Shown piece by piece: positions 1-64,000 of a stretch of DNA of 64,000 bases. Position 1 is the stretch's first letter. Every line of letters begins with the position of its first letter. Where the stretch lies: contig NZ_JAMTCN010000006.1 in NCBI RefSeq assembly GCF_024171865.1, forward strand, positions 62,001 through 126,000. Reading direction: 5' to 3'. Below the pieces are notes generated by a model. The model searched no databases. It was not told the origin of the DNA and saw only the letters and a program-made list of their open reading frames with translations. The stretch comes from Prauserella aidingensis (GTDB taxonomy: Bacteria > Actinomycetota > Actinomycetes > Mycobacteriales > Pseudonocardiaceae). A program made the position numbers and the translations under genes.

Positions 1-781
1 CCCGCCACGCGTCTTCGAGCGGCCTGCTCGACCCGATCACGGTGAGGTACTCGTCCGACTCGATGCGCGGCCACGCCGGGCCGCCGCCCTTGATCAGGTC
101 CACCAGCAGCGTGACGTTCATGGCGCCTTCGACGGCCGTGCCACAGGATTCGCCTTCGCCCTGCCGGTAGTGGCCGTCGCCGACGGAGAACAGCGCTCCG
201 TCCACATTGACCCCGAGATAGCACGTCACGCCGGGCTTCATCTCGGGCGTGTCCATGTTTCCGCCGAAGACGTCCGGCACCAGCGACGAGCGCGCCTCCC
301 CCGCGGCGGGTGCCACGCCGACGGTGCCGAGCATCGGGGCGATCGGCAGTTCGAGCGTCAGGTCCGTCGACTGCGCGGCGAACTCCACCGTGCCGCGGTC
401 GCTGTTGACCTCGTAGATCCACGTCTGCTCGGGCAGCGGCTCCTGCAACAGCGCCGTACGGTCGGTGCCGGTCAGCCCGCCGAACAGCGGAATGGTCGTC
501 GACGCGCCCCAGCCCCGCGCCGGCGTCAGGTCCACGATGTGCAGCGCCAACGTGTCCCCCGGCTCGGCGCCCTCCACGTGGAACGGGCCGGTCTGCGGAT
601 TCACGTACGGCATGTTCAGCGACGCGCTGGGCAGGTCCGTGACATCGCGCAGCCGGCCGCAGAACGCGTCGTCGGTCCACAGCCGCAGCAGCGTTCCGGG
701 CTTGATCCGGTGCGACGGCGCGACACCCCCGAACGTCCACGCGTACTGCTCCGGGGTCGGGGTGTAGTCGACGACGTCCAC
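1..781 (-). CDS. Acetamidase/formamidase family protein (3' end outside window)
   Basis: Translation of the minus strand gives an uninterrupted 260-residue N-terminal part of an acetamidase/formamidase (FmdA/AmdA family, pfam03069), which hydrolyses short amides to ammonia and the acid in the cytoplasm. Family landmarks are the early FGGVAPSHRIKPG, the HVEGAEPGDTLALHI segment typical of this beta-sandwich fold, and SVGDGHYRQGEGESCGTAVE, which carries the conserved GDxHxxQGDGE-like metal-site motif. The GTG start at 781 is set by a GGAGG four bases upstream. The protein runs off the left edge of the window, so the C-terminus cannot be judged. The 244 bp upstream are non-coding and contain a short tandem repeat. 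Confidence 0.88.
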   Translation of the reverse strand, partial: MDVVDYTPTPEQYAWTFGGVAPSHRIKPGTLLRLWTDDAFCGRLRDVTDLPSASLNMPYVNPQTGPFHVEGAEPGDTLALHIVDLTPARGWGASTTIPLFGGLTGTDRTALLQEPLPEQTWIYEVNSDRGTVEFAAQSTDLTLELPIAPMLGTVGVAPAAGEARSSLVPDVFGGNMDTPEMKPGVTCYLGVNVDGALFSVGDGHYRQGEGESCGTAVEGAMNVTLLVDLIKGGGPAWPRIESDEYLTVIGSSRPLEDAWR

Positions 782-964
782 GAGGCCTCCTTCGGTCGAG
801 CCGCCCGTCCGCGCAGGTTCCGTCTGCCTTCCTAACGCACCGGGCGCGCCGGGGCCAGAGCCGGCACCGGTCGTGCGACGAGCGGAAACACGGCGAAACC
901 CTGGCGTGACATCCGGTGGTGCGCACCCGCGGCCCGCACCACCGGGCTCGACATCACCCGCGGC

Positions 965-1020
965 CGCGGTGTCCGGGCATCGCGGTGTCCGGGCATCGCG
1001 GTGTCCGGGGATCGCGGTGC
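965..1020. repeat. 16-bp tandem repeat, 3.5 copies
   Basis: The unit CGCGGTGTCCGGGCAT occurs at 965-980 and 981-996, with one change at 997-1012 and a partial copy to 1020. It lies between the formamidase-like gene and the VOC gene, both on the minus strand, just downstream of the VOC stop codon. No function is evident. Confidence 0.8.
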
Positions 1021-1025
1021 GGGCG

Positions 1026-1463
1026 TCAGTCCAGGCAGAACTCGTTGCCCTCCGGGTCGGCCATGACGATCCATCCGGCGCCGAGCGGCGGTGCGGGCTC
1101 GAACCGTTCGAGGCGCTTCGCGCCGAGCGCGACCAGCCGCTCCGCCTCCTCCTCCAGCGCGGCCATCCGCGGGTCCCCTTCGAGCCCCGGCGCGGCGCGT
1201 ACGTCGATGTGCAGCCGGTTCTTACCGGCCTTCTCCTCCGGAACCCGCTGGAGGAAGATCCTCGGGCCGGCACCGTCGGGGTCGACGATCGCGTTCGCGT
1301 CGTTCCACCGTTCCTCCGGCACACCCATCGCGGCGAGTGCCTCGTTCCAGGTCGCGTGCCCGCCGGGCGGGTCCATCTGCCGGTAGCCGAGCACGTCCGC
1401 CCAGAACGTGCCCAGAGTTTCCGGGTCCACGGCGTCGATGGTGATCTGCAGGTGCCGTGCCAT
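1026..1463 (-). CDS. VOC/glyoxalase-like domain protein
   Basis: 145-residue protein of the vicinal oxygen chelate superfamily (Glyoxalase_6-like). The N-terminal strand-helix segment has FWADVLGYR near residues 19-27. A central HIDVRA strand and a C-terminal DPEGNEFCLD, the usual ending of these small actinobacterial VOC proteins, complete the fold. Its substrate cannot be read from the sequence. The ATG at 1463 lies two bases after the stop of the DinB gene, so the two are likely co-transcribed and possibly coupled. A longer upstream open frame exists but has no family similarity, so this start is chosen. Confidence 0.85.
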   Translation of the reverse strand: MARHLQITIDAVDPETLGTFWADVLGYRQMDPPGGHATWNEALAAMGVPEERWNDANAIVDPDGAGPRIFLQRVPEEKAGKNRLHIDVRAAPGLEGDPRMAALEEEAERLVALGAKRLERFEPAPPLGAGWIVMADPEGNEFCLD

Positions 1464-1465
1464 GG

Positions 1466-2068
1466 TCAGCGCTCCGTGTGCGTGTAGAGGTCCCGCAGGA
1501 GCGCGACCTCGGCGAGGTGGTGGATGAGTTCGCGGTTGATGTGGAGGACCAGCCGGGCCATCGAGCTGTCGGCGAACGGCCCCTCCGCAGGTCCGCACGG
1601 CTGTGCGAGGCCGTCCTCTCCCAGCGCCTCGACTCCGGCGAGCCACGTCGCGTGCTCGGCGTCGAGCTGCGCCAGCGCCTGATCGGCCGTCTCGGCGTAC
1701 TCGAACGAGACGTAGTCCGTGGCGGTGCGGCCGAAGTGCGCCGCGTTGCGCATGGCGAGCACGCCCACGATCACGTGCCCGAGGCGCCAGGCGATCGTCG
1801 TCACCGGCTCCGGGTCGGGCGGCGGAACGGCGAAGTCGATGGTCATCGCGCCGGAGCCGCCTTGGACGGGCGCCGTGCTCGTGCCCCGTGGCCGGACGTT
1901 CCACGCGCCCGGTGCGGGTTCCCAGAAGTACTCGTCGTCGGTCAGCCCGTCGAGGCGTGTCCGGACCTGGTTGTCCCAGTGCCACGAGAGCTGATCCCGC
2001 AGGACGGCGTTCCACTCCCCGTCCGTGTCCCGGCGCGGAGTGTCGGTCGTGAAGGTCGATTCGGTCAT
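1466..2068 (-). CDS. DinB superfamily protein
   Basis: 200-residue four-helix-bundle protein of the DinB/YfiT-like superfamily. In actinomycetes such proteins include mycothiol-dependent transferases and many uncharacterised members. Visible landmarks are the opening helix LSWHWDNQVRTRLDGL followed by YFWEPAPGAWNVRP, a mid-protein helix with WRLGHVIVG, and a C-terminal LVLHINRELIHHLAEVALL. These supply the histidines expected to form the metal site. The ATG at 2068 fits the family start. It is divergent from a WYL-domain regulator 61 bp away, which is therefore a candidate controller of this gene and the following VOC gene. Confidence 0.85.
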   Translation of the reverse strand: MTESTFTTDTPRRDTDGEWNAVLRDQLSWHWDNQVRTRLDGLTDDEYFWEPAPGAWNVRPRGTSTAPVQGGSGAMTIDFAVPPPDPEPVTTIAWRLGHVIVGVLAMRNAAHFGRTATDYVSFEYAETADQALAQLDAEHATWLAGVEALGEDGLAQPCGPAEGPFADSSMARLVLHINRELIHHLAEVALLRDLYTHTER

Positions 2069-2129
2069 GAGGCCAGTCTCGCGCGAAATGCGGACAGTTG
2101 CGGTCCGCGATGTGTGCCAGGATCCGGAC

Positions 2130-3173
2130 ATGACCGCCGAGGGGACCACCGAGCGGGTGCTGCGCCTGCTGGAGCTGCTGCAGCGCAGGCCCGTCTGGAC
2201 CGCGAGCGAACTGGCCGCGGAGCTCGACGTCACCAACCGGTCCGTGCGCCGCGACGTCGAACGGCTCCGTGCGCTCGGCTATCCGGTGCACGCTACGGCG
2301 GGCGTCGGCGGTGGGTACCAGCTCGGCGCGGGCACCCGCCTTCCCCCACTGCTGCTCGACGACGCCGAGGCGATCGCGACCGCCGTGTCGCTGCGGATCG
2401 CGTCCGGCGGCACGGTGGCGGGCACCGGCGAGTCGGCGTTGCGGGTCCTGACCAAGCTCGACCAGGTGATGCCGCCCCGGCTGCGCGGCGAGGTGCGCGC
2501 CGTGCACACCGCCACGGACACGCTCGTCGCCCCGGGCGCCGAGGTCGACCCGGACACGCTGCTGACCCTGGCCAGGGCGTGCCGCGACACCGTGCGCGCC
2601 CGGTTCCGGTACACGACGGTGCGCGGCGACGCCCGAACCCGCACCGTCGAACCGGTGCGCATGGTCGCCACCAGCCGTCGCTGGTACCTCATGGCATGGG
2701 ACACCGGCCGCGAGGACTGGCGCACGTTCCGCCTCGACCGCATGACCGACGTGACGGCGACGACCTGGCGGTTCCACCCGCGCGAACACCCGGACCCGGT
2801 CGCCTACGTGCAGGAATCGGTGACCGCCTCGCCGTACCGCCACACCGCCCGGGTGCGCGTCCACGCGAGCGCCGACCGGGTCGCCGAGCACGTGCCGCCG
2901 CAGGCCGCTCGGGTCGTACCGGAGACCGACGAGCAACCCGGGGTCGGTGAGCAGTCCGAGGCCGGGGAACGGTCCGGGAACGGGGAGCGGGCCGAGGCCG
3001 GGGAGCGCTGCCTGCTCGTCTCGGGCGGCGACGACCTCGACTGGATCGCCCTGCACATCGCCAGCCTGCCGTTCGACTGCGAGATCCTCGAACCTCCCGA
3101 GTTGCGCGACGCCGCCGCCCGCCTCGCGCGCCGACTCACCGGCATGGCCACCGCGGCCGACGCGGACACGTGA
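2130..3173 (+). CDS. WYL domain-containing HTH transcriptional regulator (YafY/DeoR type)
   Basis: 347 residues. An N-terminal winged helix-turn-helix (about residues 1-65, with TASELAAELDVTNRSVRRDV) is followed by a WYL domain (about 140-230, containing RRWYLMAWD) and a C-terminal WCX segment ending in a short helix. WYL domains sense ligands, often nucleic-acid or nucleotide derived. Within the C-terminal region is a low-complexity acidic insert around residues 270-292 made of GEQ/GER-type repeats, probably a flexible loop. The ATG at 2130 begins the HTH directly. The divergent arrangement with the DinB-VOC pair suggests local and possibly autogenous control from the 61-bp spacer. Confidence 0.9.
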   Translation: MTAEGTTERVLRLLELLQRRPVWTASELAAELDVTNRSVRRDVERLRALGYPVHATAGVGGGYQLGAGTRLPPLLLDDAEAIATAVSLRIASGGTVAGTGESALRVLTKLDQVMPPRLRGEVRAVHTATDTLVAPGAEVDPDTLLTLARACRDTVRARFRYTTVRGDARTRTVEPVRMVATSRRWYLMAWDTGREDWRTFRLDRMTDVTATTWRFHPREHPDPVAYVQESVTASPYRHTARVRVHASADRVAEHVPPQAARVVPETDEQPGVGEQSEAGERSGNGERAEAGERCLLVSGGDDLDWIALHIASLPFDCEILEPPELRDAAARLARRLTGMATAADADT

Positions 3174-3214
3174 CGGCGCGCACCCGCTTTCCGCCCCCGC
3201 GTCCAGTACGCTGA

Positions 3215-4669
<1,455 letters not shown>

Positions 4670-4676
4670 CGTCAAG

Positions 4677-4802
4677 CGCCCCCCAAGGGCACTGTGGTTG
4701 CGTTGAACGCGACCACTCTTCCCCTCGCGCTCCGCGGGCACGGCCGTGGAAGCGAGGGGAAGAAAAGTCGCGCTGAGTGCAACCATGGTGCCCTTGGGGG
4801 CG
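4677..4802. repeat. Long imperfect inverted repeat, copy 1 of 2
   Basis: The outer arms are CCCCAAGGGCAC followed by a GTTGC half, and their near-exact reverse complement at the other end (CCATGGTGCCCTTGGGGG). Inner arms built on CTTCCCCTCGCG-type sequence also pair. It fills the gap between guaB1 (stop 4669) and the convergent PhoH gene (stop 4823). The same outer and inner arms recur at 28175-28351, also between convergent genes. It could fold into a long stem and act as a two-way transcription terminator, or be a MITE-like dispersed repeat. Confidence 0.8.
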
Positions 4803-4822
4803 TGAGAACGGGCGGGCGTGGG

Positions 4823-6217
4823 TCAGCCGTGGTATTCGAGCATCTCGGTGACCAGGGCGGCGATGGGTGAACGCTCCGAGCGCGTCATCGTCACGTGCGC
4901 GAACAGCGGGTGACCCTTCAGCTTCTCGATCACCGCCGAGACGCCGTCGTGCCTGCCGACCCGCAGGTTGTCACGCTGCGCGACGTCGTGCGTGAGCACC
5001 ACGCGCGACGCCGACCCGAGCCGCGACAACACCGTGAGCAGCACGTTCCGCTCCAGCGACTGCGCCTCGTCGACGATCACGTACGAGTCGTGCAGCGACC
5101 GCCCACGAATGTGGGTCAGCGGCAGCACCTCGAGCATGCCGCGGTCCAGCACCTCGTCCACGACCTCCTGGCTGACCAGCGCGCCGAGCGTGTCGAACAC
5201 CGCCTGCGCCCAGGGCTGCATCTTCTCGTTCTCGGACCCCGGCAGGTAGCCGAGGTCCTGGCCGCCGACCGCGTACACCGGCCGGAAGACGACGACCTTG
5301 CGGTGCATCCCCCGTTCCAGCACGGCCTCGAGCCCCGCGCACAGCGCGAGCGCCGACTTACCGGTGCCGGCACGGCCGCCGAGCGACACGATGCCGACGT
5401 CGGGGTCCAGCAACAGGTCGAGCGCGATCCGCTGTTCGGCCGACCGGCCGTGCAACCCGAACGCCTCGCGGTCCCCGCGCACGAGCTTGACCTGCTTGTC
5501 CTGCGTGACCCTGCCGAGCGCGCTGGACGTGCCCGCCAGCAGGCGCAGGCCGGTGTGACAGGGCAGTTCGGCCGCGTCGGGCACGCCGAAGTCGGCGAGG
5601 TCGGCCGAGCCCTTCGAGAACATCCGGTCGATGGCCTCCTGCGGCACGTCGAGGTCGGCGGTGCCCGTCCACCCGGACGGCGTCACCTCCTCGGCGCGGT
5701 ACTCGTCGGCGTCCAGGCCCACGGAGCCGGCCTTGACCCGCAGGGGGATGTCCTTGGTGATCAGGGTGACGCCACCGGCACGCTCCTTCGACAGGTTCAG
5801 CGAACACGCGAGGATGCGGTGGTCGTTGGCCTCGGTGCGGAACCCCGGCGGCAGCACCGTGGGGTCCGAGTGGTTCAGCTCGACGTGCAGGGTGCCGCCG
5901 TCCTCACCGATCGACACGGGGGCGTCGAGCCTTCCGTGCTTGCGTCGCAGGTCGTCGAGCAGCCGTAGGGCCTCCCTCGCGAACCAGCCCAGTTCGGGGT
6001 GGTGCCGCTTCCCTTCGAGTTCGTTGATCACCACGATCGGCAGAACCACCGGGTGCTCGGCGAACCTCGTCATCGCCCACGGGTCGGACAGCAGTACCGA
6101 GGTGTCGAGCACGAAAGTCCGGGGCTCGCCCGGGGACCCTGCGGCGTCGGGGTCGAAGCCCGAGGTGCCGGTGGTAGCGGGGCCGGAGGCATCTTGGGGC
6201 GAACGCTGCGCAGTCAC
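4823..6217 (-). CDS. PhoH family protein with N-terminal PIN domain (PhoH2)
   Basis: 464 residues. A PIN-type nuclease domain (about residues 35-165, starting with [15 protein letters not shown]) is fused to a PhoH ATPase domain. The ATPase has a Walker [14 protein letters not shown] and a Walker [12 protein letters not shown] followed by a sensor-like VVLTHD. PhoH2 proteins of mycobacteria (Rv1095 in M. tuberculosis) act as ATP-dependent RNA helicase/ribonucleases. The GTG start at 6217 is preferred because an AGGGAGAT Shine-Dalgarno sequence precedes it. An in-frame start 34 codons upstream adds residues without family similarity. About 550 bp of untranslated sequence with several hairpins lie upstream. 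Confidence 0.92.
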
Positions 6218-6766
6218 GACGGCATCTCCCTCAGGGGCGTTGGCACCACGCCCGCACTCGCTGGGCCGGGCACTGCCCTGGCTGGTCGCTGACCTGACGA
6301 CGTCAGGTCGCACGGCCACGAGGGCCCGGTGCCGGCCCCCTCGTGTGCTTGAACGGCTTCGCCGTTCGCTGTGTCACTGCCACGACCAGGGCCTCCCGCG
6401 ACGAACCACATCGGTTCGTGGTCCGTCACCCGCGAAACTACCGCCGCGGATCGATAAACGCAGGCATCCAGCCAGGTGATTCACCGATTTGTCATGTCGC
6501 CGCCGGACACGGGTCACGCACGCCCTGCGGCCGCCACCGAAAGTCACGAAACCCCGCTCCGGCGCCGTTTTCGTCACTGGGAAAGACGAACGGTTTCGCA
6601 CGCGTTACAAAGACGGAAGCGCTATACCAGGAAACGCCTACCACGGGCAAGATCCGTACCCCGAGCCGGTGATCGACAAGCGTATAGCACCCACCGTCTC
6701 CGCAGGTCAATACCTATACCGGGCAGCTCTCGCCCCGGCCCGGGTCCCCGGGGAGAGACGACGGAC
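6218..6766 (-). promoter_or_regulatory. Long structured leader/promoter region of the PhoH gene
   Basis: No convincing gene occupies this 549-bp stretch between the PhoH start and the uppS stop. On the minus strand, TTGACC (6705-6710) and TATACG (6681-6686) with an 18-bp spacer make a good promoter, implying a leader of roughly 450 nt. Within the leader, consecutive hairpins are visible: ACGAACC/GGTTCGT (6401-6419), GAACGGC/GCCGTTC (6351-6367), CACGAGGG/CCCTCGTG (6317-6345) and the near-perfect GACCTGACG palindrome (6291-6309). The fold matches no riboswitch class I can recognise. Confidence 0.5.
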
Positions 6767-7546
6767 TCAGCCGCCGTACCGCCGATTCCGCACCGCGTAG
6801 TCACGCAGCGCGCGCAGAAAGTCGACCCGACGAAAAGCCGGCCAGTAAGCCTCGGTGAACCAGAATTCGGAGTGCGCCGATTGCCACAGCAGAAAACCGG
6901 ACAAGCGCTGTTCTCCGGACGTCCGAATGATGAGGTCCGGGTCCGGCTGCCCCGAAGTATACAAATGTTCGGAGATATGGTCGACATCGAGAATCTTGGC
7001 GAGTTCCCGGATGGAGGTGCCCTCGTCGGCGTGCTGCCGGAGCAGCTTGCGCACGGCGTGGGCGATCTCCTGCCTGCCGCCGTAACCGACGGCGACGTTG
7101 ACGACCATGCCCTTGCGGCCGTCGGTGCGCTGGGCCGCGGCGGTGAGCCGGGTTGCGACGTCGGCGGGCAGCAGGTCCTGCGCCCCGACGATCGACAGCT
7201 GCCACGGGTTGCCCGGCGCGGCCAGCTCGTCGACGACGTCCGGGATGATCTGCAGCAGAGCCTGCACCTCCTCGTTCGCACGATTGCGCACGTTGTCGGT
7301 GGAGAGCAGGAACAGCGTCACGACCTCGACGTTCGCGTCGCGGCACCAGCCGAGGAAGTCGGCGATGCGCTTCGCCCCCACGCGGTGACCGCCGTTGACG
7401 TCCGTGAAACCCGCCTCTCTGGCCCACCTGCGGTTGCCGTCGAGGATGATCCCGATGTGCTGGGGGTGCCTTCCCCCGGACTGCTGCTGCAACCGCCAGG
7501 AGTAGAGGCGGTACACGACCCTGGAGGCGAACGACCGAAGACTCAC
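6767..7546 (-). CDS. uppS: Isoprenyl transferase (Z-prenyl diphosphate synthase, UppS family)
   Basis: 259-residue cis-prenyltransferase that condenses isopentenyl diphosphate onto an allylic diphosphate to make short or long Z-prenyl chains. Diagnostic motifs are GIILDGNRRWAREAG (diphosphate-binding Asp), the NVAVGYGGRQEI segment, and PDLIIRTSGEQRLSGFLLWQ with the conserved RTSGE. By neighbourhood it matches M. tuberculosis Rv1086, the short-chain Z,E-farnesyl diphosphate synthase, rather than the main Rv2361c enzyme. The GTG at 7546 is chosen because TACGCT lies exactly eight bases upstream (7555-7560), as in guaB1, suggesting a leaderless mRNA. An ATG at 7579 is an alternative. It is divergent from the hemolysin III gene. 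Confidence 0.92.
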   Translation of the reverse strand: MSLRSFASRVVYRLYSWRLQQQSGGRHPQHIGIILDGNRRWAREAGFTDVNGGHRVGAKRIADFLGWCRDANVEVVTLFLLSTDNVRNRANEEVQALLQIIPDVVDELAAPGNPWQLSIVGAQDLLPADVATRLTAAAQRTDGRKGMVVNVAVGYGGRQEIAHAVRKLLRQHADEGTSIRELAKILDVDHISEHLYTSGQPDPDLIIRTSGEQRLSGFLLWQSAHSEFWFTEAYWPAFRRVDFLRALRDYAVRNRRYGG

Positions 7547-7662
7547 GTCCAGGCAGCGTACGCCTGCCCGGGTGGGCATGGTGCGAGCTCGTCATCACTT
7601 CCGAACGTGACGTTCACACCTCACGGGTGCACCCGGCACCTACGCCCTCGTAACCTGGTGGT

Positions 7663-8376
7663 GTGAGCACTGTGAGCGACGAGCACACGGGACGGGCAAA
7701 GCACCCGGAGAACGGGACGGAGCGTCCGGAGAAGTCGGTCCACGACCGGCCACGACTGCGCGGCCATCTGCACTTCTGGAGTTTCTTCGGCGCCGTCGCT
7801 GCCGGCGCCACCCTCATCGCTCTGGCCGCGGCGACGGTGTCGGGACTGGCCGCGCTCGCTACGTCGATCTACGGAGCGACGGTCCTCGGCCTGTTCGGTG
7901 TCAGCGCGCTGTATCACCGGCACATCTGGAGCCCGCGCGCGTACCAGTGGATGAAGCGCGCCGACCATTCGATGATCTTCCTGTTCATCGCCGGTACGTA
8001 CACGCCGTTCACGCTGCTGGCGATGTCGCAGCCCACGGGCTACATCGTGCTCACCGTGGTGTGGACGGGCGCGATCGCAGGCGTGGCGCTGAAGATGCTG
8101 TGGCCGGGGGCGCCACGCTGGCTCGGCGTGCCGATCTACGTGGCGCTCGGCTGGGTGGCCGTGTTCGTGCTGCCCGAACTCGCCACCGACGGCGGCATCG
8201 CGGCGCTGGTGCTGCTGCTCGTCGGCGGCGCGCTGTACACCCTCGGTTCGGTCTTCTACGCGACGCACTGGCCGAACTACTGGCCCAAGACGTTCGGGTA
8301 CCACGAGTTCTTCCACCTCTGCACTGTGCTGGCCGCGATCTGCCACTACATCGCCATCTGGCTCTCGATGTACTGA
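7663..8376 (+). CDS. Hemolysin III family membrane protein (TrhA/YqfA, PAQR superfamily)
   Basis: 237 residues: about 45 hydrophilic N-terminal residues, then seven predicted membrane helices. PAQR-family metal-site signatures are visible: SALYHRHIW after helix 2, HSMIFLFIAGTYTPF, and the C-terminal HEFFHLCTVLAAICHY with two of the conserved histidines. Bacterial members are implicated in membrane-energetics homeostasis. The historical haemolysin name should not be read as toxin activity. The GTG at 7663 lies six bases after TAACCT with no Shine-Dalgarno sequence, so it is probably leaderless. It corresponds to Rv1085c next to Rv1086 in M. tuberculosis. The intact backbone stops at its 3' end, where accessory DNA begins. 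Confidence 0.9.
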   Translation: MSTVSDEHTGRAKHPENGTERPEKSVHDRPRLRGHLHFWSFFGAVAAGATLIALAAATVSGLAALATSIYGATVLGLFGVSALYHRHIWSPRAYQWMKRADHSMIFLFIAGTYTPFTLLAMSQPTGYIVLTVVWTGAIAGVALKMLWPGAPRWLGVPIYVALGWVAVFVLPELATDGGIAALVLLLVGGALYTLGSVFYATHWPNYWPKTFGYHEFFHLCTVLAAICHYIAIWLSMY

Positions 8377-8392
8377 CACCGGCCGCGGGCCG

Positions 8393-8812
8393 TCACGGGC
8401 AGAACCGCGCGGCGAGCTCGGCGATGCGCTCGTCGCGATGATCCGGGCGCAGCCGGCCTGCGCGTTCCAGCAGGCCGAGGCCGTGCAGCGCACCCCACAG
8501 CACCTCGGTCACGGTGCCGTCGCCGTCGTCGCCGATCGCGCCGGCGAGCGCGGCGAACCCTTCGCGCAGTTCGGCCTCCGCGTCCTCCTGCGCGAACCGC
8601 GCATCGAGGGGCAACTGGAACATCGCCTCGTACAGCGCCGGGTGGGCCGCGGCGAAGTCGAGGTAGGCGACGGCGACCGCCTCGACGGCGCGCCGCCCCC
8701 GGTGCGCACCCACCGCGGTCCTGCACACCTGCGCCAGGTACTCGCTGTCGTCACGGCGGCCGTCGTCGGCCTGATGGTCGGTGTCGAACTCGCCGTCGCC
8801 GTCGTCGTCCAC
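8393..8812 (-). pseudogene. TetR regulator remnant lacking the HTH DNA-binding domain
   Basis: The 139-residue frame matches only the ligand-binding half of TetR regulators with a WHG-type C-terminal domain (residues about 25-139: AVAYLDFAAAHPALYEAMFQ ... EVLWGALHGLGLLERAGRL). The approximately 60-residue N-terminal helix-turn-helix that should precede it is absent from all three minus frames. Instead, the sequence to the right, from about 8735 on, is the start of an oppositely oriented DUF1772 gene. The simplest reading is a deletion removing the HTH-coding part and the divergent promoter region. A short non-DNA-binding protein from the ATG at 8812 is conceivable but unlikely. Confidence 0.7.
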
Positions 8813-9181
8813 CCCGTCCTGCTGCGACTACCGGTCGGCGCCGCCCTCGACGGTCGTGCCCACGAGGCGCGCATGCTCGGCCGCACCATGCCGGTCTGGT
8901 ACGTCGCCTCGCTCCTGCTCACCGCGGCGCTCACGATCGCGACGTGGGGCACGAGCGCGGCCGTCACGGCAGGCATCGCCACGGCGCTGCTGGTGATCAG
9001 CGTGGTCATGTCGGCCACGCTGCTCGTGCCGATCAACAACAGGACGGCAACGTGGACGGCCGACGACCACCCGCCGGACTGGCGCGACGTGTACCGGCGC
9101 TGGGACCGCCTGCACTACGTCCGCGTCACGGTCCTCGTCGGCGCCTTCGTCCTCGTACTGGCGGCCGCGACGGCGGTGTGA
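8702..9181 (+). CDS. DUF1772 (anthrone oxygenase-like) membrane protein, 5' end probably damaged
   Basis: The frame from the GTG at 8702 gives 159 residues. The DUF1772 part starts around VLAVVTAAVVGLMVGVEL and has four hydrophobic helices, with the family-typical VPINNRTATW and DWRDVYRRWDRLHYVR between the last two. The first dozen residues come from sequence antisense to the TetR remnant and are not family-like. No Shine-Dalgarno sequence precedes any candidate start. Such genes usually sit divergent from a TetR gene with a promoter between them, and here that promoter region is missing. Expression is therefore doubtful. Confidence 0.6.
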   Translation: MRTHRGPAHLRQVLAVVTAAVVGLMVGVELAVAVVVHPVLLRLPVGAALDGRAHEARMLGRTMPVWYVASLLLTAALTIATWGTSAAVTAGIATALLVISVVMSATLLVPINNRTATWTADDHPPDWRDVYRRWDRLHYVRVTVLVGAFVLVLAAATAV

Positions 9182-9226
9182 CGCGAGTGTGCCGGCGGGT
9201 CACGTGGACCCGCCGGCACACTCGCG
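9182..9226. terminator. Bidirectional hairpin terminator
   Basis: A perfect 20-bp stem (CGCGAGTGTGCCGGCGGGTC and its complement) with a 5-base loop lies immediately after the DUF1772 stop and before the convergent gcoB stop. There is no T tract, as is common in high-GC actinomycetes. Confidence 0.75.
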
Positions 9227-9302
9227 GACCCTCGCCCCGGGCCGCCACCTCGATGCCGACCCTCGATGCCGACCCGCGACGCCGACGGTCGGGCTTCGCT
9301 CG

Positions 9303-10313
9303 TCAGGCGTCCGCCGGGGTGAACTTCTCCCGGTGGATGTTGCGGGGCGCCATGCGCCTGCGCTTGAACGCCTTGACCCCGGCCTCGACCATCGCGGGCG
9401 GGCCGCACAGCCAGCCCGTCCAGCCGCGCGCCGAGGGAACGTCCTCGACGAAGGCGTCCGTCGGGAAGCCCTCCCGGTAGCCGTCGGCCGGCTCGTGGGA
9501 CAGAACCGGGACGAACCGGACGTTCGGGTACTGCTCGGTCAGTTCGGTGAGCCGGTCGCCGTCGTAGAGCTCCTCCTCACCGCGAACGCCGTGGTACAGC
9601 ACGACCTCCCGCTCCGGGTGCCTGCGCAACGCCGTCCGCACGATGCCGACCAGCGGTGCCAGGCCGGTGCCGCCGCCGATGAGAACCATCGGCCCGCCGT
9701 CGTCCTCGGACTCCGGCGGCAGGTGGAAATCGCCCAGCGGGCCGGAGATGTCCACCCGGTCGCCCTCGGCGAGGCCGTCGAACAGCCAACCGTGGGTGGC
9801 CACACCGCCGGGCACGAGCTTGACGTGCAGTTCGAGCACCTTGTCCTCGTCGGCCGTGTTGGCCAGCGAGTACTGCCTGCGCTCACCCGAGCCCGGCACG
9901 ACCAGTTCGACGTACTGGCCCGCGTCGAACGTCAGCGGCTCGTTCAACCCGAGCAGGATCCGCCGGGTGTCGCGGGCGATGTCGGAGACCTCCCGCACCG
10001 TGGCGACCATGTCCCGCAAGGGATTCGCCGTCCGCGCCGCGCTGGTGCCCTGTGGGCGCAGTTCGACGTCGCCACGCGGCCGTGCCTGGCAGGCCAGTGC
10101 CATCCCGGCACAGCGTTCCTCGTCGGACAGTGTCTCCACCGGCGACGAGCCGTGATCGACCTCGCCCGCGACGACGTGCAGCTTGCACGTGCCGCAGGTG
10201 CCCTGGTTGCACGAGTTCGGCATCCACACACCCGCCCGCAGGCAGGCGTCCAGCAGCGCCTGGTCCTCACCGCACTCGACGCTGCGCCCGCCGACGGTGA
10301 CCGCGAACGTCAT
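9303..10313 (-). CDS. gcoB: Aryl-O-demethylase reductase GcoB (2Fe-2S/FAD/NADH)
   Basis: 336-residue one-component P450 reductase. An N-terminal plant-type ferredoxin domain has cysteines C35, C40, C43 and C75 (SCNQGTCGTC ... LACQARP). It is followed by an FAD-binding barrel with RQYSLAN and an NAD-binding domain with GGGTGLAPLVGI and a C-terminal WLCGPPAMVEAGVKAFKRRR. Domain order and long stretches match, from memory, GcoB of Amycolatopsis sp. ATCC 39116, the dedicated electron donor of the guaiacol O-demethylase. The stop codon of gcoA at 10315 lies one base away, so the two are co-translated. The ATG at 10313 starts the ferredoxin fold directly. Confidence 0.95.
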   Translation of the reverse strand: MTFAVTVGGRSVECGEDQALLDACLRAGVWMPNSCNQGTCGTCKLHVVAGEVDHGSSPVETLSDEERCAGMALACQARPRGDVELRPQGTSAARTANPLRDMVATVREVSDIARDTRRILLGLNEPLTFDAGQYVELVVPGSGERRQYSLANTADEDKVLELHVKLVPGGVATHGWLFDGLAEGDRVDISGPLGDFHLPPESEDDGGPMVLIGGGTGLAPLVGIVRTALRRHPEREVVLYHGVRGEEELYDGDRLTELTEQYPNVRFVPVLSHEPADGYREGFPTDAFVEDVPSARGWTGWLCGPPAMVEAGVKAFKRRRMAPRNIHREKFTPADA

Positions 10314-10314
10314 G

Positions 10315-11538
10315 TCAGACCTCCCAGGTCACGTGCAGGCTGGTCGGCCCGCGGAACCCCCAGCCCCAGAACTCGACGCCTTCGCGGGTGTCGCGCTCCA
10401 GGTTGGGGATCGCCTCGAACAGCTCCTCCAGCGCGATGCGCATGGTGTGGTTGGCGAAGTAGATGCCCGCGCACGCGTGGTTGCCCGCGCCGAACGCGAG
10501 GTGCGGGAGCGGCGGACGGTGCAGGTCGTACGTGGTCGGCGCCTCGTACCGGCCGGTGTCGTGGTTGGCGGAGCCGTACGACATCATCACCGGCGTGCCC
10601 TCGGGCAGGTCGACGCCCGCCACCGTCACCGGCTTGGTGGAGATCCGCGCGGTGGCCGACCAGATCGGCGACGTCCAGCGCACACCCTCGGCGATCGCAC
10701 GCGGGACCAACGTCGGGTCGTCGACGACCTCCTCCAGCTGCTCCGGCCTGCTGAACAGCCCCACGAGCGTGGAGGCCATGCCGTGGCCCGGTTCCTGCAT
10801 CGCGCCGAGCAGGTAGACGTAGATCGTCGGGTAGATGTACTCGCGGTCGCGCGTCTGGCCGGGCGGCATGCCGTCGTGCAGCCAGTGCGAGATGGCGCTG
10901 TCGTCGGGGTGTTCGATCCACTTGTCGATCAGCGGGTCGACGATCGACCGGATCTCGGCCTTGGCCTCGTCACCCTCGACGAAGCCCTCCGGGTTCGCGA
11001 ACTCGCCGTCGGCGGTCATCTCCGCGTTGGTGAACGAGCGGTTCAGCTTGGCGAACCATTCGCGCAGCTTGTCCGATTCGACGTCCTGCAGTCCGAGCAG
11101 GTCGCCGAGGGAGCGCACGCTCACCGGCTCGCAGAACTGGGCGACCAGCTCGGCCTGACCGTCGCTTTCGAACTGCTCCAGGTAGCGCCGCGCGATGGGC
11201 CGCACGAGGTCGTCGATCCACCGGTCGACCTCGGCGGGCTGCAGGGCGGGCTCGATCATGGTGCGCAGGTCGGCGTGCACGTCGCCGTTGACACCGATGA
11301 CCGCCGGGTGCCCGAACGTGCGGCCGCCCGCCGGGGTGATGACGGCTTCGAAGTCGGGACTCGTCGCGATCTCGCGGCAGACCTCCTCGGTCGAGGCCAC
11401 GTACGAACCCAGCACGGGCACGTATGCCAGAGGCGCCTCGGCGCGCAACCGTTCGTACGTGGCGTACGGGTTGCGTTCCAGATCGGCCATCGTGACCTCG
11501 TCGAGCCAGGACAGATCGGGCCGTTCGGTGGTCGTCAT
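10315..11538 (-). CDS. gcoA: Cytochrome P450 aryl-O-demethylase GcoA (CYP255A family)
   Basis: 407 residues, a typical bacterial P450 length. The heme-binding loop is [13 protein letters not shown] with the axial cysteine at residue 356, the same number as in GcoA of Amycolatopsis sp. ATCC 39116, and the sequence is extensively recognisable as that enzyme. The I-helix reads [13 protein letters not shown] in place of the common AGxxT motif, a hallmark of this family. The enzyme demethylates guaiacol and related lignin-derived methoxy-aromatics to catechols plus formaldehyde. The ATG at 11538 follows a GGGAGGAG Shine-Dalgarno sequence. Transcription is away from the divergent AraC regulator, with a candidate TACGGT -10 at 11580-11585 on the minus strand. 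Confidence 0.96.
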
Positions 11539-11643
11539 CAGGGCGTCTCCTCCCACGTCGTTGTCCGGGATGAGCACGGACCGTAGGGCCGCCCACACAC
11601 CCCGGGCGACACGCGTCGCGCGCCGACGACACCGATCGCGCGG

Positions 11644-11668
11644 CCGGAACGATTTTTCGTCGTTCCGG
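11644..11668. promoter_or_regulatory. Inverted repeat in the gcoA-gcoR intergenic region
   Basis: CCGGAACGA (11644-11652) and TCGTTCCGG (11660-11668) form a perfect 9-bp inverted repeat around a 7-base T-rich centre. It lies 106-130 bp upstream of gcoA and 83-107 bp upstream of gcoR. It is a good operator candidate for the AraC-type regulator or another repressor. Confidence 0.55.
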
Positions 11669-11750
11669 AACCCGCCGGGCGGAACCCGCTGCGCACGCCC
11701 GTGGCACGGTTCCTAGTTCGTGATCTGTGTCTCGGGTACGGTTTGTGCCT

Positions 11751-12689
11751 ATGCGCGCACGACGTGGTCGCGCACCGCACGACTGGGACCAGGCGTCCCG
11801 GGAGGTGGCGGACGCGTACTTTCCCCACGAGCTCCGGCCGCTGGGTGGTGGCCGCGAGCCGCGACTGACGCTGCGCACCCTCGACCTCGGCCCGGTGCTG
11901 GTCGGGCACGTCGGCTGGGGCGCCGACGTCGGCATCGAGTGCGACTATCCGGGCGCCTACGAGGTGAACCTGCCGCTCACGGGTCACCTGGAGAGCCGGG
12001 GCAGGACCGGGCCGGTGTCGTCGGTGCCCGGGCAGGGCACGATCTTCCGCGCCGACACGCCGTCGCTGATCAGCCACTGGGACGCCACCTGCACCGTGCT
12101 GGGCGTCAAGTTCGACAGCGCGTGGCTCGACCGCGAGTCGGAACGGATCATCGGCACCGATCGGGCGGGACTGCGCGCGGAGCTCCCCGACCAGTTGCAA
12201 CTCGATGCGGGACGTGCGCACGCCTGGCGGCAGGTCGTGGGCAGTCTCGCCGCGCATCTGCAGAACCCCGAGCTATTCTCCGACGTCGGGCCGGTGCGGG
12301 AGCAGCTCGCCGGCGCGGTCGCCGCGGGGTTCCTCCTCGCGAGCTGCCCCGATTCGGGCGAAGGTGCCCCCGCGCGACCGCGCTCGATCCGCAGGCTGCT
12401 CGACGAGCTGCACGAGGACCCCGGCCGGGCGTGGACGGCGGGCGAGATGGCGACCGTCGCGGGCACGACGGCACGGCGGCTGCAGGAAGGGTTTCGCCGA
12501 TGGGTCGGGACCACGCCCACGGAGTACCTGACGGACGTGCGCCTGCGTCGCGCGCACGCCGACCTGGTCGGGCCGGCCGCGCCGACGGTCAGCGACGTCG
12601 CGGCGCGCTGGGGTTTCTCCAGTGCCAGCCGGTTCGCCGCGGCGTATCGCAAGCGCTACGGCAGGCCGCCGTCGCAGGCGCGGGACTGA
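11751..12689 (+). CDS. gcoR: AraC family transcriptional regulator of the gco operon
   Basis: 312 residues. The N-terminal half resembles the AraC_binding_2 beta-barrel (about residues 20-190) and the C-terminal about 100 residues form the double HTH of the AraC family: AGEMATVAGTTARRLQEGF and VSDVAARWGFSSASRFAAAYRKRYG. It is divergent from gcoA, matching the arrangement known for Amycolatopsis gcoA-gcoB, so it most likely activates the operon in response to a methoxy-aromatic inducer (inference). The ATG at 11751 lies eight bases after TACGGT (11737-11742) and lacks a Shine-Dalgarno sequence, consistent with a leaderless transcript. A GTG at 11727 upstream of the -10 is rejected for that reason. 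Confidence 0.9.
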   Translation: MRARRGRAPHDWDQASREVADAYFPHELRPLGGGREPRLTLRTLDLGPVLVGHVGWGADVGIECDYPGAYEVNLPLTGHLESRGRTGPVSSVPGQGTIFRADTPSLISHWDATCTVLGVKFDSAWLDRESERIIGTDRAGLRAELPDQLQLDAGRAHAWRQVVGSLAAHLQNPELFSDVGPVREQLAGAVAAGFLLASCPDSGEGAPARPRSIRRLLDELHEDPGRAWTAGEMATVAGTTARRLQEGFRRWVGTTPTEYLTDVRLRRAHADLVGPAAPTVSDVAARWGFSSASRFAAAYRKRYGRPPSQARD

Positions 12690-12744
12690 CGCGTCGACGC
12701 GTAGGCTGCGGCCGACCATCCCCCGGAACGTTCGAGGAGTGACG

Positions 12745-12780
12745 ATGACCCGCGCCGATTCCCGCACCGGACTGCGCTGA
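12745..12780 (+). CDS. 11-codon upstream ORF coupled to the NUDIX gene
   Basis: A good Shine-Dalgarno sequence (GAGGAG) precedes an ATG that encodes MTRADSRTGLR and then stops. Its TGA shares its last base with the ATG of the NUDIX gene (TGATG). The NUDIX gene has no other clear ribosome-binding site, so this mini-cistron probably loads ribosomes for it by coupling. Three of its eleven codons are CGC (Arg), so a translation-sensing role is possible but unproven. A TAGGCT -10 at 12702-12707 would serve both. Confidence 0.5.
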   Translation: MTRADSRTGLR

Positions 12781-13220
12781 TGGCGAGCGGCAACGGCACC
12801 GTCGGAGTCGGCGTCGTGGTGCGTGACGCCCACGAACGCGTGTTGCTCGGGCTGCGCGACAAGGCAGGCGAACCGACCGTGTGGTGCCTGCCCGGTGGCG
12901 CGGTCGACCCCGGCGAGAGTTTCGAACGCGCCGCCGCACGCGAACTCGCCGAGGAGACCGGACTCGTCGCGGGATCCGTGGACGTCGCGCACCTCGTGCT
13001 CTCGCCCGAACCGGGCGTCACTGCCACCGCCGTGGCACTCGCCCGCGACGTCCGCGGCGAACCACAGGTGCTCGAACCGCAGGTGTTCCGCACCTGGGAA
13101 TGGTTCCCCGGCGACGCGCTGCCGGACGCGCTGTTCCCCGCGACCCGCCTGGCGCTCGACGCGCTGGCCACGGGGTCGGCGCCGGACGCGGCCGCGTCCT
13201 ACCACCTCGAACGTGTCTAG
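12780..13220 (+). CDS. NUDIX hydrolase
   Basis: 146 residues with a complete Nudix box, GGAVDPGESFERAAARELAEETG, read from about residue 39 (GX5EX7REUXEEXGU with all catalytic glutamates present). It hydrolyses nucleoside diphosphates linked to another moiety; the exact substrate is not predictable. The start overlaps the stop of an 11-codon upstream ORF. Its TAG stop (13218-13220) lies inside a CTAG that is also the reverse-strand stop of the first 57-bp repeat. This suggests that before an insertion the NUDIX gene and the acyl-CoA oxidase/dehydrogenase gene were directly convergent with overlapping stops. Confidence 0.88.
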   Translation: MASGNGTVGVGVVVRDAHERVLLGLRDKAGEPTVWCLPGGAVDPGESFERAAARELAEETGLVAGSVDVAHLVLSPEPGVTATAVALARDVRGEPQVLEPQVFRTWEWFPGDALPDALFPATRLALDALATGSAPDAAASYHLERV

Positions 13221-13273
13221 TCCGCGATGATCGGGGCGGCCAGGAACCGCTCCGGGACGGCGAACGCGTCGAC
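13217..13273. repeat. 57-bp direct repeat, left copy
   Basis: Identical over 57 bp to 14059-14115. On the minus strand it encodes the last 18 codons and the TAG stop of the acyl-CoA dehydrogenase-like gene, but here it is detached from that gene. It is best explained as the displaced original 3' end left beside the NUDIX gene after an insertion, equivalent to an att site. Confidence 0.9.
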
Positions 13274-13296
13274 AGCGGACCGGGATGCGCTATAGT
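13269..13296 (+). promoter_or_regulatory. Promoter spanning the left repeat/islet junction
   Basis: TCGACA (13269-13274) and TATAGT (13291-13296) with a 16-bp spacer form one of the best sigma-70-type promoters in the window. The first five bases of the -35 lie in the 57-bp repeat and the sixth base is islet sequence, so the promoter is created at the junction. It reads rightward into the islet. Confidence 0.55.
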
Positions 13297-13302
13297 AGAG
13301 AC

Positions 13303-13395
13303 GCAACTTGGTTGCGACGAGCTGCCAGGCGTTCGAGGACGTGACTGGAAGTAAGGGCCCGGGCCCCCGCGGGATAGCGGGACCGGGCCCTTGCG
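13303..13395 (+). ncRNA. Putative short transcript ending in a GC-rich hairpin
   Basis: A transcript from the junction promoter would start near 13303, contain a small GCAAC/GTTGC hairpin, and end at the strong stem described separately (13353-13392). No ORF of convincing codon use lies in it. It converges with the islet protein gene and stops about 20 bp before that gene's stop codon. The RNA class is not recognised. It is inferred only from promoter and terminator-like signals. Confidence 0.35.
13353..13392. terminator. GC-rich hairpin at the left of the islet
   Basis: A 10-bp outer stem (AAGGGCCCGG/CCGGGCCCTT) and an inner CCCGC/GCGGG stem form a long hairpin without a T tract. It can terminate both the putative short rightward RNA and the leftward islet gene, whose stop is at 13417. 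Confidence 0.65.
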
Positions 13396-13416
13396 CATCC
13401 CACGGACGCAGCGTTG

Positions 13417-14007
13417 CTAGAGGCGCCGCACGTCGATGACCTGACCGTCGTTCAACACCTCCCAGGGCTCGGGGTCACCGCCCTTCTCGGCGACGGTGAA
13501 GGCACTGACGACGACGTCGGCCACCCACAAGACCGGGTCCGTGCTCTTGCGTGCGAAGTCGATGGTCAACCGGCCGGACAGTTGTCGACGTGACCGGGCG
13601 ACATCGATCGTCTTCCTGTCGTTCTTGTCAGCCTGACTGCGTGATTCCACGACGAGCCGACTCACATACTCGGTGCGCTGCAATGTGGCTGCAGCGGCGG
13701 TCAGCAAGCGTGATCTGCAGTCCTCGAGTTTCTGCGCGGCACTGGTCTGTGTCACGACGATCGTTCCGAGCAACTCCAGCCCGGCGACCTGTTTGGCGAG
13801 CGCCACACGGCGCGCTTGATTCTCATCGGCGAAATGCACAGCTCGCACACCGTCACGGTCAGCCAGCGATTGAAGCTCGCCCCGTATCGCGCGACGTTGG
13901 TCCGCATCGGTCACCACGTTGGCCAAGGCATACACGAACCGGCCGTTGGGCAACTGCGGGAACGACTCGTCAACGTGCGCCCACACATGTCTGTCGGCCG
14001 AGCCCAT
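13417..14007 (-). CDS. DUF3800-like (RNase H-fold) protein of unknown function
   Basis: 196 residues. The N-terminal strand WAHVDESFPQLPNGRFVYALA (read in two parts: WAHVDESF, FVYALANVV) and the C-terminal DPVLWVADVVVSAF resemble the DxE(S) opening and the terminal AD helix of DUF3800-type proteins. These are thought to adopt an RNase H-like fold and often occur on mobile DNA. The central part (VRAVHFADENQARRVALAKQ) carries further acidic residues. It is the only protein gene of the islet and its third codon positions are more A/T-rich than the neighbours. The ATG at 14007 follows an AAGAAGAG Shine-Dalgarno sequence. Nuclease activity is an inference from fold similarity only. Confidence 0.65.
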   Translation of the reverse strand: MGSADRHVWAHVDESFPQLPNGRFVYALANVVTDADQRRAIRGELQSLADRDGVRAVHFADENQARRVALAKQVAGLELLGTIVVTQTSAAQKLEDCRSRLLTAAAATLQRTEYVSRLVVESRSQADKNDRKTIDVARSRRQLSGRLTIDFARKSTDPVLWVADVVVSAFTVAEKGGDPEPWEVLNDGQVIDVRRL

Positions 14008-14058
14008 GACTCTTCTTATCAGGAACAGCCGACAGCCTGATCTTGAGGACTCCCGCCG

Positions 14059-14115
14059 CTAGTCCGCGATGATCGGGGCGGCCAGGAACCGCTCCGGGAC
14101 GGCGAACGCGTCGAC
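14059..14115. repeat. 57-bp direct repeat, right copy
   Basis: This copy is the functional 3' end of the acyl-CoA dehydrogenase-like gene (minus strand, ending PERFLAAPIIAD-stop) and is identical to 13217-13273. By the usual logic of integrative elements, it was brought by the islet and reconstitutes the gene. Confidence 0.9.
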
Positions 14116-15945
14116 GAGTTCACGAGCCCGTGGGCGCAATTCCCCGCACAGCTCGTTCACCGCCGCCACCACGGCTTTGGCGCGCTGGGCCGTGAACCGG
14201 CCGTGCTCGAGAAACCAGGCGCGGTCGGCCTCGATGTTGGCCAGCGCGTAGAGGTCGCACACTCGCTCGAGGAGCGCCTTCTTGTCCGGGTCGGTGCACC
14301 GGTCGATCGCGCCGACGAACGCCTCCAGCACGATCCTGTCGACGTGCACGCGGCCCGCGCGCAGCACATGGTCCTGCGCGCTGTTGAACACCTCGAAACC
14401 GTTGTCACGGCCCGCTTTCCGCAACCGCTTCACGAGACTGTCGAGCACATGCTCCTCCCGGTCCTCGAACGCGGCGATCTGCCAGGCACGGTCGAACAGC
14501 GAGTCCTCGTCGTCCCGGCGCGGGCTCGCGTCCATGATCCGTTCGATCACCTTGCGCGCCGAAGTCCGTTCGATCACGGTGTCGACGACCTGCTCCGCCA
14601 CGAACCGCGCCGTCTCGAGTGGACTGAGGTCCTGCACCTCCTGCTTGTAGCTCGTCAACAGTCCCTTCGCGACGAGCTGCAGCAGCACCGTGTTGTCGCC
14701 CTCGAACGTGGTGAACACGTCGGTGTCGGCCTTGAGCTGCGGCAGGATGTTCTCGGCGAGATATCCCGCGCCGCCGCACGCCTCCCGCGCGGCCTGAATC
14801 GTCGACGTCGCGTGCCAGGTCGCGACCGCCTTCACTCCCGCGGCGTGCGATTCCAGCTCGCGGCGGCTGCGCTCGGCCGGCTCGGCAGTGTGCTGCAGCT
14901 CGTCCAGCGCGGCGACGAGCTCCTCCTGCGCGAAGTGCAGCGCGTACGTCGTCGCGAGCGCGGGCAGGAGTTTCCGCTGGTGGCCGAGGTAGTCCAGCAC
15001 GACCACCTCGTCGTCGGTTCCGGGCCGTTCGAACTGCGTGCGCCGGTCGCCGTAGCGCACCGCGATCGTCAGCGCCCGTTTCGTCGCGCTGCCCGCACTG
15101 CCCGCGACACTGACCCGGCCACGCACCAGCGTGCCGAGCATCGTGAAGAACCGTTTGCCGTCGCTCGAGATCGGGCTGTCGTACGTGCCGTCCGGGGCGA
15201 CGTCGCCGTAGCGGTTCAACAGTGCGGTCCGCGGGACGCGCACCTCGTCGAACGTCAGCCGCCCGTTGTCGACCCCGTTGAGACCGGCCTTGTGGCCGCA
15301 GTCCTCGATCGTCACGCCCGGCATCGCGACACCGGCGTCGTCACGGATCGGCACCAGGAACGCGTGCACCCCGCGACTCTCACCTCCGGTGACGAGCTGG
15401 GCGAACACCGCCGCCATCCGCCCGTCGCGCGCGGCGTTGCCGATGTACTCCTTGCGCGCCGACGCGTCCGGAGTGTGGATCACGAACTCCTCGGCGGCCG
15501 GGTCGTACGTGGCCGTGGTGCGCAGGTTCTGCACGTCCGAGCCGTGGCCGTACTCCGTCATCGCGAAGCACCCGGGCAGCTCCAGGTCCATGATCGAACG
15601 CAGGTACTTCTCGTGGTGCTCACGCGTGCCGAGCAGCTCCACCGCGCCGCCGAACAGTCCCCACTGCACGCCGGCCTTGACCATCAGCGACAGGTCTCCG
15701 AACCCGAGCATCTCGAACGCGACGATCGTCCCGCCGATGTCGCCCTTGCCGCCGTACTCGACGGGGAAACCGAGGTGCGGCCTGCCCGTCGCGGCGAGTT
15801 CGTGCAGCTGCCCGAGCACCTGCGCGCGGTGCTCCTCGCGGCCCAGGCCGTACGCGTCGGGCTGGGCCGTACCCGCCACCTGTGCACGCACGTCACGGCG
15901 GATGCCCGCCCACCGGCCGTCGAGGACGTCTGTCAGGGAGTTCAT
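14059..15945 (-). CDS. Acyl-CoA dehydrogenase/oxidase family protein (ACOX-like)
   Basis: 628 residues, longer than ordinary acyl-CoA dehydrogenases (about 380) and in the range of acyl-CoA oxidases. The dehydrogenase core shows PGCFAMTEYGHGSDVQNLRTTATYD in the middle domain (split here as CFAMTEYGHGSDVQ and LRTTATYD). FAD-domain motifs follow, including RRTQF and ACGGAGYLAENILPQ. A C-terminal ACOX-type helical domain begins around residue 440 (LVAKGLLTSYKQEV). It oxidises acyl-CoA to enoyl-CoA; whether O2 or an electron-transfer flavoprotein is the acceptor cannot be read off. The ATG at 15945 matches the family start. Its last 18 codons are the 57-bp repeat. Confidence 0.88.
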   Translation of the reverse strand: MNSLTDVLDGRWAGIRRDVRAQVAGTAQPDAYGLGREEHRAQVLGQLHELAATGRPHLGFPVEYGGKGDIGGTIVAFEMLGFGDLSLMVKAGVQWGLFGGAVELLGTREHHEKYLRSIMDLELPGCFAMTEYGHGSDVQNLRTTATYDPAAEEFVIHTPDASARKEYIGNAARDGRMAAVFAQLVTGGESRGVHAFLVPIRDDAGVAMPGVTIEDCGHKAGLNGVDNGRLTFDEVRVPRTALLNRYGDVAPDGTYDSPISSDGKRFFTMLGTLVRGRVSVAGSAGSATKRALTIAVRYGDRRTQFERPGTDDEVVVLDYLGHQRKLLPALATTYALHFAQEELVAALDELQHTAEPAERSRRELESHAAGVKAVATWHATSTIQAAREACGGAGYLAENILPQLKADTDVFTTFEGDNTVLLQLVAKGLLTSYKQEVQDLSPLETARFVAEQVVDTVIERTSARKVIERIMDASPRRDDEDSLFDRAWQIAAFEDREEHVLDSLVKRLRKAGRDNGFEVFNSAQDHVLRAGRVHVDRIVLEAFVGAIDRCTDPDKKALLERVCDLYALANIEADRAWFLEHGRFTAQRAKAVVAAVNELCGELRPRARELVDAFAVPERFLAAPIIAD

Positions 15946-16138
15946 GCCGCCAGCGTGCCGGACGAGCCCGGCGAGCGCACTGTGACACGCACCGGTTCCC
16001 GCGGTCTTCACTCGCCGGGAGCCACAGTGGACACTCGCCCGAGGGTGCGCCCCGGGATCGGCGGACAGCGCTCGGGCGGCAACGTTCGGTGGGCGGGCTC
16101 GGTGGGCAGGGTTCGGTGGGCAGGGCGGTGGGCACGAC

Positions 16139-18166
<2,028 letters not shown>

Positions 18167-18342
18167 ACCGAGAGTCTCCCTTGCCGCCGCGCGCCACGCA
18201 CGTGTGCCCGGCCGGAGACGAGACTTGTCACCGGTCCTCGGCAACACGGCGACCGTCGCGGCCGTCACCGCACCACCACCCGCTGCGCAGCAACGGGGCA
18301 TTCCGGTTGCATCGGACCAACCGGGCGGTCACGATCCTCCGT

Positions 18343-18972
18343 ATGCGCCCTGCCGGCGAGTTCTGCTGGATGGACCTGAAGACACCCGACCTCGACGCGA
18401 CGGAGCGGGAACTGGATGCCGCGCTGGGCTGGGAATGCGTCGTCGACCCCGACGATCACCGCGACCCGGCGACGGCGCGCAAGGCCCGCTTCGACGGCCA
18501 CTGGATGGCGGGACTGAGCAGCCTCCACAGCGGCGCGTATCCGCCGGGCACCGCGCCGCACGTGAGCTACTACGTGGCCGTCGAGGACGCCGCCGCCGTG
18601 CACGACACCGCCGTCTCCGCGGGCGCCACGTCGGTCGTCGAGCCGTCGCCGATCGGAGACCTGGGCGTGCTCGCCACGATCGTCGACCCGTTCGGCGCGG
18701 CCGTCTCGCTGTGGCAACCCGGCACGTTCGCGGGATGGACGCATTCGACGGCCCCGGGAACCCCGCGACGTCTGGTGCACACGTCGGTCACACCGACCGC
18801 CGCGGCCGGGTTCTACCGCGACCGGCTCGGCCTGCCCATGACCGGCGCCGTGTTCCGCATCCGGACCGGTGAGCCGCCGGGATGGACGGCCGTCATCCAG
18901 GTCGCGGACCGGCCTGCGACGGCGTTCGCGCCCGTCCACCTGCCGTCGGGGCACACGTTCCTGTTCGCCTGA
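18343..18972 (+). CDS. VOC family protein with two tandem glyoxalase-like domains
   Basis: 209 residues made of two VOC modules: residues about 5-120 (FCWMDLKTPD ... DPFGAAVSLWQP) and 135-209 (LVHTSVTPTAAAGFYRDRLGL ... HTFLFA). The second module is shorter than usual. This layout is common in actinobacterial proteins of unknown substrate. The ATG at 18343 directly precedes the first domain and has only a weak ribosome-binding site. It is divergent from the DUF255 gene 176 bp away. Confidence 0.82.
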   Translation: MRPAGEFCWMDLKTPDLDATERELDAALGWECVVDPDDHRDPATARKARFDGHWMAGLSSLHSGAYPPGTAPHVSYYVAVEDAAAVHDTAVSAGATSVVEPSPIGDLGVLATIVDPFGAAVSLWQPGTFAGWTHSTAPGTPRRLVHTSVTPTAAAGFYRDRLGLPMTGAVFRIRTGEPPGWTAVIQVADRPATAFAPVHLPSGHTFLFA

Positions 18973-18996
18973 CGGCCGTCCGGCCGCGGTCCGAGG

Positions 18997-19338
18997 TCAG
19001 GATTCGTCGCGCTTGGCCTGTTCGCCGGATGCCGCCGACACGGTCTCGGCCCCGCTCGCCGCGTCCCCGGTCCCGTCCCCGTCGCCATCGCCATCGCTCG
19101 GTCCGGACGAGTCCCCGCCGGAGTCGCCATCGGCGTCGGCGAAGCTCGCGGGGACTCGCTTGAGGTGCTTGGTCATCGACCGCACCAGGAACACGACCGC
19201 GATCAGGAACACCAGCATCAGCAGGAGCCCGACCGGGGAGGACTTGCCGAAGTCCTGTCCCTGCCCGCCGGTGTCCTGCTGCTGGGCCAGAACCTCGGTC
19301 GCCGCCATGGCCGGACCGGTCATCGCCGCAGGCAACAT
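18997..19338 (-). CDS. Small membrane protein co-translated with mca
   Basis: 113 residues: a short N-terminus, one hydrophobic helix (VGLLLMLVFLIAVVFLV, about residues 36-52), then a basic stretch (TKHLKRVPA) and a long acidic Gly/Asp/Ser-rich tail predicted to be disordered in the cytoplasm. The start ATG overlaps the mca stop as TGATG, so the two are translationally coupled. It occupies the place of Rv1083 after mca in M. tuberculosis. No function is known to me. Confidence 0.75.
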   Translation of the reverse strand: MLPAAMTGPAMAATEVLAQQQDTGGQGQDFGKSSPVGLLLMLVFLIAVVFLVRSMTKHLKRVPASFADADGDSGGDSSGPSDGDGDGDGTGDAASGAETVSAASGEQAKRDES

Positions 19339-20270
19339 CAGGGGTTCACCTTCTCTCGCACGCCCGCGAACAGATCGTCCTCCGGAACGGTGCTGTCGAC
19401 AAGCGAGCGGGCGAGTTCGTACTCCTCGGTCGGCCACAGCCTGCGCTGCGTCTCGAGCGGGACGGCGAACCACCGGCTGGTCGGATCGATCTGGGTCGCG
19501 TGCGCACGCAGGGCGTCGTCACGCTGCTCGAAGTGCTCCGAGCACGGCACCTGGGTGGTCACCCGCTCCATAATGTCGGGCTTGTCCGGGTCCCACCGTT
19601 CCAGCCACTCCGCCCACGGCGATTCCTGCCCGGCCTCGAGCAGCGCCTCGTGGAACGCGGTGATGCGGGCGCGGGAGAAGCCGTGGACGTAGTAGACCTT
19701 CGACGCCTGCCACGGCTCGCCCGCGTCGGGGAACCGGTCCGGGTCGGCCGCGGCGTCGAACGCGGCCATCGACACCTCGTGCGTGCGGATGTGATCCGGG
19801 TGCGGGTAGCCGCCGTTCTCGTCGTAAGTGATCACGACGTGCGGCCGGAACTCCCGCATGACCCGCACGAGGGCCTCGGTCGGCTCCTCGAGCGGCACCC
19901 GCGCGAAGCAGCCCTCGGGCAGCGGCGGCAGCGGGTCGCCCTCGGGCAGCCCCGAGTCGACGAAGCCGAGCCAGCGGTGCTGCACACCGAGGACCTTCGC
20001 GGCGGTGGCCATCTCCTCACGCCGGATCTCGTCCATGTGCTCGTGCACCTCGGGCCGGTCCATCGCCGGGTTGAGCACGTCACCGGCTTCACCGCCGGTG
20101 CAGGTCACGACCATGACGTCGGCACCCTCGGCCACGTACCGGGCCATGGTGGCCGCGCCCTTGCTCGACTCGTCGTCGGGGTGGGCGTGCACGGCCATCA
20201 GCCGCAAGCCCTTGCTCGCCGCCTCCGCCTGCCCGGCTTCGACCGGTCCCGTTCCGTTCGATCCAGTCAT
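19338..20270 (-). CDS. mca: Mycothiol S-conjugate amidase
   Basis: 310-residue zinc amidase of the LmbE/PIG-L family. Metal ligands are in [11 protein letters not shown] near the N-terminus and in HPDHIRTHE in the middle. The enzyme cleaves mycothiol S-conjugates to a mercapturic acid and GlcN-Ins in detoxification. It is called Mca rather than the paralogous deacetylase MshB because of its length, the C-terminal segment ([14 protein letters not shown], then [14 protein letters not shown]), and the neighbours DUF4307 and greA, as in the Rv1080c-Rv1083 block of M. tuberculosis. The ATG at 20270 is used; an internal [10 protein letters not shown] start would remove only the disordered lead. Confidence 0.93.
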
Positions 20271-20536
20271 GACCGACCAGACCCCTCTCACACCTGTGCT
20301 GTATCCGCTGCTGTCCACTGCCGTGCGCCGGCGTACTGCCTTCCGCCGACACACAGGGTCGTGCCCGCCGGCGTCACCTCCCACGCCCCGGTGCGCGCGG
20401 CCTCACCGGCACGATCCCCGGGCCGGCCCGCAGACCCCGGAGCCCGCACCCGGCAGGCCTCCCCGGATACTCGTAACGCCGGGGACGACATCCATCTTCC
20501 TGGTAGCCACGACAGTCCCGACCGGAGGCCTCCGTT

Positions 20537-21031
20537 TTGCCCGAGGAGCCGACACCCGACGACGCCGCGGCCGACACGCAGGCGGCCGGTGCGCCGCAGC
20601 CGGACCCGCAACACGCCCGGGACCGGTTGGCCGACCGATACGGTGCCGCGCGCACGCCGAAGCGACGCCGCGGCCGGTGGCAGGTGTGGACGTTCACCGC
20701 GATCGCGCTGGTCGTGAGCGGTGTCGCCGCCTATGTCGGGTATCAGAACCTCGCGGGAGCACCCATCGACGCCCAGCGCGTGACGTACGAGGAGCGGCCG
20801 GGCGACGCCGTGCAGATCACCATCGACGTCTCGCGCAACGACCCCGACCGAGAGGGAGTGTGCATTGTACGTGCGCGCAACCGCTCCGGCCAGGAAAGTG
20901 GGCGGAAAGAGATCCTGGTCGCACCGGGCCGGGAACGCGTCTCCACGGTGATCCAGAGCATCGGCCGACCCGTCACGGCGGACGTCTACGGCTGCAGCTA
21001 CGATATTCCGCAATATCTGTCAAGCCCCTAG
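20537..21031 (+). CDS. DUF4307 domain-containing membrane protein
   Basis: 164 residues: an acidic/proline N-terminal cytoplasmic stretch, basic residues (TPKRRRGRWQ), one transmembrane helix (about 49-67), and an extracytoplasmic beta-rich domain with two cysteines (GVCIVRARN and DVYGCSYD) that could form a disulphide. The start is a TTG at 20537 with GGAGG nine bases upstream; no ATG or GTG with a comparable site is nearby. It lies between mca and greA as in M. tuberculosis (Rv1081c). The function is unknown. Confidence 0.85.
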   Translation: MPEEPTPDDAAADTQAAGAPQPDPQHARDRLADRYGAARTPKRRRGRWQVWTFTAIALVVSGVAAYVGYQNLAGAPIDAQRVTYEERPGDAVQITIDVSRNDPDREGVCIVRARNRSGQESGRKEILVAPGRERVSTVIQSIGRPVTADVYGCSYDIPQYLSSP

Positions 21032-21106
21032 CGGCCAACGGAGTGAAACGAGCGCCGAGTGTCCGACGGCAATTGCGTTGAGCGGCATTCGGCGGCTGTT
21101 TCGTGC

Positions 21107-21145
21107 TACGCTCGACCATCGGCACGGTCCTAGCGGGGCCGTGTC
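21107..21145 (+). promoter_or_regulatory. greA promoter -10 and leader hairpin
   Basis: TACGCT (21107-21112) is a likely -10. The RNA would begin just upstream of a hairpin at 21121-21142 (GGCACGG with CCGTGTC, loop around TAGCGG) followed by TCTTTCC. The remaining leader to the greA start is about 75 nt. The hairpin-plus-pyrimidine arrangement could cause early termination or pausing, which GreA itself relieves. Confidence 0.4.
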
Positions 21146-21218
21146 TTTCCTTATTTGACACCGCGCCGCCAGGCGTGGCGGCCGGCCTGCACACCCAGGC
21201 TCGGCAGGCTAGGAGGAG

Positions 21219-21719
21219 ATGGTGACCGTGAGCGACACCAAGGTGACCTGGCTGACCCAGGATGCCTACGACAGGCTCAAGAGCGAGCTCGATGAGTTGA
21301 TCGAGAATCGTCCGGTCATCGCCGCGAAGATCAACGACAGCCGCGAGGAAGGCGACCTCAAGGAGAACGGTGGCTACCACGCGGCCCGCGAGGAACAGGG
21401 CCAGCAGGAAGCCCGCATCCGTCACCTGCAGGAGCTCCTGCGCAATGCCAAGGTCGGCGAGGCTCCGTCCAACAACGGAGTCGCCGAGCCGGGCATGGTG
21501 CTGACCATCCAGTACGACGGCGATGACGATTCCGAGACGTTCCTGCTCGCGACACGTGAGGAAGGCGGCGGGGGCGAGCTCGAGATCTACTCGCCGGACT
21601 CGCCACTGGGGCAGGCGTTGCTCGGTGCCAAGGAGGGCGAGACGCGGGAGTACCCGCTGCCCAACGGCAAGACCGAGAAGGTCAAGCTGCTCAAGGCGGT
21701 TCCCTACAGCGCCAGCTGA
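21219..21719 (+). CDS. greA: Transcription elongation factor GreA
   Basis: 166 residues, normal for GreA. An N-terminal antiparallel coiled coil (about residues 5-80) carries [20 protein letters not shown]-type signature residues, with the acidic DL(K)EN at the tip. A C-terminal FKBP-like domain ends in [15 protein letters not shown]. It binds in the RNA polymerase secondary channel and stimulates cleavage of backtracked RNA. AGGAGG lies only two bases from the ATG at 21219; GTG codons three and nine bases further in are better spaced, so the true start may be 21222 or 21228. A hairpin terminator follows the gene. Confidence 0.95.
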
Positions 21720-21741
21720 CGGGGATCACCCCAGCGACCAC

Positions 21742-21780
21742 GAACGGCGCGTCCCGGCTCACAGTCGGGGCGCGCCGTTC
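21742..21780 (+). terminator. greA hairpin terminator
   Basis: GAACGGCGCGTCCCG pairs with CGGGGCGCGCCGTTC (one G-T pair) around a 9-base loop, 22 bp after the greA stop. The stem is followed by GTCG and no T run. Confidence 0.7.
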
Positions 21781-21851
21781 GTCGCATCGGGCTGCGGGCC
21801 GGTTCCCGCTTCCGCAGGTCGGTGGCGGACGCCTCTGCCACGCTGGTGCCC

Positions 21852-22658
21852 ATGAGCGCCGAGTTGCCCATCTGCCTCACCTGCGGGACGCAGTACGCCG
21901 AACCGCGGCCGGACTGTCCGATCTGCGAGGACGAACGCCAGTACGTGCCGCCCTCCGGCCAGCAGTGGACGAACCTGGCCCGGCTGCGCGAAGCCGGCTA
22001 CACGGTCGCCGTCGAACAGCAGGCCCCCGGCGTGTACGGCGTCGGCACCCGCGAGCGGTTCGGGATCGGCCAGCGAGCGCTCGTCGTGCCCGCAGCATCG
22101 GGGAACGTGCTGTGGGACTGTGTCGCCTACCTGGACGACGAGATGATCCGCCGGGTCACCGAGCTCGGCGGGATCACGGCGATCGCGATCAGCCACCCGC
22201 ACTACTACACGACGATGGTCGACTGGGCCGACGCGTTCGACGTCCCCATCCACCTGCACGAACGCGACCGCCCATGGGTCGGCAGGCCGAGCGGGCGGAT
22301 CCGGTTCTGGGAGGGCGACACGCTGCGTCTCGCCGACGACCTGACCCTCGTCAATCTCGGCGTCCACTTCGCGGGCGGAACCGTGCTGCACTGGAGTGAC
22401 GGCGCCGCGGGCAAGGGCGCCCTGTTCTCGGGCGACATCGTGCAGGTCGTGCCGAACCGCGAGCTCGTCGCGTTCATGTACAGCTACCCGAACCACATCC
22501 CCGAGCGGCCCAGCGTCGTCCGGCGCGCCGGGGAACTGCTCGCCGGGTTCGCGTTCGACGACATCTACGGCGCCTGGTGGGACGCGACGATCACCGGCGG
22601 GGCGAGCCGGGTCGTCGACCGGTCGGTGGCGCGCTACCTGGAGCAGACCGCAGGCTGA
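21852..22658 (+). CDS. MBL-fold metallo-hydrolase with N-terminal zinc ribbon
   Basis: 268 residues. An N-terminal four-cysteine knuckle (ICLTCGTQ, then CPICEDERQ) precedes a metallo-beta-lactamase fold. The HxH motif is seen as ISHPHYYTTMVDW, with a later GVHFAGGTVLHW and FSGDIVQVVPNR. The full HxHxDH is degenerate because its second half reads YYTTMVDW, so metal binding may be altered. The substrate is unknown. The ATG at 21852 leads straight into the zinc knuckle. It is read in the same direction as the downstream molybdoenzyme operon, with 133 bp between, so it may or may not be part of that operon. Confidence 0.82.
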   Translation: MSAELPICLTCGTQYAEPRPDCPICEDERQYVPPSGQQWTNLARLREAGYTVAVEQQAPGVYGVGTRERFGIGQRALVVPAASGNVLWDCVAYLDDEMIRRVTELGGITAIAISHPHYYTTMVDWADAFDVPIHLHERDRPWVGRPSGRIRFWEGDTLRLADDLTLVNLGVHFAGGTVLHWSDGAAGKGALFSGDIVQVVPNRELVAFMYSYPNHIPERPSVVRRAGELLAGFAFDDIYGAWWDATITGGASRVVDRSVARYLEQTAG

Positions 22659-22791
22659 CGGCGCGGCACGACGAGGTCCCGCCCGCGACCCGGCGCGCCG
22701 ACGACGCACGCCCGTACGCGGTCGACGTTTGGCGGAGCTGAACGACGGGGTACTGCGCGGTCTGCACCGCCGACAGGAGCCGGAGCGGGAC

Positions 22792-25320
22792 ATGACGGAC
22801 CGTATCGCCGACATCTGGGGCCAGCGAACTCCCTATGCCCGGGACACCGCGTGGCCGGTACGCCTCGATCAGCACCTGCAGGAGGGGGTGTCCGAGTCCG
22901 ACGTGCAGCATTGGGTGCAGTCGGCCTGTGTGCTCTGCAGCAACGGTTGTGCCTGCGACATCGCCGTCAAGGACGGGCGCATGGTCGGTGTTCGTGGCCG
23001 CGGCGGGGACGTCGTCAACCACGGCAGGCTGGGGCCGAAGGGGCTGTACGGCTCGTGGCAGTGGAACGGACGGGACCGCCTCACCCGTCCGTTGATCCGC
23101 GAGCACGGCGAACTGGTCGAGACCGACTGGAACACCGCGATGGACCGGATAGTGCAGCGGTCCCGGCACCTCCTCGACGAGGTGGGGTCGTCGTCGCACG
23201 GCTTCTACACCAGCGGGCAGCTCTTTCTCGAGGAGTACTACACGCTCGGCGTGATCGGCAAAGCGGGACTGGGCACACCGCACATGGACGGCAACACCCG
23301 GTTGTGCACGGCGACCGCCGCAGCGGCGATGAAGGAGAGCTTCGGCTCCGACGGCCAGCCGGGCAGCTACACCGACATCGACTCCTGTGACGCGCTCTTC
23401 CTGTTCGGACACAACATGGCCGAAACGCAGACGGTTCTGTGGATGCGGGTTCTCGACCGGCTGCACGGCCCCGACCGGCCGCGGATCGTCGCGGTCGACC
23501 CGCGGCGCACCAAGGTCGCGGACGCCGCGGTCGAGTCCGGCGGTGTACATCTCGCACCATTGCCCGGCACGAATCTGGCCCTGATGAACGGCCTGGTGAA
23601 CCAGCTGATCACGCAGGGGTGGGTGGACGAGGAGTACGTGTCGGCCCACACGCTCGGCTTCGAGGAGCTGGCGCGCACCGTCGAGCCCTACACGGCGGAG
23701 AAGGTGGGCGAGATCTGCCGGGTGCCACCGGACGACCTCCGGCGAGCAGCCGAGATCTTCGGAACCTCGGAGCGGGTGCTGTCCACCGTCCTGCAAGGCT
23801 TCTACCAGTCCCACCAGGCGACCGCCTCGTCGTGTCAGGTGAACAACCTGCATCTGCTCCGTGGGCTGCTCGGCCGGCCGGGGTGCGGCGTGCTCCAGAT
23901 GAACGGGCAACCCACCGCGCAGAACACCCGCGAGTGCGGTGCCGACGGCGACCTGCCCGGGTTCCGCAACTGGGAGAACCCGAACCACATCGACCAACTG
24001 GCCGAGTTGTGGAACGTGGACCCGCTCGTCATCCCCCACTGGGCCCCGCCGACGCACGCCATGCAGATCTGGCGGTACGTGGAGCAGGGCTCCATCGACT
24101 TCCTGTGGATCTCGGCCACCAACCCCGCGGCCTCGATGCCCGAACTGCCCCGCATCCGGAACATCCTCGGCCGCGAGGAGCTGTTCCTCGTCGTCCAGGA
24201 CGGTTTTCCCAACGAGACCACCGAGTTCGCCGACGTGGTGCTGCCCGCCGCGATGTGGGGCGAGAAGCAGGGCACGTTCACCAACGTCGACCGGACGGTC
24301 CACCTGTCGGAGAAAGCCGTCGACCCTCCCGGTGCGGCTCGCAGCGACCTGGACATCTTCCTCGACTACGCGCGGCGGATGGACCTGCGCGACCGGGACG
24401 GCGAACCGCTCGTCACGTGGCACGACCCGGAAAGCGCCTTCGAGGCGTGGAAGGAGTGCACGCGGGGGAGGCCGTGCGACTACACGGGACTGTCCTACGA
24501 CAAGCTCCGCGGTGGCAGTGGAGTGCCCTGGCCCTGCAATGCGGAGAATCCCGACGGCAGCGACCGGCTCTACGCCGACGGCGTGTTCCCCACTGCTCCG
24601 GAGGTGTGCGAGAGCTACGGGCACGACCTGCTCACCGGCGGTGCGACCCCACCGACGAACTACCGGGCCGACAGACCCGACGGCCGGGCCTTTCTCAAGA
24701 CCGCGGAGTACACGCCCGCCCCGGAGGTGCCGAGCGAGGAGTACCCCTACGTCTGCACGACCGGGCGCACGGTCTACCACTTCCACACGCGGACCAAGAC
24801 CGGCCGCGCGGCGCAGCTGCGCACGGCTGCCCCGGAGCCCTGGGTCGAACTCTCGCCGGGCGACGCCGAGGCGTTGGACGTCGCCGAGGGAGACCTGGTG
24901 CGGGTCGAGTCCCGCCGTGGTGCGATGGAGGCCCCGGCGAGGGTCGGGCGCGGACGCGACGGCACCGTGTTCCTCCCGTTCCACTACGGATACTGGGACA
25001 CCGCCGGCTCCGACGGGCAGTCGAGGGCTGCGAACGAGTTGACGCAGACCGAGTGGGATCCCGTGTCCAAGCAGCCGCTGTTCAAGGTCTCGGCCGTCCG
25101 GGTCACCAAGCTCGCGCCGGGGCGGGGCTGCGCTCCGGCTCCGACCACCACCGCTTCCGCGCCGCACGATCCGGCGGCCGTACCCGCGACCCGGGGCGAT
25201 CAGGGGTCCGAGACGCGAGAGGACCCCGGCGTCGCCGATCCACCGGGCCGGGCGCCGACCCCGGAGCACACCCCCGGCGTGCCGCAGCCCGTGTCGCCGC
25301 ACGCCGCACGGAGGAGGTGA
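22792..25320 (+). CDS. Molybdopterin oxidoreductase (assimilatory nitrate reductase/formate dehydrogenase-like catalytic subunit)
   Basis: 842 residues. The N-terminal iron-sulphur motif reads SACVLCSNGCACDI, but the usual fourth cysteine is replaced in NHGRLGPKG (normally GRLCxKG). The molybdenum ligand is probably the cysteine in NTRLCTATAAAAMKESFG, as in NapA/NasA-type enzymes. Molybdopterin-binding segments follow (FLFGHNMAETQTV, VDPRRTK, ISATNPAASMPELP), and a C-terminal dinucleotide-binding barrel (from about 660) ends in FHYGYWDT. The last about 70 residues are Pro/Ala/Thr-rich and probably disordered. The ATG at 22792 has a GGAG-rich upstream region; a TTG about 21 codons earlier is possible. 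It is three bases from the next gene, so they form an operon. Confidence 0.88.
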   Translation: MTDRIADIWGQRTPYARDTAWPVRLDQHLQEGVSESDVQHWVQSACVLCSNGCACDIAVKDGRMVGVRGRGGDVVNHGRLGPKGLYGSWQWNGRDRLTRPLIREHGELVETDWNTAMDRIVQRSRHLLDEVGSSSHGFYTSGQLFLEEYYTLGVIGKAGLGTPHMDGNTRLCTATAAAAMKESFGSDGQPGSYTDIDSCDALFLFGHNMAETQTVLWMRVLDRLHGPDRPRIVAVDPRRTKVADAAVESGGVHLAPLPGTNLALMNGLVNQLITQGWVDEEYVSAHTLGFEELARTVEPYTAEKVGEICRVPPDDLRRAAEIFGTSERVLSTVLQGFYQSHQATASSCQVNNLHLLRGLLGRPGCGVLQMNGQPTAQNTRECGADGDLPGFRNWENPNHIDQLAELWNVDPLVIPHWAPPTHAMQIWRYVEQGSIDFLWISATNPAASMPELPRIRNILGREELFLVVQDGFPNETTEFADVVLPAAMWGEKQGTFTNVDRTVHLSEKAVDPPGAARSDLDIFLDYARRMDLRDRDGEPLVTWHDPESAFEAWKECTRGRPCDYTGLSYDKLRGGSGVPWPCNAENPDGSDRLYADGVFPTAPEVCESYGHDLLTGGATPPTNYRADRPDGRAFLKTAEYTPAPEVPSEEYPYVCTTGRTVYHFHTRTKTGRAAQLRTAAPEPWVELSPGDAEALDVAEGDLVRVESRRGAMEAPARVGRGRDGTVFLPFHYGYWDTAGSDGQSRAANELTQTEWDPVSKQPLFKVSAVRVTKLAPGRGCAPAPTTTASAPHDPAAVPATRGDQGSETREDPGVADPPGRAPTPEHTPGVPQPVSPHAARRR

Positions 25321-25323
25321 ACC

Positions 25324-28156
<2,833 letters not shown>

Positions 28157-28174
28157 CCCGAGGGAGGGAGAAAA

Positions 28175-28351
28175 GCTCCCAAGGGCACCTTGGTTGCACT
28201 GGACGCGCCGAATCCTCCCCTCACGCGCGGCAACGGCGCTGCGGCAGCGCTTCCACCGCGAGGGAAGATTCGGCCCGCCAGCCCATCCGCCAGCCCTCAC
28301 GGGTACGTCGGCACTGGCTGCGTTCGATGCACCACGGTGCCCTTGGGGGCA
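28175..28351. repeat. Long imperfect inverted repeat, copy 2 of 2
   Basis: The outer arms (CTCCCAAGGGCACC...TGGTTGCA and the complement of GGTGCCCTTGGGGGCAC) and inner arms (CGAATCCTCCCCTC with the complement of GAGGGAAGATTCGG) match those of 4677-4802. Extra sequence between the right inner and outer arms makes this copy about 50 bp longer. It lies 18 bp after hppD and 13 bp before the convergent ilvA stop. Confidence 0.8.
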
Positions 28352-28364
28352 CTACCGTGCGTGA

Positions 28365-29588
28365 TCAGTGGTCGGCGGAGGCCACGGTGTAGCCGGCGCG
28401 CTGCAGTTCGGCGATCACGTCGTCGCAGTGCTCCGGACCGCGCGTCTCCAGTTTCAGCGCCACCTCGACCTCGCCGATGCCGAGCCTGCCCGAGATGCGG
28501 GAGTGCTCGATGTCGACGATGTTCGCGCCGAGCTCGCTCATCCGCGTCACCACACCGGCCAGCGAACCGGGCCGGTCCGGCACCCACAGCCGCACGTACA
28601 GGTACCGCGCCGCGGCCGTCATACCGTGCTGGATGATCTGCATCAGCAGGAGCGGATCGACGTTCCCACCGGACAGCACCGCCACGACCGGCGGTTCGAA
28701 CGCACCCTCGTGCTCGAGCAGCGCCGCCACCGGCGCCGCACCCGCGGGTTCGACGACGAGTTTGCGCCGCTCCAGACAGTTCAGTACCGCCCGTGACAGC
28801 GCTTCCTCCCCGACCGTCACGACGTCGTCCACCAACTCCGTCACGTGTTCGAACGTCAGCTCCCCCGGCCGGGCCACCGCGATCCCGTCGGCGAGCGTCT
28901 GCGTGCTGTCCAGCCCCACCGGTGCGCCCGCGGCCAGGGACGGCGGGAACGCGGCCGCGGAGTCGGCCTGCACCCCGACGAGCTGCACGTCGGGCCTGCT
29001 CGCCTTGACGGCACTCGCCACACCCGACACGAGCCCGCCGCCGCCGGTGGACACCAGCACCGTGCCGACGTCCGGCACCTGCTCGAGGATCTCCAGTCCG
29101 ACCGTGCCCTGACCTGCGATGACATCGGGGTGATCGAACGGGTGGATGAACACCGCACCGGTACGTTCCGCGAACTCGGCCGCCCCCGCGAATGCCTCCT
29201 CGAACGCCGTGCCCACGAGATGGACGTCGGCGCCGTACCCGCGCGTGGCGGCGACCTTCGGCAGCGGCGCCTTCCGCGACATGAACACGGTCGCCTGCGT
29301 GCCGACCAGCGACGCCGCCAGGGCGACGCCCTGCGCGTGGTTGCCCGCACTCGCCGCGACGACCCCGCGAGCGCGTTCCTCCGCGGAGAGCTCGTGGATC
29401 CGCGTGTACGCGCCCCGCACCTTGAACGAACCCGTGCGCTGGAGGTTCTCACATTTCAGGTGGACCGGACCGCCGAACGTGTCGGCGAACTCACGCGCGT
29501 GCTCCATCGGGGTGACGCGGACGACGCCGCTGAGCAGGTCCCGCGCGTGCTGGATGCGGTCAAGGTCGACGAGCCGCGTGGCGGTCAT
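28365..29588 (-). CDS. ilvA: Threonine ammonia-lyase (threonine dehydratase)
   Basis: 407-residue PLP fold-type II enzyme that deaminates threonine to 2-oxobutyrate for isoleucine synthesis or catabolism. The PLP lysine is K56 in TGSFKVRGAY. The phosphate-binding loop is ASAGNHAQGVALA, and SGGNVDP binds near the ring nitrogen. A single C-terminal ACT domain (about 325-407: YLYVRLWVPDRPGSLAGV) indicates the short, TdcB-like allosteric form. The ATG at 29588 has GGAGGGAG about 14 bases upstream, a wide spacing. It is transcribed divergently from the next small membrane-protein gene. Confidence 0.92.
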   Translation of the reverse strand: MTATRLVDLDRIQHARDLLSGVVRVTPMEHAREFADTFGGPVHLKCENLQRTGSFKVRGAYTRIHELSAEERARGVVAASAGNHAQGVALAASLVGTQATVFMSRKAPLPKVAATRGYGADVHLVGTAFEEAFAGAAEFAERTGAVFIHPFDHPDVIAGQGTVGLEILEQVPDVGTVLVSTGGGGLVSGVASAVKASRPDVQLVGVQADSAAAFPPSLAAGAPVGLDSTQTLADGIAVARPGELTFEHVTELVDDVVTVGEEALSRAVLNCLERRKLVVEPAGAAPVAALLEHEGAFEPPVVAVLSGGNVDPLLLMQIIQHGMTAAARYLYVRLWVPDRPGSLAGVVTRMSELGANIVDIEHSRISGRLGIGEVEVALKLETRGPEHCDDVIAELQRAGYTVASADH

Positions 29589-29697
29589 GACTGTGACGAC
29601 TCTCCCTCCGATATAGGAGCTTCCGTGTATGTCGCGCGTAAGCGTTGGGTACCCTGGAGCCGAACCAGGGGGACGAACACACGACCGGAGGAACAGC

Positions 29698-29973
29698 ATG
29701 GCACGGCCGTCGGTACCGCGAGACGCACGCTCGCAGGGCCGTGTCACACCGCTGCTCGCCGGCATCGTGTCGGCCATGGCCCTCGCGGGCGCAGCCGTGT
29801 TCACGGTCGGCTACGCCTCGTGCGGCGACCCCGGGCAGTACGTACGGCACGCCGACAACGTGCACTTCATCGGCGGCTGCGTGGACGGCGAGGACCTGCC
29901 CGCAACCGGGCCCGGCGACCAGCGCGGCCCGGCCGGCGGCGACGACGAGGCGCCGCGCAACTACCGGCCGTAG
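29698..29973 (+). CDS. Small single-pass membrane or secreted protein
   Basis: 91 residues: a basic N-terminus, one hydrophobic helix (about 18-40: LLAGIVSAMALAGAAVFTVG) and an exported tail with two cysteines (SCGDPGQY and GGCVDGED) and a Pro/Gly/Asp-rich end. It may be a membrane-anchored or signal-peptide-bearing protein. The start is secure: GGAGG lies seven bases before the ATG, and a TACCCT -10 sits around 29650. I do not recognise a family. Confidence 0.75.
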   Translation: MARPSVPRDARSQGRVTPLLAGIVSAMALAGAAVFTVGYASCGDPGQYVRHADNVHFIGGCVDGEDLPATGPGDQRGPAGGDDEAPRNYRP

Positions 29974-29987
29974 CCGTCGCCGGAGGG

Positions 29988-31145
29988 TCAGGCCAACGCC
30001 TGGCGCAGGTCGTCGACGAGGTCGTCGGCGTCCTCGATGCCCACCGACAGCCGCACCAGTTCCGCGGGTACCTGCAGCAGCGACCCCTCGGCCGACGCGT
30101 GCGTCATGCGTCCCGGGTGTTCGATCAGCGATTCGACCCCGCCGAGCGACTCGGCCAGGATGAACACGTTCGTGCCCGCGGCGGCCTTCAACGCGGCCTG
30201 CTCGCCGTCGACGTGGTCGAACGCGACCATCCCGCCGAACCGGCGCATCTGCTTCGCCGCGACGTCGTGTCCGGGGTGCTCGGCCAGGCCCGGGTAGTAC
30301 ACGCGCGAGACCTTCGGGTGGTCCTGCAGCATCGCGGCGATGCGTTCGGCGTTGTCGCAGTGCCGTTCCATCCGCACCGACAGGGTCTTCAGCCCGCGCA
30401 GCGTCAGCCACGCGTCGAAGGCGCCCGGCACCGCACCCGCCGAGTTGCGCAGGAAGAACAGCTGTTCCCGCAGGTCGTCGTCGCCGGTTACGACCGCGCC
30501 GCCGACCACGTCGGAGTGCCCGCCGAGGTACTTCGTCGTCGAGTGCACGACGACGTCGGCACCCAGGTCGAGGGGTGTCTGCAGGTACGGCGTCGCGAAC
30601 GTGTTGTCCACGACCAGCTTCGCTCCGCCCTCGTGGGCGATGCCCGCGAGGGCGGTGATGTCGGAGATGCCCAGCAACGGGTTGGTGGGCGACTCGCACC
30701 AGACGAGCTTCGTCTCCGGGCGCATCGCGGCCCGCACCTCGTCGACATCGGACAGGTGGGCGACGCTGTAGGTGACGCCCCAGCCGGTGAGGACCTTGTC
30801 GATGAGACGAAAGGTTCCGCCGTAGACGTCGTTGCCGAGGACCAGGTGGTCGCCGGGCCGCAGCGTGGTGCGCAGCACGGCGTCACTCGCGGCCATGCCC
30901 GAACCGAACGCCAGCGCGTGACGGCCGTTCTCCAGCGCGGCGAGCGCCTCCTCGAGGGCGGTGCGCGTCGGGTTGGCGGTGCGCGAGTACTCGTAGTCGC
31001 CTTCCCGGGTGCCGCCGACACCGTCCTGGGCGTACGTGGAGGTCTGGTAGATCGGCACGATGACCGACCCGGTTCGCGGGTCGGGCTCCTGACCGGTGTG
31101 AATGGCGCGGGTGGAGAAGCCGGTGTCGGCGGATTCGTGGGACAT
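29988..31145 (-). CDS. metB: Cystathionine gamma-synthase/lyase
   Basis: 385 residues, PLP fold-type I (Cys/Met metabolism family). The PLP lysine is K205 in HSTTKYLGGHSD; YEYSRTANPTR and the C-terminal RLSVGIEDADDLVDDL are diagnostic. It joins O-activated homoserine with cysteine, or cleaves cystathionine; actinobacterial MetB often does both. With cbs three genes away it forms a transsulfuration locus. The ATG at 31145 lies six bases from a TAGGGT -10 (31152-31157), so it is probably leaderless. It corresponds to Rv1079 in M. tuberculosis. Confidence 0.93.
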   Translation of the reverse strand: MSHESADTGFSTRAIHTGQEPDPRTGSVIVPIYQTSTYAQDGVGGTREGDYEYSRTANPTRTALEEALAALENGRHALAFGSGMAASDAVLRTTLRPGDHLVLGNDVYGGTFRLIDKVLTGWGVTYSVAHLSDVDEVRAAMRPETKLVWCESPTNPLLGISDITALAGIAHEGGAKLVVDNTFATPYLQTPLDLGADVVVHSTTKYLGGHSDVVGGAVVTGDDDLREQLFFLRNSAGAVPGAFDAWLTLRGLKTLSVRMERHCDNAERIAAMLQDHPKVSRVYYPGLAEHPGHDVAAKQMRRFGGMVAFDHVDGEQAALKAAAGTNVFILAESLGGVESLIEHPGRMTHASAEGSLLQVPAELVRLSVGIEDADDLVDDLRQALA

Positions 31146-31254
31146 GTGCCCACCCTATTGCGGGCTCCGGCGCCGGACACCCCGACACGGGAAACGACGG
31201 AGCCCCGGCCGCTCGAAAGCGACCGGGGCTCGGGACGTACTGCTCTTCAGGATC

Positions 31255-32217
31255 TCACCACTGTGGTGGGTGGCCCGGAGGCGGCCCCTGCGGTGGCTGG
31301 CCCTGTGTCGGTTGGCCCGGAGGCGGCCCCTGTGGCGGGCCGTACCCGCCGGCCTGGCCCGGATGCGGCGACTGCGGAGGAGGACCGTAACCAGCCGACT
31401 GCTGCTGCGGCGGGCCGCCCGGGCCTCCGGGCGGGCCGGGCGGACCACCGAAGCCGCCCGGAGGCCCGGGCGGACCGGCGTTGCCGGGACCGCCGGGCTT
31501 CGCCTGGAGGCCCACCATCCAGGCGGTGCCGTAACTGGAGCCGAGAATGCCCACCAGCAGGATCACACTGCCGAAGATCAGGGTGAACACGACCCGCGTC
31601 ACGTTCCCCCCTTCGTTGAGGAACATCGCGGAGAACACCAGCATCAGCAGGCCCGGGGCCGCCGCCATGATCGGCAGGTTCCTGCGCAGTTTCGGCGGCA
31701 GTTTGTCGTTGAGCGCCCACAGCACACCGGCGCCGACGGCCAGGATGCCGGACACCAGAAGCATGACGACGTGGAACGTGAGGGTGGCGACCGTGTCCTC
31801 GGCCTGCTCCACGTTCTCCTGGAGCGTGCGCAGCTGCTCGCAGCTCTGATGCCCCTCGCCGAGCTGCTGGACGCACTGGTCGTACGTCATCCCTGCTTGG
31901 CTCGCAGCCTCCGGCACCTCCGGTGCACTCCCGATGTCGACCCACAGCGTGATCGACAGGATCAGCGTGACGAGGCCGAGCAGCGCGATGGCACCGCCGG
32001 TGACCCAGGCTCCGACGTTCGAACCGCCGCCGGGGCCCGCGGGCCCGAACTGCGACGGCGGTGGACCACCGAAGCCACCCGGATGCCCGGCAGGAGGCCC
32101 GCCCGGCACACCGAAACCCTGCTGTCCACCGAAAGCCTGCGGCGCACCGGGACCGCCGACCCCGTAGGGGTGCGGTCCCGGCGCGCCGGGCTGGTTCGGC
32201 GGTTGCGGCGCGCTCAT
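31255..32217 (-). CDS. Pra-like proline/glycine-rich membrane protein, paralogue 1
   Basis: 320 residues: a Pro/Gly/Gln-rich N-terminal third, four hydrophobic helices in the middle (about 75-225), an extracytoplasmic loop with two cysteines (MTYDQCVQQ and HQSCEQL) between the first two, and a Pro/Gly-rich C-terminal tail. It begins [11 protein letters not shown] and ends PPPGHPPQW, ends it shares with the next upstream gene. In position between metB and cbs it matches the M. tuberculosis proline-rich antigen Pra (Rv1078). The function is unknown. Cytoplasmic low-complexity tails may mediate protein interactions. Confidence 0.82.
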   Translation of the reverse strand: MSAPQPPNQPGAPGPHPYGVGGPGAPQAFGGQQGFGVPGGPPAGHPGGFGGPPPSQFGPAGPGGGSNVGAWVTGGAIALLGLVTLILSITLWVDIGSAPEVPEAASQAGMTYDQCVQQLGEGHQSCEQLRTLQENVEQAEDTVATLTFHVVMLLVSGILAVGAGVLWALNDKLPPKLRRNLPIMAAAPGLLMLVFSAMFLNEGGNVTRVVFTLIFGSVILLVGILGSSYGTAWMVGLQAKPGGPGNAGPPGPPGGFGGPPGPPGGPGGPPQQQSAGYGPPPQSPHPGQAGGYGPPQGPPPGQPTQGQPPQGPPPGHPPQW

Positions 32218-32313
32218 GCGTCCGTGAACCCCTTCGCCGAAGATCGGTCCGTGCTCGGCGCATCAGCACCCCGGACCGGCACCATGTCGTTCAGCACCGC
32301 GTCGCTCAGGACG

Positions 32314-33696
32314 TCACCACTGCGGCGGCTGGCCCGGAGGCGGCCCCTGCGGGGGCGGGCCGCCGTAACCACCGGGCTGCCCCGGCTGCTGCGGCGGCTG
32401 GCCCGGCTGACCGAAGCCACCCGACGGCGGGTTGGGCCCACCGGGCTGGCCGAAGCCGCCCGACGGCGGGTTCTGGCCGCCGGGCTGGGGGAAGCCACCC
32501 GACGGCGGGCCGTAGCCACCCGGCTGACCGGGCTGCTGCGGCGGCTGGCCGGGCTGGCCGAAACCACCGGGCTGGCCGTACGGCGGCTGCCCGAAGCCGC
32601 CGGGCTGCCCACCGAAGCCACCGGGGCCACCCGGACCACCGAAGCCACCCGGGCCGCTGTCCATGCCGAGATACGCGCGGGTCTGCGGGAAGAAGCCCAG
32701 GATTCCGGAACCGGCCGCGATGATACCGACGAAAATCCCGATCATCGGGGCTGCGGTGAAGTAGATCGCCACACTGATGATGGCCAGGAGGAGGATCGCG
32801 CCACCGGAACCGGCCAGCAGGAAGTGTTGGATCCTCTTGCGAAGGAAGACCATCACACCACCGGCGACCATGCCGGCGTACGGGATCAGCAGCAAGAAGT
32901 TCGTCACGACGGCGCCCGTCGACACGTACGTGAGGCCGGCCAACGAGATGGCGCCGATCAGCCCGAAGATCAGGAAGATGGCGCCCAATCCACAGTTGAC
33001 GCCTCCGATAACCATGGACAGCGTCTTCGCCGTGTCGTTGCCGCCGCCCTGCTGGCCTCCGTAGCCCGGCTGACCGCCGAACTGCCCCGGAGGCGGTCCG
33101 CCGAAGCCTCCCGGCTGACCGGGAGGCGGGCCGTAGCCCTGCGGCGGCTGGCCGAAACCACCCTGCGGCGGCTGGCCGGGAGCACCGAAGCCCTGCTGAC
33201 CCTGCGAGGGGTCGAAGCCACCGGGCTGACCCGGCGCGCCGAAGCCCTGCTGGCCCTGCGACGGGTCGAAGCCCTGCTGGCCCTGCGGAACGCCGTAGCC
33301 CTGGGGGTTCACCGCGGCGGGGTTGTCCGCCGCACTCGGGGGCGGGGCGTACGGGATCGACGCCTGCGGCTGCATGTCGGGCGACACGAGCTGCGTCGAC
33401 TCGGACCCGCCCTGGGGTGGCTGCTGCTGACCGGGCTGCGGAGGCTGGACGACCTGGGTCGCCTCCCCACCCTGGTCGGCGGGCTGCTGCGGCGCCTGGG
33501 CCGCGTCGCCTCCCTGGTCGGCGGATTGCTGCGGTGGCTGGCCGCCCTGGTCCGACTGGCCGGGCTGTACGACCTGCGTCGGTTCGGCCGACTCGAACGG
33601 ACCGTCCTGGGCGGGCTGGGAACCACTCGGCGGCCCCTGCGGCGGCTGCTGCTGCTCGCCACCCCCGGGCTGGTTCGGTGGCTGCGGAGCACTCAT
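32314..33696 (-). CDS. Pra-like proline/glycine-rich membrane protein, paralogue 2
   Basis: 460 residues. A very long N-terminal low-complexity region (about 1-225) contains QPPQ, TQVVQ and near-identical repeats of [15 protein letters not shown]. Four hydrophobic helices (about 230-345) follow, then a tail of [14 protein letters not shown]-type repeats ending PPPGQPPQW. It shares its first eleven residues, leader sequence (GGGTTCA before the start) and C-terminal motif with the adjacent paralogue, indicating tandem duplication. It could be the primary Pra homologue. The repeats make in-register length changes likely between strains. Confidence 0.82.
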
Positions 33697-33822
33697 GTGG
33701 GCTTGAACCCCCTTGACGAGGACCTTCTGTCTCTAGCTCGGGCACACGCTAGCGGATACACCCGATCGTGACCCGGAACGCCCCGCTGGGCAGCGGGCAG
33801 AACCAGGCAAACCGAACGCCGC

Positions 33823-35196
33823 TCACTCCCGGCCGGAGATGAACGCGAGCAGGTCCTGTCTCGTGACGACGCCCGCGGGTTTGCCACCTTCCAGCACGAG
33901 CGCACCGTCGGCCGAGGTCAGCGCGTTGATGGCGGCCGTGATGGACATGCCGGCGCCGATCGTCGGCAACGGCGGCGACATGTGGTCCTGCAACATGTCG
34001 GCGAGTGCGACCTTGCCGCCGAACAGCTTGTCCAGCAGGTCCCGCTCGTTGACGGCGCCGACGACCTCGGCGGCCATCACGGGTGGCTCGGCACTGACGA
34101 CCGGCATCTGGCTCACGCCGAACTCGCGCATGATCGCCACGGCCTCCGTGACGGTCTCGTGAGGATGCGTGTGCACCAGGTCCGGCAGGGTGCCGTCCTT
34201 GCGGCGCAGCACATCACCGACCGTGGCGTCCGTCGAGTCGGGCGGCAGGAAACCGTAGGAGGCCATCCAGGAGTCGTTGAAGACCTTGCCCAGGTAGCCG
34301 CGGCCGCCGTCGGGCAGCAGCACCACGATGACGTCGTCGGGGTCGCACCGCTTGGCCAGTTCCACCGCGGCGGCCACGGCCATGCCGCACGACCCGCCGA
34401 CGAGCAGTCCCTCCTCGGCGGCGAGGCGACGCGTCATGATGAACGAGTCGGCGTCGGAGATCGCGATGATCTCGTCGGCGACGTCGCGGTCGTAGGTCTC
34501 CGGCCAGAAGTCCTCACCGACGCCTTCGACGAGGTACGGCCGCCCCGTACCGCCCGAGTACACCGATCCCTCCGGGTCGGCGCCGACGATCTTGACCGTG
34601 CCTTCGGAGGCGTCCTTGAGGTAGCGGCCGGTTCCGGAGATCGTGCCGCCGGTGCCGACGCCCGCGACGAAGTGGGTGATCCTGCCTTCGGTCTGCTGCC
34701 ACAGCTCGGGGCCGGTCGAGTGGTAGTGGCTCTCGGGGTTGCTCGCGTTGGCGTACTGGTTGGGCTTCCACGCACCCTCGATCTCGGTGACGAGCCGATC
34801 GGAGACGCTGTAGTACGACTCGGGGTGCTCGGGCGGCACCGCGGTCGGGCAGACGACGACCCGCGCGCCGTAGGCCTCGAGGACGTTGCGCTTGTCCTCG
34901 CTGACCTTGTCCGGGCAGACGAACACGCAGTGGTACCCCTTGCGCTGCGCCACCATCGCGAGCCCGATCCCGGTGTTGCCGGACGTGGGTTCGACGATCG
35001 TACCGCCCGGTTTCAGCTCCCCGGACGCCTCGGCGGCCTCGACCATCCGCAGCGCGATGCGGTCCTTCACGCTGCCACCGGGGTTGACGTACTCGACCTT
35101 GGCGAGCACGAGCGGGCCTGCTCCGTCGGTCACGGAGTTCAGCTTGACCAACGGGGTGTCGCCCACGAGGTCGATGACGTGTTCGGCGTATTCCAT
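33823..35196 (-). CDS. cbs: Cystathionine beta-synthase
   Basis: 457 residues. The PLP fold-type II catalytic part (about 1-325) has NPGGSVKDRIAL with the PLP lysine, PTSGNTGIGLAM, and GVGTGGTISGTGRYL. A C-terminal pair of CBS domains (about 335-455) could bind an adenosyl ligand. It condenses serine and homocysteine to cystathionine, the entry of reverse transsulfuration. Unlike the human enzyme there is no N-terminal haem domain. The ATG at 35196 lies six bases from TACTCT (35203-35208), so it is probably leaderless; a longer frame upstream would cross the promoter. It corresponds to Rv1077. Confidence 0.94.
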   Translation of the reverse strand: MEYAEHVIDLVGDTPLVKLNSVTDGAGPLVLAKVEYVNPGGSVKDRIALRMVEAAEASGELKPGGTIVEPTSGNTGIGLAMVAQRKGYHCVFVCPDKVSEDKRNVLEAYGARVVVCPTAVPPEHPESYYSVSDRLVTEIEGAWKPNQYANASNPESHYHSTGPELWQQTEGRITHFVAGVGTGGTISGTGRYLKDASEGTVKIVGADPEGSVYSGGTGRPYLVEGVGEDFWPETYDRDVADEIIAISDADSFIMTRRLAAEEGLLVGGSCGMAVAAAVELAKRCDPDDVIVVLLPDGGRGYLGKVFNDSWMASYGFLPPDSTDATVGDVLRRKDGTLPDLVHTHPHETVTEAVAIMREFGVSQMPVVSAEPPVMAAEVVGAVNERDLLDKLFGGKVALADMLQDHMSPPLPTIGAGMSITAAINALTSADGALVLEGGKPAGVVTRQDLLAFISGRE

Positions 35197-35330
35197 GCCG
35201 CCAGAGTAATCAGCCGATGACCGTTGCACATCGTTAGTCGGGGTTCTTTTCGATTTCATTGTCCGAAAAGGACCACTGTGATTAGCTCACGTCGTTTCGA
35301 CCGTCACGTCCGTAACGAGGAGTCCCCGCC

Positions 35331-37211
35331 GTGAAAGACCTGCCGAGACGGCACAACCGGCTGGCGCGAGCCGCCACCGCCACCGCGCTGACAACCGCAC
35401 TGCTGGCCGCGTCCGGTGGCGCCGCCGCAGCCGCACCGAACGCGAACGCCTTCGGGTGGTTCTTCGACGACGTCCCCACGTTCACCCTCAACGTGCTGTT
35501 CACCAACGACATGGAGTCCGCGCTGCTCGGCGTGTCGGGAGACGGCACCGACGAGGGCGAGATCGTCGACAGCGGGCAGAACCCGTACGGCAGCCCGTCG
35601 CGGATGGCGACCGTGATGGACGACCTGCGCAAGGAGGCCGTCACGGGCAGGCCGGAACCCGGGCAGTCGCCGTGGCGCGGCGAGGTCACCCTCTCGGGTG
35701 GCGACAACTTCCTCGCGGGCCCCGAGTTCTCCGCAAGCCAGGAGGAAGGCGCCCCGTTCTACGACGCCCGCGCGGTGGAGGAGATCGGCTTCGACGCCTC
35801 CACGATCGGCAACCACGAGTTCGACTTCGGCCCCGAGACGTTCGCCGACTTCATCTCCGCGTTCGACGGCTCGTTGCAGTTCGTGAGCACGAACGTCGAC
35901 GTCTCCGGTGAGCCGACACTCGACGCCCACGCCAAGGACGGCACGATCCTCAAGAGCAAGGTGCTGCGTTCGCGGGGCCAGCGGATCGGCATGATCGGCC
36001 TGACCACGCCGGAGCTGCCGTCGCTGTCGAGCCCGCGGAACGTCGAGGTCGACGCCGAGATGGCGAAGCTGACCAACGCGCTCGCCTCCGACTTCGCCGA
36101 CCGCGGTATCGACAAGGTGCTGCTCGTCTCGCACCTGCAGGACATCGACAACGAGCTCGAGCTGGTGCCGCAGCTGAAGGGCGTGGACGCGGTCGTCGGC
36201 GCGGGCGGCGGCGAGATCCTCGCAGGCGAGGACGACCGGCTCATCCCGGGCGACGAGGCCGAGCGCGACTTCCCGCTCTACGCCGACGACTCCGAGGGCA
36301 ACCCCGTCCCCGTCGTCACCACGACCGGTGACTACAAGTACGTCGGCAGGCTCGTACTGAACTTCAACTGGCGCGGCGAAGTCATCGGCGTCGACGAGGA
36401 CGAGTCCGGCCCGGTGCGCGTCTCCGGTGTCGGTCCCGACGCGGTCCACGGCGACAAGAAGATCCGCTCCGAGGTGGAGGAGCCGGTCGCCGAGCACCTG
36501 GAAGGGCTGGCCGAGACCACCGTGGCGACCAGCGAGGTGCCGCTCAACGGTGTCCGGAACGACGTGCGCAGCAGTGAGACGAACCTCGGCAACCTCGTCG
36601 CCGACGGCCTGCGCTGGACCGGCCAGCAGAAGGCGGAGGAGTACGGCGTGAGGCCGCCGCAGGTCGGCATCCAGAACGGCGGCGGCATCCGCAACGACTC
36701 GACGCTGCCCGCGGGCGACATCAGCGCGCTCGACACCTACGACGTCGCACCGTTCTCGAACTTCGTCGCCGTCGTGCCCGAGGTCCCGCGGGAGACGTTC
36801 CGTCAGCTGCTCGAGCGCGGCGTGGCCGCCTCCCCCGACGCGGCAGGCGCCTTCATGCAGGTCTCCGGCGTGACGTTCACCTACGACCCGAGCGCGAAGG
36901 CGCAGGTCGTCGACGAGAACAGCGGTGAGGTGCTGGAGCCGGGCGAGCGCGTGCAGGACGTGACGCTCGACGACGGCACGGTCGTCGTGGAGAACGGTGA
37001 GGTCGTGGAGGGCGGGCCGATCTCGGTCGCCACCAACGACTTCTCCGCACGGGGCGGCGACGGCTACCCGTTCGGCGACCTCGACTTCACCTCGGTCGGC
37101 GCCACGTACCAGCAGGCCGTCGAGGGCTACCTCACCGACGGGCTGGGCGGCTCGGTCACCGCCGAGCAGTACCCGGAGGGCGGCAACGGCCGCATCACCA
37201 CGACCGGCTGA
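35331..37211 (+). CDS. Secreted bifunctional metallophosphatase/5'-nucleotidase
   Basis: 626 residues with a Sec signal peptide (basic start, hydrophobic run about 15-28, AAAAA cleavage region). The calcineurin-like metallophosphatase domain has LSGGDNFLAG, IGNHEFDFG and LLVSHLQDIDNE. The 5'-nucleotidase C-terminal domain shows GIQNGGGIRND and DVAPFSN. The first metal motif reads LFTNDMESALLG instead of the usual NDxHG. It probably dephosphorylates extracellular nucleotides for phosphate or nucleoside supply. The GTG start at 35331 follows ACGAGGAG. No LPxTG or membrane anchor is visible, so it is likely released. Confidence 0.9.
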   Translation: MKDLPRRHNRLARAATATALTTALLAASGGAAAAAPNANAFGWFFDDVPTFTLNVLFTNDMESALLGVSGDGTDEGEIVDSGQNPYGSPSRMATVMDDLRKEAVTGRPEPGQSPWRGEVTLSGGDNFLAGPEFSASQEEGAPFYDARAVEEIGFDASTIGNHEFDFGPETFADFISAFDGSLQFVSTNVDVSGEPTLDAHAKDGTILKSKVLRSRGQRIGMIGLTTPELPSLSSPRNVEVDAEMAKLTNALASDFADRGIDKVLLVSHLQDIDNELELVPQLKGVDAVVGAGGGEILAGEDDRLIPGDEAERDFPLYADDSEGNPVPVVTTTGDYKYVGRLVLNFNWRGEVIGVDEDESGPVRVSGVGPDAVHGDKKIRSEVEEPVAEHLEGLAETTVATSEVPLNGVRNDVRSSETNLGNLVADGLRWTGQQKAEEYGVRPPQVGIQNGGGIRNDSTLPAGDISALDTYDVAPFSNFVAVVPEVPRETFRQLLERGVAASPDAAGAFMQVSGVTFTYDPSAKAQVVDENSGEVLEPGERVQDVTLDDGTVVVENGEVVEGGPISVATNDFSARGGDGYPFGDLDFTSVGATYQQAVEGYLTDGLGGSVTAEQYPEGGNGRITTTG

Positions 37212-37227
37212 CGATTCCCTGCGCGGC

Positions 37228-37271
37228 ACGGGGCGGCGTGGCGAGCCTGCGGGCTTGCGGCGCCGCCCCGT
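37228..37271 (+). terminator. Hairpin terminator after the 5'-nucleotidase gene
   Basis: ACGGGGCGGCG (37228-37238) pairs with CGCCGCCCCGT (37261-37271), 16 bp after the stop codon. The loop is long (22 nt) and itself partly self-complementary. There is no T tract. Confidence 0.6.
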
Positions 37272-37329
37272 TCACGTGACCCGCGATAACACCACTGGCC
37301 AGGGCGCGCAGCGGAAGGCAGGATATACG

Positions 37330-37343
37330 TAAGCATCCGCTTA
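37330..37343. promoter_or_regulatory. TAAGC-N4-GCTTA inverted repeat upstream of the thiolase gene
   Basis: A perfect 5-bp inverted repeat separated by ATCC lies 24-37 bp upstream of the thiolase ATG. It resembles AAGC/GCTT operators bound by TetR-type regulators of fatty-acid genes in actinobacteria. The regulator is not encoded nearby. Confidence 0.5.
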
Positions 37344-37367
37344 GGTCGATCCGAAGGAGTGTCCACC

Positions 37368-38588
37368 ATGCCCGAAGCCGTGATCGTGTCCGCAGCCCGT
37401 TCGCCCATCGGCAGGGCGGGCAAGGGATCGCTGGTGGACAAGCGCCCCGACGACCTCACCGCGGAGATGGTGCGCGCCGCCCTCGACAAGGTTCCCCAGC
37501 TCGACCCGGCCGACATCGACGACCTGATGCTCGGCTGCGGCCTGCCCGGCGGCGAATCCGGCTTCAACATGGGCCGCGTCGTGGCGAGCCTGCTCGGCTA
37601 CGACCACCTGCCCGGCTGCACCATCACCCGCTACTGCTCGTCGAGCCTGCAGACCACCCGCATGGCCATGCACGCCATCAAGGCCGGCGAGGGCGACGTG
37701 TTCATCTCCGCCGGCGTCGAAACCGTGTCCCGGTTCGCCAAGGGCAGCTCCGACTCACTGCCCGACACGCACAACCCGCTGTTCGCCGACGCCGAGGCGC
37801 GCACCGCCGCCACCGCCGAGCAGGAGACCGACAGCTGGACCGACCCGCGGGACAACGACCAACTGCCGGACGTCTACATCGCCATGGGCCAGACCGCCGA
37901 GAACCTCGCCCGACTGAAAGGCATCTCGCGCGACGAGATGGACGAATTCGGCGTGCGTTCGCAGAACCTCGCCGAGAACGCCATCGCCGACGGCTTCTGG
38001 GCCAAGGACATCACCCCCGTGACCCTGCCCGACGGCACCGTCGTCGACGCCGACGACGGCCCCCGCGCGGGCGTGACGATCGAAGGCGTGTCCGGTCTCA
38101 AGCCGGTGTTCCGCCCCGACGGCCGCGTCACCGCCGCCAACGCCTGCCCGCTCAACGACGGAGCCGCCGCCCTGGTGATCATGAGCGACACCAAGGCCAA
38201 ACAGCTCGGCATCACACCGCTCGCCCGCGTCGTGTCCACCGGCGTGTCCGGCCTCTCGCCCGAGATCATGGGCTACGGCCCGGTCGAAGCCTCCCAGCAG
38301 GCGCTGTCCCGCGCGGGCATGTCCATCGGCGACATCGACCTCGTCGAGATCAACGAAGCCTTCGCCGCCCAGGTCATCCCGTCCTACCGCGACCTCGGCA
38401 TCGACCTGGACAAGCTCAACGTCAACGGCGGCGCCATCGCCGTCGGCCACCCGTTCGGCATGACCGGCGCCCGCATCACCTCCACGCTCATCAACTCGCT
38501 GCAGCACCACGACAAGCAGTTCGGCCTCGAAACCATGTGCGTCGGCGGCGGGCAAGGGATGGCCCTCGTCCTCGAACGCCTCAGCTGA
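37368..38588 (+). CDS. Acetyl-CoA C-acetyltransferase (thiolase, FadA type)
   Basis: 406-residue degradative-type thiolase. The nucleophilic cysteine is Cys90 in TRYCSSSLQ. The other catalytic signatures are [23 protein letters not shown] with the base histidine, and CVGGGQGMA with the second cysteine. It cleaves 3-ketoacyl-CoA with CoA or condenses acetyl-CoA. AAGGAG eight bases before the ATG at 37368 sets the start; a GTG at 37359 overlaps that site and is rejected. By neighbourhood it matches FadA3 (Rv1074c). An AAGC-type operator lies just upstream, so it is likely regulated by fatty-acyl status. Confidence 0.94.
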
Positions 38589-38795
38589 AGCCGGGAGAAG
38601 TGTGCTGCCGGGCTTGCATAGCGGTGCCGGTAGCAGAACCTCAGCGCGCCACTGGCTCCGGAATCGGCTTCTCATGAATGTCCAGCACTGTGCGTGGTCG
38701 TGTGTGTGCAGGAGCAGGTGACGGTTGAGTAACGTCTGCCGGTGAGCGACGAAGAGGACTACCGACGGGAGGCAGCCCTGTCCTAATGTCTCGCC

Positions 38796-39116
38796 ATGTC
38801 CACATCGGTCTTCGTCACGGGCGAGGCCAAAGCACCCTCGAACAACCCGATCACCAGCCAATACGGGCTGTTCTTCATCGCCTTCGAGATCGATCCGGAC
38901 ACCCACCGAATCCTTGATGCCGAGTGCTCGGCGACGTTGGCCCTGACGAACAGGTTCGTCAAAGGCTTGTTCGTTCGAGAGTGCATCACGGAGGAAGGTC
39001 TGCTCACGGAACGCATCACCGCGCGCTATCACGGCTCGTCACAGCGAGCCCTGATCGCAGCCCTGCACCACGCCGCGACCAAGTATCGCAGCGCGGTCGG
39101 CCTCGCCGCGGGCTGA
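38796..39116 (+). CDS. DUF3870 domain-containing protein
   Basis: 106 residues: an N-terminal beta strand with VFVTGEAKAPSNNPI, YGLFFIAFEIDPDTHRI, and a C-terminal YHGSSQRALIAALHHAATKY. This is the compact DUF3870 fold, whose members often sit near transporters or C4/C5 acid metabolism genes. The function is unknown. The ATG at 38796 lies six bases after TAATGT (38784-38789) with no Shine-Dalgarno sequence, so it is likely leaderless. Its GC content is a little lower than the flanking genes. It is separated from the downstream permease operon by an intrinsic terminator. Confidence 0.82.
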   Translation: MSTSVFVTGEAKAPSNNPITSQYGLFFIAFEIDPDTHRILDAECSATLALTNRFVKGLFVRECITEEGLLTERITARYHGSSQRALIAALHHAATKYRSAVGLAAG

Positions 39117-39167
39117 CGTCTCCGTAACACCCCAGCGATTGCCCGGCCCCTGACAGGGCCGGACCCA

Positions 39168-39220
39168 GTCGGAAACACGCACACGACCCGACGCGGTCGG
39201 TGCGCGTTTCCGACTTTTTT
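39168..39220 (+). terminator. Strong intrinsic terminator / possible attenuator before the permease operon
   Basis: GTCGGAAACACGCAC (39168-39182) pairs with GTGCGCGTTTCCGAC (39200-39214) with one mismatch, followed by six T residues. This is one of only two clear T-tract terminators in the window. A second hairpin (CCGGCCC/GGGCCGG, 39143-39162) lies just upstream. It ends 35 bp before the permease ATG, leaving little room for an independent promoter. Confidence 0.85.
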
Positions 39221-39255
39221 GCGTTTGAGGAAGAAAGGACGGCAGCGACGCGAAC

Positions 39256-40401
39256 ATGATTACGGACGGGTTCCTCTATCTCGGTGTGCTGCTGGGGCTG
39301 GCGGCGGTCATCGTCTACGTCACCCAGCGCCGGCAGTACCGGTTCCTCAAGTACGTGCCCGGATTCGTGCTCCTCTACCTCGGAGCGGCGCTGCTGAACA
39401 CGATCGGCGTGTTCGGCGAGTCCGACTCCGTGGACGCGACCGGCGACGCGGTGAAGGACGCGCTGCTGCCGGCGATGATCCTGCTGCTGCTGTTCAAATG
39501 CGACATCCGCAAGATCATCAAGCTCGGCCCGAAGCTCGTGCTGACGTTCGTCGTCTCGGCCCTGAGCATCGCGGTCGGCTTCGTCGTCGCGTTCCTGATC
39601 TTCCAGGCGACGCTCGACCCCGAGGCGTACAAGGCGCTCGGCGCGCTCACGGCGTCGTGGACGGGCGGCTCGGCCAACCTGGTCGCCGTGCAGTCCATCG
39701 TGGATGCACCCGAGTCGCTGGTCGGCTACGTGCTCATCGTCGACACCGTGCTCTACTCGGTGTGGCTGCTGCTGATGTTCAGCTCCGTCGGCGCCGCCGA
39801 GCGGTTCAACCGCTGGACCAAGGCGAAGGCGATCACCTTCGACGGGCACGCCGAACAGGAGCGTGAGCGCCCGATCGACCTGACCTCGCTGATGACGCTG
39901 ATCGGCTTCAGCCTGCTCGTCTCCGCGGTCGCGACCTGGGCGGGCGGCCTGCTGCCGGAGCTCGGCGACGTCGTCACCAGCACCACGTGGACGATCCTCA
40001 TGGTCAGCGTGCTCGGCCTCGTCATCGCCTCGACCCGGTTCGGCAGGACCGCGGGGTCGGCCGAACTCGCGATGGTGATGCTCTACGTGATCATCGGCAT
40101 CATCGCCTCCGGATCCGACTTCTCGTCGCTGGCCGAGGCGCCGCTGTACCTGGTGATCGGCATCATCGCGCTGCTCGTGCACGTCGTCATCATGGTCGGC
40201 TACGCCAAGGTCACCAGGTCCGAGCTCTCCAGCCTGGCCGTGGCCAGCACGGCCAACCTCGGCGGTATGGCCTCGGCACCGGTCGTGGCGAGTGCCTTCC
40301 ACCGGCAGATGGTGCCGGTGGGTGTGCTCTTCGCCCTGATCGGCGCGTTCTCCGGCACGTTCGTCGGCCTCGCGACGGTGAACATCCTGGGAGTGATCTG
40401 A
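39256..40401 (+). CDS. DUF819 family membrane permease (YjcL-like)
   Basis: 381 residues with about ten to eleven membrane helices. Family landmarks include the early LLLLFKCDIRKIIKLGPK, LTASWTGGSANLVAVQ and the C-terminal STANLGGMASAPVVASAF, which carry the Gly/Ser/Asn-rich half-helix repeats of this BASS-like transporter fold. The substrate is not established. The downstream epimerase and peptidase overlap or abut it, suggesting transport of a murein-derived peptide. The ATG at 39256 has a GGAAGAAAGGA region upstream. The stop is one base from the epimerase GTG. Confidence 0.85.
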   Translation: MITDGFLYLGVLLGLAAVIVYVTQRRQYRFLKYVPGFVLLYLGAALLNTIGVFGESDSVDATGDAVKDALLPAMILLLLFKCDIRKIIKLGPKLVLTFVVSALSIAVGFVVAFLIFQATLDPEAYKALGALTASWTGGSANLVAVQSIVDAPESLVGYVLIVDTVLYSVWLLLMFSSVGAAERFNRWTKAKAITFDGHAEQERERPIDLTSLMTLIGFSLLVSAVATWAGGLLPELGDVVTSTTWTILMVSVLGLVIASTRFGRTAGSAELAMVMLYVIIGIIASGSDFSSLAEAPLYLVIGIIALLVHVVIMVGYAKVTRSELSSLAVASTANLGGMASAPVVASAFHRQMVPVGVLFALIGAFSGTFVGLATVNILGVI

Positions 40402-40402
40402 G

Positions 40403-41497
40403 GTGCTGCCCGCAGTCACCGACCTGCGTGCGCGGCCGTACTCGGCACCGCTGTCTCGCCCGTTCATCACGGCACGTCGACGTGTCGACACGATGCTGGG
40501 CGTGCTCGTCGAGCTCGAACTGGCCGACGGGACCGTCGGCCACGGCTCGGCAGGGCAGTCCTTCGGCGTCACCGGAGAGTCGGTGGAGTCGGTACTGGCG
40601 GTCCTGAACGGCCCGGTGAAACAGGCGCTGACCGAGCAGCCCGCGGCAGCGCTGCGCGGGGCGGCGGCGGGCATCGCGGACTCGTGCGTCGGGAACTTCG
40701 CCGCCAAGGCCGCGGCCGACGTGGCGCTGCACGACGCCTGGGCCCGGACGCTCGGCGTGCCGCTGGCCGAAGCACTCGGCGGGGACGCCACGACGGTGCT
40801 GCGCACCGACATGACCGTCAGCCTCGACACGCCGCAGCGCATGGCCGACGCCGCCGTCGAGGCGGTCGGCGACGGCTTCGACGTGCTGAAGATCAAGCTC
40901 GGCAACGACTGGCGCGCCGACCTGGACCGCCTGCGCGCGGTGCGCGACGCCGCACCGGACGTGCGGTTCCGGCTCGACGCGAACCAGGGCTGGGACGTGA
41001 AGGCGGCGATCCGCGTCATCCGGGCCATCGAGGACGCGGGCATCCCGCTCGAACTCGTCGAACAGCCCGTCGGCAAACACGACCTGGCGGGTATGGCCGC
41101 GGTGACCGCCGCGGTCGACGTACCGGTCATGGCCGACGAATCGGTGTCCTCATCGCGCAGTGCACTCGAGATCGTCGAACGGCGCGCGGCCGACCTGCTC
41201 AACATCAAACTGGCCAAGTGCGGCGGGATCGAGGAGGCGCTGGCCATCGCCGACATCGCCCGCGCGGCCGGGATCGAGTGCATGGTCGGCGCGATGATGG
41301 AGCCGCGGGTCTCCATCGCGGCGGCCGCCCACCTCGCGGCCGCCCATCCCGCGATCACCCTCGTCGACCTCGATTCGGCCGAGTGGATCGACGACCCCGA
41401 CCTCGGCGGCGGCTACGCCCTGCGCGGCAGCGAGATGCACCTGCATCCCGGGCCCGGCATCGGTTTCGCTCCATGGGTGAAAGGAGAACAGGAATGA
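40403..41497 (+). CDS. Dipeptide (L-Ala-D/L-Glu) epimerase, enolase superfamily
   Basis: 364 residues. An enolase-superfamily N-terminal cap (about 1-125) is followed by a TIM barrel. Catalytic residues are visible in the second-strand KIKLG, metal ligands in RLDANQGW, ELVEQPVG and MADESV, and the second base lysine in NIKLAKCGG. The motif set matches the muconate-lactonising subgroup that contains L-Ala-D/L-Glu epimerases (YcjG/YkfB), which act on murein peptides. Substrate specificity is inferred from motif and operon: permease upstream and an NlpC/P60 peptidase that overlaps its stop by ATGA. The start is the GTG at 40403. Confidence 0.88.
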   Translation: MLPAVTDLRARPYSAPLSRPFITARRRVDTMLGVLVELELADGTVGHGSAGQSFGVTGESVESVLAVLNGPVKQALTEQPAAALRGAAAGIADSCVGNFAAKAAADVALHDAWARTLGVPLAEALGGDATTVLRTDMTVSLDTPQRMADAAVEAVGDGFDVLKIKLGNDWRADLDRLRAVRDAAPDVRFRLDANQGWDVKAAIRVIRAIEDAGIPLELVEQPVGKHDLAGMAAVTAAVDVPVMADESVSSSRSALEIVERRAADLLNIKLAKCGGIEEALAIADIARAAGIECMVGAMMEPRVSIAAAAHLAAAHPAITLVDLDSAEWIDDPDLGGGYALRGSEMHLHPGPGIGFAPWVKGEQE

Positions 41498-42510
41498 ACC
41501 TCCGCAAGACGACGGTCGCGCTCCTGGCCACAGGGCTGGTCGGCGCGAGCGCAGGCACGGCCACGGCCGCGCCACAGAACGGCATCGAGGTCGGCGACCA
41601 CGCCTTCGTGGACGTCACCACCGCGACGATGTGGACCGAACCCGGTCTGGACCGGCCGGTCGACGCGCCGTCCACGACCAACCCGGTCGATCTGGACCAG
41701 TGGAACCGGAACCTGGCCGACACCGAGACGCGCCGGTGGCTCACCGGCAATCTCGAGACGCAGGCCGTGCTCGGCTCCGAGGTCGAGGTCACCGAGATCG
41801 ACGGCGACTGGGCTCGCGTCGTGGTCGAAGGCCAGGGAACGCCGCGTGACGACCGCGGCTACCCCGGCTGGGTTCCCGTCGAGCAGCTCGTCGAGAACGA
41901 CCGGTTCGACACCCTGACCGAGACCCGTCCGTGGGCGCAGGTGACCGACAACAAGACCTGGCTCACGGGCACCCCGACGGGTGCACGGAAGTTGTCGGAG
42001 ATCAGCTTCAACACCCGGCTGCCGGTGCTCGCCGAAACGCCGGCGGCGGTGCGGGTCGCCCTCCCGGACGGCTCGCACGCCTGGCTCGACCAGGACGCAG
42101 TCGACGTGTACGGCCAGGGTGAGAAGCCCGCTGCGCCGACCGGTGAGGACCTGGTCTCCACGGCGAAGCAGTTCCTGGGGCTGCGTTACCTGTGGGCGGG
42201 CGTCTCCGCGTACGGGTTCGACTGCTCCGGCTTCACCTACAGCATCCACCGGGCCCACGGGGTGTCGATCCCGCGGGACTCCTCGGTGCAGGCCGAGCAC
42301 GGCCAGGACGTCGCCGTCGACGACCTGCAGCCGGGCGACCTGCTGTTCTTCGCCCAGCCCGGCGGGGTCGGCCGCGTGCACCACGTCGGCATGTACATCG
42401 GCGACGGGCAGATGATCCACGCACCCAACGCCTCCGAGTCGGTGTCGATCGTCGACTGGCAGTCCTGGGACGTCGACGACGAGTTCTCCGGTGCCAAGCG
42501 CATGATCTGA
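41494..42510 (+). CDS. Secreted NlpC/P60 peptidase with SH3-like domains (YkfC-like)
   Basis: 338 residues with a Sec signal peptide (about 1-25, cleavage after ATA or TAA). Two bacterial SH3-like modules (about 35-130 and 145-205) precede a C-terminal NlpC/P60 domain (from about 215). The catalytic cysteine is in YGFDCSGFTY, the histidine in VHHVGMYIGDG and the third polar residue in MIHAPN. SH3b plus NlpC/P60 is the architecture of gamma-D-glutamyl-L-diamino acid endopeptidases such as YkfC, which release L-Ala-D-Glu. The ATG overlaps the epimerase stop (ATGA) with AAGGAG upstream. The operon ends in a strong terminator. Confidence 0.92.
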   Translation: MNLRKTTVALLATGLVGASAGTATAAPQNGIEVGDHAFVDVTTATMWTEPGLDRPVDAPSTTNPVDLDQWNRNLADTETRRWLTGNLETQAVLGSEVEVTEIDGDWARVVVEGQGTPRDDRGYPGWVPVEQLVENDRFDTLTETRPWAQVTDNKTWLTGTPTGARKLSEISFNTRLPVLAETPAAVRVALPDGSHAWLDQDAVDVYGQGEKPAAPTGEDLVSTAKQFLGLRYLWAGVSAYGFDCSGFTYSIHRAHGVSIPRDSSVQAEHGQDVAVDDLQPGDLLFFAQPGGVGRVHHVGMYIGDGQMIHAPNASESVSIVDWQSWDVDDEFSGAKRMI

Positions 42511-42544
42511 GCGACGGCGCCGAGCCGGTCCGAGTTCCGGCGAT

Positions 42545-42589
42545 GAGCGGCTCCCGGGTGATGCGACCTCACCCGGGAGCCGCTCTTTT
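42545..42589 (+). terminator. Intrinsic terminator of the permease-epimerase-peptidase operon
   Basis: A perfect 17-bp stem, GAGCGGCTCCCGGGTGA with its complement, has a 7-base loop and is followed by TTTT. It begins 35 bp after the peptidase stop. Confidence 0.9.
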
Positions 42590-42720
42590 CGTCGGATGCG
42601 GGGTGCGTCCTCGGCGGCCACGGCGTCCTCGGCGTCCGATGCCTGCCTTCGTGGTGGTCCGCCCGGGTGGAAAGAGGTCCCGCCCGCGCGAACCGCGCGC
42701 CGGTACGTGCCCGCGAACGA

Positions 42721-42758
42721 CGACAGCCGCCCGGCCGAAGTCGGCCGGGCGGCTGTCG
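42721..42758. terminator. Perfect hairpin downstream of the Bax inhibitor-1 gene
   Basis: An 18-bp perfect stem (CGACAGCCGCCCGGCCGA and complement) with a 2-base loop lies 23 bp after the stop of the leftward gene. There is no T run on either side. It acts with 42545-42589 to separate convergent units. Confidence 0.75.
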
Positions 42759-42780
42759 CAGGAGGGTTACGCGGAGAGGC

Positions 42781-43602
42781 CTACTCGCCGCCCTGCAGGT
42801 AGGTCAGCAGGCGCAGGATCTCCAGGTACAGCCAGACCAGCGTCGTCATCAGGCCGAAGGCCACGTACCAGGCGAACTTGTTGGGCACGCCCTGGCGGAT
42901 CGCCTGGTCGGCCATGTCGAAGTCCAGCAGGAAGCTGAACGCGGCCACACCGATGCAGACGATGCTGAAGATGATCGCCATGGTGCCACCGTCGCGGAGG
43001 CCGACGTTGACTCCGAACAGGCTCATCACCAGGTTGAACAGCATCAGGACGGCGACACCGCCGATGGCGCCGATCATCCACTTGCGGAACTTCGGCGTGA
43101 CCTTGACGGCGCCGGTCTTGTAGACGATCAGCATCACGACGAAGACCGCGGCGGTGCCGACGACGGCCTGTAGCGCCACACCGTCGACGATCATCTCGAA
43201 CACGCCGCTGATCGCGCCGAGGAACACACCCTCGGCCGCCGAGTACGCGAGCGTCATCGGAGCGCTGGCCATCTGCTTGAAGATGATCACCAGGGCCAGG
43301 ATCAGGCCGACGATCATGCCGCCGATCATGGCGCCGGTGACGGCACCCATGGAGCCTGCCGCGATCTGGCTCTGGGCCCAGATCGCGGTGATGATGCCGA
43401 TGAGCAGCGTCACACCGAGGCTGGCGCCGGTCTTCATGACGACGTCGTCGACCGTCATCGGACGGTCGGCTTCACCCGAGGGCGCCTGCGGCGTTCCGTA
43501 GCCGGGAACGCCACCCTGGGGCTGCTGGAAGCCCGCGTACGGCGCCTGACCGGCCGCGCCCTGCGGCAGGTTACGGAAGGCGGGGTTGCTTGAGGTTCGC
43601 AC
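42781..43602 (-). CDS. Bax inhibitor-1/YccA family membrane protein
   Basis: 273 residues: a Gln/Gly/Pro-rich cytoplasmic N-terminus (about 1-55) and seven hydrophobic helices. The family C-terminus has the conserved aspartates in LLDFDMADQAIRQG and a last half-helix LYLEILRLLTYLQGG. BI-1/TMBIM proteins include bacterial pH-sensitive calcium leak channels (BsYetJ); the two aspartates form the pH sensor there. The start is the GTG at 43602 with AGGAGG five bases upstream. In-frame codons upstream are not family-like. Confidence 0.88.
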   Translation of the reverse strand: MRTSSNPAFRNLPQGAAGQAPYAGFQQPQGGVPGYGTPQAPSGEADRPMTVDDVVMKTGASLGVTLLIGIITAIWAQSQIAAGSMGAVTGAMIGGMIVGLILALVIIFKQMASAPMTLAYSAAEGVFLGAISGVFEMIVDGVALQAVVGTAAVFVVMLIVYKTGAVKVTPKFRKWMIGAIGGVAVLMLFNLVMSLFGVNVGLRDGGTMAIIFSIVCIGVAAFSFLLDFDMADQAIRQGVPNKFAWYVAFGLMTTLVWLYLEILRLLTYLQGGE

Positions 43603-43949
43603 TGATCCTCCTGGATCTACTGGCCTTGCACCGGTACAACGACCGGGCGCGCCGGCCGGTTCCCGTAGGTCGGTAAACCCGACTTTACCCACGATCCCCG
43701 CTGCGGGTGGCGGGGACGTGGGAGATGTTGCGACCCCAGATCGGACAAGGTCCACTCAACTGGCCGATTGCCGGCTGCGCTGCCGGAAGCGAGTATCACG
43801 AGTCGTATCCGACCGACTACCGAACGCGTGCCCGCCACGCCGGTCGAGTCGTCGGGCGGGGTGGCCTCGACCGTCCCCGGCCGCCACGCCTCGCCGCCTC
43901 TGGGGGCGCGGTGCACCGCGGGCGCAGTTCGTGACCTTAGGGGGACCCC
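43603..43949. promoter_or_regulatory. Divergent promoter region with an inverted repeat
   Basis: This 347-bp gap between the Bax inhibitor-1 gene and the adhesin-like gene holds no gene I can support. A perfect inverted repeat GGTAAA-CCCGAC-TTTACC lies at 43672-43689, about 70-90 bp upstream of the leftward start, and is an operator or hairpin candidate. Nothing else was recognised. Confidence 0.4.
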
Positions 43950-45500
43950 GTGGCGCCTACCCTGCGCCCTTCCCACCGGAACTCTGCGCGCACGCAGCGT
44001 TCCGGCACCGGACACTCGTCGACGGCCCCGTTCGCCTCGACGACACCGTTCACCTCGACGACACCGCGCCCGTCGAGCCTGTCGCGCTCCGGGCTCGTCC
44101 GGCGCGGCGCCGTCGCCCTGCGACTGCTCGTCGCCCTCGCGCTCGCCACGTTCTCGCTGGTCGTCGTCGCTCCCGCGGCCTCCGCGGAGGTGCGGGAGGG
44201 CAACGGGCACGAAACGACGCCGGGCCAGCCCTACGGCGGCCAGGACCGCGACCGTGACTGGCACGGCTCGTACCTCGTCGGCGGCAAGCAGGTGTTCTGC
44301 GTGCAGTTCGCGCTGAAGGCACCGAACTCGGACGAGCAGTACCGGCCGGGTGACGAACTGCTGACCAAGTGGGGCGAGAAGATCCCCGAGGACATCGCCG
44401 CCAACATCTCGTACCTGCTGCTGCGCTACGGCGACACGCACAGCGACGACGAGGCGGCCGCGCTCGCCCACCTGCTGCACTCGTGGACGGCCGCCCCGCG
44501 CACGCCCGCGGATCTCGACCGGGACCTGCCGTTCGACAAGATCGCCTACGACGTCGACGGGCAGTTCGCGAAACTGCCGCAGGGCGCGAAGGACGCGGTG
44601 GAGCGGCTCCGCGCCGACGCCGAGGCCAACCGCGGTCCGTGGCAGGCCGAGGTCACGGCTCCGGAACAGGAACAGACCATCGGCGAGGCCGGCGAGTGGT
44701 CCGTGTCGGTGACCAACGCCGCGGGCAAGGGCGTGCCCGGTGTGCCGGTGACGCTGTCCGCCGAGGGCGCCCGGGTCGGCGGCGAGCGGGCGAGCGTGAC
44801 GACCGGTGACGACGGCACCGCCACGTTCCGGGTCACGCCGGAGGCCGGGGAGCCGTCGGTGACGGCCACGATGTCGGCCCCTGCGGCCCGCCCGTACGTG
44901 CAGAGTCCGGTCACGGCCGACACCCAGCGCGTGGTCTCGACCGGTGGGGAACAGGAGCTGACGGCGTCGGCGACCGGGACGGCGAAGAACGCGCCCGGCG
45001 GCGTGAAGGTCACGAAGATCGACGCCGAGTCGAAGAAGGGCATCGCGGGCGTGCCGCTGCGCGTCACCGCGGGCGACAAGGAGTCCGCGGCCACGGGCGA
45101 CGACGGCGAACCGCTGGTCGGCGAGGACGGCAAGCCCGCCGTCGTGACCACCGAGGGCGCAGGCGGCGTGGCCACGGTCGACGGACTGCGCGCACCGCAG
45201 CGGATCTGCGTGATCGAGGTGAGCCCGCCGAACGGCTACACCGACGCGTTCGATCCGAAGAATCCGCCGTCGGCGTGCGGAGAGATACAGCCGGGCGGGA
45301 CGCTCGAGCTGACGATCAGCAACGAGGCGGATCAGGTCCCGACCGTGATCCCCGCCGGTGAACAGGGCGGGCCGATGGCACAGAGTCCCACCACGACGGC
45401 GACGCCGACGGGCGCGCTGATCGGCACGGGCGGTCTCGTGGTCGCGGTGGCCGTCGCGGGCGGAGTCCTCGCGCGTCGCCGGCAGTTGTCCGGACGCTGA
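43950..45500 (+). CDS. Cell-wall surface protein with TQXA-like and SpaA-like domains, sortase substrate
   Basis: 516 residues. After a long Ser/Thr-rich lead and a signal-like helix (about 50-77), a thioester/TQXA-like domain begins with LVGGKQVFCVQFALKAP. Its cysteine is present, but the partner glutamine expected in a TQxA motif is not seen in ALAHLLHSWTAA. A Big-like beta domain (about 235-315) and a SpaA/Cna-B-like domain (about 348-435, KVTKIDAESKKG ... VIEVSPPNGYTD) follow. The C-terminus has a hydrophobic helix and RRR after ALIGTGG, an atypical LPxTG-like signal. A class F sortase gene starts one base after the stop. The GTG start has GGGGGA upstream. Confidence 0.8.
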   Translation: MAPTLRPSHRNSARTQRSGTGHSSTAPFASTTPFTSTTPRPSSLSRSGLVRRGAVALRLLVALALATFSLVVVAPAASAEVREGNGHETTPGQPYGGQDRDRDWHGSYLVGGKQVFCVQFALKAPNSDEQYRPGDELLTKWGEKIPEDIAANISYLLLRYGDTHSDDEAAALAHLLHSWTAAPRTPADLDRDLPFDKIAYDVDGQFAKLPQGAKDAVERLRADAEANRGPWQAEVTAPEQEQTIGEAGEWSVSVTNAAGKGVPGVPVTLSAEGARVGGERASVTTGDDGTATFRVTPEAGEPSVTATMSAPAARPYVQSPVTADTQRVVSTGGEQELTASATGTAKNAPGGVKVTKIDAESKKGIAGVPLRVTAGDKESAATGDDGEPLVGEDGKPAVVTTEGAGGVATVDGLRAPQRICVIEVSPPNGYTDAFDPKNPPSACGEIQPGGTLELTISNEADQVPTVIPAGEQGGPMAQSPTTTATPTGALIGTGGLVVAVAVAGGVLARRRQLSGR

Positions 45501-45501
45501 C

Positions 45502-46248
45502 ATGGCGAGACGTGACCGGGTCGGCGCCTATCTGCTCGGCGCCGCATCGGTGCTGGTGGCGCAGGCGTTGGTGGGCGCGGCGGTGCTGATGCCGCCCACC
45601 GACGCCGTCGCCGGTACCGCAGAACCCGCGGACGAACGGCAGGTCGCCCGCGGGGAGTCCGCCGAAGCGGAACGACCGCAGCCGACCACATCGGACAAAC
45701 CGGACAAGCAGGCGACGCCCCGTGACGAACCGGCACCGAGCACGGAACCGGACCGCAACACCGGGCCGGACCGCAGCACCGAACCGGACGTGACACCGGC
45801 GCCGAGCGGCCAACGTCCCGGCACGATCCGATTGCCGGACGGCGGCTCGGCCACGCTGGTCCGTCACGACCTCGGCCCCGACGCGGTACTGCCCGTCCCC
45901 GAGAATCTCGGCGAGGCCACGTGGTGGGGCGCCGGCCTGGGCGCCCCGAGCGGCGCCAGCGTCTTCGCGGGGCACGTCAACTGGCAGGGAAGGGAAGGTC
46001 CGTTCTCGGAGTTGTGGCAGGTCCGGGTCGGTGACCGGGTCGTCGTCGCCGACGACGGCGGGAAGAAGTTCCGGTACGAGGTCTCGCGCATCCTGACGCT
46101 GCACAAGGACGAGGTGCCCGAGCGGGCACGGGAACTGTTCGGGCAGAGCGGCAGACATCGCGCCGTGCTGGTCACCTGCGGAGGCACGTGGCAGGGCGGG
46201 ACGAACGGTTACGCGGAGAATCGCGTCGTCATCGCCGAACCCGTCTGA
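45502..46248 (+). CDS. Class F sortase
   Basis: 248 residues. An N-terminal membrane anchor (about 8-30) and a Pro/Thr/Asp-rich linker (about 35-105) precede the sortase beta-barrel. Catalytic residues are all visible: histidine in VFAGHVNWQG, cysteine in LVTCGGTW, and arginine in AENRVVIAEP. Class F sortases in actinobacteria attach or process single surface proteins encoded next to them. The tight spacing to the adhesin-like gene makes that protein its probable substrate. The ATG at 45502 is one base after the previous stop, so translation is likely coupled. Confidence 0.9.
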   Translation: MARRDRVGAYLLGAASVLVAQALVGAAVLMPPTDAVAGTAEPADERQVARGESAEAERPQPTTSDKPDKQATPRDEPAPSTEPDRNTGPDRSTEPDVTPAPSGQRPGTIRLPDGGSATLVRHDLGPDAVLPVPENLGEATWWGAGLGAPSGASVFAGHVNWQGREGPFSELWQVRVGDRVVVADDGGKKFRYEVSRILTLHKDEVPERARELFGQSGRHRAVLVTCGGTWQGGTNGYAENRVVIAEPV

Positions 46249-46357
46249 TCACCCGACTCGCGGCCCGCACCGGGTCGCGGGGCGTTCAGCACACGTTCCC
46301 GTCCGGGCCAGGTGTCCTGTCACCACAGCCGGCGCCCACGAAGGTACGGTCTTGAGT

Positions 46358-47683
46358 ATGGCTTCCGAGCACGACAACCGACTGCTGCCGCTGCGGCGGG
46401 AATTCAGCCAGGCGTGGCACGGGTTCGACCGCGCCCAGGTCCTGCAGTACGTCGAGCACCTCGAGGCTCAGGTGCAGCACATCGTGGCCGATCGGGACAA
46501 CGCGAACGCCCGGCTCACGACGCTGTCCCGTGAACTCGAGAACGCCCGCCGGGAGGTGACCCGGCTGCAGCAACGTGTGGAGGAGCTGAAGAAGCCGCCG
46601 GAGCGTCCCGAGGACCTCGACGAGCGCATGCAGCGTTCCGTCGATCTCGCCAACACGCGGGCCGAGGAGATCGTGAACCGCGCCGAGGAGGCCGCCACGA
46701 AGACGTGGGCCGAGAGCGGCGAGGTCTCGAAGAAGCTGCACGAGCGCTACATGAAACTGGTCGAAACCCTCGACCAGCACGCCGAGGAGCTGCAGCGCGA
46801 GCACACCGACGCGTTGGCGGCCACGAAGGCCGACGTGCAGAAGATGACCACCGAGGCCGCCGAGCGGCAGGAGCGGCTCGACCGCGAGGCCGAGGAGAAG
46901 CGCCGCACCATCGAGCGCGAGTTCGACAAGAAGATGGCCTCCGAGAAGGCCGCGCTCGAAAAGCACGTCGCCGACACCAAGGAAGCCAGCAAGAACGCCG
47001 CGGAACGCCGCATCACCGAGGCGACGACCGAGGCCAAGCGCATGGTCGACGAGGCCACCGCGAAGGCCAAGAAGCTCGTCGACGACGCGACCGCCGACGC
47101 CGAACGCCGGACCGCGGAGGCGAACGGGGTCGTCGAGCGGCTCACCAAGATCCGCAACGAGGCTCGCGCCCGCCTCAAGGCCGCCGAGGACGCCCTGCAC
47201 GCGGGCGAGTCGGCCCTCGACCCGGTCGACGACGAGGACACCGAGCTCTCGGAACTGCCGGAGTCGCTGACCACGCCGTTCGACGCGGCCAAGACGGCCA
47301 ACGCCGTCCAGCTCTCCCACACCACCGGGAACGGGGCCGCGGCCGATCCGGCGTCGGAGTCGGACAGCGGGTCGGCCGACGGGGCGGGCAACGGGTCGGG
47401 CGACCCCGAGGCCACGCGACCCGCACAGCGGCCCGTGAAGGCCGGCACCACCAACCAGGCCACGGCCGACTCGACGGGCTCGGAAGGCACCACGAACTCG
47501 AACACGGCGAGCTCGAACACGGCGTCCCCGAACACCGCGCCGTCGAACACCGCGCCCTCGAACGACGGGAGCTCGGCGGCGGGTTCCACCTCCGGAGCCA
47601 CGGACTCGTCCGCCGAGGCGACGACCCCCGGCACTTCCGCGCAGCGGCCGTCGCCCGGCCCCAAGGGCACGTCCTCGCAGTGA
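46358..47683 (+). CDS. DivIVA-domain coiled-coil protein
   Basis: 441 residues. An N-terminal DivIVA/Wag31-like lipid-binding segment (about 10-35: EFSQAWHGFDRAQVLQYVEHL) is followed by roughly 250 residues of continuous coiled coil rich in Glu/Lys/Ala, including near-repeats of EATAKAKKLVDDATADAE. A disordered Ser/Thr/Asn-rich C-terminal tail contains repeats of SNTAS/SNTAP. Such proteins mark curved membranes and poles or act as cell-wall synthesis scaffolds; this one is not the main Wag31, which is shorter. The ATG at 46358 lies seven bases after TACGGT (46345-46350), so it is probably leaderless; a TTG two codons earlier is possible. Confidence 0.82.
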   Translation: MASEHDNRLLPLRREFSQAWHGFDRAQVLQYVEHLEAQVQHIVADRDNANARLTTLSRELENARREVTRLQQRVEELKKPPERPEDLDERMQRSVDLANTRAEEIVNRAEEAATKTWAESGEVSKKLHERYMKLVETLDQHAEELQREHTDALAATKADVQKMTTEAAERQERLDREAEEKRRTIEREFDKKMASEKAALEKHVADTKEASKNAAERRITEATTEAKRMVDEATAKAKKLVDDATADAERRTAEANGVVERLTKIRNEARARLKAAEDALHAGESALDPVDDEDTELSELPESLTTPFDAAKTANAVQLSHTTGNGAAADPASESDSGSADGAGNGSGDPEATRPAQRPVKAGTTNQATADSTGSEGTTNSNTASSNTASPNTAPSNTAPSNDGSSAAGSTSGATDSSAEATTPGTSAQRPSPGPKGTSSQ

Positions 47684-47780
47684 TCTCCCCGCGGTGACGC
47701 CACCCTGGTGACGTCGCTGGTCGCCGACCCGACGTCGCCGGGGACGACGTGGCGGCCCGGACGGCCGGCGCCGCCACGCT

Positions 47781-47818
47781 CGCGGTGGGCCCGCCCCGGA
47801 GGGGCCGAGCCCACCGCG
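47781..47818. terminator. Bidirectional hairpin between convergent genes
   Basis: CGCGGTGGGC (47781-47790) pairs with GCCCACCGCG (47809-47818) around an 18-nt GC-rich loop. It sits between the DivIVA-like gene and the convergent substrate-binding protein gene. No T tract. Confidence 0.65.
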
Positions 47819-47824
47819 GAGACG

Positions 47825-48847
47825 TCAGACGACCCGGCGGGCGCTTTCCAGGTTCTCGGCGAGGCGGTTGATCGTGGCGGCCTGCGCGACGTAGTCCATC
47901 GCGCTGAACTCCCACGGGTAGACCTGCTTCGCCTTGGCGGCGGGCAGGTTCGCGAACGTCGGCTGCTTGAGCATCTCGTCGCCGCTCATGGCGCGCAGCG
48001 AGTAGAGCACGACGTCGGTGCGGAAGTCGGTGATGTTCTCCCACGCGACCTGGCGCCAGTAGTAGGTGTCGCCGCCAGGGTCAGGGTACTTCAGGCCGAG
48101 TTCGGTGTAACTGCGCAGTGCCGGGTCGTCCTCGGCCTTGGCGATGTGGACGCCGTCGGTCTCGTAGGCCGCGACCGCCATCACGGTCAGGCCGGACGAG
48201 GCGGCCTCGCGGAGCCGGTCACGTGCGGAGTCGTACTCCCGCTTCTTCTCGGTGAGCAGCTGCTGGTCGACGCCGAGCGACTTCGCGAACTCGGTGGTGC
48301 GTTCGACGACCTTGTCGGCGGAACCGGTCATCGCCAGCGCGACGATCGGCGCGATCTTCGCAGCGTCCTCCTGCTGCTTGAGATCCTTGAAGCCGTACAG
48401 CGGCTTCTTCGGATCGACCTTGCCGGAGGCGTCCTCGGGATAGGCGTGCGTGATGATCAGGTCCGGCTTCTGCGCCTCGAGACGCACCAGGTTGATCTCG
48501 CCGTACGTGGCGCCGACCTCGGTGACCTTCGACGTGTCCTTGCCGTCGAAGTTCACGTCGGCGTCGAGGCCGGTGTAGCCGAACGACGCGACCGGCACGA
48601 TGCCGTAATTCCACAGCGACGCGATGGCGTCGTTGAGCCCCGCGATGCGCTTCGGTGCGCCGTCGAGCGTGACCGTCTCGCCGCGATCGTCGGTGAACGA
48701 CCAGCCGCCGGCGCCGTCACCTCCGGTGTCGTCGTCCGAGGTGTTGGGACCGCACGCGGACAGGAATCCGGTGGCGGCGAGGGCGGCGGCGCCACCGAGC
48801 AGGCTCCGACGGGACAACCGGTAGGGACCGGGAAGTGTTCCAGACAT
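47825..48847 (-). CDS. Iron-siderophore ABC transporter substrate-binding lipoprotein
   Basis: 340 residues. The N-terminus has twin arginines (SRRSLLGG) and a lipobox LSAC, so it is a lipid-anchored, possibly Tat-exported, protein. The mature part is a type III periplasmic-binding fold (RIAGLNDAIASLWNYGI, NLVRLEAQKPDLIITH, and a long central helix), as in FepB/FhuD-like receptors. No permease or ATPase gene is adjacent, so it must work with a transporter encoded elsewhere. The ATG at 48847 is downstream of an IdeR/DtxR-type iron box that overlaps the likely promoter, indicating induction under iron limitation. Confidence 0.9.
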   Translation of the reverse strand: MSGTLPGPYRLSRRSLLGGAAALAATGFLSACGPNTSDDDTGGDGAGGWSFTDDRGETVTLDGAPKRIAGLNDAIASLWNYGIVPVASFGYTGLDADVNFDGKDTSKVTEVGATYGEINLVRLEAQKPDLIITHAYPEDASGKVDPKKPLYGFKDLKQQEDAAKIAPIVALAMTGSADKVVERTTEFAKSLGVDQQLLTEKKREYDSARDRLREAASSGLTVMAVAAYETDGVHIAKAEDDPALRSYTELGLKYPDPGGDTYYWRQVAWENITDFRTDVVLYSLRAMSGDEMLKQPTFANLPAAKAKQVYPWEFSAMDYVAQAATINRLAENLESARRVV

Positions 48848-48858
48848 GCGCACCAAGA

Positions 48859-48870
48859 TAGGCAAGCCTA
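48859..48870 (-). promoter_or_regulatory. IdeR/DtxR-type iron box
   Basis: The palindrome TAGGC-TT-GCCTA, read on the minus strand within TTAGGCTTGCCTATC, matches the core of IdeR/DtxR operators (TTAGG...CCTAA). It lies 12-23 bases upstream of the substrate-binding protein start, next to an A/T-rich run that can serve as the -10. Confidence 0.7.
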
Positions 48871-48972
48871 AGTTAAAAACCTAGCCCCTGTGACGTACGG
48901 CCGATCCGCTGTCGATGCGCCGCGGTGGGATCGCGCGCCGACGGCCGCCGTCGTGGGCGTTCCGCGATCCCG

Positions 48973-50385
48973 TCATGCGGGCCCGAGCCACCGGCACAAC
49001 AGCAGGCACACGTCGTCGTCGTGGTCGGTGCCGCCGAGCATCTCGTGCAGCACGTCGTCGGTCCGCTCCCCGACCTTGCCGTCGCCACAGCGTTCGAACG
49101 CCGCCGCCAGCCGCGCCATCCCGGCGTCGATGTCACTGGTGCGGCGTTCGATGAGCCCGTCGGTGTACAGGGCCACGGACGAGTCCGGGGTGAGCCTGCG
49201 GCGGTGTTCGGGAATCGACGGCGACAGGTCGATGCCGAGCATCGGCCCGTGGTCGACGTCGAGGTATCCGACCTCCCCGTCGGCGTCCTGCACCAGCGGC
49301 GGCGGATGCCCCGCACTCGCCCACCGGATCATGCCGCTGCGCAGCTGCACCTCGACGACGACGGCAGTGGCGAACAGTGAGCCCCGGCTCTCCCTCAGCA
49401 GTTCGTGCACGAGTCGCAACGACGACGCAGGGCCGTGTCCCTCCATCGCGTAGGCGCGCAGCGCGTTCTGCAACTGCCCCATGACGACGGCCGCGTCGAG
49501 ACCGTGACCGGTGACGTCGCCGACGGTGAGCACGACCGTCCCGTCGGAACGGCTGAAGGCGTCGTACCAGTCACCGCCGATGTGGACACCGCGCGTCGAC
49601 GACCGGTACCGCGCGGCGATGTCGAACTCGTCCAGTTCGGCCAGCGCAGGCAACATGGCGTGCTGCAGCCGCTGCGCCAGCTCGTGCTCCCGCTCGTACT
49701 CGTAGGCGTTGCGCAGGCCGAGCGCGGCGCGGCCCGCGACGGCGTGCGCGAGCGAGATGTCGTCGGCCGTGAAGCCGCGATGCCTGCGTTCCAGATCCAG
49801 CACGCCGAGCGCGTGGCGGCCTGCCAGCAGGGGCACGCTCAGCCTGCTCGTTCCGGTACGAACGGAGCGCCGCGTGATCAGGGTCTGCTGGACGGTCGGG
49901 TCCGGCCGCACGTCCCCCGACGACGGTGTCGCACACCGCAGGCCGTCGTCGGTGGAGCGCCACACGCGCGTGCTGTCGGCCAGCCCGTGGGACTGCACGA
50001 GCGCGGCGACCTGCGACAGCATCTCCGTACTGTCGAGCGACGTCGCGGACGCGCGGCTGACCTCGTCGAGAAAAGCGGTGCGGTCGATGTCGTCCCGCGA
50101 CGGCGATCCCGTCACGGGCCGGTCGGCCAGCCGCCACCGCAGGTCGCGGTCCGGCCCGCCACGGGCGGGAGTGCGCACCTCCTGCGCGGGCAGCTTCGCC
50201 TCGCCCGATTCTCCCGCCGCGACCTCGGTCAACGCCGCCACGACGTCGCCCACGGGCGTCGCCGGGTCCAGGGTCCCGAGCACGTCGGCCACCACCGCCC
50301 ACGCGTCGGTGGACAACCGCCCTGCGCGCACAGCCCTGGCGAGTTCCGCGCTGAGCGGGTCGCTCAACTCGCGCTCGACACTCAC
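48973..50385 (-). CDS. GAF-PP2C (SpoIIE/RsbU-type) protein phosphatase
   Basis: 470 residues. After about 100 residues of helical lead come a GAF sensor domain (about 105-235) and a C-terminal PP2C/SpoIIE phosphatase domain (about 250-470). Metal-binding aspartates are visible in HIGGDWYDAF, VGDVTGHGLDA, LYTDGLIERR and HDDDVCLLLC. It would dephosphorylate an anti-sigma-factor antagonist in a partner-switching pathway. The GTG at 50385 follows GGAGGTGA. A HATPase anti-sigma-like gene is divergent 268 bp away, fitting a phosphatase/kinase pair, although no antagonist (STAS) gene is nearby. Confidence 0.92.
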   Translation of the reverse strand: MSVERELSDPLSAELARAVRAGRLSTDAWAVVADVLGTLDPATPVGDVVAALTEVAAGESGEAKLPAQEVRTPARGGPDRDLRWRLADRPVTGSPSRDDIDRTAFLDEVSRASATSLDSTEMLSQVAALVQSHGLADSTRVWRSTDDGLRCATPSSGDVRPDPTVQQTLITRRSVRTGTSRLSVPLLAGRHALGVLDLERRHRGFTADDISLAHAVAGRAALGLRNAYEYEREHELAQRLQHAMLPALAELDEFDIAARYRSSTRGVHIGGDWYDAFSRSDGTVVLTVGDVTGHGLDAAVVMGQLQNALRAYAMEGHGPASSLRLVHELLRESRGSLFATAVVVEVQLRSGMIRWASAGHPPPLVQDADGEVGYLDVDHGPMLGIDLSPSIPEHRRRLTPDSSVALYTDGLIERRTSDIDAGMARLAAAFERCGDGKVGERTDDVLHEMLGGTDHDDDVCLLLCRWLGPA

Positions 50386-50653
50386 CGGGGTTCACCTCCG
50401 CCAGAAGCCGGGCTTCCACTATGCCCGCTGCCAGCGAAGATGTCTCGCATTACTCGCCGAGGGTGTCACCCAAGAAGACCATCGTGCGAAGTTCGTCCGA
50501 GTGCGTGTACCGAGCCGCCACAGAGGGCACACGGGGGTTGTGAACAATCCGCGGTCGACGCCCGATCGGCGGAGTCACCGGGCACCGGGTGTTGGCACCC
50601 GTCCGGCCTCCGCCGCATTCACGGCAAGGACCGCCGAGCCGACGGGGCCGACG

Positions 50654-51118
50654 ATGATGATTGAGCAGAGCCGCGTCGCGGCCGACACCCTCGTGGTCGA
50701 CATCGCGCTGACCACGGACCTGCACGGTCCCACGGACGCCCGCCACGCCGTGGACGCCGCACTCGGCGTCACGGACGAGTCGTCCCGGCAGAACGTACTC
50801 CTGCTGGTCACGGAGCTGGCGTCGAACGCGGTCGTGCACGGACGTCCGCCGTGCAGACTGCGGGTGCGCACCGGCGCGGGGAGACTGCGCATCGAGGTGT
50901 CCGACGCCGACCCGCGGCGCCCCGAGGTGCTGCATCCGGGCCCGGAGGTCGACCACGGTCGTGGCCTGCTGCTCGTCGCGGCGCTGGCGGACGACTGGGG
51001 TGTCGATCGGGCCCGCCGGCCCGCGGGGCAGGACGGGAAGGTCGTGTGGGCCGAGCTGCCGTACCCGCCGCCGACATCGCCCGAACGAGGGGTTTCGCGG
51101 CCGGTGTTCGGCCGCTGA
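50654..51118 (+). CDS. HATPase (anti-sigma factor kinase-like, RsbW/SpoIIAB family)
   Basis: 154 residues. A GHKL ATPase fold shows the N-box LLLVTELASNAVVHG and the G1-type motif GLLLVAALADDWGVDR. The G2/C-terminal end WAELPYP is short, as in the many Streptomyces/Amycolatopsis ATP-binding regulatory proteins. No histidine-kinase dimerisation domain is present. It probably binds a sigma factor or phosphorylates an antagonist, counteracted by the divergent PP2C. Two adjacent ATG codons (50654, 50657) are possible starts, and the Shine-Dalgarno sequence is weak. Confidence 0.85.
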   Translation: MMIEQSRVAADTLVVDIALTTDLHGPTDARHAVDAALGVTDESSRQNVLLLVTELASNAVVHGRPPCRLRVRTGAGRLRIEVSDADPRRPEVLHPGPEVDHGRGLLLVAALADDWGVDRARRPAGQDGKVVWAELPYPPPTSPERGVSRPVFGR

Positions 51119-51245
51119 CGACACCGTGACCGGAGCGACCGTGTCCCTCACCGACGCGGCTGCGCTGCAGGTGAGCGACTCGCCGGACGGCCGGCTGCGG
51201 CCACCCGCACTAGGACAACCTCGGAACCGACCCCACAATGGGTGA

Positions 51246-51611
51246 ATGACGACGTGGGCACGACTCGTACCGGCACTCCTGTTGCCTGCCGTCGTGCTGG
51301 GCGGGGGCGCCGCATGCTCCGACGAACCGGGCCCCGCCCCCGCGCCGAGCACGTCGGCGTCCGCCGAGCCACCCTCGGGTTCGACGCCGCGGTCTCCGAC
51401 CTCGCCGGACCAGCCGGCCGGCCCCCGCGGAGCCGCCGACACCGGCCCCGGCTGTGGGGAACGCGCGCTCGAGGCGGGCGAGTTCAACCCGGACTGCAAG
51501 GAGTACCAGGGCTATCTCGACCCCGGCGGTCGCGGCCGCGACGACACCGCGGGCGAGGCGCAGCTCGAATACGCGTGCGAACAGGGCTACATCCCCAAGG
51601 AGAAGTGCTGA
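51246..51611 (+). CDS. Small secreted lipoprotein-like protein
   Basis: 121 residues. The signal peptide (about 1-22) ends in GGGAACSDE, a lipobox-like site. A Pro/Ser/Thr-rich linker (about 25-65) is followed by a C-terminal part with four cysteines (GPGCGERALEAGEFNPDCKEY ... YACEQGYIPKEKC), which probably form disulphides. This small Cys-containing end recurs in actinobacterial lipoproteins of unknown role. The ATG at 51246 lies six bases from CACAAT, so it may be leaderless. Confidence 0.78.
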   Translation: MTTWARLVPALLLPAVVLGGGAACSDEPGPAPAPSTSASAEPPSGSTPRSPTSPDQPAGPRGAADTGPGCGERALEAGEFNPDCKEYQGYLDPGGRGRDDTAGEAQLEYACEQGYIPKEKC

Positions 51612-51970
51612 ACCTGCCCGGCCTTCCCCGGAACCGTCGACCGGAGCCGGTTCTCGGCGCGGCAACCACCCGCCGCACGCCACACGGGTGGTTCACGGTC
51701 CGTGGTCGTGCGGCCGGGCATTCCGGTGGCGGTGCGCCCGGACGCGGGCCGCGCGGACCGGAGTCCTGCCCCACGACGGCCCGAGCGAGCCACTCACGGT
51801 CGCATCCGTCGACCGCTCCATCCCCGACACGTCCGTAACCGCTTCGTCCCTGGAAACAGCCCGTGACCGGCGGCAGAAGCGGTCGACGGCGGCGCCGGGC
51901 GCAGTCCCGGCGGCGCGGCGTCGTCCACCCCGGCGACGCAGATTCCGGGAACGGTCAGGAGCACCTCACC
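51612..51970. other. Non-coding 359-bp stretch
   Basis: Between the small lipoprotein gene and the MMPL gene no reading frame has family similarity or a good ribosome-binding site. No strong hairpin, repeat or operator was recognised. It presumably holds the MMPL promoter. Confidence 0.4.
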
Positions 51971-54046
51971 ATGAACGCCAACGGCACGACCGGCCGGCGC
52001 CGCATCCTGCGGTGGCTGCTCCCCGCACTGCTGATCGTCGGCTGGCTCGTCGTAGGCGGGGTGGGTGGCCCGTTCGCGGGCAAGCTGACCGAGGTGGCGG
52101 AGAACGACAACTCCGCGTTCCTGCCCGAGACGTCCGAGTCCACCAGGGTCGCAGAGCTGGAGCGCACGTTCACCGACGACGAATCCGTGCCCGCCGTCGT
52201 CGTCGCCGAGCGCACCCCCGGCGTGACACGTGCCGACCAACGGTTCCTCGCGGAGAAATCCGCGGCCTTCACCGCACTACCCGGTGTGGCCGGCGAACTG
52301 CCGCCACCCGTCCCCTCCGACGACGGCCGGGCGCTGCAACTGGTGGTGCCGATCGCCGCCGACACCGCTCCCGACGCGGCGGTCGAGAAGCTCCGGGAGA
52401 TGCTGGCCTCCGACCGGCCCGGAGGCCTGACCGTCCTCGTCACGGGACCGGCCGCGCTCGGTGCCGATCTGGGAGAGGCGTTCGGCGGCATCGACGGACT
52501 CCTGCTGCTCGTCGCGGGTTCGGTCGTCGCGCTCATCCTGGTCCTGGTCTACCGCAGTCCCCTGCTGCCGGTCCTGGTGCTGCTGTCCGGCGTGTTCGCT
52601 CTGGGACTCGCCAGTCTGGTGGTGTACCTGCTCACCGACAACGGCGTCATCGACCTCGACGGACAGAGCCAGGGCATCCTGTTCATCCTCGTGTTCGGCG
52701 CCGCGACCGACTACGCGTTGTTGCTGGTGTCCCGATACCGGGAGCAGTTGCGGGACACCGACGACCGGCTGGCCGCGATGGCATCGGCATGGAAGGCCAC
52801 CATCGAGCCGATCGCGGCATCGGCGGGCACTGTGATCCTCGGCGTGCTCTGCCTGTTGTTCAGCGACCTCCGGTCGAACCAGGGACTCGGGCCGGTCGCG
52901 GCCATCGGCATCGGCTCCGCGTTGTTCGCGGCCACGACGTTCCTCCCTGCCGTGCTCGCCGTCTTCGGCCGGTCGGCGTTCTGGCCGTACCGGCCGAAGG
53001 TGGGTTCACCGCATCCGGAGGAGAGCGGCCTCTGGCGGCGGATCGCGGCACGCGTCGGCTCCTCGCCGCGACTGATCTGGGTGGCCACCACGCTGGTGCT
53101 GCTCGTGGGAACGGCGTTCCTGCCGCAACTGCGGGCCTCCGGCACCGCCGAGTCCGACGTCTTCCTGAACGACGTGGACTCGGTCGCGGGCCAGGAGGTC
53201 CTGAGTGAACACTTCGTCGCGGGGTCGGGCAGCCCTGCCGTGATCATCGCCGACGCGGGCCGGATCGACGACGTAGCGGCCGCGGCACGGGTCGACGGCG
53301 TGGCCGAGGTGTCGATCACGACCGGACCGGACGGCGAACCGAGGACGGAGGACGGCGCGGCGCGCATCGAAGCCACCCTGTCCGATCCGGCCGATTCCGG
53401 ATCGGCCGTCGCCACCGTGGAACGGCTGCGCGAGGCCGTGCACGCGGTACCGGGCGCCGATGCGAAGGTCGGCGGACGTACCGCCGCCCAGCTCGACACG
53501 CAGAACGTCTCCGAGCGCGACCGCAATCTGATCATGCCGATCGTTCTCGGGGTGATCTTCGTGGTGCTCGCGTTGCTGTTGCGCTCGCTGCTGGCACCGC
53601 TGCTGCTGATCGCGACGGTCGTGCTGTCGTTCGCCGCGACCATGGGGGTGTCCGCGCTGGTGTTCAACCATGTGCTCGACTTCCCCGGAGCGGACCCGGT
53701 CGTGCCACTGTTCGGCTTCGTGTTCCTGGTGGCGCTCGGCATCGACTACAACATCTTCCTCATGACCAGAGTGCGTGAGGAGACGCTCCGGCAGGGCACC
53801 AGGGCCGGCGTACTGCGCGGGTTGACGGTCACCGGCGGCGTGATCACCTCCGCGGGAGTCGTGCTGGCCGCCACGTTCGCCGCGTTGGCGGTGCTGCCGA
53901 TCCTCTTCCTCGCGCAGATCGCGTTCATCGTCGCGTTCGGGGTGCTGCTCGACACGCTGATCGTGCGGTCACTGCTCGTCCCGGCGCTGGCGATCGACCT
54001 CGGCGGACGCATCTGGTGGCCGTCGCGGCTGCGGGAACGCAGCTGA
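51971..54046 (+). CDS. MMPL/RND family membrane transporter
   Basis: 691 residues: two halves of six transmembrane helices, each preceded by an extracytoplasmic domain (about 40-175 and 405-520). The family motif in helix 4, FGAATDYALLLVSRYRE, and its partner in the second half, LGIDYNIFLMTRVREE, carry the proton-relay aspartate and tyrosine (D-Y pairs). It is shorter than mycobacterial lipid-exporting MmpL3 and lacks a large C-terminal tail, so it belongs to the drug- or lipid-export MMPL group typical of actinomycetes. The ATG at 51971 follows AGGAG with nine-base spacing. No adjacent regulator is present. Confidence 0.9.
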   Translation: MNANGTTGRRRILRWLLPALLIVGWLVVGGVGGPFAGKLTEVAENDNSAFLPETSESTRVAELERTFTDDESVPAVVVAERTPGVTRADQRFLAEKSAAFTALPGVAGELPPPVPSDDGRALQLVVPIAADTAPDAAVEKLREMLASDRPGGLTVLVTGPAALGADLGEAFGGIDGLLLLVAGSVVALILVLVYRSPLLPVLVLLSGVFALGLASLVVYLLTDNGVIDLDGQSQGILFILVFGAATDYALLLVSRYREQLRDTDDRLAAMASAWKATIEPIAASAGTVILGVLCLLFSDLRSNQGLGPVAAIGIGSALFAATTFLPAVLAVFGRSAFWPYRPKVGSPHPEESGLWRRIAARVGSSPRLIWVATTLVLLVGTAFLPQLRASGTAESDVFLNDVDSVAGQEVLSEHFVAGSGSPAVIIADAGRIDDVAAAARVDGVAEVSITTGPDGEPRTEDGAARIEATLSDPADSGSAVATVERLREAVHAVPGADAKVGGRTAAQLDTQNVSERDRNLIMPIVLGVIFVVLALLLRSLLAPLLLIATVVLSFAATMGVSALVFNHVLDFPGADPVVPLFGFVFLVALGIDYNIFLMTRVREETLRQGTRAGVLRGLTVTGGVITSAGVVLAATFAALAVLPILFLAQIAFIVAFGVLLDTLIVRSLLVPALAIDLGGRIWWPSRLRERS

Positions 54047-54098
54047 TCCGCACCGGCCTCCGTCCGACCGCGGCCGCCGCCATGTCGCCGGGACGTCG

Positions 54099-54491
54099 TC
54101 AGACCGGTGCGATGCGGGCCTTGAGCAGGCAGAAGGAGTTGCCCTCGGGGTCTTCGAGGACGTTCCACGGCTCCTCGCCGGTCTGGCCGATGTCTGCCGG
54201 ACGTGCCCCGAGTTCCAGCAACCGTTCGAGTTCCGCGTCGGCGTCCCGATCGGTCGGGTTGAGGTCGATGTGGAGCCCGGACTTCGCCTCGGCCGGTTCG
54301 CCGGTGCGGAGGATGATCGTCGCCTGCGGACCGCCGAAGCCCTCGCGCGGCCCGATCTCGACGGCGTAGCCCTCGCCCTCCTCCGCGTACTCGCGGCCGA
54401 GCTCGACGAAGTCCAGAACCTCGCACCAGAACCGCGCCAGCACCTCGGGGTCGCGGCAATCGAGGACGAGCTCACCGATACGACAGGCCAT
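54099..54491 (-). CDS. VOC/glyoxalase-like domain protein
   Basis: 130 residues, single VOC module: ELVLDCRDPEVLARFWCEVLDF at the start (split as VLDCRDPEVLARFW), LHIDLNPTDRDADAELERL in the middle and NVLEDPEGNSFCLLK at the end. It is related in layout to the protein at 1026-1463 but diverged. The substrate is unknown. The ATG at 54491 is the family start. It is isolated between the MMPL gene (convergent) and the glycosidase gene. Confidence 0.85.
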   Translation of the reverse strand: MACRIGELVLDCRDPEVLARFWCEVLDFVELGREYAEEGEGYAVEIGPREGFGGPQATIILRTGEPAEAKSGLHIDLNPTDRDADAELERLLELGARPADIGQTGEEPWNVLEDPEGNSFCLLKARIAPV

Positions 54492-54670
54492 TGTCCGATC
54501 CTGCTTTCACCGTGGGAACCGTGTACCTGTCCCGCCGGGAGGCTCACCCGGCGGGAACAGGTCCGGACCGTATCGGCAACGGACACGGCGGCGCGACGGT
54601 TTTTTCGAGCCCGAAACCCGCGCCGCCGTGGACCGCCCGCGTTCCGGGGTGCCGGTTGCTCCGCGACGAG

Positions 54671-57568
54671 TCACCCGTCGAGCTCGACCAGACGTACCGG
54701 GCCGAGCAGTCCGGACGGTTGGACGTCCCATTCCGCGGGCGGTGTGGTCCGCCAGCTCATGAAATGGTCGTCGGGCAGCGTCCCGGCGCGCGCCATCGCC
54801 CGCACTCGGTTCGCCGCGAGGTTCGTCACCTCGATGTCCAGCACGTTCTCGCCGGCCCGGAGTGTCTCGCCGAGCGGGAGCCGGAACGGGATGGCCCACG
54901 CGACGCCGACCTCGGTGCCGTTCACCGTGATCCGGGCGGTCTCCCGCACGGTGCCGAGGTCGAGCGCCCAGGCACGGTTCGCGTCGCCGGGTTCCAGCGT
55001 GAACGTCAGCGAGTACCGTGCGGTCCCCGAGAACGCCGCTTCCGGTTCGCCCAGTTCGGTCCACGAGGTGAGCGCGTCGAGCGTGCGCCGGCGCGGCAGG
55101 TCCGGACCGCCGTCCAGGAACTCCAGGGACCACCGGCCGCGAAGGTCGCGGCGCTCCCCTTCCGGCGTGGACGTGCGGAAACCGGGTGCGCTGATGCGCC
55201 GCCGCTCGAACGCACGGAGGACGACGCTCTCGCCCGGGTCGAGGGACACGTGCACCTGACTGCTCCGCCGCGCACGCCGGTGGCGGGCACGGCCACGTTC
55301 GTCCCGCAGTGGATCGAGCGCGGCAACCGATGCTGCCGTGGTTCCGAGCGTGTGCCAGCCGCGGACCGGCTCCGCGGTCAGGTTGGCCACGAAGTAGTCC
55401 GCGCCGTCGTCGTGGAACCGGCGCACCACGTGCAACCCCGCGTCGGCCAGCGGTTCACGCACCGCACCGGCGTCGGCGAGGGCGTCGTCCACACCGCTGC
55501 GGTCGGTGACCACGACACGGCCGGCACCCACCCGCCGCGTCCCGTGGGCGCCGGTGCCCGGTGCCAGCGCCGCGATCAGTTCCCGCAACCGGGTGCGACG
55601 CTCGTCGAGCCCGCCCAGCCCGGGAACGTCGCGGGGCGACGCGCCCACGAAGATCACGGTCGCTCCGGCGGTGGCGAACTCGTGGAGCTTGGCGAGCGTG
55701 TCCACGGGCATCAGCTCGGCACCGGGGACGACGACGGCCGCATAGCCGGACCGTCCATTGGAGACACCGCCGCGACGGCCGTCGAACTCGGCGAGCTGCC
55801 GATCGGATGCCCAGTCGAACTGCCAGCCCCTGCGTTCCAGTCCACCCACGACCTCGTCGGCCCCGCTCGGATGCGGATACATCCAGCCGTCGCCGTCCCA
55901 GTGGTAGTCCGGCGTCAGCTCGCCGTCCTGCTCCCGCATACCGCCACCGTCCGGCGTGGCCCACACGTCGTGCTGGGGCCAGTACACGAGCACGTCGTTG
56001 CCGTGCCTGCCGTGCTGCAGGATCGACTGGCACCGCGTGATGTATCCGGTCAGTTCCGAGACGTACCGCCACCAGGGATTCTCCGGGCGCAGCTGGGTGG
56101 CCGCGTAGAAGTTGACACCCGGCCACGGGGCGTCCTGCGGCGAGTACGTCGTGCCGTGGAACACCACGTGGTTGATGCCGGCGGCGAACAGGATGTCGAC
56201 CGCGGGTTTGATCTGCGACAACGACACGTGATGGTGCTCGTCCCGCCAGGTGACCGTCTCCGCGCCGACGAGTTCGCCGCCGCCCAGGTGTGCGGCCGAG
56301 GACGCCATGCGCCACACGAGCGGCACGGGGTCCTGGGCCCCGGCGCCGTGTCGCAGCCCGGGAATCGGGATGTTCTCACCACCGGTGTACTCGGTCTCCG
56401 GGATGTCGGCGGCGCCGTAGACGTCGAGCAGGTTCGCCGGCGACCCGTGTGCCTGGTTGCGGGTGAGCCAGTCGCGTTCCGCGCTGAACTCGGTGAACGG
56501 CCGCGCGAACCGTTCGAGGAACAGGTCGGAGTAGGTCTCCCGCACGTCCGACAACAGCCGGGTCCGGGTCTCGGACGTGTCTCCGGTGTCGAACAGTTCC
56601 GGCAGGTGCGGCGTGAGCTCGTAGCCGCGGAGCCGGGCGAAGTCCCGCAGTGCCGACGGCGTCCAGTCGATTCCTCCCAGCTCGAAGGAGTCGTGGAACA
56701 GCGCGCGGATCCCGTTCCGACTGCCGACGGCGTCGGCGAAGTGGTCCAGATGGTGCCGGATGGCGCTCTCGTCGAAGTAGTCCGCCATCAGGCCCTTGCC
56801 GCCGGGGCCCGCCCGCTCGACGCGTTTGAGTACCCAGCCGTTGAACACCCCGGTGAGCCGCCAGTTTCCGGGTGGGGCGGTCCAGTCCAGCTTCCGGTTT
56901 CGGTCGATCCGTGCGGTCAGGTCCACGGTCTCGCCGGTCTCGACCTCGCGGGCCACCAGCGCGACCGGCTCGGGTTCAGGGATGGGCGGCATCGGCGGGC
57001 GCAGGTCCGGACGCGACAGTCGCTCCTCGTCGACCAGGTCCGGATGCGGCGGATGAATCGTTTTCACCGGTTCGTCGAGCCGCTGCCCGCCTCGCAGTTC
57101 CCAGTGTTCGACGAGGGCGCGACCGGCGCTCTGCCGCACGTCCATCCACGGGCCGCCGAAGGTCCAGCCCGAGCCCGACGTCAGATCGACACCGAGGCCA
57201 CGTTCCGCAGCCGACCGGAGTGCCGTGTCGAGGGCGGCGAGCCATTCACGGCTCAGGTAGGGAAGAATCCGGTCCTCGTCACGCTGCGATTCGTAGATGG
57301 GCTGGATCTCGACCCCACCGAATCCGTGGCCCGCGAGCTGGTCGAGCTCGTCGCGGAGGCCGTCACCCGTGACCGCGCTGCCCAGCCACCACCAGCGCGT
57401 CCACGGTCGTGTTTCCCGGTCGAACGCGGGCCAGCGGAGCGGATTCGACGCGCCCTCGGATGCCGGGGATCGCGCCGCCTGTGCCGCTTGTGCCGGCAGT
57501 GCCGCACCGCCGACCACCGCGATCCCCGTCAACGCTCCGCCGTAGATGAACTGCCTGCGATTGAGCAT
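54671..57568 (-). CDS. Tat-exported GH106-like glycoside hydrolase (putative alpha-L-rhamnosidase)
   Basis: 965 residues with a twin-arginine signal (NRRQFIYGG then a hydrophobic run to AQA). The large catalytic region resembles GH106-type rhamnosidases: WWWLGSAVTGDGLRDEL, HGFGGVEIQPIY, GVDLTSGSGWTFGG, an acidic FHDSFELGGIDWTP, and TEYTGGENIPIPG. The last about 180 residues form a galactose-binding beta-sandwich (ITVNGTEVGVAWAIPF). It would release rhamnose from plant or glycan material outside the cell; the specificity is inferred. The ATG at 57568 follows AGGCGGGTGGAA. A LacI-type palindrome lies just upstream, suggesting sugar induction by a regulator encoded elsewhere. Confidence 0.85.
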   Translation of the reverse strand: MLNRRQFIYGGALTGIAVVGGAALPAQAAQAARSPASEGASNPLRWPAFDRETRPWTRWWWLGSAVTGDGLRDELDQLAGHGFGGVEIQPIYESQRDEDRILPYLSREWLAALDTALRSAAERGLGVDLTSGSGWTFGGPWMDVRQSAGRALVEHWELRGGQRLDEPVKTIHPPHPDLVDEERLSRPDLRPPMPPIPEPEPVALVAREVETGETVDLTARIDRNRKLDWTAPPGNWRLTGVFNGWVLKRVERAGPGGKGLMADYFDESAIRHHLDHFADAVGSRNGIRALFHDSFELGGIDWTPSALRDFARLRGYELTPHLPELFDTGDTSETRTRLLSDVRETYSDLFLERFARPFTEFSAERDWLTRNQAHGSPANLLDVYGAADIPETEYTGGENIPIPGLRHGAGAQDPVPLVWRMASSAAHLGGGELVGAETVTWRDEHHHVSLSQIKPAVDILFAAGINHVVFHGTTYSPQDAPWPGVNFYAATQLRPENPWWRYVSELTGYITRCQSILQHGRHGNDVLVYWPQHDVWATPDGGGMREQDGELTPDYHWDGDGWMYPHPSGADEVVGGLERRGWQFDWASDRQLAEFDGRRGGVSNGRSGYAAVVVPGAELMPVDTLAKLHEFATAGATVIFVGASPRDVPGLGGLDERRTRLRELIAALAPGTGAHGTRRVGAGRVVVTDRSGVDDALADAGAVREPLADAGLHVVRRFHDDGADYFVANLTAEPVRGWHTLGTTAASVAALDPLRDERGRARHRRARRSSQVHVSLDPGESVVLRAFERRRISAPGFRTSTPEGERRDLRGRWSLEFLDGGPDLPRRRTLDALTSWTELGEPEAAFSGTARYSLTFTLEPGDANRAWALDLGTVRETARITVNGTEVGVAWAIPFRLPLGETLRAGENVLDIEVTNLAANRVRAMARAGTLPDDHFMSWRTTPPAEWDVQPSGLLGPVRLVELDG

Positions 57569-57585
57569 TTCCACCCGCCTCACCG

Positions 57586-57599
57586 TTGAAACGTTTCAA
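57586..57599. promoter_or_regulatory. LacI-family operator palindrome
   Basis: TTGAAACGTTTCAA is a perfect 14-bp palindrome 18 bp upstream of the glycosidase start, of the GAAACGTTTC type bound by LacI/GalR regulators. A weaker related stretch (GAAACGCTAATCGTTTGC) follows immediately. No LacI gene is in the window. Confidence 0.7.
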
Positions 57600-57732
57600 G
57601 AAACGCTAATCGTTTGCGAAGCGAACAGTCAACCGCGGCCCCTACCGGCCGATCGGGTCATACCCGGCGCCGCAACGGGGCCACGGCCACCCTGCGGCGG
57701 AACAAATCCCGTCGCGACGCGTTGCACCGGGA

Positions 57733-58755
57733 GTGAAGAAGATCGGATTCCTGTCCTTCGGCCACTGGTCCGACGCGCCGCACTCGCAGACACGCACGGC
57801 CTCGGACGCGTTGCTACAGGCGATCGAGCTCGCCGTCGCGGCGGAGGAGCTCGGGGCCGACGGCGCCTACTTCCGCGTCCACCACTTCGCGCGGCAGCAC
57901 TCGTCGCCGTTTCCGCTGCTGGCGGCGATCGGGGCGCGCACGAGCCGCATCGAGATCGGCACCGGCGTGATCGACATGCGCTACGAGAACCCGCTCTACA
58001 CCGCCGAGGACGCCGGTTCCGCCGACCTCATCGCGGGCGGACGGCTGCAGCTCGGCATCAGCCGCGGCTCGCCCGAGCAGGTCGTCGACGGCTGGCGCTA
58101 CTTCGGCTTCGAGCCCCGGGAGGGCGCGACCGACGCGGACATGGGCCGCGAACACACCGAGACGCTGCTCTCCACCCTCGAGGGCAACGGCTTCGCGCGG
58201 CCGCACCCGCGCCCCATGTTCCCCAACCCGCCCGGCCTGCTGCGCGTCGAGCCGCATTCGGACGGCCTGCGCGAGCGCATCTGGTGGGGATCGGGCGCCA
58301 ACGCCACGGCCCAGTGGGCGGCGCGACTCGGCATGAACCTGCAGAGCTCGACGCTCAAGGACGACGAGAGCGGCGAGCCGCTGCACGTTCAGCAGCGCAA
58401 ACAGATCGAGGCCTACCGCGAGGCGTGGGACGCGGCAGGACACGCACGCACGCCGCGAGTCTCGGTCAGCCGCAGCATCTTCCCCATCGTCAGCGACCTC
58501 GACGACATGTACTTCGGCGATGCGGGCGAGTCCGGGGACAAGATCGGTTACATCGACGCCCATACGCGCGCCGTCTTCGGGCGTTCGTACGCAGGCGAGC
58601 CGGACGTGCTCGTCGAGCGGCTCGCCGAGGACGAGGCGATCGCCGCGGCCGACACGCTGCTGCTCACCGTGCCCAACCAGCTCGGGGTCGACTACAACGC
58701 GCATATCCTCGAGAGCGTCCTCACCCACGTGGCGCCGGAACTCGGCTGGCGCTGA
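57733..58755 (+). CDS. LLM class flavin-dependent oxidoreductase
   Basis: 340-residue luciferase-like monooxygenase fold. It begins KKIGFLSFGHW, with GADGAYFRVHHFARQHSSPFPLL in the first helix-strand, a flavin-phosphate region IEIGTGVIDMRYENPLYTAED, and RLQLGISRGSPEQVVDGW. It uses reduced FMN or F420; the substrate is not predictable. The GTG at 57733 starts the conserved strand and has only a weak GGGAG site. It is divergent from the glycosidase gene. Confidence 0.9.
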   Translation: MKKIGFLSFGHWSDAPHSQTRTASDALLQAIELAVAAEELGADGAYFRVHHFARQHSSPFPLLAAIGARTSRIEIGTGVIDMRYENPLYTAEDAGSADLIAGGRLQLGISRGSPEQVVDGWRYFGFEPREGATDADMGREHTETLLSTLEGNGFARPHPRPMFPNPPGLLRVEPHSDGLRERIWWGSGANATAQWAARLGMNLQSSTLKDDESGEPLHVQQRKQIEAYREAWDAAGHARTPRVSVSRSIFPIVSDLDDMYFGDAGESGDKIGYIDAHTRAVFGRSYAGEPDVLVERLAEDEAIAAADTLLLTVPNQLGVDYNAHILESVLTHVAPELGWR

Positions 58756-58837
58756 GCACGGGACGAGGCGACGGGTCGAGGCGCCGGGTCGAGGCGCCGG
58801 GTGGAGAAGCCGGTGACGCGCGAAGGGAGCTGACCGG

Positions 58838-59689
58838 GTGGCACGCCTTCGTGTCGGTTGTGCGATGTGGACGCACCCTGCCTGGCAGGGACGGTTCGTA
58901 CCGCCGTCGCTGCCGGCCACGCGACGGCTGCGCGCCTACGCCGGCTGGTGCAACGCGGTCGAGGGCAACACCACCTTCTACGCCACGCCCACGCGTGACA
59001 CCGTCGCGAGCTGGGCTGCCCAGACCGACTCGGACTTCCGGTTCGTGGTGAAGCTGCCGAAGGTGGCCACGCACGAGCGCCGGTTCGTCGGCGTCGAGGC
59101 CGAGATGCGCGCGTTCCTCGACGCGATCGAACCGCTCGGCGAGCGCGCGGTGCTGTGGACCCAGCTGCCGCGCTCGTTCGGCCCGCCCGGACTCGATGCG
59201 CTCGGCCGGTTCCTGCGCAGGCTGCCGCCCGACCTCCCGCGTGCGGTGGAGGTGCGCGACCCGGTGTTCTTCACCGACGCCGGCGCAGCCTCCCGACTCG
59301 AGGCCACACTCGCGGGCGCGAACGCCGAGTGGGTGCCGTTCGACACGACTCTGCTGTTCGCCGCCCCGACGACCAGCGAGGCCGAGGAGGAGGCGTGGCG
59401 GCAGAAGCCACGGCTGCCGCGGCGGACACGCGCACTGACCGACCGGCCGATCGTGCGTTACCTCGGCCGAGACTCGGTCGACGAGACGATCGCGGGCTGG
59501 GAGCCGTGGACCACGGTGGTCGCCGACTGGGTGCGCGAGGGCCGCTCACCCACGGTCTTCCTGCACACCCCCGACAACCGCGACGCACCCATGCTGGCCC
59601 GCCGGTTTCATCAGGACGTCCGAACCCTGGTGCCCGACCTCGACCCGCTGCCGGAACCGGAGCCGATCGCACCGGCGACCCTGTTCTGA
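58838..59689 (+). CDS. DUF72 domain-containing protein
   Basis: 283 residues with the DUF72 TIM-barrel-like pattern: RVGCAMWTHPAWQGRF, YAGWCNAVEGNTTFYATP, FRFVVKLPKVATHERR, and the C-terminal VFLHTPDNRDAPMLARRF. The family (YecE) has no settled biochemical role. The GTG at 58838 follows GGAGCTGA. A 13-bp repeat GGGTCGAGGCGCC occurs twice in the 82-bp spacer upstream, followed by a truncated third copy. Confidence 0.88.
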   Translation: MARLRVGCAMWTHPAWQGRFVPPSLPATRRLRAYAGWCNAVEGNTTFYATPTRDTVASWAAQTDSDFRFVVKLPKVATHERRFVGVEAEMRAFLDAIEPLGERAVLWTQLPRSFGPPGLDALGRFLRRLPPDLPRAVEVRDPVFFTDAGAASRLEATLAGANAEWVPFDTTLLFAAPTTSEAEEEAWRQKPRLPRRTRALTDRPIVRYLGRDSVDETIAGWEPWTTVVADWVREGRSPTVFLHTPDNRDAPMLARRFHQDVRTLVPDLDPLPEPEPIAPATLF

Positions 59690-59740
59690 CACCGCCGGCG
59701 CCGGATTCGACCTCCCCGGGCCGTCGACGAGCCGACCGGG

Positions 59741-62308
59741 CTACAGCAACTGCGGCATTCGGGTCGCCCGGTTCGCCACGGTCGCTGCGGCGGTCGCCAC
59801 GACGACGAGGGCCGCGACGATCGCGGCCCCTCCCCACGTCAAGGGTGCGAAGTCGAGCACGGTGGCAACGGGAGTGAGGGTCGCGGCGAGACCCGCGAGC
59901 AGTGCGGTCACGGCCCACGCGGGGAAAGCGGGATTGGCGGTCCAGGACAGGGCAGGCTGACTGCGCAACGTCCAGGCGATGAGGGCGTGCGCGGTGAGCC
60001 AGGTCAGCACAGCACCGGTGCGGGCTTCGTCGGTGCTTGCGCCGAGCTCGGTGAGCAGCAGGTACGCCGGCAGGACAGCGAGGGTGAGCGTGGCCGCGGT
60101 GGTGGCGATGGCGGTCACGACCACCCGGTCGAGGAATCGGCTGTCGGCACGACGGGGCGGCCGGCGCATCGCTTGGGGGGCCGCCGGCTCGGCGACGAAC
60201 GCAACCGAGGCACCGAGGTCCATGAAGATTTCCAGCAGGACGATGTGCACGGGCTGGAACGGACTGGGCAGGCCGAGCGCAAGGGCGAGGAGCAGCACGA
60301 GCACGAGCGCGAGCTTCGCCCCGAGATAGAACGCGACGGCCCGGCGCAGTTGGGCGCTGATGTTGCGGCCCTTGGCCACCGCGGTGATCACGGTCGGGTA
60401 CGCATCGTCGGTGAGGACGACACCGGCGGTGGCGCGGGCGAGTTCGGCGCTGCGACGGCCCAGCACGATGCCGACGTCGGCGGCGGCGAGTGCCGGAGCA
60501 TCGTTGGCACCGTCCCCGGTGACCGCGACGACCTCGCCCCGCTGTTGCAGGGCCCGTACGACACGGTGCTTGGCAGCCGGGGTCGCGCGGGGGATCACAC
60601 TGCCGTGCCGGAGGCGGGTGGCCAGGTCTGCGTCCGACAGCGCATCGAGGTCCTGGCCGCGCAGGGTCTGGCCGGCGGGCAGCCCGGCCTGCGCGGCGAC
60701 CGCGGCGGCGGTGGCGGGGTGGTCCCCGGTGACCACGATGGTGGCCACACCCGCGTCGGCGAACTCGGCGACGGCACCGCGAAGGCCGGGGCGGATCGGA
60801 TCGGTGAACGCGGCGAGTCCCACGTAGGACAGCTCCCGTTCGACCGTTTCGCGGTCGAACGTTTCGGGGTCGTCGGGTTCGCGGTCGAGATACCGGTGGG
60901 CGAAGGCGACGACCCGCATCCCACGGCCCGACAGCGTGTCGAGTTCGGCGTCGAGCGCACTGCGCGTGGCGGGGTCGAGGCGGCAGCGGTCCAGCACGGC
61001 CTCCGGCGCGCCGGACACCGCCAGCACGATGCCGTCGCCTGTGGTGTGGGCGCGGGACACGAGCTTGCGGATCGGGTCGAAGGGGAACGTCGCCACCTGC
61101 CTGCCCTGCTGGGCGATGCCGGCCTCGGCGGCAGCGTGGGCGAGCTGGGTTTCCAGGGGATCCCGCTGTGCCGCGTCCTCGGATTGGCAGGCGAGCGCGA
61201 CCTCCAGTACCCGCGAGCGGTCACCGCGGATCTCGGCGAGTTGCAGATCGTTCTCGGTGAGAGTGCCGGTCTTGTCGGTGACGACGGTGGTCACCGCGCC
61301 GAGGGTTTCCCCTGCACGCAACCGCCGCAGCAGCACTCCGCGACGCGCAAGCGCGCGGCCCCCGATCGCGAGCAACACCGTGATCAGGATGGGGAGTTCT
61401 TCGGGAACGGTCGCGAACGCGATGGTCAGTCCGGAGAGCAGCATTTCCTGCCAGGGCTGCCCGGTGAGCAGGCCGACGACGGGCACCAGCACGCTCGCCG
61501 CGATCGCGACGATCGCCACCGTCCTGGCCAGCTGGGACAGCCCGAGCTGCAACGGGGTCGGCGGCTCCTTGGTGTCGGCGACGAGTTTGCCCAGTCGCCC
61601 CAGCTGTGTCGTCCCACCGGTGGCGACCACGACGGCACGACCCTCGCCCGCAAGTACCGCGGTGCCGGCGTGCAGCACGCCGGAGCGTTCGGCGAGCTCG
61701 GTCCGTGCGGGCACCGGATGCTCGGTCTTGCCGACCGGGGCGGCCTCGCCGGTCAGGGTGGACTCGTCGGCCCGCAGCCCGCTTGCGAACAGCACGCGTG
61801 CGTCCGCGGGCACGACGTCGCCTGCCTCGACCGCGACGACATCGCCGGGTACGAGGTCGGCGGAGGGCACCTCGACGACGCCGCCCTCGCGCACCAGCCG
61901 CGCCGTCGGGGCGGTCAGCGCCTTCAACGCAGCGATGGCCCGCGCGGCCCGCATCTCGCTGGCCGTCTCGAGCGCCGCGACCACGACAACCACCGACGCG
62001 ATCGCGATCGCGTCCACCATGTCCCCGAAGACGCCGGAGAGCACGGCCACCGCGATCAGCAGCAGTTGCAGCGGCTCGGTGAAGGATTCGGCCAGTTCCT
62101 CCCACCACGGTTCCCGCTTCTCGGCAGCAGCGGTGTTCGGGCCGTGGCGGGCGAGACGGCGCACCCGCTCGTCCTCCGGTAGTCCGGTCCTCCCGGTGTC
62201 CAGCCGCTCGACCACGTCCCCCGCGGTGAGGGCGTGCCACGCGGGTGACTGTTCCCCTCCGGTCACGCCGACTGCGGTGTCGGCCTCTCCTGCACGGGCG
62301 CGGGGCAT
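59741..62308 (-). CDS. Cation-transporting P-type ATPase
   Basis: 855-residue P2-type ATPase. In order: an N-terminal cation-ATPase domain, two helices, the actuator with LTGEAAPVGK, helix M4 with ATVPEELPIL, the phosphorylation motif DKTGTLTEN, a nucleotide-binding domain, and the hinge VTGDGANDAPALAAADVGI, followed by six C-terminal helices. M4 reads PEELP where Ca-ATPases usually have PEGLP, so the transported ion is uncertain. The ATG at 62308 shares its first base with the stop codon of the upstream ChrB-like gene (TGATG), so translation is coupled and the pair likely forms a metal-homeostasis unit. Confidence 0.9.
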   Translation of the reverse strand: MPRARAGEADTAVGVTGGEQSPAWHALTAGDVVERLDTGRTGLPEDERVRRLARHGPNTAAAEKREPWWEELAESFTEPLQLLLIAVAVLSGVFGDMVDAIAIASVVVVVAALETASEMRAARAIAALKALTAPTARLVREGGVVEVPSADLVPGDVVAVEAGDVVPADARVLFASGLRADESTLTGEAAPVGKTEHPVPARTELAERSGVLHAGTAVLAGEGRAVVVATGGTTQLGRLGKLVADTKEPPTPLQLGLSQLARTVAIVAIAASVLVPVVGLLTGQPWQEMLLSGLTIAFATVPEELPILITVLLAIGGRALARRGVLLRRLRAGETLGAVTTVVTDKTGTLTENDLQLAEIRGDRSRVLEVALACQSEDAAQRDPLETQLAHAAAEAGIAQQGRQVATFPFDPIRKLVSRAHTTGDGIVLAVSGAPEAVLDRCRLDPATRSALDAELDTLSGRGMRVVAFAHRYLDREPDDPETFDRETVERELSYVGLAAFTDPIRPGLRGAVAEFADAGVATIVVTGDHPATAAAVAAQAGLPAGQTLRGQDLDALSDADLATRLRHGSVIPRATPAAKHRVVRALQQRGEVVAVTGDGANDAPALAAADVGIVLGRRSAELARATAGVVLTDDAYPTVITAVAKGRNISAQLRRAVAFYLGAKLALVLVLLLALALGLPSPFQPVHIVLLEIFMDLGASVAFVAEPAAPQAMRRPPRRADSRFLDRVVVTAIATTAATLTLAVLPAYLLLTELGASTDEARTGAVLTWLTAHALIAWTLRSQPALSWTANPAFPAWAVTALLAGLAATLTPVATVLDFAPLTWGGAAIVAALVVVATAAATVANRATRMPQLL

Positions 62309-62913
62309 CAGCTGTCCTCGACCGCGCGCAGCCTGCGTTGCGGTGCGTCCTCGACGGGAGGTTCGACGGGGGCTTCACGGCTCAGCGCGGCCTGCTCGAA
62401 GTCCGCCAGGTCCCGCGCGGCCTGTTCCACCGCCTCGCGGGCAGCCTGCCCACCGGGTGCGTCGAAGTAGTCCCGCGCGGCGATCTTGGCCAGCCACGAG
62501 CGGTACCGCTCCAGGTCGGACTCAGACTCTTCCACCTCGGCATAGGTAGCCCGTCCGCGCGCCCGCTCGGACTCCAGCTCCTGCCGGAACTCCGGTAACC
62601 GTTCCAGCATCTCCGCGTACTCGTCGTCGCGGGCGGCGTTGAACTCCGCGACCACGCTCCGCTCCTCGTCGCCGTCGGCGAAACGCATCGTCAGCACGCG
62701 CGCACTGCCACCCTGCCTGCGCACCTTGTCGGCCAGCCGCCGCACCTGCCGCACCACCTCCGGTTCGGCAGGCAACAGGCACACCGACTGCTGCAGGTAC
62801 AGCGCCCCCAACGAGCGCAGCTTGCGCCACACGGTCACGCGCAACGTCCCCGCCGCGCCCGCGGTCGACACGCTGACCATCAGCCAGCTCCGGCTGTCGG
62901 CTTCGCTCGTCAC
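62308..62913 (-). CDS. ChrB N-terminal-domain protein
   Basis: 201 residues. The N-terminal about 100 residues match the ChrB N-terminal domain (WLMVSVSTAGAAGTLRVTVWRKLRSLGALYLQQSVCLLP), here cited as WRKLRSLGALYLQQSVCLLP; this domain is related to PaaX-type regulators. A helical charged C-terminal half follows. ChrB normally accompanies the chromate transporter ChrA and senses chromate. No ChrA is present; instead a P-type ATPase is coupled. The GTG at 62913 lies six bases from TAACAT (62920-62925), so it is leaderless. The -10 overlaps a palindrome, suggesting autoregulation. Confidence 0.8.
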   Translation of the reverse strand: MTSEADSRSWLMVSVSTAGAAGTLRVTVWRKLRSLGALYLQQSVCLLPAEPEVVRQVRRLADKVRRQGGSARVLTMRFADGDEERSVVAEFNAARDDEYAEMLERLPEFRQELESERARGRATYAEVEESESDLERYRSWLAKIAARDYFDAPGGQAAREAVEQAARDLADFEQAALSREAPVEPPVEDAPQRRLRAVEDS

Positions 62914-62920
62914 GCCGCAA

Positions 62921-62936
62921 TGTTACTCCCGTAACA
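62921..62936. promoter_or_regulatory. TGTTAC-N4-GTAACA operator overlapping the chrB-like -10
   Basis: A perfect 6-bp inverted repeat around TCCC covers the -10 hexamer of the ChrB-like gene and lies 8-23 bp upstream of its start. Its position is ideal for repression by the ChrB-like protein itself or another regulator. Confidence 0.6.
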
Positions 62937-63121
62937 CCAGCACGCAAGGGCCTCGGGTGCAACGCATCAGCGGAAACGTTGCGCGTCACAGTGCGCGCGT
63001 AAGTGAGATGATGATCTTGACGAACCGGCGACCTGTTCGGGCACCACGGGCTGGTTGACCTCTAGTTCGGTCGAAATCTTGGCGCCGTGTCGATGGAGCC
63101 CTTCGGACGTGGAGCGTGACG

Positions 63122-63681
63122 ATGAAGATTCGGCCGCACGTGAGTGATCCAGTGGCTCAGAATGATGTCGAAGCAGTGGTGGAACGGTTCGCCCCAGCCG
63201 AGCTCCGTCAGTGGATCGCAGGGCGGGCACGACCGCTGCCGCTCGATCCCGGGAGTGCGCCGGTGCGACTACCCGAGTCGCTCTCGCGGGCCAGCGTCGT
63301 CGGTTCGCTCGGCCAGGGAGCTGGTACGTGCTACGCACGTCCTGCTGCGGGCACTTGTCGAGCAGGCGGGCTTCCGAGTCGTGGCTATCGAGGGCACCAT
63401 CGAGACGGCTGTCGCGCTCGAACGGTTCGTCCGCACCGGCGAGGGCGAGCCCGCCACGCTCATTGCCACCAGTCGCCGGTGACCCGCGCACCGTGCCACC
63501 GGTGGAAACCCACCGCTACCGCGTCGCCGCCCTGACCGTGGGCTCGGGCTCGGCACCGTTCGCCGTCGCGGACCCGCCCTACGAGCTCACCGAGTACGCG
63601 TTCGCCGACGCACCCCACGACATCGCACTACTGGAGTTGGCAACCTCGAACCGTGTACTCCCGAAGCCTCCCGACCCCTAA
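63122..63681 (+). pseudogene. Erythromycin esterase-like gene, frameshifted and internally deleted
   Basis: Three fragments in three frames align in order with erythromycin esterase-family proteins. An N-terminal part runs from the ATG at 63122 (VEAVVERFAPAELRQW ... LSRASVVGSLG). A second frame carries ARELVRATHVLLRALVEQAGFRVVAIEG and stops at 63482. A third frame carries a C-terminal-like part (HRYRVAALTVGSGSAPF ... DIALLELATS) that stops at 63681. The middle of the family (well over 100 residues) is missing. A ribosome-binding site (GTGGAG) still precedes the start. The identification rests on motif recognition only. Confidence 0.6.
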
Positions 63682-63702
63682 TCCAATCCTTGGAGTGCCC
63701 CG

Positions 63703-63810
63703 GTGGGAACCGCAAAGGATGGGAACGGGACTGACCAGGGTGCGCTCACCGGGACTTTGACGATCAACGCGGTATTCGACCTCCCCGAAGCACCCCGGAA
63801 GTCGTCATGA
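63703..63810 (+). CDS. Possible 35-residue small protein
   Basis: A GTG at 63703 with TTGGAG eight bases upstream opens a frame ending in TGA at 63808. The product is VGTAKDGNGTDQ... ending PEAPRKSS, with a Thr/Gly-rich middle (GALTGTLTINAVFDLP). It is hydrophilic and matches no family I know. Codon third positions are mixed. It may be spurious. Confidence 0.3.
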   Translation: MGTAKDGNGTDQGALTGTLTINAVFDLPEAPRKSS

Positions 63811-63925
63811 TCAGCCCAGCTGCACGGTGGTATCGCGATCACGTGAGAGCACGACGTGCACCTGTACCTCAAGCGTGCCCATGGCACGGCCCTGCGGTTC
63901 GGGACGGCGCGCGCCGGCTGAACAG

Positions 63926-63988
63926 CAGGACTCGCGGTCCGGAGTGCACAACTCGCTGTCGGGAACGCAGGACTCGAGGTGTCACAGG
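63926..63988. repeat. Degenerate 21-bp tandem repeat, three copies
   Basis: CAGGACTCGCGGTCCGGAGTG, CACAACTCGCTGTCGGGAACG and CAGGACTCGAGGTGTCACAGG follow each other without gaps, sharing CANNACTCG at the start of each unit; they are listed here by position 63926-63946, 63947-63967 and 63968-63988. The array may continue beyond the window edge or be part of an intergenic repeat. Confidence 0.5.
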
Positions 63989-64000
63989 AGCTTGGCCGGG

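Follow-up and report, generated by a model that had tools for sequence, protein, structure and literature searches.

Within a 64,000-nucleotide stretch of a Prauserella aidingensis contig (the window), a 785-bp islet bounded by identical 57-bp repeats is better described as a module made of a DUF3800-like gene and a structured RNA, with footprints of insertion around it, than as an att-type integrative element. Our best guess, drawn by analogy, is that the module is a toxin-antitoxin-type system in which the RNA would control a nuclease. The locus contains the following features (positions are those of the window).

12780..13220, plus strand: NUDIX gene, the left neighbour of the islet here and also the left neighbour of the site in the genus member G256
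13217..13273, plus strand: left (detached) repeat copy, the last bases of which contribute to the -35-like box of the putative RNA promoter
13269..13296, plus strand: promoter-like boxes recognised by eye, -35 TCGACA (13269-13274) and -10 TATAGT (13291-13296), with a 16-nt spacer
13274..14058, no strand assigned: the islet, 785 bp, missing in five of seven genus members
13320..13396, plus strand: core of the structured RNA (model R1), with a 5' hairpin, GGAAGU and a 3' terminator-like hairpin
13353..13392, plus strand: 3' hairpin of the RNA, from an inverted-repeat pair and folding
13417..14007, minus strand: DUF3800-like gene that faces the RNA and encodes 196 aa with a predicted RNase HII-like fold
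14059..14115, plus strand: right repeat copy, the final 57 bp of the ACAD gene, from the sequence
14059..15945, minus strand: acyl-CoA dehydrogenase/oxidase-like gene (ACAD), the 3' end of which is duplicated

The two repeat copies around the 785 bp match at 57 of 57 bases and start 842 bp apart, and no other direct-repeat family longer than 22 nt was found in positions 12500-15500. As a preliminary description of this DNA had stated, the right copy alone is attached to its gene, and the left copy begins inside a CTAG that contains the NUDIX stop. The lower GC content claimed for the islet held on one side: in 300-bp windows the islet measures 0.61-0.65 compared to 0.72-0.74 on the left, and the sequence just to the right (0.66-0.72) is nearly as low, so that the contrast is clear on the left side only. 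The islet holds one DUF3800-like ORF together with the structured RNA; the junction promoter and strong hairpin noted previously are both there, as parts of an RNA gene that the earlier description had missed. No terminal inverted-repeat pair of at least 14 nt was found at the two ends of the islet, and the DUF3800-like ORF, the one islet ORF scanned, gave no integrase or recombinase match in Pfam at E ≤ 1. A phage origin of the islet was rejected because the window protein had no match in phages at E ≤ 0.01 and none of 38 pattern stretches was confirmed in viral_contigs, where a PtaRNA1-like pattern also gave nothing.

We searched seven genomes of the genus with positions 12700-15400 and obtained matches in all seven. 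The islet occupies the site in two of them (G000, which is the genome of the window, and G254); the other five are single-copy and islet-free, which upholds the proposal that the islet was inserted. G256 presents an exact empty site, in which the matches stop at 13273 and resume at 14059 with an overlap of 57 bp (one copy); this single copy agrees with the repeat at 54 of 57 bases, and the NUDIX and ACAD stops overlap in a CTAG. G255 and G258 have an MFS gene, then one repeat copy, then ACAD, and G257 and G259 have one diverged copy (47/57) with different sequence leftward; the islet is absent from all four. The order in G254 is MFS gene, left copy, islet, right copy, ACAD, and in G254, G255, and G258 alike the MFS gene lies between the NUDIX gene and the site. 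(Elsewhere in its genome G259, a genus member without the islet, carries a lone RNA of the window's subtype with 81% identity, at C57:15205-15273, locus L115.)

Perfect identity of the repeats had been taken as a sign of recent insertion, a conclusion not supported by comparison with G254, in which the islet and its inner junction are also present. The islet joins the left copy at the identical point in G254 and the window, and the left copy of G254 has a 12-bp internal deletion and differs from the right copy of the same genome. Between G000 and G254, dS is 0.317 for the DUF3800 gene, which is under purifying selection (dN/dS 0.19), 0.292 for ACAD, and 0.474 for NUDIX; for ACAD between G000 and G256 it is 0.244. 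Because the dS of the islet gene is close to that of ACAD, the islet seems to have been here since about the time when the species of G000 and G254 separated, and we infer a single old insertion that either descended vertically, with losses, or spread by recombination. At these rates several differences between the repeats would be expected, and if the insertion is old then the 57/57 identity in the window would need recent homogenisation. Informative sites in ACAD among the five close genomes support G000 with G256 in 22 cases versus G000 with G254 in 7, and for sites exclusive among all seven genomes the counts are 13 versus 1. Three sites within 25 bp past the right repeat place G000 and G254 together among the five close genomes. 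A reading of these three sites as exclusive to G000 and G254 was wrong, since one is also found in G257 and one in G259, so that a co-transferred tract beside the right repeat is only hinted at.

The RNA element first became apparent, when flanks were compared, beyond the stop of most DUF3800 homologues. The stretch 13291-13410 of the window folds at -59.4 kcal/mol (z -3.87), and the 77-nt core scores 70 bits with covariance model R1 in its own genome, a score that is not independent, given that the window RNA is one of the 25 copies used to build the model. In the 25-copy alignment, from which the structure under test was itself derived, 93.6% of cells are paired compared to 82.3% after shuffling (3' hairpin plus inner helices), and 49 double-change cells were counted versus 10.1 in shuffled alignments, with 0 of 500 shuffles as high. 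Further pair types were not above shuffles (67/500), and sliding of the pairing partners lowers all measures. The outer 5' stem, which the consensus missed, forms a mean of 6.24 of its 7 pairs, compared to a maximum of 6.08 among 2000 shuffles (0/2000). Across the family, R1 has matches in 98 of 390 genomes.

In Rfam 15 no family reached its gathering score for the window RNA or for the other stretches scanned, and the Rfam DUF3800 families gave no match for the window RNA (E ≤ 5) or for 19 homologous loci (E ≤ 1). The best Rfam match of the window RNA was PtaRNA1 (RF01811), with an E of 1.2e-4 for 161 bases. The two RNAs are alike in plan, with a UGCCA hairpin, UGGAAGU, a GC-rich hairpin and GCGC, but the 30.5 bits of this match lie below the gathering score of 47, and none of the 19 homologous loci matched PtaRNA1 at E ≤ 1 in a longer scan. 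A plasmid place that carries the PtaRNA1 consensus adjoins an annotated ptaRNA1 family toxin and has no DUF3800 profile match in 6 kb; in the window, the ORF antisense to the RNA (13018-13398) had no match at E ≤ 10 in NCBIfam, where a model for the ptaRNA1 toxin is unconfirmed. In a genome-wide PtaRNA1 search the window place was not listed, and sub-cut-off matches appeared in 7 of 14 control genomes. We rejected membership in PtaRNA1 on the grounds of the sub-threshold score, the result at the 19 loci, and the different partner at the plasmid place.

The window protein itself matches no Pfam family at E ≤ 1, including PF12686. The DUF3800 label given to it previously is valid by way of its relatives, since PF12686 was matched (E ≤ 0.01, best 7.8e-5) by three of the 24 homologues in the alignment; some plasmid homologues are also annotated as DUF3800. 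Homologues are present in 156 of the 390 family genomes. The AlphaFold model of the protein (pLDDT 93.6) has 13 PDB matches at E ≤ 0.001, all of them RNase HII, H2 or H3 entries (TM 0.36-0.56) and the best an RNase HII (E 8.9e-6), and no transposase is found among the best 50 PDB matches listed. Five acidic residues (D13, E14, E121, D130, and D164) do not vary among 24 sequences. The protein is thus predicted from its model to be a nuclease of RNase H fold, closest to RNase HII. Weak matches to PADLOC models of RT-DUF3800_VII-A1 were obtained for 11 of the 24 homologues with one model (best 1e-4) and for 10 with a second (3.1e-5), and the window protein had no match to these models at E ≤ 0.01; that system has a DUF3800-like domain in common with the islet and differs from it in that no reverse-transcriptase-like ORF was noticed by eye in the islet. 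(At L005, L010, and L015 an apparent small helix-turn-helix-type gene, also seen by eye, lies upstream of the DUF3800 gene.)

We counted how often gene and RNA occur together at 67 of the listed gene places and at most, though not all, of the listed RNA places. An RNA convergent with the gene at its stop was found at 43 of the 67 DUF3800 gene places; the association is weaker in distant homologues, the RNAs of which may be beyond the reach of the model. At the best 24 gene places (three of them partial) the RNA is convergent in every case and lies 8-47 nt from the matched end, so that at these places the RNA accompanies the intact genes, the linkage looked for in toxin-antitoxin pairs. Plasmid records with a match number 39, and in the five inspected, which come from five genera (L255-L259, actinobacterial), the RNA adjoins the stop in all five, being convergent in four and on the gene's own strand in one; a ParA gene is located at most 1.6 kb away in two of the five. 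Arrays in the order RNA, DUF3800 gene, RNA, with a period of about 720-810 bp, were seen at L185, L194, L197, L199, L200, and L203, and further such arrays at L205, L207, L209, L210, and L211. Recombination between the paired RNAs of such an array could have left solo RNAs behind.

We sorted a set of 91 RNAs by the state of the accompanying gene, which was counted as intact if one frame covered 150 or more of the 185 profile positions. The gene is intact for 47 of the RNAs, broken for 11, and absent for 33, and 11 of these 33 are the second RNA of an RNA-gene-RNA array. (The set omits L003, L013, L019, L021, and L023, which are duplicates under another identifier; L201, at a contig edge; L008, an intact unit with extra RNAs that occurs under no other identifier; the second RNAs of L007 and L012; the extra RNAs of L185, L197, L203, and L205; and a weak antisense match in L112.) Survival of the RNA is clear when G188 is compared to G187, G013 to G008 and G010, and G063 to G064. 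In G063 the kept RNA stretch is 93% identical and its flanks 97%, with no extra conservation of the RNA. A profile check of 21 genomes (two genus members and others with solo or broken units) found 10 without DUF3800; therefore, protection from a resident partner is not the only reason for keeping the RNA. Part of the asymmetry in survival between RNA and gene may be neutral, because mutations would strike an RNA of 77 nt less often than a gene of 590 bp.

One solo RNA occupies a site common to G201, G339, G361, G352, and G365, which belong to three genera, and in G339 this site is beside argS. (The corresponding loci are L113, L119, L182, L215, and L217.) Three copies of equal length differ from one another by 2-3 mismatches in 76, whereas the surrounding DNA is 73-86% identical, a degree of sequence conservation that points to selection on the RNA itself. 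The profile finds no DUF3800 in four of these genomes and, in the fifth, a DUF3800 in two frames. The solo RNA might serve as an antidote, might give immunity to plasmid copies, or might be an RNA of the host.

Homologues of the islet were also found at other loci, in several cases with flanking duplications. Six sites, including that of the window, can be compared to a readable empty site: a duplication of 27-368 bp flanks the unit at four of them, the fifth is ambiguous, and none is visible at the sixth. The repeats are 27, 50, 57, 94, and 368 bp long and differ in sequence too. Comparison of G064 with the empty G079 reveals a 27-bp repeat (93%), and comparison of G046 with the empty G051 a 50-bp duplication that is partly within a high-copy intergenic repeat of its genus. 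(This intergenic repeat, at L116:3880-4090 in G046, is about 190 bp long and has very many copies in the genus, with 81-97% identity in the rows listed.) In G158, compared to the empty G106, the initial 368 bp of an ECH-family (menB-like) gene have been copied, and the detached copy carries a 156-bp deletion; further genomes in which both flanks are listed and overlapping also read as empty at this site. The 94-bp repeat of G008, compared to G014 and G020, was kept as ambiguous because G010 and G013 (the latter with a broken gene) hold a unit at the same site in which scans found no second repeat, and because G014 has several Imm1-like stretches at the G008-type site. (The genus of G008 has an Imm1-like gene and several related stretches close to the rpsG operon, at L100:4050-5200 and at G014 C44:24216-26585.) G178 has no duplication relative to the empty G177 (76-77% identity), just a 14-bp gap in an alignment that was not read base by base, and at the site in G088 the flanks are not conserved as a whole, leaving no empty site to read. 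Empty sites and duplications around homologues elsewhere were the two observations on which the preliminary description had staked its case for an insertion, and both were made.

When the two flanks of each unit were compared, repeats that are not RNA copies were found in 5 of 47 intact-gene units, at 41-153 bits (the window, G254, G008, G046, and G064). The flank repeats of L193 and L006 are tandem units, and the others above 34 bits are RNA copies or adjoining stretches. In a control with mismatched flank pairs, 6 of 250 exceeded 41 bits and the best without RNA arrays reached 34.6; these six, plus two at 37.4, are ascribed to RNA arrays by position only. Where the duplicated sequence belongs to a gene (ACAD, the neighbour in G064, and the ECH-family gene), the whole gene is on the side of the DUF3800 start and the fragment on the RNA side in three of three cases. 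The unit of G158 matches that of G178 with 82% identity across 686 bp; the match covers the unit alone, and no other match between the loci is listed. By eye, no shared terminal sequence was seen at the ends of four sites, and the repeats of different sites look unrelated, with no common core. The longest exact matches between RNA and flank (6-9 nt at five sites) were not above those in random windows of the same locus, and the idea that the RNA is a guide was rejected because its flank matches are no longer than those.

DUF3800 RNA motifs run from I to XI. Genes for DUF3800 were found earlier to be associated with putative ncRNAs, and an RNase H fold was predicted for the protein (PMC10910872); DUF3800-I and DUF3800-IX are among the DUF3800 RNA motifs in Rfam (RF02969, RF02968; PMC11701678). 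The window RNA resembles these motifs as a covarying structured RNA that adjoins a DUF3800 gene, but matches none of the Rfam DUF3800 covariance models. Insertion footprints and RNA-only survivors are absent from the DUF3800 accounts examined, a statement that concerns those accounts and makes no claim on the whole literature. One structured RNA beside one protein is also the arrangement of AbiF and the RNA RCd22 of Clostridioides difficile, in which the RNA neutralises a toxic protein by direct binding (PMC12373285), although the protein family is different. Homology-facilitated illegitimate recombination combines one homologous join with one illegitimate join (PMC3240628); its application here is by inference, with no donor DNA known for the present insertions. 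An integrase-driven element would have in common with the islet the att-like repeat at a gene end and the empty sites, but no integrase match was found in the ORF scanned and no common core was seen by eye, and the islet is unlike a DDE transposon or insertion sequence in having no terminal inverted repeats of 14 nt or more and in the duplications of 27-368 bp rather than of fixed length.

The reading that we favour, with a little over even confidence, is that of an RNA-controlled, toxin-antitoxin-like nuclease module that enters a site through illegitimate or homology-assisted recombination and leaves it through recombination between the repeats. The islet would be a compact two-gene module, in which an RNA with a 77-nt core, promoter-like boxes and a hairpin terminator faces a convergent DUF3800-like gene. 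A fragment bearing the module would have entered by homology-assisted or end-joining capture with no site-specific recombinase; the duplicated stretch would be a by-product of capture, survival may have been favoured where the neighbouring gene stays whole, and recombination between the repeats would allow clean loss. We are less sure of control of the nuclease by the RNA, which would most likely act as its antidote; this role would explain why an RNA lies beside every close gene relative checked and why conserved RNAs often have no more than a broken gene, or none, beside them.

Other accounts of the insertions differ in what they ask of the module. It is possible, at rather less than an even chance, that the window site reflects nothing beyond an old single insertion, immobile today, followed by several losses through recombination between the repeats or by ancestral polymorphism: the DUF3800 dS is near the ACAD dS for G000 and G254, the inner junction is common to both, the left copy of G254 has its 12-bp deletion, and the three near-repeat sites join the two genomes (weakly, with one exclusive among seven), but this account alone leaves units with duplicated flanks at four other sites unexplained. 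That the DUF3800 nuclease, perhaps with the RNA, drives insertion through paired nicks at variable distance, with fill-in giving duplications of variable length, we regard as improbable; an RNase H-like fold, a gene and RNA that are the shared parts of units at unlinked sites, and duplications of varying length would fit, but the RNA-flank matches of 6-9 nt at five sites are not above random, no conserved ends were seen, the G178 site has no duplication, and the fold is nearest to RNase HII, with transposases absent from the best 50 PDB rows. A proposal that we hold to be quite unlikely is a site-specific integrative element served by a recombinase in trans, with the 57-bp repeats as attL and attR. 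It would account for a repeat that is the 3' end of a gene and restores that gene, and for the filling of an identical site in G000 and G254 despite different left neighbours; set against this, the islet's DUF3800-like ORF has no recombinase match, the repeats elsewhere are unrelated, 27-368 bp long and in one case the 5' part of a gene, no common ends were seen by eye at four sites, and the similar divergence of islet and host gene fits a single insertion long ago better than recurrent targeting of the site. We saw neither an integrase nor a core or ends shared between sites, which makes a standard integrative element unlikely, and the non-autonomous integrative element of the preliminary description, in the integrase/att sense, is not supported, given the lack of common ends seen and duplications that vary between 27 and 368 bp. 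Just as unlikely as the element served in trans, in our estimation, is a recombinase-free class of mobile module, in which the RNase HII-fold DUF3800 protein and its RNA would jointly promote the capture of their own DNA at new sites, with long target duplications of variable length, and would keep their place by addiction, the solo chromosomal RNAs being immunity against incoming plasmid copies.

Concerning function, there is some chance, which we put below that of the old single insertion, that the RNA has nothing to do with toxicity but serves the host as a regulatory or terminator RNA, which the DUF3800 protein processes. The solo RNA at the argS site, present in five genomes of three genera with 2-3 differences in 76, is what such a host RNA might look like, the more so as DUF3800 is missing by profile from four of those genomes and lies in two frames in the fifth; however, the best 24 DUF3800 places all keep a convergent RNA, and four of the five plasmid copies are convergent as well (the fifth being on the gene's strand).

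In the accounts examined, DUF3800 genes and their RNA partners are known by association, with no tested function. Our analysis raises the questions of whether the RNA neutralises the protein, whether the pair stabilises plasmids, and how a module enters with neither a recombinase nor defined ends, and it provides three testable handles: the empty sites, the duplications of variable length, and the RNA-only survivors.
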